Positions 1 through 22,356 of a stretch of 22,356 nucleotides of DNA are shown here, one piece after another. The position numbers were made by a program, and so were the translations under genes. Every line of letters starts with the position of its first letter. Positions within the stretch are counted from its first letter, which is position 1. Below the pieces are notes generated by a model. It made no database searches. It worked only from the letters and a program-made list of their open reading frames with translations, and was not told where the DNA came from. The stretch lies in IMG/VR virus record IMGVR_UViG_3300017744_002330, positions 1 through 22,356 of that record; one strand, given 5' to 3'. Source of the DNA: a virus.

Positions 1-159
1 AAATCTTGGAAAGGAGCATTATCTACTGACGCTACTGAATTCGAAGTTAATGAAGACGCTTCAAAGGGTCAATTAACTTCAGCATTTAAGAAATACAGTA
101 AGTCTAAAAAGCTTAACAAAACACTATTAACGAACTTCGGTAAGGCGGTAGCAGAATGA
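1..159 (+). CDS. 3' end of an unidentified phage protein (partial)
   Basis: Frame 1 is open from the first base to a TGA at 157-159, giving the last 52 residues of a protein whose start lies outside the window. The tail is rich in Lys, Ser and Thr, with a basic stretch (AFKKYSKSKKLNK) that could form a helix. I recognise no domain. It is followed by an inverted repeat and the promoter of the CobS-like gene, so it ends the previous transcription unit. The open frame and the normal codon use support a real gene; the function is unknown. Confidence 0.6.
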   Translation, partial: KSWKGALSTDATEFEVNEDASKGQLTSAFKKYSKSKKLNKTLLTNFGKAVAE

Positions 160-180
160 ACAACACTATTCTGCAAAGTA

Positions 181-198
181 TTTCACCTAAAAGTGAAA
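181..198. repeat. Inverted repeat upstream of promoter P1
   Basis: TTTCAC (181-186) and GTGAAA (193-198) form a perfect 6-bp inverted repeat around CTAAAA. It ends 7 bp before the -35 box at 206. A longer repeat with the same core sits in front of the promoter at 22063. It could be an operator, or a weak hairpin ending the preceding transcript. Confidence 0.4.
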
Positions 199-205
199 AT
201 AAACC

Positions 206-234
206 TTTACAAACACGTCGAACTATGGTATAAT
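206..234 (+). promoter_or_regulatory. Sigma70-type promoter P1
   Basis: TTTACA (206-211), a 17-bp spacer and TATAAT (229-234), with an extended -10 (TATGG before the hexamer). An AT-rich tract (AAAATAAA) lies just upstream of the -35. It drives the CobS-like ATPase gene at 269. The leader is about 27 nt and carries AAGGAGA at 253-259. It belongs to a set of eight nearly identical promoters in the window. Confidence 0.85.
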
Positions 235-268
235 ATACATATATAAATTGATAAGGAGAAACTATATT

Positions 269-1420
269 ATGAATAACTTGAAAAAATCTACCCAGATAAT
301 TCTCAAAGAACTTGCTACCAGATACCCTGATAGTACTGAGTTCAGAAAAAACGCAATTGTTGAAGTCGGAAAAGAGTTCGGCTATACCGGTAAGGATTGG
401 GACCCTTTAATGCAAAAAGATAACAGAGTCAAAATTGGTACATACGATTTGGCTGGACTTATTGAACCATTAAGAGAAACAATGGTATCAAATTCAGTGG
501 TTAAAATGCCACAATCAGCTGCTCAAATGCAGTCAATAGTAAACGAAGAAAAAACCTTCGCTAAAACAGATAAATCATTCGTACCTTGGGGAGCATTTTC
601 TGACATTGTAAAAATTGTCAAATCAAATATGTTCTACCCAACATACATTTCTGGTCTTTCAGGTAATGGTAAAACATTTATGGTAGAACAAGCTTGCGCT
701 AAAGTAGGCAAAGAGTTTATCAGAGTTCAAATCAATCCTGAAACAGATGAGGATGATTTACTTGGTGGCTTTAGACTTATCGATGGAGAAACAGTTTTCT
801 CTAAAGGTCCAGTTCTTAAAGCAATGGAAAATGGAGCTATCCTCTTACTTGATGAGATTGATAGAGCAACAAACAAAATTATGTGCTTACAAGGAATCCT
901 TGAAGGCAAACCAGTACTTGTTAAAAAGACTGGCGAAATTGTAGAGCCTGCAGAAGGTTTCAATGTAATCGCAACAGCTAATACTAAAGGCAAAGGTTCA
1001 GAAGATGGTAGGTTCACAGCAGCTTCAATCATTGATGACGCTTTCCTTGAAAGGTTTACAATATCAGTTGACCAACAGTTCCCATCTCTTAACATAGAGA
1101 AAAAGATTGTTATAAAACACATGGAAAAATTCAATTGTATCGACATGGACTTTGCTGATAAGCTAGTTCTTTGGGCTGATATTATTAGAAAAACTTTCTA
1201 TGATGATGGTGTCGACGAAGTTATTTCAACTAGAAGACTATGTCACATTGTACAAACATTCTCTATCTTTCAGAAAAGAGACAAAGCAATTGACTTATGT
1301 ATTTCAAGATTTGATTCTGATACTAAAGAAGCTTTTCTTGACTTATACAGTAAAGTAGATGCTGATGAAATTGTCGAAGAGACAGGAGATATTAATGCTG
1401 AAGAAACTTATGAAGTCTAA
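269..1420 (+). CDS. cobS: CobS-like MoxR-family AAA+ ATPase
   Basis: A 383-residue AAA+ ATPase of the MoxR/CobS group, a gene common in marine T4-like phages. Walker A is GLSGNGKT at about residues 129-136 and Walker B is ILLLDEID at 191-198. A sensor-1 stretch (VIATANT) follows, then a C-terminal helical domain. An N-terminal region of about 100 residues precedes the ATPase core. The start at 269 is preferred over an upstream in-frame TTG at 248 because AAGGAGA ends 9 nt before it. The bacterial namesake is a cobaltochelatase subunit, but phages carry it without the other chelatase subunits, so its phage role is unsettled; remodelling of a partner protein is an inference. It is first in its operon and overlaps the DUF3310 gene. 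Confidence 0.85.
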   Translation: MNNLKKSTQIILKELATRYPDSTEFRKNAIVEVGKEFGYTGKDWDPLMQKDNRVKIGTYDLAGLIEPLRETMVSNSVVKMPQSAAQMQSIVNEEKTFAKTDKSFVPWGAFSDIVKIVKSNMFYPTYISGLSGNGKTFMVEQACAKVGKEFIRVQINPETDEDDLLGGFRLIDGETVFSKGPVLKAMENGAILLLDEIDRATNKIMCLQGILEGKPVLVKKTGEIVEPAEGFNVIATANTKGKGSEDGRFTAASIIDDAFLERFTISVDQQFPSLNIEKKIVIKHMEKFNCIDMDFADKLVLWADIIRKTFYDDGVDEVISTRRLCHIVQTFSIFQKRDKAIDLCISRFDSDTKEAFLDLYSKVDADEIVEETGDINAEETYEV

Positions 1421-1691
1421 TCAAATTGATTACAAATTTAACGAAGGAGCTCTTGTTGAAGAGCTCAAGAGTTATATAGACAAAACTTATGGCGGTCACT
1501 ATTCAAAGAATCAGTTTCAATCAACTGAATTCATTATTGATTGTGGACATGGCATGGGTTTTGCTTTAGGAAACGTACTTAAGTACGCTCAAAGGTATGG
1601 TAAAAAAGAAGGACATAACAGAGCTGACCTTCTCAAGATTTTGCACTATGCTATAATCGCTCTGGATTGCCATGATAAAAATGAAAACTAA
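1395..1691 (+). CDS. DUF3310-family protein (phage nucleotide-kinase-like)
   Basis: A 98-residue protein with the DUF3310 pattern: a GGHYS box near residue 33, then FALGNVLKYAQRYGKK and a C-terminal helix (LLKILHYAIIAL). T7 gp1.7, a nucleotide kinase, contains a related domain, so a role in deoxynucleotide metabolism is plausible but unproven. The start at 1395 is chosen because AGGAG at 1384-1388 lies 6 nt before it. The next in-frame ATG (1410) has no Shine-Dalgarno sequence. The start lies inside the end of the CobS-like gene, so translation is probably coupled. The stop falls 4 bp before the -35 of the clamp promoter. Confidence 0.65.
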   Translation: MLKKLMKSNQIDYKFNEGALVEELKSYIDKTYGGHYSKNQFQSTEFIIDCGHGMGFALGNVLKYAQRYGKKEGHNRADLLKILHYAIIALDCHDKNEN

Positions 1692-1694
1692 TCG

Positions 1695-1723
1695 TTTACA
1701 TTACAATGAAAGTATGGTATAAT
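1695..1723 (+). promoter_or_regulatory. Sigma70-type promoter P2 (clamp operon)
   Basis: TTTACA (1695-1700), a 17-bp spacer and TATAAT (1718-1723) with extended -10 TATGG. The predicted leader is about 14 nt and contains ATGGAGA in front of gene 45. It would drive 45 and, by readthrough, the clamp-loader genes, for which I see no other early promoter. Confidence 0.85.
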
Positions 1724-1743
1724 AGTTATATAATGGAGAAAAT

Positions 1744-2415
1744 ATGAACTTATCTAACGACACCTTGAATGTGTTAAAAAACTTCGCAACAATAAATCCA
1801 AATATTGTTTTCAAACCAGGACAAAAACTGAAGACTATTTCAGAGTCCAAAACTATTCTAGCTTCTGCTGAAATAGTTGAAGACTTTCCTAAAGAATTCG
1901 GAGTCTATGACTTAAACGAATTCTTATCAGTCTTAAGTCTTATTGATAATCCTACATTAGAGTTTGAAGATAAAGCAGTATTGGTACAAGGTAGTGGACA
2001 AAAGATAAGATATTTCTTTTCTGAAAGCGATATCCTAACCACTCCTCAAAAAGATATTCAGATGCCAGAACCAGAACTTGGAGTTAATATCGAAGAAGAT
2101 AAACTAAATCAGATTCGTAAAGCTGCTGCTGTTCTTGGTCATACTGAACTAGCTATAACAGGTAATGATGGAGTCATTACAGCTTCTGTACTTGATACAA
2201 GAGACTCGACTTCAAACCTATTTGAAATAGAGCTAGATAGAGACAATTCATGTAAAAATGGATTTAACTTCGTGGTAAGTATACCCAACTTGAAATTGCT
2301 ACCAGGCGATTACTTTGTAAGCATAAGCTCAAAGCTAATCTCTAACTGGACTAATAGTAATTATCCAGTTGATTATTTTATCGCTCTTGAGAAAAACTCA
2401 AGCTACGATGTATAA
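1744..2415 (+). CDS. 45: DNA polymerase sliding clamp (T4 gp45)
   Basis: 223 residues, close to T4 gp45 (228), and collinear with it from the N-terminus (LSNDTLNVLKNFATINPNI; T4 has LKNFATINSGI) to the C-terminus (YFIALEKNSSYDV). The family forms a trimeric ring around DNA that tethers gp43 for processive synthesis. In T4 it is also the mobile activator of late transcription. That second role matters here because T4-type late promoters are present. The ATG at 1744 follows GGAG at 1735-1738. The stop codon overlaps a late promoter (2411). The C-terminal tail follows the T4 fold closely, so I see no truncation. Confidence 0.93.
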   Translation: MNLSNDTLNVLKNFATINPNIVFKPGQKLKTISESKTILASAEIVEDFPKEFGVYDLNEFLSVLSLIDNPTLEFEDKAVLVQGSGQKIRYFFSESDILTTPQKDIQMPEPELGVNIEEDKLNQIRKAAAVLGHTELAITGNDGVITASVLDTRDSTSNLFEIELDRDNSCKNGFNFVVSIPNLKLLPGDYFVSISSKLISNWTNSNYPVDYFIALEKNSSYDV

Positions 2416-2418
2416 ATA
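2411..2418 (+). promoter_or_regulatory. T4-type late promoter
   Basis: TATAAATA exactly matches the T4 late-promoter element, which is read by the phage late sigma factor with gp45 as activator. It overlaps the gene 45 stop codon (TAA, 2413-2415). It leads into an untranslated leader of about 60 nt and the 89-residue protein at 2489, and a terminator lies immediately after that gene. Confidence 0.7.
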
Positions 2419-2488
2419 TATTGTAGGAATGGAAGATGCCGCATGGGGCGGGTCTTTTAATTTTCGTAAATATGCATAGGAGAAAATT

Positions 2489-2758
2489 ATGTCAGAAGAT
2501 GTAAATACAAACGTCGAAACTGGAACAGAAGAGCAACCAGCTGGAGCTCAACTTAGTCTACAAGACATCTCAACAATGGTACAAGTAATTGACCTTTGTT
2601 CTAAAAGAGGTGGTTTTGAAGGTCCTGAGTTGGAAGCAGTAGGTGGTCTTAGGTCTAGAATCGTAGCGTTTCTAGAAGAAGCTTCAAAAGGTCAAGAAAC
2701 GCCAGAAGGCGCGGTACCTGAAGTAGCTGCTACTGAAGACGATTCGTCAGAGTCGTAA
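2489..2758 (+). CDS. Small acidic conserved phage protein, late-expressed
   Basis: An 89-residue acidic protein. A Ser/Glu/Gln-rich N-terminus leads to a central helical core at about residues 22-66 (LSLQDISTMVQVIDLCSKRGGFEG and the following GGLRSRIVAFLEEA). A low-complexity acidic tail ends it. Its pattern resembles a small protein repeatedly found in marine T4-like phages, but I know no established function. AGGAGA (2478-2483) precedes the ATG. It has its own late promoter and terminator, so it is probably made late, as a virion or assembly component (inference). Confidence 0.75.
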   Translation: MSEDVNTNVETGTEEQPAGAQLSLQDISTMVQVIDLCSKRGGFEGPELEAVGGLRSRIVAFLEEASKGQETPEGAVPEVAATEDDSSES

Positions 2759-2765
2759 ACCAGAC

Positions 2766-2794
2766 GAGGGGTGAAACTCCCCTCACATTTTATT
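2766..2794 (+). terminator. Rho-independent terminator
   Basis: GAGGGG (2766-2771) pairs with CCCCTC (2779-2784) around a TGAAACT loop and is followed by a T-rich tail (ACATTTTATT). It closes the late cassette that starts at 2411 and would also attenuate early transcripts from P2 before gene 44. Confidence 0.75.
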
Positions 2795-2809
2795 ATTAAG
2801 GAATACATT

Positions 2810-3067
2810 ATGAACAACAATGAACAAGCCGAATTGCTCAAGGCTTTACAAAAAGGGCAAGTCACAGTCACATTTAGAAAAATAGATACAGGCGAAATAA
2901 GAATTATGCCTTGTACTCTTAATCCAGAAATGCTTAAAGCAAATGGAGTTAAAACAGAAATCAGCTACACATCTAATGAGATGGAAGCTTTTCCAGTATG
3001 GTCATTAGACAAAAATGCATGGAGGTCTTTTAGGTTAGATACTGTAGAAGGTTGGGAGGTACTATAA
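2810..3067 (+). CDS. Sm-like SH3-barrel protein (WYL_2 family)
   Basis: An 85-residue protein. The N-terminal LLKALQKGQVTVTFRKID, a central PCTLNPEML and the C-terminal VWSLDKNAWRSFRLDTVEGW match the small phage family described as Sm-like SH3 beta-barrel (WYL_2, PF10902). This is a recognised fold in T4-like phages with no firm function; nucleic-acid binding is the usual guess. The start at 2810 follows AAGGA at 2798-2802. The longer frame from 2771 would begin inside the terminator. Its stop overlaps the gene 44 start by one base (TAATG), so the two are translationally coupled. Confidence 0.75.
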   Translation: MNNNEQAELLKALQKGQVTVTFRKIDTGEIRIMPCTLNPEMLKANGVKTEISYTSNEMEAFPVWSLDKNAWRSFRLDTVEGWEVL

Positions 3068-4002
3068 TGGAAGAGTTCCTATGGGTCGAAAAGTATCGCC
3101 CAAGAAAAGTAGAGGAATGTGTACTATCACAAGACCTTAAAAAGATATTTCAAAACGTTTTAGACAAAGGCGAACTTCAAAATATGATGTTCACTGGTAC
3201 AGCTGGTACAGGAAAGACCACAGTTGCTAGAGCACTTTGTAACGAACTCGACCTAGATTATATAATCATTAATGGTTCAGAAGAATCAGGTATCGATACT
3301 CTAAGAAACAAAATCAAACAATTCGCTTCGTCTGTTTCCTTATCAGGCGGCCTCAAAGTCGTCATCTTGGACGAAGCGGATTACCTTAATCCACAATCAA
3401 CGCAACCAGCTTTGCGTGGATTTATCGAAGAGTTTTCAGCTAACTGTAGGTTTATACTTACATGTAATTTTAAGAATCGTATAATCGAACCATTACATTC
3501 AAGAACCAGTGTTATTGAATTCGCAATGCCAAAGAAAGAGAAAGAAGCTCTTGCTGGTCAGTTTATGCAAAGGGTTCAACAAATACTATCAGTTGAAAGT
3601 ATAAACTCAGAACCAGCTGTTATTGCTGAACTGATTATGAAATACTTTCCAGATTTCAGAAGAACACTTAATGAACTACAAAGATATTCAAACTTTGGTA
3701 AAATCGATAGTGGCATATTAGTTAATGCTAATGATATTGCTCTTGATACTCTTATGAATGCTCTTAAAATAAAAGACTTTCGTAAAATGAGACAATGGGT
3801 TGCTGATAATATCGATGTAGAACCAGCATCAATGTTTCGTAAAGTATACGATAACATGAATGAATATGTAGAACCACAATCAATACCGCAACTGGTACTT
3901 ATTTTGGCTGATTATCAATACAAAAACAGTTTTGTTGCTGACCATGAACTAAATATGGTTGCATGTTTAACTGAAGTAATGGCAGGAGTCAAATTCAAAT
4001 GA
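3067..4002 (+). CDS. 44: Clamp loader large subunit (T4 gp44)
   Basis: An AAA+ ATPase of 311 residues (T4 gp44 has 319) that with gp62 loads the gp45 clamp. Visible features: the opening WVEKYRPRKVEECVL typical of RFC-like loaders, Walker A GTAGTGKT at 44-51, Walker B with the DEAD box at 102-105, and a SRTS arginine-finger motif near 145-148 where relatives have SRC. A helical collar domain follows. The start at 3067 has GGGAGG upstream and overlaps the previous stop. The next gene starts within its stop (ATGA at 3999). The order 44, small ORF, 62, regA follows T4 apart from the inserted 69-residue ORF. Confidence 0.93.
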   Translation: MEEFLWVEKYRPRKVEECVLSQDLKKIFQNVLDKGELQNMMFTGTAGTGKTTVARALCNELDLDYIIINGSEESGIDTLRNKIKQFASSVSLSGGLKVVILDEADYLNPQSTQPALRGFIEEFSANCRFILTCNFKNRIIEPLHSRTSVIEFAMPKKEKEALAGQFMQRVQQILSVESINSEPAVIAELIMKYFPDFRRTLNELQRYSNFGKIDSGILVNANDIALDTLMNALKIKDFRKMRQWVADNIDVEPASMFRKVYDNMNEYVEPQSIPQLVLILADYQYKNSFVADHELNMVACLTEVMAGVKFK

Positions 4003-4208
4003 AGACATTTAACAACATACCATTTGGTGGTAAAATAATAGAAGAAGAAACAACTCCAAATAACTGGGATATAGTGACAGTACATTACGAAGGATTTCTA
4101 GAAAAGAAGTATAGAGCTGTAAAGTATAATGACCAAAAGGTTATCATATCTGAAAGAACCTTTAATACAAAAGAAATGGCTGAAGCTTATATTGCGCAAC
4201 AATCATGA
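3999..4208 (+). CDS. Hypothetical protein between gp44 and gp62
   Basis: 69 residues, starting in the gene 44 stop (ATGA) and ending in the gene 62 start (ATGA), so it is locked into the clamp-loader translation chain. The sequence looks like a small alpha/beta protein: a central strand-rich part (WDIVTVHYEGFLEKKYRAVKY) and a C-terminal helix (TKEMAEAYIAQQ). The coupling suggests a role near the clamp loader, but I recognise no family. Confidence 0.7.
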   Translation: MKTFNNIPFGGKIIEEETTPNNWDIVTVHYEGFLEKKYRAVKYNDQKVIISERTFNTKEMAEAYIAQQS

Positions 4209-4582
4209 ATCCTTTCGAATATTTAAAAGCAATCAATGAAACCAAGAAAGATATTATGGTCGATGATATTGCTGAAAAGGAATACAATCCTTTCATCATA
4301 AATCGCGGTCTTTCTTTCTTTAAAGATACTATATTGTATGCTAATGAAATGAATATCCATCATCACCTAGACCATCGCGTTCAGTTTGATTTTCTTATAA
4401 ATATAATTAGAAAGAAGAAAAGATGGTCTAAATGGATTAAGGCCAGTGATATTGACCATCTTGAACTCATCAAAGAAAATTATGGGTATAGTGATGAAAA
4501 AGCTAAATCAGCGTTATCTCTAATTAATGATGAACAAATTGAACAATTGAAACAAAGGATATATAAAGGTGGAAAACGATAA
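4205..4582 (+). CDS. 62: Clamp loader small subunit (T4 gp62-like)
   Basis: 125 residues, assigned mainly by position (after 44, before regA) and by the opening NPFEYLKAINETKKDIM followed by YNPFIINRGLSF, a pattern of phage gp62 proteins. T4 gp62 is longer (187 residues), so this is a short version, as is common in marine relatives. The family has no ATPase motif; one copy caps the gp44 tetramer. The ATG overlaps the preceding stop. Its end overlaps the GTG start proposed for regA. Confidence 0.85.
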   Translation: MNPFEYLKAINETKKDIMVDDIAEKEYNPFIINRGLSFFKDTILYANEMNIHHHLDHRVQFDFLINIIRKKKRWSKWIKASDIDHLELIKENYGYSDEKAKSALSLINDEQIEQLKQRIYKGGKR

Positions 4583-5009
4583 CACTCAAATACAAATAAA
4601 AGATTGGACTCCAGGCAGTATGCTTGAAGTCTCTCTTAGAGAACCAGATGACTTTTTAAAGATACGAGAAACGCTAACGCGTATAGGTGTAGCTTCTCGT
4701 AAAGACCAGAAGTTATTTCAATCTTGCCATATTTTACATAAGCAAGGTAGATATTTTATAGTTCACTTTAAAGAACTATTTTTGCTAGATGGAAAGCCAT
4801 CTAGTTTATTAGAGAACGATGTGCAAAGACGAAATACAATCGCAACATTACTCGCCGACTGGGGTTTAGTAACGATTATGAAGCCGGAGATGGCTAAAGA
4901 ATTAGCACCATTGAGACAGATAAAGGTGATTCCTTTTAAGGAAAAAACTCAATGGGAACTATGCCCTAAGTATAACATAGGGAATTCCAACAATGGAGAA
5001 AAGAATTAA
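4569..5009 (+). CDS. regA: RegA translational repressor
   Basis: Closely follows T4 RegA: EPDDFLKIRETLTRIGVA, then FQSCHILHKQGRYFIVHFKE, a LLADWGL box and a C-terminal PKYNIGN. RegA binds AU-rich sequences around start codons of early phage mRNAs and blocks ribosome entry. Two starts are possible. GTG at 4569 has AAAGGAT 8 nt upstream, overlaps gene 62 and gives 146 residues. ATG at 4620 matches the T4 N-terminus exactly (MLEVSLREPDDF against MIEITLKKPEDF) but has only a weak Shine-Dalgarno. I prefer GTG on ribosome-binding grounds, with low certainty. The last residues overlap a small ORF at 4993. Confidence 0.92.
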   Translation: MENDNTQIQIKDWTPGSMLEVSLREPDDFLKIRETLTRIGVASRKDQKLFQSCHILHKQGRYFIVHFKELFLLDGKPSSLLENDVQRRNTIATLLADWGLVTIMKPEMAKELAPLRQIKVIPFKEKTQWELCPKYNIGNSNNGEKN

Positions 5010-5082
5010 TAGAGCCTGGAAACTATTTCATAAATTCATGAAATCAGGTAGATTAAACAAAGTAGTAAAACACTACTTATAA
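4993..5082 (+). CDS. Small basic protein overlapping regA end
   Basis: A 29-residue ORF beginning MEKRINRAWKLFHKFMKSG, strongly basic and aromatic, probably one helix. AGGGA at 4979-4983 lies 9 nt before the ATG, and the start overlaps the last 17 bases of regA. Small basic ORFs with a similar RAWxLF pattern are, as I recall, seen in other marine T4-like phages. The ORF is short, so it could be chance. No function is known. Confidence 0.45.
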   Translation: MEKRINRAWKLFHKFMKSGRLNKVVKHYL

Positions 5083-5114
5083 ACAAAATTTATTTAAACT
5101 AGCATTTAAGCTTG

Positions 5115-5122
5115 TATAAATA
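5115..5122 (+). promoter_or_regulatory. T4-type late promoter upstream of hsp20
   Basis: TATAAATA, continuing TATCT, is a consensus T4 late element. The leader of about 60 nt contains a possible hairpin: AGAG (5131-5134) with CTCT (5151-5154) and CGG (5137-5139) with CCG (5147-5149). A strong TAGGAGG then stands before hsp20. This suggests late expression of the chaperone. Confidence 0.7.
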
Positions 5123-5187
5123 TATCTGAAAGAGTGCGGTATTGGACCGGCTCTAACAAACCTTGCTATATATAGGAGGAACTAAAA

Positions 5188-5643
5188 ATGGTAAGAAATA
5201 CTTTGAACGTACCACGTTCACTATTCGTCGGATTCGATACTTTATTTGAAGACCTGGAAAGGATTCATCAAAGTGCGAGGTCCGGAACTGATAACTATCC
5301 ACCACATAACGTTGTGAAAATAGACGATGAGAAATTTCTCATTGAGCTAGCAATTGCTGGATTTAAAGAAAAGGATATATCCTTGGAACTTAAAGATGGC
5401 ATATTGAAAATCAAGGGAGAGGTGGAATCGGTATCGCGTGAATACGCGTATAAAGGTATATCGTCCCGCAAATTCGAGAAATCATTTCGACTCTCAGAAT
5501 TTGTTGTAATAGACGGTGCTGATTTGAAAGATGGAATACTTGTAGTGTATGCTAGAGTAGAACTTCCGGAAGAGAAGCGTCCTAGAAAGATCGAATTAGG
5601 GTCTGCTGGGGCATCAAAGAAGAAAGAATATCTCGTTGAATAG
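5188..5643 (+). CDS. hsp20: Small heat-shock protein (Hsp20 / IbpA-like)
   Basis: 151 residues with one alpha-crystallin domain at about 38-130. Visible are the strands VVKIDDEKFLIELAIAGF, DGILKIKGE, RKFEKSFRL and the closing DGILVVYARVELPEE, which corresponds to the conserved G-x-L strand. A short charged C-terminal tail follows; I do not see a clear I-x-I motif, although KIEL occupies that position. Hsp20 is an ATP-independent holdase, and this gene is a recurrent feature of marine T4-like phages, where help with virion protein folding is suspected. TAGGAGG precedes the ATG. A late promoter upstream and a terminator after the next ORF frame it as a two-gene late unit. Confidence 0.92.
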   Translation: MVRNTLNVPRSLFVGFDTLFEDLERIHQSARSGTDNYPPHNVVKIDDEKFLIELAIAGFKEKDISLELKDGILKIKGEVESVSREYAYKGISSRKFEKSFRLSEFVVIDGADLKDGILVVYARVELPEEKRPRKIELGSAGASKKKEYLVE

Positions 5644-5706
5644 AGATATACTGGCGAGCAGCGAAACTCAGTAGATATGTACACAACACATTTACTGGAG
5701 AACAAC

Positions 5707-5847
5707 ATGAAACATATAACTCATTTTATTGACAAATATGAAGACGTTGCCGAGGCCTTAAAAACTACTATCTTTGCTGTTATTATTACGGGGTTAATTT
5801 TAGGATTAGCACCAATGTTAATGGTAATGCAATATAACAGTATTTAA
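5707..5847 (+). CDS. Small single-span membrane protein
   Basis: A 46-residue ORF with GGAGAA at 5696-5701, 5 nt before the ATG. The N-terminal half is charged (HFIDKYEDVAEALK). The C-terminal half is one hydrophobic span (TIFAVIITGLILGLAPMLM). It lies between hsp20 and a strong terminator and so belongs to the late unit. Small late membrane proteins can be holin-like, antiholin-like or virion components; the sequence does not decide. Confidence 0.6.
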   Translation: MKHITHFIDKYEDVAEALKTTIFAVIITGLILGLAPMLMVMQYNSI

Positions 5848-5869
5848 GACCAAATTGACTAAATCATGC

Positions 5870-5900
5870 GGGGAGTAAGAAATTGCTCCCCAATCTTTAA
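5870..5900 (+). terminator. Strong rho-independent terminator before gp43
   Basis: GGGGAGTAA (5870-5878) pairs with TTGCTCCCC (5883-5891), including one G-T pair, around a GAAA loop: a 9-bp stem. AATCTTTAATT follows. It ends the hsp20 late unit 33 bp before the -35 of the gp43 promoter, so gp43 depends mainly on P3. Confidence 0.85.
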
Positions 5901-5923
5901 TTGAAAATAAATGCAAATAAACC

Positions 5924-5952
5924 TTTACATTTAAACTAAACTATGGTATAAT
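5924..5952 (+). promoter_or_regulatory. Sigma70-type promoter P3, leaderless gp43 promoter
   Basis: TTTACA (5924-5929), a 17-bp spacer and TATAAT (5947-5952) with extended -10 TATGG. Only six bases (ATACAT) separate the -10 from the gp43 ATG at 5959. The expected start of transcription therefore falls at or within a base or two of the start codon. There is no room for a Shine-Dalgarno sequence. Confidence 0.85.
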
Positions 5953-5958
5953 ATACAT

Positions 5959-8490
5959 ATGATGAAATTCTATACTAATGTGTCTCGATATGGCAATATG
6001 ATTCTTTTACGAGGATATGACCATGGAAGACGAATTGAAAAGAAAGTCAAATACGAACCAATCCTTTTTACATCTACTAATCTTCCTACTAAGTGGAAAT
6101 CGCTTGATGGAAATCCTGTTGGTGTAGCAAATGCTGGTAAAAGATTCGAGTCTATGAGGACTGCAAACGAATATGTACAAGCAAACAAAGGAGTGTCTGG
6201 TAAGAAAATATACGGAAACACAAAGTACGTTCCAGCATTCATTAATGATTACTATCCTGGTAATATTGAATTCGATAGAAACAAAATCAATGTATCAACA
6301 ATCGATATTGAAGTTGCTTCTGACGACGGATTCCCTGAGCCTGAAAAAGCTGACCATAAGATTACCGCAATTTGTATGAAAAACAATATTGGTAATACTT
6401 ACTATGTCTGGGGCTTAGGTGATTATGATACTGACAAATCTTATATGAAAGACCACATGGTTGTATATCGTAAGTTTGACCGTGAAGATGATTTACTTAT
6501 TAACTTTATTACTCACTGGTCATCTCAACAATATTGTCCTGACGTCGTCACTGGTTGGAATTCAAGGTTCTTTGATATTCCATATCTTGTAAATAGAATC
6601 AATCGTATGCTTGGAGAAGCTTATGTCAAAAGACTTAGTCCTTGGGGAATGATTGATAGACAAGACGTAACTAAGATGGGAAGGACTCAAACTGCTTATG
6701 AACTTAAAGGTATATCTCAACTTGATTACCTTGACCTATTTAAGAAGTTTGGCTATTCGTATGGTCCACAAGAATCATACAAACTCGACAACATTGCTCA
6801 TGTCGTGCTTGGAGAAAAGAAACTATCTTACGATGAGTATTCGAATCTCCATACTCTTTACAAACACAATCATCAAAAGTTTATCGATTATAATATTAAA
6901 GACGTTGAGCTTGTCGATAAAATCGAAGATAAACTTGGATTGATTACTCTTTGCATGACGATGGCTTATAAAGCTGGAGTTAACTATAACGATACATTTG
7001 GTACTACAATGATATGGGATACGATTATCTATCGAAGATTATTCGCTAACAATATTGCTATACCATTTGTTGAAGATAAAACTAAATCAAACTATCCAGG
7101 TGGCTTTGTTAAAGACCCACAAGTAGGAATACATGATAATGTTGTTTCGTTTGACTTAAACTCTCTTTATCCTTCAATCATTATGCAATACAATATGTCG
7201 CCAGAAACAATTGCAAATGGAGAGATTACTCAGTTCGATATCGATGATGCAATCACTTCGCATAAAATGTCTTCTAATAGAGGTAAAGCTCTTGCAGCAA
7301 ATGGTCAATATTTCAATGTAGATAAGCCAGGCATAATCCCATTCATCATCGATGAAATGTACAAAGAGCGTGTAGGGATTAAAAAAGAAATGATTAACGC
7401 TCAAAAACAAAAAGAACAGGTAGATAAAAATGACAAACAAAAACTATATCAAATCGAAAGAGACATTGCAATCGCAGAAAACAGACAAATGGCCATTAAG
7501 ATTTTACTCAATAGTCTTTATGGCGCTCTTGGCAATCGTTATTTCAGATTCTTTGACCAGAGGATTGCTGAAGCCATTACCCTTACCGGACAACTTACAA
7601 TTCGATGGGCCGAATTTTCACTTAACACCTATCTTAACAGAGTGCTTAAACCTGCAAAATGGAAAGACTATGTTATTGCCATCGACACAGACTCGTTGTA
7701 TGTATGCCTAGATGATTTTGTACAGAAGTTTAAACCTGAAAACAAAATCGATTTCCTAGACAAAATTGCCAGTGAAGCATTAGAACCTGAGCTTGCAAAG
7801 TCATACGACCAACTGTATAAATATCTTGGCGGTGTAGATAATCGTATGGTTATGAAACGTGAAGCAATCGCTGACCGTGCGCTTTGGACTGCAAAGAAAA
7901 GATATATTATGAATGTACATGATAACGAAGGTGTAAGATATAAAGAACCAAAGCTTAAAATTATGGGTATTGAAGCCATTAAGTCTTCTACACCTGAACC
8001 ATGTCGTGACGCTCTTAAAAATATATTCAAAGTCATTATGAAAGAAGATGAAAGAACAGTACAAGAAGCTATTGAACAGTTCAAAAACTATTTCAAAACT
8101 CTTGACCCTGACCAAATCGCATTTCCTCGTGGAGTAACTCAAGTTAAGAAGTTTCAAGATAGAAATTCGTTGTATAAAAAAGGTACACCCATTCACGTTC
8201 GTGGCTCGATACTCTATAACAAACTGATTGAAGACATGCAACTTAAAAAGAAATACGAGCTCATTAACAACGGCGAGAAGATTAAGTTCTTATATCTTCG
8301 CCAACCAAATTCAATTCATGAAAATGTTATTGCTTTTCCATCCTACCTCCCAGAGGAGTTTGGCTTAAGGAAATACATAGACCATGAGACTCAATTTCAA
8401 AAAACATTCCTTGACCCTATTGAACCAGTCTTGGAAGCAGTAGGTTGGTCTTCGAAAGAAGTAGCAAACCTTGAGGATTTTTTTGGATAA
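5959..8490 (+). CDS. 43: Family B DNA polymerase (T4 gp43)
   Basis: 843 residues (T4 gp43: 898) with all exonuclease and polymerase motifs. Exo I is DIE at 116-118, Exo II has D206 in GWNSRFFDIPYL, and Exo III has Y311 and D315 in YNIKDVELVD. Motif A is DLNSLYPSI from D399, motif B is KILLNSLYGALGN from K514, and motif C is DTDS at 576-579. It replicates the phage genome with gp45, gp44/62 and gp41. The C-terminus ends in LEDFFG, matching a clamp-binding tail like that of T4 gp43. Two consecutive ATGs (5959 and 5962) stand directly behind the promoter without a Shine-Dalgarno sequence; either could be the start. Upstream transcription is largely stopped by the terminator at 5870. Confidence 0.96.
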   Translation: MMKFYTNVSRYGNMILLRGYDHGRRIEKKVKYEPILFTSTNLPTKWKSLDGNPVGVANAGKRFESMRTANEYVQANKGVSGKKIYGNTKYVPAFINDYYPGNIEFDRNKINVSTIDIEVASDDGFPEPEKADHKITAICMKNNIGNTYYVWGLGDYDTDKSYMKDHMVVYRKFDREDDLLINFITHWSSQQYCPDVVTGWNSRFFDIPYLVNRINRMLGEAYVKRLSPWGMIDRQDVTKMGRTQTAYELKGISQLDYLDLFKKFGYSYGPQESYKLDNIAHVVLGEKKLSYDEYSNLHTLYKHNHQKFIDYNIKDVELVDKIEDKLGLITLCMTMAYKAGVNYNDTFGTTMIWDTIIYRRLFANNIAIPFVEDKTKSNYPGGFVKDPQVGIHDNVVSFDLNSLYPSIIMQYNMSPETIANGEITQFDIDDAITSHKMSSNRGKALAANGQYFNVDKPGIIPFIIDEMYKERVGIKKEMINAQKQKEQVDKNDKQKLYQIERDIAIAENRQMAIKILLNSLYGALGNRYFRFFDQRIAEAITLTGQLTIRWAEFSLNTYLNRVLKPAKWKDYVIAIDTDSLYVCLDDFVQKFKPENKIDFLDKIASEALEPELAKSYDQLYKYLGGVDNRMVMKREAIADRALWTAKKRYIMNVHDNEGVRYKEPKLKIMGIEAIKSSTPEPCRDALKNIFKVIMKEDERTVQEAIEQFKNYFKTLDPDQIAFPRGVTQVKKFQDRNSLYKKGTPIHVRGSILYNKLIEDMQLKKKYELINNGEKIKFLYLRQPNSIHENVIAFPSYLPEEFGLRKYIDHETQFQKTFLDPIEPVLEAVGWSSKEVANLEDFFG

Positions 8491-8495
8491 AAACG

Positions 8496-8524
8496 TTTAC
8501 ATTTACGTAAAAATGTGGTATAAT
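8496..8524 (+). promoter_or_regulatory. Sigma70-type promoter P4
   Basis: TTTACA (8496-8501), a 17-bp spacer and TATAAT (8519-8524). The extended -10 reads TGTGG instead of TATGG but keeps the TGn element. It lies 5 bp after the gp43 stop. It drives the run of closely packed genes from 8545 to 11941, with a leader of about 14 nt containing ATGGAGA. Confidence 0.82.
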
Positions 8525-8544
8525 AGACTAATATGGAGAAAAAT

Positions 8545-8823
8545 ATGAAATTAGTAAGACTATCCTCAGGAGAGGAAGTTATCGGTAAAGTAGTAGAGAA
8601 TGAAGATTCAATTACAATCACAGATGGATATTCACTTATTCCAGCTGGAGAAGGTAAGATTGGATTCATGCCGTTTATGGCTTATACAAAAGCTAAAGAT
8701 GGTATTACTATTGATAACAAATTTGTGCTATTCATCGTTGACCCAGTTGACCAAATCGTTGACCAGGTAAGAGAGATGGACAGTGGAATACAAGTAGCAT
8801 CAAGTAAAATAGTAGGTGTATAA
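8545..8823 (+). CDS. Sm/LSm-like small conserved phage protein
   Basis: A 92-residue strand-rich protein opening MKLVRLSSGEEVIGKVVENE, with a mid-section PAGEGKIGFMPFM and FVLFIVDPVDQIVDQV. This pattern matches a small protein found near gp43 in marine T4-like phages that looks like an Sm-type barrel. RNA or protein binding is a guess from the fold. GGAG at 8536-8539 supports the ATG at 8545 rather than the upstream in-frame ATG at 8533, which overlaps that ribosome-binding site. Its stop overlaps the next start (TAATG), so the pair is coupled. Confidence 0.75.
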   Translation: MKLVRLSSGEEVIGKVVENEDSITITDGYSLIPAGEGKIGFMPFMAYTKAKDGITIDNKFVLFIVDPVDQIVDQVREMDSGIQVASSKIVGV

Positions 8824-9230
8824 TGAATTGGGTAAAAGATATTCAAGACATGCAATACAAGTATGGTGTAAAGAAATGGATGCACGATAATCAAGATGAT
8901 GCAGAAAAGCTACGTAGCTATTTAGAATTCAGGATTAAATTCATAAGAGAAGAACTTATGGAAACTGAAGCAGCATTAACTAACGACGATGCAGAAGAAA
9001 TCGTCGATGGTCTTATCGATATTTGTGTAGTTGCTATTGGTACTCTTGACGCATTTGGCGTCGACCCATACAAAGCTTGGGATGAAGTACTTAAAGCAAA
9101 CTTAAATAAAACAGTAGGAGTAAAACCTGAAAGACCCAATCCACTAGGATTGCCGGACCTAATCAAACCAGAAGGTTGGGAAGGTCCAAGTCATGAAGGA
9201 AATCATGGTAAGTTTAACAATATTCGATAG
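8823..9230 (+). CDS. MazG-like nucleotide pyrophosphohydrolase
   Basis: 135 residues with the all-alpha NTP pyrophosphatase pattern: E44-x-x-E47 in the helix FIREELMETEAAL and E59-x-x-D62 in EEIVDGLIDICVVAIGT. These acidic residues bind metal in the MazG and PRA-PH families. Then comes a GVDPYKAWDEVLKANLNK segment, typical of phage members, where an N-K pair helps bind substrate. Family members hydrolyse NTPs or dNTPs to monophosphates. T4 gp56 (dCTPase/dUTPase) is also an all-alpha enzyme, and a phage with gp42 needs such an activity, so this could be its counterpart; that is inference. Coupled to the gene before. Confidence 0.8.
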   Translation: MNWVKDIQDMQYKYGVKKWMHDNQDDAEKLRSYLEFRIKFIREELMETEAALTNDDAEEIVDGLIDICVVAIGTLDAFGVDPYKAWDEVLKANLNKTVGVKPERPNPLGLPDLIKPEGWEGPSHEGNHGKFNNIR

Positions 9231-10122
9231 TATATACGACAACAAAACAGATAAGCGTATGGATTACAATAGTTTCGACGAGTTCGAGGCTATTCTCTAT
9301 AAGCTTTCTGAGTCGACTAAATATCCTACAAAGAAAGATGCTCCGCTTTTAAGTCCTGCAATATATCAAACTGGTACTACTCGTGCAAATGATAATGTCG
9401 TAGGTTGGGCTGGCTTTGGTATTCTTGATATTGATGATTATAGCGGTGATATGAAAGATATTGAATCAAAGTATGATAAGTATCGTTATGTATGTTATTC
9501 AACAGCATCATCTACAGTTGAGTCGCCAAAGTTTAGACTTGTCTTTCCATTAACTGATGTCGTTAACAAAGAAGACATTAAGCATTTTTGGTATGCTTTA
9601 AACAAAGAGATTGGCGATATTGCTGATGCTCAAACCAAAGACCTAAGCAGAATGTATTATGTTCCTGCTAAATATAAAAACAGTTTTAACTTCATATTCT
9701 CTCATGATGGAGATACTATGGACCCACATAAACTTATGGAACAATATCCATACGTTAAACCTAATCAAACAATGTTCGATCGATTTCCTGAAGCAATACA
9801 AAAAGCTTTACTTGAAAGAAAAAGAAACGAATTAAACAATACAAATTATACATGGACATCATATCGTGATTGTCCTTTCGTTAATAAGAAACAAGTTGAT
9901 GAATATAAAGTAATCAATGGAACTGGCTGGTATGCAAAAATGTATCAAATCATGTTAACAACAGCTGGCAATGCTCATAGTAAAGGATATCCAATTACAC
10001 CAAAAGAAATCGAATATATCTGTAGAGATTTAGATACTGATACAGGTGGTTGGTATAATAAAAGAGATTTAGAAAAAGAAGCTGCACGAGCTATCGAATT
10101 CGTGTTTAAAAATAACATATAG
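9205..10122 (+). CDS. Primase-polymerase (AEP-like) domain protein
   Basis: 305 residues. An acidic metal-binding motif, GFGILDIDDYSGD with D75 and D77, is followed by CYSTASSTVESPKFRLVFPL at about 97-116. That arrangement is typical of the archaeo-eukaryotic primase/PrimPol group found in phages and plasmids. SRMYYVPAKY follows, and the C-terminal third is a charged helical region. A role in priming or repair synthesis is plausible; the T4 primase gp61 is not in this window. ATG at 9205 has AAGGA 4 nt upstream; ATG at 9193 (four residues longer) has AAGG about 8 nt upstream. I prefer 9205 because TIFDSIYDN then sits near the N-terminus, as in similar phage proteins. The start overlaps the MazG-like gene. 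Confidence 0.65.
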   Translation: MVSLTIFDSIYDNKTDKRMDYNSFDEFEAILYKLSESTKYPTKKDAPLLSPAIYQTGTTRANDNVVGWAGFGILDIDDYSGDMKDIESKYDKYRYVCYSTASSTVESPKFRLVFPLTDVVNKEDIKHFWYALNKEIGDIADAQTKDLSRMYYVPAKYKNSFNFIFSHDGDTMDPHKLMEQYPYVKPNQTMFDRFPEAIQKALLERKRNELNNTNYTWTSYRDCPFVNKKQVDEYKVINGTGWYAKMYQIMLTTAGNAHSKGYPITPKEIEYICRDLDTDTGGWYNKRDLEKEAARAIEFVFKNNI

Positions 10123-10130
10123 GAGTTAAT

Positions 10131-10325
10131 ATGACAGAAAGAGAAGTATACCATCAATATCAAAAAGGTAATAGAATGGCAAAGGTATATAAAACAAAAC
10201 TAGGGTTTGAAGTTGATTTAATTGAAGGCACTGATTTTCATGCAACAAGAAAAGTCCACAATCATTCAGAAAGATATGCTGAGAATACAGCAGAAAATTG
10301 GGTAGAAGGTATTATTAATGAATAA
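10131..10325 (+). CDS. Small conserved hypothetical protein
   Basis: 64 residues with AGGAG 5 nt before the ATG. The C-terminal part, KVHNHSERYAENTAENWVEGII, is a pattern I recognise from small proteins of other marine T4-like phages, without any function attached. The N-terminal part is basic and strand-like. An internal Met (MAKVYKTKLGFEV) at residue 16 could also start the protein and would align better with short homologues, but it lacks a good Shine-Dalgarno. The end overlaps the SleB-like gene. Confidence 0.6.
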   Translation: MTEREVYHQYQKGNRMAKVYKTKLGFEVDLIEGTDFHATRKVHNHSERYAENTAENWVEGIINE

Positions 10326-10839
10326 AAATACGCACCCGTTTAAAGCGTTTTTATATGGCATGGGATTTGGAGCGTTGTTAATGTTTATATTGTTACTACC
10401 AGGCCAATTAAAAGCAAGTGATGCTAACAATGATATTTATTGTATGGCTCAAAACATATACTTTGAAGCTGGCAATCAGCCATTAGCTGGAAAAGTTGCA
10501 GTAGCTCATGTAGTACTTAATAGATTAGAACATATGAATTATCCAACTTCAATTTGTGGAGTTATATACCAAGCAAAATTAAAACAAAATTGGAAAGGTA
10601 ATATGGTGCCAATACTGCATCAATGCCAATTCAGTTGGTACTGTGATGGAAAATCTGACGACCCAGTAGATAGTCCAACATGGTTAAAATCTCTACACAT
10701 TGCGAGAGATGTAATACAAGGAGCTTATCCGGATATTACAGAGGGGTCAACACATTATCATAACGATAGTGTTTATCCTTATTGGGCTGAATCGCTAAAT
10801 GAAACAGTCTATATTAATAATCACATATTCTACAAATAG
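10318..10839 (+). CDS. SleB-type cell wall hydrolase with N-terminal signal or anchor
   Basis: 173 residues with a Hydrolase_2/SleB domain. MAQNIYFEAGNQPLAGKVAVAHVV carries the catalytic Glu (E50), followed by the family's LNRLEHMNYPTSICGVIYQ and a C-terminal THYHNDSVYPYWAES block. The family cleaves peptidoglycan and serves as endolysin in many marine T4-like phages. Residues 11-28 form a hydrophobic span after basic residues, followed by QLKAS, so the enzyme is either exported through Sec or held as a signal-anchor. The start overlaps the preceding gene by 8 bases. A DUF805 membrane protein follows 9 bases later. Confidence 0.82.
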   Translation: MNKNTHPFKAFLYGMGFGALLMFILLLPGQLKASDANNDIYCMAQNIYFEAGNQPLAGKVAVAHVVLNRLEHMNYPTSICGVIYQAKLKQNWKGNMVPILHQCQFSWYCDGKSDDPVDSPTWLKSLHIARDVIQGAYPDITEGSTHYHNDSVYPYWAESLNETVYINNHIFYK

Positions 10840-10848
10840 GAGAGAAAT

Positions 10849-11259
10849 ATGCATTTCATGAAAATAATGAAAACGGTGTTGGTCACAAGAGCAACAGATT
10901 TTAACAGCAGAAGCGACAGACCAGAATTTTGGTGGTTTACTTTATATGCAACTATAGTGGCAGGACTGCTTATGTTAGTCGATAACTTTGTCATCGGTAA
11001 AACATTCTTTAGTATTGTTGACCCATTTAGTGATAATCATGAAAGTGGAATATTAGTATTTCTATTTTTAATTGGAACACTAATTCAAAGTATATCTTTA
11101 ACAGCAAGAAGATTACATGATAGAGGTCATAGTGGTTGGTGGCAATTATTGTTTGTCGTACCAGGACTAAACTTTATACCTTTATATTGGTCAGTAAGAC
11201 AAGCTAAAGATGTGCCAGAAGCGCTTAAATACAAAAACCCATACGGAAAAAGAACATGA
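10849..11259 (+). CDS. DUF805-family inner membrane protein
   Basis: 136 residues. The box SLTARRLHDRGHSGWWQLL is the hallmark of DUF805 proteins (YhaH/YhaI-like inner membrane proteins of bacteria). Three hydrophobic segments are visible, at about residues 28-50, 67-86 and 96-114. Before the first is the typical RxDRPEFWWF motif. AGGAGA precedes the ATG. The family has no established biochemical role. Lying directly after the peptidoglycan hydrolase, it may act in membrane disruption or envelope change, or be a host-derived gene. A second in-frame ATG at residue 4 could also be used. Confidence 0.85.
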   Translation: MHFMKIMKTVLVTRATDFNSRSDRPEFWWFTLYATIVAGLLMLVDNFVIGKTFFSIVDPFSDNHESGILVFLFLIGTLIQSISLTARRLHDRGHSGWWQLLFVVPGLNFIPLYWSVRQAKDVPEALKYKNPYGKRT

Positions 11260-11519
11260 AAATGATAGGAAACAATGTACTTATCAGTGAAGTGCAAAAA
11301 GATAATACATCAGCTGGCGGTATTATACTTACCGATACAATTGACAAAGCAAGTAAACCAGGACTAGTTTTAGCTGTAAGTACAGAAGCTCTTGGTCCAT
11401 TAATGTCAGGTCAAAGAGTATTTTTAGATTGGTCAAAATCAATGCCAGTAAATGTCGATGGAAAGGCTGCTGTTATTATTGATGCTGAACATATAAAAGC
11501 AATTATATCAGAAGAATAA
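11256..11519 (+). CDS. GroES-like co-chaperonin (gp31 counterpart)
   Basis: 87 residues with a Cpn10 fold. NNVLISEVQ leads into a mobile-loop segment at about residues 15-32 (SAGGIILTDT). Its I23-I24-L25 corresponds to the I-V-L tripeptide of GroES that docks on GroEL. Then PGLVLAVS, a GQRVFLDWS strand and a C-terminal IDAEHIKAI follow. T4 gp31 replaces GroES for folding of the major capsid protein gp23; this smaller protein is sequence-recognisable as Cpn10, unlike T4 gp31. The ATG overlaps the DUF805 stop (ATGA). Another ATG two codons on is possible. The Shine-Dalgarno is weak, suggesting coupling. Confidence 0.85.
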   Translation: MKMIGNNVLISEVQKDNTSAGGIILTDTIDKASKPGLVLAVSTEALGPLMSGQRVFLDWSKSMPVNVDGKAAVIIDAEHIKAIISEE

Positions 11520-11521
11520 TT

Positions 11522-11941
11522 ATGGTAACTAAAAAAGAAAAGATGGGTGACATAGGCGAAAAGCTTGTGTTTGAGTATTACAATGGTACACAAAGTACGT
11601 ATAAGTATGATAGTGAAAAGGATGGAATGATTGGTAAAGAAACTGCAGAAGTTAAGACGCAAAATCGACATCCATTTGGTTATTTTACAGTTAACACTGC
11701 TTGGAAAAACCAAGCCAAGAAATGTAAATCTGTTGACCGTCTTTTCTTTGTTGAGTATGATAATTCTCCTGACGCAATGTTATGGGAATGTACTGATAGA
11801 GAAGACACTACAATGATAACAACTAAGAATGGCAGAAAAATGGAAGGTTGGCCAATTAGTAAAATGAAACTTATAACAACCTTTCCAGGCAAAGGCGATG
11901 AACTACGTAAACATACAAGTAGTAAAATATTTAAAAAATAA
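11522..11941 (+). CDS. PD-(D/E)XK-like nuclease candidate
   Basis: 139 residues. GDIGEKLVFEYY (helix with Glu13), then D34 in SEKDGMIG, E43-V-K45 in TAEVKTQ, and KNQAKKCKSVDRLFFVEYD follow the order expected for a restriction-endonuclease-like fold: helix Glu, D, E-x-K, helix Gln. The assignment is from this motif order only. It could act in recombination, host DNA degradation or DNA processing. The start follows the co-chaperonin stop by 2 bases with little Shine-Dalgarno. The stop lies 3 bp before the next -35, so it ends the P4 transcription unit. Confidence 0.6.
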   Translation: MVTKKEKMGDIGEKLVFEYYNGTQSTYKYDSEKDGMIGKETAEVKTQNRHPFGYFTVNTAWKNQAKKCKSVDRLFFVEYDNSPDAMLWECTDREDTTMITTKNGRKMEGWPISKMKLITTFPGKGDELRKHTSSKIFKK

Positions 11942-11944
11942 ACC

Positions 11945-11973
11945 TTTACATTTATGCCAAAGTATGGTATAAT
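11945..11973 (+). promoter_or_regulatory. Sigma70-type promoter P5 (modification operon)
   Basis: TTTACA (11945-11950), a 17-bp spacer and TATAAT (11968-11973) with extended -10 TATGG. The leader of about 23 nt ends in TTATGGAGACATT before the ATG at 12003. It is the only clear promoter for the seven genes up to 16530. Confidence 0.85.
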
Positions 11974-12002
11974 AGATATATTAAATAAATTATGGAGACA
12001 TT

Positions 12003-12335
12003 ATGAAAGAAAGCTTAAGAGTCCTGCAAGAATGCGCAGAACTACAAACTAAAAAATCTCAAGACTATCAAAGTTCTGAATCAACAGTAGTACAAGCAAT
12101 GCATTATAGACGTGGCATTGATACGATTCATGATATTATTCTTGGTAAAATGATGAGAGCAACTTCATTGCTTGAATCAGCTGATGACCCAAACTTCGAA
12201 AGCATTGAAGATACTTACAAAGACATGATTAACTATTGTTCTTTTGCAGTTGCTTATGCTCGTGGTAAAATGGAAGGTCAAGACCCGCAAAGAGATATGT
12301 TTAATAACAAGGTGACAAATGTATCAAGTGAATAG
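12003..12335 (+). CDS. Nmad1-like (DUF1599) protein
   Basis: 110 residues, all helical. KKSQDYQ, then IHDIILGKMMRATSLL and FESIEDTYKDMINYCSFAVAY match the DUF1599 group, also named nucleotide modification associated domain 1. Several phage members lie beside base-modification genes. The family's molecular role is not firmly known; substrate binding or nucleotide hydrolysis is suspected. GGAG lies 6 nt before the ATG. Its last 17 bases overlap gp42, so the two are probably translated together, which fits a shared role in the nucleotide pool or in DNA modification. Confidence 0.65.
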   Translation: MKESLRVLQECAELQTKKSQDYQSSESTVVQAMHYRRGIDTIHDIILGKMMRATSLLESADDPNFESIEDTYKDMINYCSFAVAYARGKMEGQDPQRDMFNNKVTNVSSE

Positions 12336-13005
12336 TACAGCAGATATTGCAGAAGTATTTAAGAAACATCTTAAAGCTGGTAACTTTGTTAAAGACAAAA
12401 CTGGTGTAGATACTATAGAAGTTATTGGTGCTTCTTTTGTTGCTGATAAACCAGCAATATTTGGTACGCCAAATCAAGATTATATTCAAGCCGAACTAGA
12501 TTGGTATGAATCATGTTCTACTAATATAACAGATATCTATCCTGAAGGAGATAAAGAACCACCTCAAGCTTGGCAGTATACTGCTAATGTTCATGGTGAA
12601 ATCAATTCTAATTATGGTCATCTTATATTCAGTAAAACATACCATAGACAATACAATCAAGTTCTTAAAGAATTAAGCGAGGTTAATCCAGATTCTCGTA
12701 GAGCATCAATGATATATCAAAGACCAAGTATATGGCGTGAATATAAAGAAAATGGTAAGAATGATTTTATCTGTACTAATGCAGTGACTTATTATATTCG
12801 TGACGGATACTTACACGCTGCAGTTCAAATGAGAAGCAATGATGTTATGTTTGGATATAGAAATGATTATGCTTGGCAAAGATATGTACAAGAAAAACTA
12901 CAAAAAGATTTATATTTCAGTGGTGTTCATATCGAACTTGGTCATATGTATTGGCAAGTACAAAACCTTCATGTTTATGAGAGGCATTTCGATCTTGTTA
13001 AGTAA
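12319..13005 (+). CDS. 42: dCMP hydroxymethylase (T4 gp42)
   Basis: 228 residues, collinear with T4 gp42 (246): DKTGVDTIEVIGASFVADKP, GEINSNYG, PDSRRASMIYQRPS and NLHVYERHF. It transfers a one-carbon unit from methylene-tetrahydrofolate to dCMP, giving 5-hydroxymethyl-dCMP. The catalytic Cys is C152 in DFICTNAV (T4 C148). D183 in RSNDVMFGYRNDYA corresponds to T4 D179, which replaces the Asn of thymidylate synthase and marks dCMP over dUMP use. Both are shifted by four residues, so the alignment is consistent. The C-terminus stops soon after HVYERHF, about 20 residues short of T4. It overlaps both neighbours. Start: AAGGTGAC upstream. Confidence 0.93.
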   Translation: MYQVNSTADIAEVFKKHLKAGNFVKDKTGVDTIEVIGASFVADKPAIFGTPNQDYIQAELDWYESCSTNITDIYPEGDKEPPQAWQYTANVHGEINSNYGHLIFSKTYHRQYNQVLKELSEVNPDSRRASMIYQRPSIWREYKENGKNDFICTNAVTYYIRDGYLHAAVQMRSNDVMFGYRNDYAWQRYVQEKLQKDLYFSGVHIELGHMYWQVQNLHVYERHFDLVK

Positions 13006-13435
13006 GTGGGATAAAAGATTTCTTGATATAGCTAAATCTGTATCAACCTGGAGTAAAGACCCAAGTAGAAAAATTGGAGCTATCGCTGTAAGAAATAGAA
13101 AAATATTGTCTACAGGATATAATGGGTTTCCTAAAGGTATAGAAGATACTGAAGAAAGATACAATAAAAGAGAAATTAAGTATCAATATGTTGTACATGC
13201 TGAAATGAACTGTATATATAATGCAGCAGAAAATGGTATATCATTAAAAGATTCTACATTATACATTTATGGTTTACCAGTATGTGGAGATTGTTCATTA
13301 GGAATAATACAAGCAGGAGTATTAAGAGTTGTTGCAGTCTCTCAAGATACTCCAGATAGATGGAAAACTGCAATAGGTAAAACAGATGAAATATTTAAAG
13401 AGGCAGGAGTAGAATATGAATTCACAGAAGTTTGA
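12995..13435 (+). CDS. cd: dCMP deaminase
   Basis: 146 residues of the zinc-dependent deaminase fold. H68-A-E70 in VVHAEMNCIYNAA and P95-V-C97-G-D-C100 provide the zinc ligands (H68, C97, C100) and the catalytic Glu (E70). STGYNGFPKGIED is the family's substrate loop. It converts dCMP to dUMP and feeds dTMP synthesis; T4 has the same enzyme. The start is TTG at 12995, with AGAGG 9 nt upstream, giving MLSKWDKRF, the usual N-terminus of phage relatives. ATG at 12977 would add six residues but has no Shine-Dalgarno. It overlaps gp42 by 11 bases and the next gene by 20. Confidence 0.9.
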   Translation: MLSKWDKRFLDIAKSVSTWSKDPSRKIGAIAVRNRKILSTGYNGFPKGIEDTEERYNKREIKYQYVVHAEMNCIYNAAENGISLKDSTLYIYGLPVCGDCSLGIIQAGVLRVVAVSQDTPDRWKTAIGKTDEIFKEAGVEYEFTEV

Positions 13436-13721
13436 CGAAAAAGAACTACAAAATTCAAAGCGTATATTTAAGAGTGCAACTCCTAAGTATACAATTGATT
13501 GGTATATTAAATGGGTAGCATCAGCTATTCTTTTAATTGCTATGGCAAGCAGGTCTAATCCTGAACTTGCTCTCTATGACCAAACGTTTTCCTTAGTTGG
13601 AACATTCGGTTGGTTAATAGTAGCTCTTATCTGGAAAGATAGAGCATTGATAATTTTAAACACAGCAGCAGTCATTATCCTCGGAAGTGGTCTGATAAGT
13701 GTTATAACTAATAGTATATAG
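13416..13721 (+). CDS. DUF6552-like multi-span membrane protein
   Basis: 101 residues. A charged N-terminus of about 25 residues is followed by WYIKWVASAILLIAMAS (span 1), LVGTFGWLIVALIWKDRA (span 2) and a last hydrophobic stretch, LIILNTAAVIILGSGLISV (span 3). The spacing and the W-K-D-R-A turn resemble a small membrane family (DUF6552) that I associate with marine phages. No function is established. It sits between dCMP deaminase and the inositol-phosphate synthase, overlapping the former by 20 bases, so it is co-translated with nucleotide genes although it is a membrane protein. Confidence 0.65.
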   Translation: MNSQKFDEKELQNSKRIFKSATPKYTIDWYIKWVASAILLIAMASRSNPELALYDQTFSLVGTFGWLIVALIWKDRALIILNTAAVIILGSGLISVITNSI

Positions 13722-13755
13722 TGAGCTACTCTGGTACGCCAGTCAAATTTCTCAC
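13721..13755 (+). other. Possible RNA hairpin in the gap before the inositol-phosphate synthase gene
   Basis: GTGAG (13721-13725) can pair with CTCAC (13751-13755), enclosing a CTGG-TACG-CCAG hairpin (13731-13742). There is no T-run after it, so it does not look like a normal terminator. It fills most of the 62-base gap, the longest untranslated gap inside this operon. It may protect or process the mRNA between the nucleotide genes and the following block. Confidence 0.35.
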
Positions 13756-13783
13756 TCAAATAAACTGATATAAGGAGAATAAT

Positions 13784-15076
13784 ATGTCAAAAATAAAAGC
13801 CGGAATCATCGGCGTTGGAAGTTGCGCAAAATCTTTAGTAGAAGGAGTGCAATATTATAATGAAAATCCTGAAGACAAAATAGGTCTAATGTACGAAGAT
13901 ATCGGAGGATATTCAGTACATGACATCGAGTTTGTTATAGGATTTGATATCGATAAAAGGAAAGTAAATAAGAAACTAGCAAGAGCTTTAAGAGCTCAGC
14001 CTAATTGCGCTATGGACCATGTCGATAAAATTACTACTACATCAAATAGTTCATGCGTAGATAAAGATGCAATGGTCTATTCAGCTCCAGAAATGGACGG
14101 AATAGCTCCACACATGCACGATTATCCAGATGAAGTTACGTTTGTAAATGGAGCTGTACCAGCAGAATCTTTTGAAAGGTCTGTTGAATTATTACAGTAT
14201 CATGATGTAGATGTATTAATTAACTATTTGCCAGTAGGTTCAGAAGAAGCTTCTAAATACTGGATTGATGTTGCTTTAGAAGCAGGAATACATTTCGTAA
14301 ATTGTATACCAACATTAATCTCAACAGAAGATGCTATGGTAACTGAACAAAGATTCATAGATGCAGGACTAACAATTGTTGGTTCAGATATGAGGTCAGC
14401 CTGGGGAGCTTCAAGAATGTCAGAAGTTCTACAAGGTGCTATGTTAGATTCAGGTCTAATGGTAACACAACATATTCAAATGAATATGGCTGCTGGTTCT
14501 ACACAAGGACAAGAGCATATAAGAACAGGAAGAACAGCAAATACTGATTTTCTTAATATGGCAAAACAATATAGATTACATAACAAACATGTATCAAAAG
14601 AAAATGTTTTAAAAGGACAGAACAGTGTAAGAGGAGAATCAACTGCAGGTATGACATTATTTGCTGGACCATCTCTTACTGTTCAACAAAAACCAGGTGG
14701 AGATTATATCTCGTCTGATAATAAAATAGCAAACTTTGATATGGTTGCTTATGGATTTGCAGGCGCAAGATATGAAATGTCAGCTAGACTTTCAGTTCAG
14801 GACTCTCCAAACTCTGGTGGAGTTGTTGTTTCAGCAATTAGATTTTGTAAGGTAGCTTCAGAGATGGGCATTGTAGGATATTTAAGAGGACCATCAGCAT
14901 GGACTCAAAAGACTCCTCCATTACAGCTCAAAACTCAAGATGCCAAATTTGAATGTGATGCTTTAGCTAGGAGAGTATTGACCGATATAACTACTCCTCA
15001 GCTCAAAGAAAATAGACCGAAGGCAAAAAATCTGCCTCACACCTTCCAAGATGCGAAGAACGATTATGAAAATTAA
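13784..15076 (+). CDS. Myo-inositol-1-phosphate synthase family protein
   Basis: 430 residues. The N-terminal Rossmann motif GIIGVGSCAKSLVEG (8-22) binds NAD. GGYSVHDIEFVIGFDID, NYLPVGSEEASKYW and HFVNCIPTLISTED follow the bacterial/archaeal MIPS pattern. GSTQGQEHIRTGRTANTDFLNM and, near 342-360, SVQDSPNSGGVVVSAIRF cover the catalytic domain. The enzyme turns glucose-6-phosphate into inositol-1-phosphate. It is longer than typical actinobacterial forms (about 360), mainly in the N-terminal half and the C-terminal tail. AAGGAGA precedes the ATG. Located between gp42 and uvsX, where T4 keeps its beta-glucosyltransferase, it might supply a group for DNA modification; lipid or osmolyte synthesis are other options. 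Confidence 0.85.
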   Translation: MSKIKAGIIGVGSCAKSLVEGVQYYNENPEDKIGLMYEDIGGYSVHDIEFVIGFDIDKRKVNKKLARALRAQPNCAMDHVDKITTTSNSSCVDKDAMVYSAPEMDGIAPHMHDYPDEVTFVNGAVPAESFERSVELLQYHDVDVLINYLPVGSEEASKYWIDVALEAGIHFVNCIPTLISTEDAMVTEQRFIDAGLTIVGSDMRSAWGASRMSEVLQGAMLDSGLMVTQHIQMNMAAGSTQGQEHIRTGRTANTDFLNMAKQYRLHNKHVSKENVLKGQNSVRGESTAGMTLFAGPSLTVQQKPGGDYISSDNKIANFDMVAYGFAGARYEMSARLSVQDSPNSGGVVVSAIRFCKVASEMGIVGYLRGPSAWTQKTPPLQLKTQDAKFECDALARRVLTDITTPQLKENRPKAKNLPHTFQDAKNDYEN

Positions 15077-15479
15077 TTCGTTTGATATCGACGGAGTAAT
15101 CTATTTTGGTGAAGGCACCACAGGCGTAAGACCCGGTAAAGATGACATCATCATTACTGGGCGGCCTTTCACTGATAGAGAAGCTACTGTAAAAATGCTA
15201 GAGTCAAGAGGTATATACAATACTCTTTATATGAATCCTTTAAAAAGAAAATTGCCTAATCCTAATGTCACGCATGGAATAAAAGATAATCCATTGTATG
15301 GAAGAAAAGCATCAGGCATCTTTAAAGGTCAAATGATTAATATGTTAAAAGACTTGGGAGTAGAAATAGAAATGCATTTTGAAGATGACCCAATTCAAAT
15401 TAAAGAAATCAAAAAAAGATGTCCTAATATTTCTATTGTACATTTAAAAAGAGATAACGAGGAACGTGTCAAGTACTAA
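15066..15479 (+). CDS. HAD-superfamily phosphatase-like protein
   Basis: 137 residues with the HAD motifs in order: motif I FDIDGVIYF (D7, D9), motif II IITGRPF (T31), a lysine near 87 in IFKGQMINML, and motif IV HFEDDPIQI (E106, D107, D108). The cap is minimal, so large or polymeric substrates are possible. Its place directly after the inositol-phosphate synthase (11-base overlap) makes phosphate removal from the synthase product attractive, though a 5'-nucleotidase or a nucleic-acid phosphatase would fit too. The ATG at 15066 is preferred over 15051, which lies further inside the preceding gene and has no Shine-Dalgarno. Overlaps the next gene by 14 bases. Confidence 0.8.
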   Translation: MKINSFDIDGVIYFGEGTTGVRPGKDDIIITGRPFTDREATVKMLESRGIYNTLYMNPLKRKLPNPNVTHGIKDNPLYGRKASGIFKGQMINMLKDLGVEIEMHFEDDPIQIKEIKKRCPNISIVHLKRDNEERVKY

Positions 15480-16530
15480 ATATAATTACGACTGGTCGAA
15501 TTACGATAAAGAACTCATGAAAGAGTTCAATTGGTTTCTATATAAAGTAAACCAAAGGTCAGCAATTCAACTTGGTTATAGCGATGAACAATACGAATCA
15601 GTAAATCGTCATGGCAAAAATGATTTTGGACTTGGAGAAGACGTAGAGTATTTTCATCCAACAATTACATTAGATGACCGTATGAGATTCATAGGTCAAG
15701 AGATTGCAAGTTTAGATACGTCAATAATGAATATTGTTGGCAATACTTTTATATCTCATTTCTATGGAGGAAGAGGAGTTCATTTTCTTGCTTCAGGAGA
15801 AGACAATGTCTTTGTTGATTTCGATAAGATAGCTGATAATGACCAAGAGTATATTCAATTTGTTCGTAATAATTTAGATAAAGCTATTCAAAACAAGCAA
15901 CCAATTTGGGGAACAACAGAGTTGCATACATCTATTCAAACATCGGCTAGAAACTTTTGTCGTCAAAAATACAATGACAAAGATAGAAAGTTTCATGCAG
16001 TTGATGTTTGTGAATGGGTATCTTCGTTTAGAGATACTGGATTCTTAGAAAGAATGCAACAATGTAATCATATGTCAGAAATATATACTCTCTTAAGAGA
16101 ACAACCTGGCATTGGACATTACTATGGATTTCACGGAGCTGCTTCATCATCTGTATTACCACAAATGAAGTATCATCATGACCAAAGATTTGTTTCGCCT
16201 GGACCAGGAGCAGTATATACAATACAACTTATGTGGCCAGATGCTCCAAAGAAATTATATGATGAAGCAATATACTACATGAGAGAAAATTCAGATGAAA
16301 TAGGATTAACAAAGAATGTCGTATTTCATCCTAAAGCTTTTAATATAAATAAGAAGGACGGTACAAAATTGTTTCAATACGAACAAGATTCTCTTAAATA
16401 CTACGGAACTGAAGTGTTGTCATGTCAGTTTGGTGTATACCTACAGATAAGAGAAGATGAACGAGCATGCGCGCGTAGACGTGTAGCACGAGTACAGAAG
16501 ACGAATAATCTTACTGAATTCTTTGAATAA
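15466..16530 (+). CDS. Alpha-GPT-pyrophosphorylase-like (DNA glycosylase fold) protein
   Basis: 354 residues. FNWFLYKVNQRSAIQLGY, then RMRFIGQEIASLD, and LLREQPGIGHYYGFHGAASS followed by QRFVSPGPGAVYTIQLMWP form the pattern of the HhH/glycosylase-fold family called alpha-glutamyl/putrescinyl thymine pyrophosphorylase. In that family a helix-hairpin-helix (PGIG) and a PGPGA loop are characteristic. Family members were proposed to replace a pyrophosphorylated hydroxymethyl base with another group in phage DNA. I assign it by motif, not by search. The C-terminus is Arg-rich (ACARRRVARV), fitting DNA binding. The start is a GTG overlapping the HAD gene, with GAGGA very close. ATG at 15517 is a shorter alternative. 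Confidence 0.55.
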   Translation: MSSTKYNYDWSNYDKELMKEFNWFLYKVNQRSAIQLGYSDEQYESVNRHGKNDFGLGEDVEYFHPTITLDDRMRFIGQEIASLDTSIMNIVGNTFISHFYGGRGVHFLASGEDNVFVDFDKIADNDQEYIQFVRNNLDKAIQNKQPIWGTTELHTSIQTSARNFCRQKYNDKDRKFHAVDVCEWVSSFRDTGFLERMQQCNHMSEIYTLLREQPGIGHYYGFHGAASSSVLPQMKYHHDQRFVSPGPGAVYTIQLMWPDAPKKLYDEAIYYMRENSDEIGLTKNVVFHPKAFNINKKDGTKLFQYEQDSLKYYGTEVLSCQFGVYLQIREDERACARRRVARVQKTNNLTEFFE

Positions 16531-16535
16531 AAACG

Positions 16536-16564
16536 TTTACATTTGTGCCAAAGTATGGTATAAT
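16536..16564 (+). promoter_or_regulatory. Sigma70-type promoter P6, leaderless
   Basis: TTTACA (16536-16541), a 17-bp spacer and TATAAT (16559-16564) with extended -10 TATGG. Seven bases (ATATCTA) separate the -10 from the ATG at 16572, so the mRNA is predicted to start at or next to the start codon. It lies 5 bp after the preceding stop. Confidence 0.85.
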
Positions 16565-16571
16565 ATATCTA

Positions 16572-17552
16572 ATGAAAAATATAATTAATTGTCCATTTAT
16601 TCCTATAGCCAAAAGGCCAGGCTCTCATAGAGGAGCTGCAGGAGTAATGTATGGCGATATGATAAAGGAGAAATATGGAAACTGCGATGTCAACTATGGT
16701 GGAGAAATTCAAGACCACAATGATTATGATAACCTTTGGGTCTATCACGGCACTGATTGGTCTGGTGGAATTAATATGTTTGGTGGCGTATATGGTTTTC
16801 CTTATGTTAAGAACACTGTCAACTTTTCTAAGTTCAAAGGCAGAGTCTTTTCAATTGGAATCGACTTCCCGCCGTATCACGAAATGGTTAAATCAAAACT
16901 GGAATCAGCTAAGAAAGAGGTTCAACCGGAATGGCATGAGGTAGACCTTAAAAATCTAGAACGCATGTATAATGAAACCGAAAGAATTGACTATCCTAAT
17001 CCAACTAATAAAATAGTTATTGGTGATAGTCATTCCATTTGCATGTATCGACCAGGTTGGACAGTAAACAGTGTTCCATTCAAAACTTTAAATGGAGCTA
17101 TAAATGATGGATTTGATAAATATATTCCATTTGATTACGAAGAGATAGAATGCTACTTTGGTAATATCGATATAAGACATCACGTAATCAGATTAGGACA
17201 AAAGATAGAAGATTTAGCTGATAGGTATATTGAAGAAGCAAATAAATATAATGCAAAGATATATGAGTTGCTTCCAATAGAAGATGTCAGTAGAAGAATA
17301 CCACAATCAGGATATTATAAAGGACAACCATTTTACGGTTCTTGGTCAGAAAGAAATGATGCAAGAAATAAATTTAACGATTATATAGAGAAAGAATACG
17401 GCATCAAAAGATGGACCGGTCATCTCTTTAATAAAGAAGGTAAGCTCGATTTTAAATACATGGAGAAACCACAATCAATACATTTATCCAGAGAGTTCTA
17501 TCCATATTGGAATGGAATAGAAGCAGCAGGATTAGAGGAGTTTTTTGCATGA
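16572..17552 (+). CDS. SGNH/GDSL-hydrolase-like protein
   Basis: 326 residues. IVIGDSHSICMYRPGW (GDSHS at 151-155) follows a strand, as does the nucleophile Ser of SGNH hydrolases. CYFGNIDIRHH (194-204) lies where the family has its oxyanion-hole Asn, and QSIHLSREFYPYW near the C-terminus could hold the catalytic His. The first 140 residues are rich in Gly, Tyr and Asp and contain YHGTDWSGG; I cannot place them. SGNH enzymes act as esterases or acyl transferases, so trimming or adding an ester on a modified base or sugar is imaginable but unproven. The start at 16572 is the only ATG compatible with promoter P6; the longer frame from 16545 begins inside the promoter. There is no Shine-Dalgarno. 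The stop overlaps the methyltransferase ATG. Confidence 0.6.
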   Translation: MKNIINCPFIPIAKRPGSHRGAAGVMYGDMIKEKYGNCDVNYGGEIQDHNDYDNLWVYHGTDWSGGINMFGGVYGFPYVKNTVNFSKFKGRVFSIGIDFPPYHEMVKSKLESAKKEVQPEWHEVDLKNLERMYNETERIDYPNPTNKIVIGDSHSICMYRPGWTVNSVPFKTLNGAINDGFDKYIPFDYEEIECYFGNIDIRHHVIRLGQKIEDLADRYIEEANKYNAKIYELLPIEDVSRRIPQSGYYKGQPFYGSWSERNDARNKFNDYIEKEYGIKRWTGHLFNKEGKLDFKYMEKPQSIHLSREFYPYWNGIEAAGLEEFFA

Positions 17553-18736
17553 GTTATGCGAGTATAGTACCACTTATAGGTGGAGAAACAATAGCAATGG
17601 AGAATGTCTTTAAAGAGAAGCCAAAGTATTTTCTTACTTTTGACGGCTTTCAAGATAATGAATCTCACTTAAACAATTATTACAAACATGAGGTCCCATA
17701 TTTGAACCTCTCAGAGGGAGCGAGTTACACAGAAAAAGTTGATGTGATTAATACAGTGTGCCCATGTGCGGGGCTTAGTTCCCTTAGTCCCTCTGCTTCA
17801 AGCACTAATCCAATGAACGAATGGATGTATAAATCAGCTGAATATGTACTTGGTGAAGTACAACCGAAAGTCTTTTGGGGAGAGAATGCTCCAAGGCTTG
17901 CAAGTAAGATGGGAGAACCTGTAGTAAAGAGATTACGAAAGATAGCAGAAAAGAATGGTTATACAATGAGTATCTTTAAAACAAAATCTATATTACATGG
18001 ATTAAGTCAAGTAAGAGATCGCACATTTTACTTCTTTTGGAAAGGAGACGAAGTCCCACTCTTTGAGTACATATATGAACAACCTACAACAATTGCTGAT
18101 GATATAAGAGCAGTCAAAAGATGTGATAATGACCCAATGAGTCAGATACTTTGCAATGACGCTATCCCATCAGAGAATCCATACTATAAATACGTACTAG
18201 AAGTATTAGAAGGTGGAATCACACATAAAGAGTTTCAAGATAAAATTGAAAAAACTACTAATCCTATGGATTATATAGAAGAAAGAACAACTTATAAAGA
18301 AGTTGCAAAATGGATGAGAGAACATGGATATGATAATGTCGCAAAGAAATGTGATAGACAATACCATAAGCTCAAGTCAGGTGGTAACATAATGAGAAAA
18401 ACTACTGAGATTCCTAAAGATAAAATAGGAGCCTTTGTAGGTCATATGCCAACATGCTTAACACATCCAGACGAAGACCGATATTTAACAGTAAGAGAAG
18501 CTTTATCGCTTATGAAGTTACCATTTAACTTTATACTGTTAAATCCTAAAAGGTCGTTGAACCACATATGTCAAAATGTACCAGTGACTACAGCTGAGCA
18601 TCCTGCTCGAATGGTTCAAAAATATTTAAACAATCAGCTTGAGATGGTAGACACAAAGTTCTTAGTTCAGGATAATAAAAAAAGAACCTATAATTTTGAA
18701 AAAAACAGTTTACAACTCACTGATTTTATGGTATAA
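17549..18736 (+). CDS. Divergent C5-cytosine DNA methyltransferase homologue
   Basis: 395 residues with a Dcm-like layout. The motif I region SIVPLIGGETIAMEN lacks the usual F-x-G-x-G. Motif IV is VCPCAGLS with P72-C73, where Ala replaces the usual Gln of PCQ. Motif VI is GENAPRL with E112-N113. A motif VIII-like GLSQVRDRTFYFFW follows, and the C-terminal part has YLTVREALSLMKLPFNF and a motif X-like QNVPVTTAEHPARMV. The catalytic Cys and Glu remain, so activity is plausible, but the SAM site is altered. If cytosines are hydroxymethylated in this phage, classical methylation could not occur on them; the enzyme may act on other DNA or carry out different chemistry. GAGGAG lies 8 nt before the ATG. 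The stop codon falls inside the next promoter. Confidence 0.75.
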   Translation: MSYASIVPLIGGETIAMENVFKEKPKYFLTFDGFQDNESHLNNYYKHEVPYLNLSEGASYTEKVDVINTVCPCAGLSSLSPSASSTNPMNEWMYKSAEYVLGEVQPKVFWGENAPRLASKMGEPVVKRLRKIAEKNGYTMSIFKTKSILHGLSQVRDRTFYFFWKGDEVPLFEYIYEQPTTIADDIRAVKRCDNDPMSQILCNDAIPSENPYYKYVLEVLEGGITHKEFQDKIEKTTNPMDYIEERTTYKEVAKWMREHGYDNVAKKCDRQYHKLKSGGNIMRKTTEIPKDKIGAFVGHMPTCLTHPDEDRYLTVREALSLMKLPFNFILLNPKRSLNHICQNVPVTTAEHPARMVQKYLNNQLEMVDTKFLVQDNKKRTYNFEKNSLQLTDFMV

Positions 18737-18737
18737 T
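18709..18737 (+). promoter_or_regulatory. Sigma70-type promoter P7 inside the methyltransferase 3' end
   Basis: TTTACA (18709-18714), a 17-bp spacer and TATAAT (18732-18737) with extended -10 TATGG. The whole promoter lies within the end of the methyltransferase gene, and the TAA stop (18734-18736) is part of the -10 box. It drives bS21, with AAAGGAG before the ATG at 18767, and then uvsX, 40 and 41. Confidence 0.85.
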
Positions 18738-18766
18738 AGTACTATAGAATTTAATAAAGGAGAACT

Positions 18767-19033
18767 ATGCCAAGTATAGATTTAACACCTAGGAAGAATC
18801 GTAATCCTAGAGACAAAAGACCAGCAAAAGAAATGCCTTTTGATGTTGGTCTTAGAAGATTCAAAAAAGCCTGTGATAATGCAGGTATCGTACAAGAGGT
18901 ACGCAAAAGAGAGTTTTATGAAAAACCTGCAGCCAAAAGAAAAAGAAAAATGGCTGAAGCTGTTTCAAGAAGTCGTAAACAACAAAGAATGCTAGATGCA
19001 TTTAATAGGCCATCAAAGGCCAGGAGAAGATAA
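18767..19033 (+). CDS. rpsU: Ribosomal protein bS21
   Basis: 88 residues. [39 protein letters not shown] and a basic tail match bS21 (E. coli: 71 residues) from the conserved helix pair onward. An N-terminal extension of about 20 basic residues precedes the family core. In bacteria bS21 sits near the anti-Shine-Dalgarno end of 16S rRNA and affects initiation. Phage-encoded copies are known, notably in phages of marine SAR11-type bacteria. A strong promoter (P7) and AAAGGAG indicate high expression. The gene leads the uvsX-40-41 group and ends 1 base before the uvsX ATG, with uvsX's AGGAG inside its last codons. Confidence 0.95.
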
Positions 19034-19034
19034 T

Positions 19035-20087
19035 ATGTCTATAATGGATAAATTAAAAAAGAATAGTAAAATTAAAGATACATCTATTCTATCTGATTCA
19101 GTATTATTTGCTGAAAAAGATATAACTGTCACTAATGTTCCAATGGTTAACGTTGCGCTATCAGGTGATATCGATGGAGGATTAACTTCAGGACTTACAG
19201 TTCTTGCTGGCCCTTCAAAACATTTTAAAACTTCATTTGCTTTATTGATGGGTGCAGCCTATCTTAAACAACATGAAGATGCAGTAATGCTATTTTATGA
19301 TTCAGAGTTTGGTTCACCCCAATCTTATTTCGAATCATTTGGCATTGATACCGAAAGAGTATTGCATACACCAGTCCAAAATGTCGAACAACTTAAGTTC
19401 GATTTGGTAGGCCAACTTGAGAATATCGAAAGAGGAGATAAAGTAATTGTTGTTATTGATTCAATTGGAAACTTAGCCTCTAAGAAAGAGTTGGAAGATG
19501 CCCTCAACGAAAAGTCAGTCGCTGATATGTCGAGAGCTAAAGCATTAAAGGGACTATTCAGAATGATTACTCCTTATCTAACCATGAAGAATGTTCCTTT
19601 ACTTGCTGTTAATCATACCTATCAAGAAATTGGATTGTTTCCTAAAGCAGTTGTTTCAGGTGGTACAGGTATCTATTACTCATCAGACAATATATGGATT
19701 ATTGGAAGACGTCAAGAGAAAAAAGGTACAGAAATACAAGGGTATCATTTTGTAATCAATGTAGAGAAATCAAGGTTTGTAAAAGAAAAATCTAAAGTAC
19801 CAATCTCAGTAACATGGGAAGGTGGAATTGCTCCATACTCAGGATTACTAGATGTTGCAATGGCTGGTGGATACGTAGTTAAACCAAATGTTGGTTGGTA
19901 TGCTCAAGTCGATATGAAGACAGGAGAAATACTAGAACCTAAAGTAAGAGAAAAAGATACTCTTAAGAAAAAGTTCTGGGACCCAATCTTTGAAAATACA
20001 GACTTTAAAGAATTTGTCAAAACATATTACTCTATTGGACATAGACCAATGGTTGATATTGACCTTGATATTGATACGGAAGAGTAA
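19035..20087 (+). CDS. uvsX: RecA-like recombinase UvsX
   Basis: 350 residues (T4: 391). The Walker A GPSKHFKTS at 59-67 is almost the T4 form (GPSKHFKSN). The Walker B VIVVIDSIGN has D142. Then come MSRAKALKGLFRMITPYLT and a LAVNHTYQE segment, followed by the DNA-binding loop region FPKAVVSGGTGIYYSSD. UvsX catalyses strand exchange in recombination-dependent replication and repair. The ATG at 19035 follows AGGAG in the end of the bS21 gene; a second ATG three codons on is possible. The C-terminal acidic tail (DIDLDIDTEE) resembles RecA-type regulatory tails. The stop overlaps the next start (TAATG). Confidence 0.95.
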   Translation: MSIMDKLKKNSKIKDTSILSDSVLFAEKDITVTNVPMVNVALSGDIDGGLTSGLTVLAGPSKHFKTSFALLMGAAYLKQHEDAVMLFYDSEFGSPQSYFESFGIDTERVLHTPVQNVEQLKFDLVGQLENIERGDKVIVVIDSIGNLASKKELEDALNEKSVADMSRAKALKGLFRMITPYLTMKNVPLLAVNHTYQEIGLFPKAVVSGGTGIYYSSDNIWIIGRRQEKKGTEIQGYHFVINVEKSRFVKEKSKVPISVTWEGGIAPYSGLLDVAMAGGYVVKPNVGWYAQVDMKTGEILEPKVREKDTLKKKFWDPIFENTDFKEFVKTYYSIGHRPMVDIDLDIDTEE

Positions 20088-20422
20088 TGTATAACATAAA
20101 TCAAAATGACTACTCAATTGTAGAGAATGAAACAAGCGCGTTTCAAGGTGTCAAACTTAAGACAGGCACTTGGAAGAATGTTATAGTCATATATGGACAA
20201 GTTGGCGTCAAAGAAGATACAGCTTTAGATATGGCAACATTAAGCTTTAACTTTACAGTACAGGACCCAGCAGATTTTAGTGTAGACGAACTTGAAAAAG
20301 ATGAATCATTTAAGAATTACTTAGGCTCAGTACTACAATATATAATAACAGATAGTTTAGAACATGGAGGACATATTGGAGAACCAACTACCGACACACA
20401 TACTGAATCACCTTCTACATAA
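20087..20422 (+). CDS. Conserved protein at the T4 gene 40 position
   Basis: 111 residues between uvsX and gene 41, where T4 carries gene 40 (head-vertex assembly factor). The sequence is strand-rich in the first half (FQGVKLKTGTWKNVIVIYGQV, then LSFNFTVQDP). An acidic helix (FSVDELEKDESFKNYLGSVLQYI) and a Ser/Thr-rich tail follow. Similar small proteins at this place in other T4-like phages are called gp40-like. The link is positional and by general pattern only, so no gene symbol is given. The start is coupled to the uvsX stop; the last 47 bases overlap the gene 41 start. Confidence 0.7.
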   Translation: MYNINQNDYSIVENETSAFQGVKLKTGTWKNVIVIYGQVGVKEDTALDMATLSFNFTVQDPADFSVDELEKDESFKNYLGSVLQYIITDSLEHGGHIGEPTTDTHTESPST

Positions 20423-21761
20423 CGAAGAGTTTTGCAGAAGAGTAGTACCTTATTTAAAGAATGAGTATTTTGAAGGTACACACAAAACTGTGTTTGACCT
20501 TATAGTCCAATTTGTAAGCAAACATAATAAATTACCAACATCAAAAATCTTAGAGCTTGAGTTAAAGAAAATACAAGCTCCTGAAGATATATTAAATAAT
20601 GCTCAAAGATTAGTAACAGAAATTATCGATAAATCTGATATCGATACTGATTACCTAATTACTGAAGCTGAAAAGTGGTGTAAAGAAAGAGCAGTTTATA
20701 ATGCTATTATGGATTCAATAGGAATCATTGATGGTAAAGATAAAGAAAGAAGTGAAGGTGCTATACCTGAAATACTATCTGAAGCTCTTGGTGTTTCGTT
20801 TGATGAACAAATTGGTCATGATTATATTGATGATAGCGAACAAAGGTTTGATTTTTATAATCGTAAAGAAGACAGAATACCGTTTGACTTAGATTACTTT
20901 AATAAAATAACAAAAGGTGGTCTGCCTAATAAGACACTTAACATTGCCTTAGCCGGAACAGGCGTAGGTAAGTCATTATTCATGTGTCATTGCGCAGCAG
21001 GAGTACTTAATCAAGGAAAGAATGTATTGTACATAACAATGGAAATGGCTGAAGAAAGAATCGCTGAAAGAATTGATGCGAATCTCATGAACCTTCCAAT
21101 CGAATCTCTTGGGTCATTACCTAAAAATGTATTCGATGATAAGATTGGAAAAATTGCAAAATCATCTGTAGGTAAACTTATAGTGAAAGAATATCCTACT
21201 GGTTCTGCGCACACTGGTCATTTCAGAGCTTTACTTAATGAGCTTAAACTCAAAAAGACATTTAAGCCTGATATGATATATATTGACTATTTAAATATTT
21301 GTGCCTCAAGCCGCATGCGTGGCATGGGTGGAAGTATAAATAGTTATACTTATATTAAAGCCATAGCCGAAGAACTTCGGGGATTGGCTGTGGAATTCAA
21401 TGTTCCAATAGTATCGGCAACACAGACCACGAGGTCTGGTTTCAGTAATACTGATGTCGGTCTTGAAGATACATCTGAATCGTTTGGTTTGCCAGCAACG
21501 GCTGATTTAATGTTTGCTCTTATTTCAACAGAGGAACTAGAAGAATTAGGTCAATTGCTAGTAAAACAATTGAAGAATAGATATAACGACCCAACCAAGT
21601 ACAAGAGATTTGTAGTTGGTGTGGACCGTTCCCGCATGAAACTATATGATGTAGAGGAATCGGCTCAATCAGACATTATGACAGAAATGGTGCCAGATAA
21701 GCCGATAAATAAGTTTGGTGAACGCGAAAGTAATGACTCGTTTGCTGACTTCAAACTATAG
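20376..21761 (+). CDS. 41: DnaB-like replicative helicase (T4 gp41)
   Basis: 461 residues from the chosen start (T4: 475). Collinear with T4 gp41: HILNHLLHNEEFCRRVVPYL, then GAIPEILSEALGVSF, Walker A GTGVGKS at 194-200, VLYITMEMAEE, the Walker B-like MIYIDYLN, and SESFGLPATADLMFALI. It forms a hexamer that unwinds DNA ahead of gp43 and recruits primase. Start: TTG at 20376 has a full GGAGG (20366-20370) 5 nt upstream, and the T4 N-terminus is equally short. ATG at 20364 adds four residues but has no Shine-Dalgarno and would itself be part of that site. Overlaps the gene before. T4 primase gp61 is not seen. Confidence 0.95.
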   Translation: MENQLPTHILNHLLHNEEFCRRVVPYLKNEYFEGTHKTVFDLIVQFVSKHNKLPTSKILELELKKIQAPEDILNNAQRLVTEIIDKSDIDTDYLITEAEKWCKERAVYNAIMDSIGIIDGKDKERSEGAIPEILSEALGVSFDEQIGHDYIDDSEQRFDFYNRKEDRIPFDLDYFNKITKGGLPNKTLNIALAGTGVGKSLFMCHCAAGVLNQGKNVLYITMEMAEERIAERIDANLMNLPIESLGSLPKNVFDDKIGKIAKSSVGKLIVKEYPTGSAHTGHFRALLNELKLKKTFKPDMIYIDYLNICASSRMRGMGGSINSYTYIKAIAEELRGLAVEFNVPIVSATQTTRSGFSNTDVGLEDTSESFGLPATADLMFALISTEELEELGQLLVKQLKNRYNDPTKYKRFVVGVDRSRMKLYDVEESAQSDIMTEMVPDKPINKFGERESNDSFADFKL

Positions 21762-21773
21762 ACGGAGAACTAT

Positions 21774-21956
21774 ATGAACATGTTAAATACAGCAAAAGCA
21801 TGGTTAATGGCAAGATGGGCAGAACGTACATCTTGGGACGGCGGACTTATTGTCGGCTTATCATTATCATACCTATTACTAGGTGGCTTAGTTGACTTAG
21901 TAGCTTGGGTAGCCCTTGCTTACGGTGTATACACTTTTATAGCAAAAGAAGTATAA
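21774..21956 (+). CDS. Small conserved membrane protein
   Basis: 60 residues with GGAG before the ATG. An amphipathic N-terminus (AKAWLMARWAERTSWDGG) precedes one or two hydrophobic segments (LIVGLSLSYLLLGGLVDLVAWVALAYGVYTFI). The W-x-E-R-T-S-W-D-G-G motif recurs, as I recall, in small proteins of marine T4-like phages. No function is known. It follows gp41 by 12 bases and is last in the P7 transcript before the terminator at 21982. Confidence 0.7.
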   Translation: MNMLNTAKAWLMARWAERTSWDGGLIVGLSLSYLLLGGLVDLVAWVALAYGVYTFIAKEV

Positions 21957-21981
21957 CACTCCTTTAGTAATGATTATCATG

Positions 21982-22010
21982 GGGGAGCCATCACAGCTCC
22001 CCACCTTTTC
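21982..22010 (+). terminator. Rho-independent terminator after the uvsX-40-41 group
   Basis: GGGGAGC (21982-21988) and GCTCCCC (21996-22002) form a 7-bp GC-rich stem with a CATCACA loop, followed by ACCTTTTCTC. It ends the P7 unit about 60 bp before the next promoter. Confidence 0.82.
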
Positions 22011-22033
22011 TCTCACATCAACACTTTCTCACA

Positions 22034-22060
22034 ATTATTTTCAAAAAAAGTGAAAATAAT
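22034..22060. repeat. 10-bp inverted repeat abutting promoter P8
   Basis: ATTATTTTCA (22034-22043) and TGAAAATAAT (22051-22060) are perfect 10-bp arms around AAAAAAG. The repeat ends 2 bp before the -35. The right arm is the AT-rich upstream tract shared by other promoters here. It could be an operator, or an accidental product of an UP-element-like tract. Confidence 0.5.
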
Positions 22061-22062
22061 CG

Positions 22063-22091
22063 TTTACATTTGCTTAAAAGTATGGTATAAT
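22063..22091 (+). promoter_or_regulatory. Sigma70-type promoter P8
   Basis: TTTACA (22063-22068), a 17-bp spacer and TATAAT (22086-22091) with extended -10 TATGG. The initial transcribed region (ATATCTA) is the same as at P6. Here, unlike P6, a leader with AAGGAG follows before the ATG at 22127. Confidence 0.85.
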
Positions 22092-22126
22092 ATATCTATA
22101 TTTAAAAATAAGATAAGGAGTTAAAT

Positions 22127-22348
22127 ATGACATCATTACAAAAAATCAAACAAGAAGTCCAAGCTATGGGCACAGGTTCAATTCTTAGAGAATTGGAAGG
22201 TGGCATGAGACCAGGACTTTGCGAATCATTCGATATGAGAGTAGCTTTCACTGATAGAAATAAAGTGATTGACCAACTAGTAGAGAAAAGAAGTCATGAA
22301 CTTCATATGAAAACTGTACTAGAACTTAAAACAGGAGTAAGAGTATGA
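22127..22348 (+). CDS. Small hypothetical protein
   Basis: 73 residues with AAGGAG about 8 nt before the ATG. It is charged and probably helical at both ends (LQKIKQEVQAM; NKVIDQLVEKRSHELHMK), with a Gly-rich middle (GTGSILRELEGGMRPG). I recognise no family. It is first in the P8 transcript and overlaps the following gene by four bases (ATGA). Confidence 0.65.
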   Translation: MTSLQKIKQEVQAMGTGSILRELEGGMRPGLCESFDMRVAFTDRNKVIDQLVEKRSHELHMKTVLELKTGVRV

Positions 22349-22356
22349 TATTATCA
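22345..22356 (+). CDS. Start of the next gene (partial)
   Basis: ATG at 22345 overlaps the preceding stop (ATGA) and has AGGAG at 22333-22337. Only four codons (MILS) are in the window, so the product cannot be named. Confidence 0.45.

Follow-up and report, generated by a model that had tools for sequence, protein, structure and literature searches.

A block of genes in a marine relative of phage T4, lying at the position of T4's DNA-glucosylating gene, probably decorates hydroxymethylcytosine (hmC) in a new way. Judged from sequence, it is very likely that this phage carries a hypermodified hmC of one kind or another. The explanation that we favor, and consider reasonably probable, is that the block makes hmC DNA, that two of its proteins, P8 and P7, decorate it at the replication fork, and that an inositol-3-phosphate synthase (MIPS) and a HAD protein supply a cyclitol. 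An inositol-derived group on hmC would be a serious possibility, somewhat short of probable. The acceptor-type domain of P8, the clamp-type tails of P7, P8 and a C5-methyltransferase-like (MTase-like) protein, and a natural fusion of P8 with P7 all argue for hmC decoration by another route, as the initial annotation had proposed, and co-occurrence with gp42 agrees with this. That proposal has to be amended in one respect, since a beta-glucosyltransferase (beta-GT) remnant is present.

Gene order and the source of hmC

The window, that is, the whole stretch of DNA analyzed, is 22,356 nt of IMG/VR record IMGVR_UViG_3300017744_002330, and the block occupies positions 12003-18736. Nmad1, gp42, dCMP deaminase, DUF6552, MIPS, HAD, P7, P8, the MTase-like gene and bS21 lie on one strand in this order, followed by uvsX and gp41. 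Every gene named in the initial annotation was found in the order it gave, including an Nmad1-like gene overlapping gp42, the overlap being 17 bases. The bS21 gene downstream of the MTase-like gene was matched at E 4.4e-17.

8467..8490, + strand: tail of the gp43 DNA polymerase, NLEDFFG plus stop, the reference clamp epitope of this phage
11945..11973, + strand: promoter-like repeat ahead of the genes from Nmad1 and gp42 to P7
12003..12335, + strand: Nmad1-like (DUF1599) protein (PF07659, E 1.5e-7)
12319..13005, + strand: gp42, predicted dCMP hydroxymethylase (PF00303, 8.6e-13; phrog_160, 2.5e-47)
12971..13435, + strand: dCMP deaminase, start approximate, near 12971-12977 (PF00383, 3.8e-18; phrog_174, 2.2e-45)
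13416..13721, + strand: DUF6552 small protein (PF20189, 1.4e-17)
13784..15076, + strand: MIPS-like inositol-3-phosphate synthase (PF01658, 2.2e-7; TIGR03450, 2.6e-56)
15051..15479, + strand: small HAD phosphatase-like protein (phrog_415 PNK, 1.9e-6)
15466..16530, + strand: P7, a protein with the HMUDK helical domain and no kinase domain (PF18723, 5.8e-12)
16507..16527, + strand: clamp-type tail of P7, NLTEFFE
16536..16564, + strand: promoter-like repeat TTTACA-N14-TGGTATAAT ahead of P8, one of the exact copies
16572..17552, + strand: P8
16572..16991, + strand: P8 residues 1-140, like the N-terminal (acceptor) domain of T4 beta-GT (VIA, hhalign)
17004..17531, + strand: P8 residues 145-320, SGNH (GDSL) domain (VIA Z about 9-11)
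17529..17549, + strand: clamp-type tail of P8, GLEEFFA
17549..18736, + strand: C5-cytosine-methyltransferase-like protein (PF00145, 2.3e-14)
18709..18737, + strand: promoter-like repeat ahead of bS21 and uvsX
18713..18733, + strand: clamp-type tail of the MTase-like protein, QLTDFMV

The promoter-like repeat has eight exact copies in the window against 0.05 expected. The gene order stands far above chance, as relatives with a P8 of only about 50% identity have it too. Most related loci that extend far enough also show an Nmad1-like gene upstream of gp42. P8 lies between 42 and uvsX, where T4 has beta-GT. The gap between 43 and uvsX is a variable region, as seen in C48C1 and in RB69 (PMC6024577, excerpt).

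By its sequence, gp42 is the orthologue of T4 gp42, a dCMP hydroxymethylase and the source of hmC. It is 52% identical to the T4 protein and retains the Asp of T4 position 179, a residue with a role in specificity. As orthology suggests, it would convert dCMP to hm-dCMP, and the polymerase would insert hmC into DNA. The initial annotation had named co-occurrence with gp42 in related phages as a point on which its reading could fail. We found gp42 in 39/42 P8 loci and in 45/56 MIPS loci having 3.5 kb upstream; in one of the misses, L083, it lies just beyond range. Of 40 Aeromonas and Stenotrophomonas records with P8, four P8-bearing Straboviridae were tested, and all four carry gp42.

Architecture of P8 and P7

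The start of P8 was placed at the ATG at 16572 and not at the GTG at 16545 because relatives begin there. The N-terminal half of P8 is like the N-terminal (acceptor) domain of T4 beta-GT. It superimposes on 1nzd with a VIA Z of 8.9 over 123 residues (rmsd 2.8), and the four best VIA rows are all beta-GT entries (Z 8.9, 8.7, 7.5 and 7.3), followed by an unrelated entry at Z 5.9. With hhalign, P8 matched a five-member beta-GT profile at E 2.2e-7 (probability 93.6), aligning beta-GT residues 21-100 only, while two control profiles gave E 0.66 and 0.24; T4 beta-GT alone gave E 2e-4. Foldseek with full-length P8 ranked beta-GT 1j39 third at E 5.4e-4, but with an rmsd of 17. The N-terminal domain alone returned nothing at E<=0.001 in Foldseek and no beta-GT among the 50 matches listed. 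PF09198 was the sole recurrent Pfam match of P8 proteins (8/29), with a best E of 0.021, below the cut-off; the window P8 scored 13.5-14 bits (E 0.043-0.058) against a curated cut-off of 27 bits. An Asp or Glu occupies position 98 in 47/55 P8 proteins and aligns with beta-GT Asp100, presumably the catalytic base. The earlier statement that there is no glucosyltransferase holds to the extent that the block showed no whole enzyme; by both VIA and hhalign, half of one, the N-terminal part of beta-GT, is present in P8. This suggests that the beta-GT acceptor domain was apparently reused with a different catalytic half.

The C-terminal half of P8 matches many SGNH hydrolases (VIA Z about 9-11), and the label SGNH-like given to P8 by the initial annotation fits this half but misses the beta-GT-like one. 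G151, D152, S153, N198 and H304 are invariant (55/55), and from their motifs we take them to include the Ser of the GDS block, the oxyanion Asn and the His of block V. The Asp of DxxH (position 301) was present in 0/55 P8 proteins, with an invariant Glu298 instead. The usual chemistry of SGNH domains is on acyl esters, and they are not known to transfer a sugar or cyclitol. Another possible explanation is that P8 is an hmC O-acyltransferase whose SGNH Ser accepts an acyl group from a donor and delivers it to hmC, at the hydroxyl of the base or at that of an attached sugar, with MIPS and HAD serving a separate decoration or none. The fold and the Ser/Asn/His set would suit such an enzyme, and one of the SGNH matches, 8zbc, is an acyltransferase. 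P8 is also common to phages with differing sugar-supply genes, as expected for a shared second-layer enzyme. Nor is P8 tied to inositol, since phage 25 and IME13 have it together with UDP-galactopyranose mutase, and L074, L080 and L085 beside other genes, in each case with MIPS, HAD and P7 absent. We still consider an O-acyltransferase improbable, because the usual Asp is missing, no acyl-donor gene was recognised in the block, and MIPS-HAD-P7-P8 forms a single conserved run.

The helical domain PF18723 (HMUDK_hel) was found in 24/24 members of the P7 family. A Pfam scan of P7 listed no kinase domain (P-loop), and hhalign of P7 against one ADDT protein found nothing. In the Aeromonas phages 44RR (ORF233c) and UP87, P8 and P7 are a single polypeptide.

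Clamp-type tails and the MTase-like protein

The C-termini of P7, P8 and the MTase-like protein are short and hydrophobic-acidic, resembling that of the phage's own gp43. The C-termini of gp43, gp55 and gp33 are described as the epitope for the gp45 clamp (PMC2988020, excerpt). In the first loci, the tail pattern was found in 34/37 MTase, 41/46 P8, 19/22 gp43 and 27/38 P7 proteins (11/38 P7 proteins being without it) and in 0 of every other family, including 0/473 unassigned ORFs. A second count used loci retrieved once the pattern was fixed. Here the pattern was found in MTase (8/11), P8 (15/21), P7 (11/17), gp43 (4/5) and TET (1/2) proteins, with 0 in the remaining families (unassigned 0/215; ADDT 0/2, although DNA-acting by name). 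In T4, alpha-GT binds the clamp and beta-GT does not (PMC13216743, excerpt); alpha-GT, though clamp-binding, has no such tail, and neither has beta-GT. From the signature, tethering through these tails is very likely: P7, P8 and the MTase-like protein would be held to the sliding clamp by a polymerase-like tail, which would couple decoration to replication. The tail could serve as a simple sign for picking DNA-acting modification enzymes in T4-like operons.

The ATG of the MTase-like gene at 17549 overlaps the P8 stop. PF00145 was matched by 18/18 members of the family, and PC[AS]GLS, GENAP, Q[VI]RxR and CQNVP are each kept in 80/80 copies; we take these to include the motif IV Cys, the motif VI Glu-Asn and, as QxRxR, motif VIII. 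LFxGxG, the canonical AdoMet motif I of C5-methyltransferases, was found in 0/80 copies within the first 60 residues, and PLIGG in 80/80. The best PDB match of the family profile is CmoX 8YF3 (E 3.5e-6), and in the HMMER alignment to it, CmoX Arg350 pairs with the Gln of CQNVP (80/80). Arg350 contacts the carboxymethyl group of Cx-SAM, and M.HhaI has Asn there (PMC12783734, excerpt). The CmoX/CmoY carboxymethylcytosine system is alike in that a phage C5-MTase homologue takes part in cytosine hypermodification (same excerpt); neither CmoA nor a ligase was recognised among the block proteins scanned. Engineered M.SssI acts on hmC in vitro with thiols (PMC7176277, excerpt), an analogue for a Cys adduct formed by the MTase-like protein. 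A full scheme, in which a beta-GT with a swapped-in SGNH serine transferase and a base-flipping P7 attach a phage-made, myo-inositol-derived cyclitol to hmC at the replication fork and the clamp-bound MTase-like protein acts on hmC through such an adduct, is tentative and, with all its parts together, unlikely.

MIPS, HAD and comparison with known systems

The MIPS family profile matches M. tuberculosis Ino1 (PDB 1gr0) over its whole length at E 1.1e-89 and the five-membered-cyclitol synthase 6k96 more weakly (E 2.7e-45). MIPS scored 191 bits with TIGR03450, below the NCBIfam equivalog cut-off of 638. A Pfam scan gave no family for the HAD protein, which keeps the motifs D[IF]DG, TGR and H[FY]EDD in 84/84 copies. 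Its residues D12, D14, T36, K92, E111, D112 and D113 are invariant among 11 aligned sequences and presumably make up the DxD, T, K and acidic motif IV of the HAD scheme; it is predicted to be an inositol-phosphate phosphatase. By homology, MIPS would convert glucose-6-phosphate to inositol-3-phosphate, which HAD would dephosphorylate to myo-inositol or a close cyclitol. The beta-GT-type domain of P8 would then grip a flipped-out hmC and activate its hydroxyl, the SGNH domain, replacing the UDP-glucose half, would carry or transfer the group, and P7, which shares its helical fold with 5-hmdU DNA kinases, would act as the partner of P8. FkbM methyltransferase and GT4 genes are found in the loci of some relatives, where the group is probably further altered by the FkbM methyltransferase or the family-4 glycosyltransferase. 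A Pfam scan of ten block proteins revealed no kinase or nucleotidyltransferase to activate inositol or hmC; L162 has one of each downstream of MIPS-HAD.

HAD lies directly 3' of MIPS in 95/95 distinct phage sequences (those with 500 bases downstream), and within 4.5 kb downstream of MIPS we found P7 in 55/57 and P8 in 54/57. Since MIPS and HAD also occur without gp42 in the searched stretch or record (Moby, Cr30, L148-L150, L152 and L162), gp42 is not their only partner; in L148 and L162, gp42, P7 and P8 are all absent within reach. MIPS and HAD could be ordinary auxiliary metabolic genes for host lipid, osmolyte or stress functions that merely happen to lie in a hypermodification hot spot, with P7 and P8 adding something else to hmC. 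Moby, L148 and L162, where neither gp42 nor P8 lies within reach, and the variable 43-uvsX gap (RB69, C48C1) fit this idea. It is quite improbable, given the constant MIPS-HAD pairing and the DNA-modification neighbours in each context detailed, namely P7/P8, ADDT with TET (L152, L162), ADDT with a TAGT-like gene (Cr30) and QueC (L148, Moby). The TET-type oxygenase adjoining MIPS and HAD in L152 and L162 is another known enzymatic route to hmC. It is hardly credible that the DNA holds plain 5hmC and that P7 and P8, instead of being writers, act from the clamp as nucleases, esterases or erasers against host DNA or defence: the hydrolase fold in P8 and the targeting of unmodified DNA by T4 denA, denB and alc (PMC2993671, excerpt) would fit, but the acceptor domain and gene position of P8, the helical fold of P7 and the steady gp42 link argue against it.

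The preferred reading, decoration of hmC by P8 and P7, shares with T4 glucosylation a gp42 orthologue, a modification gene between 42 and uvsX, a beta-GT-like N-terminal domain (in P8) and clamp coupling (by alpha-GT in T4). It differs in that the UDP-glucose half is apparently swapped for SGNH, that P7, MIPS, HAD and the MTase-like protein are extra, and that P8 has a clamp tail, unlike T4 beta-GT. RB69, with arabinosyl-hmC, likewise has candidate sugar-supply genes between DNA polymerase and uvsX, but these are other genes, and its proposed transferase, ORF003c, is likely a GT-B-type glycosyltransferase (Thomas 2018; PMC6024577, excerpt). Thymidine hypermodification is alike in the 5-hmdU DNA kinase helical family of P7 and in the presence of ADDT with MIPS-HAD in L152, L162 and Cr30, but P7 has no kinase domain and the base here would be hmC from gp42.

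The block gives a concrete and testable proposal for how a marine T4-like lineage, found in many metagenome contigs, modifies its hmC. An inositol group, if true, would add a new class to the known DNA decorations and open a new route for labelling hmC, and the cyclitol reading, if true, would give the first cyclitol-bearing DNA. Through the P8-P7 fusion, the proposal for hmC modification extends to Aeromonas phages, 44RR and 31 among them. Petrov 2010 counts 44RR, 31, 25, RB69 and JS98 among the phages that have gene 42 but no glucosyltransferase genes, their hmC state not being known then (PMC2993671, excerpt). A tblastn search of the Aeromonas phages gave no MIPS match. Phages 44RR2.8t, 31, UP87 and 25 share gp42 and P8 with the present block, 44RR and UP87 having P8 joined to P7, and they differ from it in having an SGLT-type symporter by the 44RR fusion and UDP-galactopyranose mutase in phage 25.

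The block within the replication cluster

Decoration of hmC (5-hydroxymethylcytosine, the expected gp42 product in DNA) by a route other than that of T4 is a well-supported prediction for this genome fragment, based on gene content, co-occurrence, a beta-glucosyltransferase (beta-GT)-like domain and clamp-type tails. On one strand, the 22,356-base window carries a T4-like replication cluster of gp45, gp44, gp62, regA and gp43, then the block (12003-18736), then bS21, uvsX and gp41. The initial annotation had listed the block genes, here called Nmad1, gp42, dCMP deaminase, DUF6552, a predicted inositol-3-phosphate synthase (MIPS), a small phosphatase-like protein (HAD), P7, P8 and a C5-cytosine-methyltransferase-like protein (MTase). 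The list was borne out by profile scans, and the observation of the block stands. P7 (15466-16530) is an HMUDK_hel protein, while P8 (16572-17552) joins a beta-GT-like N-terminal half to an SGNH C-terminal half. A precedent is RB69, in which candidate supply genes form a module in the 43-uvsX interval (PMC6024577).

Cluster gene names were cross-checked against the annotated Phage C48C1 (Kyanoviridae), the nearest named phage as judged by gp43, with 51% identity. The 43-uvsX slot of this phage (L188 16501-20247) is annotated with a DNA methyltransferase, a nucleotide-sugar epimerase and a UDP-glucose dehydrogenase. A megablast search of the window against 50,697 phage records, in which close records were possibly masked, gave no match.

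A promoter-like repeat, TTTACA-N14-TGGTATAAT, occurs in eight exact copies in the window, all on the coding strand and 7 to 36 bases 5' of an ORF start:
206-234, + strand, exact copy of the repeat
1695-1723, + strand, exact copy
5924-5952, + strand, exact copy
8496-8524, + strand, exact copy
11945-11973, + strand, exact copy
16536-16564, + strand, exact copy, upstream of P8
18709-18737, + strand, exact copy
22063-22091, + strand, exact copy

The chance expectation in the window, with one mismatch allowed, is 0.05. The repeats are probably an extended -10 promoter family of this phage. The copy upstream of P8 would place an mRNA start at or near the P8 ATG; the exact repeat was found at this position in only 4/30 relatives.

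Co-occurrence with gp42

Co-occurrence was counted in related viral contigs, taking each distinct gene sequence once. The MIPS scan covered the best 80 of at least 477 relatives (at least 600 stretches) and is biased towards close relatives; the P8 scan covered the best 80 of 123. HAD lay immediately 3' of MIPS in 95/95 distinct sequences. Where 4.5 kb downstream of MIPS was available, P7 was present in 55 of the 57 loci and P8 in 54. A genomic-neighbourhood search for gp42 had been proposed as a check on the block, and its outcome was favorable: P8 loci with 6.5 kb of upstream sequence held gp42 in 39/42 and MIPS in 39/42. P8 was followed by MTase in 66/73.

P8 was also found in 40 Aeromonas and Stenotrophomonas records. 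Four of these P8 phages (44RR, 25, UP87 and IME13) were tested, and all four had a gp42 orthologue (E about 1e-99 to 1e-101). The same search found no gp42 orthologue in Stenotrophomonas phage Moby, and in Caulobacter phage Cr30 it found nothing beyond a thymidylate-synthase-level match. Petrov 2010 describes a knowledge gap for gene-42 phages without glucosyltransferases, including 44RR, 31 and 25 (PMC2993671).

The block can also be taken apart. MIPS and HAD are present without P7 and P8 in L148 and L162, and in L154 P8 lies upstream of MIPS-HAD instead. In four loci (L071, L074, L080 and L085), gp42, P8 and MTase are retained and MIPS, HAD and P7 are missing. An alternative module fills the gap in the last three of these (5694-9984 in L074) and is also found near gp42 and P8 in L183, L184 and L187. 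Its first member is about 400 residues long; the others are a PALP-like protein (a phrog_7093 match in L074) and, for some loci including L074, L080 and L085, one further unassigned protein. The PALP-like protein was Pfam-scanned in L074 only, and the similar ORFs of L080 and L085 were judged by eye. This first member (392 aa in L074, L080 and L085) was ruled out as a P7 relative and is left as a family without assignment, because hhalign against P7 gave only E 0.14.

P8, the MTase-like protein and clamp-type tails

P8 looks like a rebuilt beta-glucosyltransferase. Its gene occupies the T4 beta-gt position between 42 and uvsX. The AlphaFold2 model was fair for the whole protein (pLDDT 79) and good for residues 1-140 (pLDDT 91.7). 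By VIA alignment, the C-terminal half matched many SGNH hydrolases (Z about 9-11). For the N-terminal half, the four best VIA rows were all T4 beta-GT (Z between 7.3 and 8.9, with 105-124 residues aligned), and the next unrelated chain had a Z of 5.9. Foldseek with the whole model placed beta-GT at rank 3 (E 5.4e-4), yet with an rmsd of 17. With the N-terminal domain alone, it returned no match at E<=0.001 and no beta-GT among 50 rows, a result that told against a beta-GT origin before re-alignment with VIA. Profile comparison of the N-terminal half with a five-protein beta-GT profile gave an hhalign E of 2.2e-7, with a probability of 93.6%; the match spans residues 21-100 of beta-GT. Two unrelated control profiles gave E 0.66 and 0.24. 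The Pfam beta-GT model was the sole recurrent weak match in the P8 family, in 8/29 members, with a best E of 0.021, under the cut-off. PDB profile searches with P8, P7 and the HAD family gave nothing useful.

In the P8 family (n=55), G151-D152-S153-H154, N198, E298 and H304 are all invariant, and the Asp of the SGNH DxxH motif was found in 0/55. An acidic residue (Asp or Glu) occupies position 98, the counterpart of beta-GT Asp100 in the alignment, in 47/55. In T4 beta-GT, the flipped base is bound by the N-terminal half, which also contributes the catalytic Asp100, and this would be the half that P8 keeps.

P7 and P8 are predicted to act together, as they are fused in the order P8-P7 in 44RR2.8t (a single 795-residue protein, ORF233c) and in UP87. 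HMUDK_hel was matched in 24/24 members of the P7 family. P7 was ruled out as a complete 5-hmdU kinase since the Pfam scan found no kinase domain, and kinship to ADDT was not detected by profile-to-sequence comparison (E 0.13).

All 80 MTase copies, repeats from one contig included, carry GENAP, QxRxR and the PC motif, and the usual motif I is seen in 0/80. An invariant Gln takes the place of CmoX Arg350, and the protein was therefore ruled out as a CmoX carboxymethyltransferase. M.HhaI has Asn304 at this position (PMC12783734), and engineered M.SssI couples thiols to 5hmC sites (PMC7176277). The MTase could act on residual cytosine, by methylation, or on hmC. A search of its profile against eight named phage records, run with no positive control, found nothing.

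The MTase also bears a clamp-type tail, as do P7 and P8. Proteins ending in L-x-[DESTQ]-F-[FMLI]-(x) were counted among forward ORFs of at least 60 residues, dropping ORFs with identical last 60 residues. In the window, 4/35 forward ORFs fit: gp43, P7, P8 and MTase. The counts in both sets of loci are given below.

Clamp-type tails by protein family (first locus set; loci added once the pattern had been set)
MTase: 34/37; 8/11
P8: 41/46; 15/21
gp43: 19/22; 4/5
P7: 27/38; 11/17
TET (second set): 1/2
All other families: none (gp42 0/46, MIPS 0/45, HAD 0/46, deaminase 0/43, uvsX 0/39, gp41 0/26, unassigned 0/473); none (including ADDT 0/2, unassigned 0/215)

Therefore, in the block the tail marks proteins expected to touch DNA and is absent from those whose expected substrates are small molecules. 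However, uvsX, gp41 and ADDT act on DNA, yet lack it. In T4, gp43, gp55 and gp33 bind the gp45 sliding clamp through C-termini of a similar kind, both hydrophobic and acidic (PMC2988020). The ends of T4 gp43 (SLDFLFG), T4 gp55 (SLDFLYEAND) and 44RR ORF233c (CSLDGLFAI) are similar and fall outside the exact counting pattern. A precedent for clamp-coupled hmC modification is T4 alpha-GT, which, unlike beta-GT, co-purifies with gp45 (PMC13216743). Unlike P7, P8 and MTase, alpha-GT has no such tail.

A tRNA-guanine-transglycosylase-like protein of Moby (L003 11482-12693) ends in NSLDDLFG, also outside the exact pattern. Moby gp43 has a like end (SSLEDLFGW), and Moby QueC is without one. Among 7-deazaguanine enzymes, too, those that act on DNA may be marked by the tail.

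Proposed supply of the group, and partners of P8

The identity of the group as inositol is the weakest step of this reading. Against the PDB, the MIPS profile matched M. tuberculosis Ino1 at E 1.1e-89; its match to 6k96, a five-membered-cyclitol synthase, was weaker (2.7e-45). HAD has a complete set of motifs (84 copies, with repeats of one contig). We read MIPS-HAD as a putative inositol supply for base decoration. Among the matches listed in a search of open-licence papers, none connected the modification of phage DNA to inositol or to MIPS.

MIPS-HAD also lies beside other modification genes: QueC in L148 and Moby; ADDT and a TAGT-like protein in Cr30, where HAD is two short ORFs downstream of MIPS; and, in L152 and L162, ADDT together with an oxygenase of TET type. 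MIPS-HAD of L162 is followed by a P-loop kinase (Ploopntkinase3) and by a cytidylyltransferase-like protein. The two oxygenases (L152 4118-5527, L162 5352-6707) adjoin ADDT, MIPS and HAD and have clamp-type tails (LEEFF, LEGFF). A radical SAM identity was ruled out, as both are TET/JBP oxygenases.

An SGLT-type sodium/sugar symporter adjoins the P8-P7 fusion in 44RR (L002 6408-7931) and UP87 (L173 3259-4818), and these phages may import sugar for their own DNA. In the Tulanevirus phages 25 (L005 5779-7960) and IME13 (L174 2273-4455), a UDP-galactopyranose mutase lies near P8 along with a 358-aa protein of no assigned family, making galactofuranose on hmC possible. This variety of partners shows that P8 does not depend on a single group.

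Between P7 and P8, L058 has an FkbM methyltransferase, identified by Pfam scan, and a protein that may be alternative-oxidase-like (8975-9550). ORFs similar to FkbM were judged by eye in L030 and L043. In L083, a GT4-type glycosyltransferase lies 5' of MIPS.
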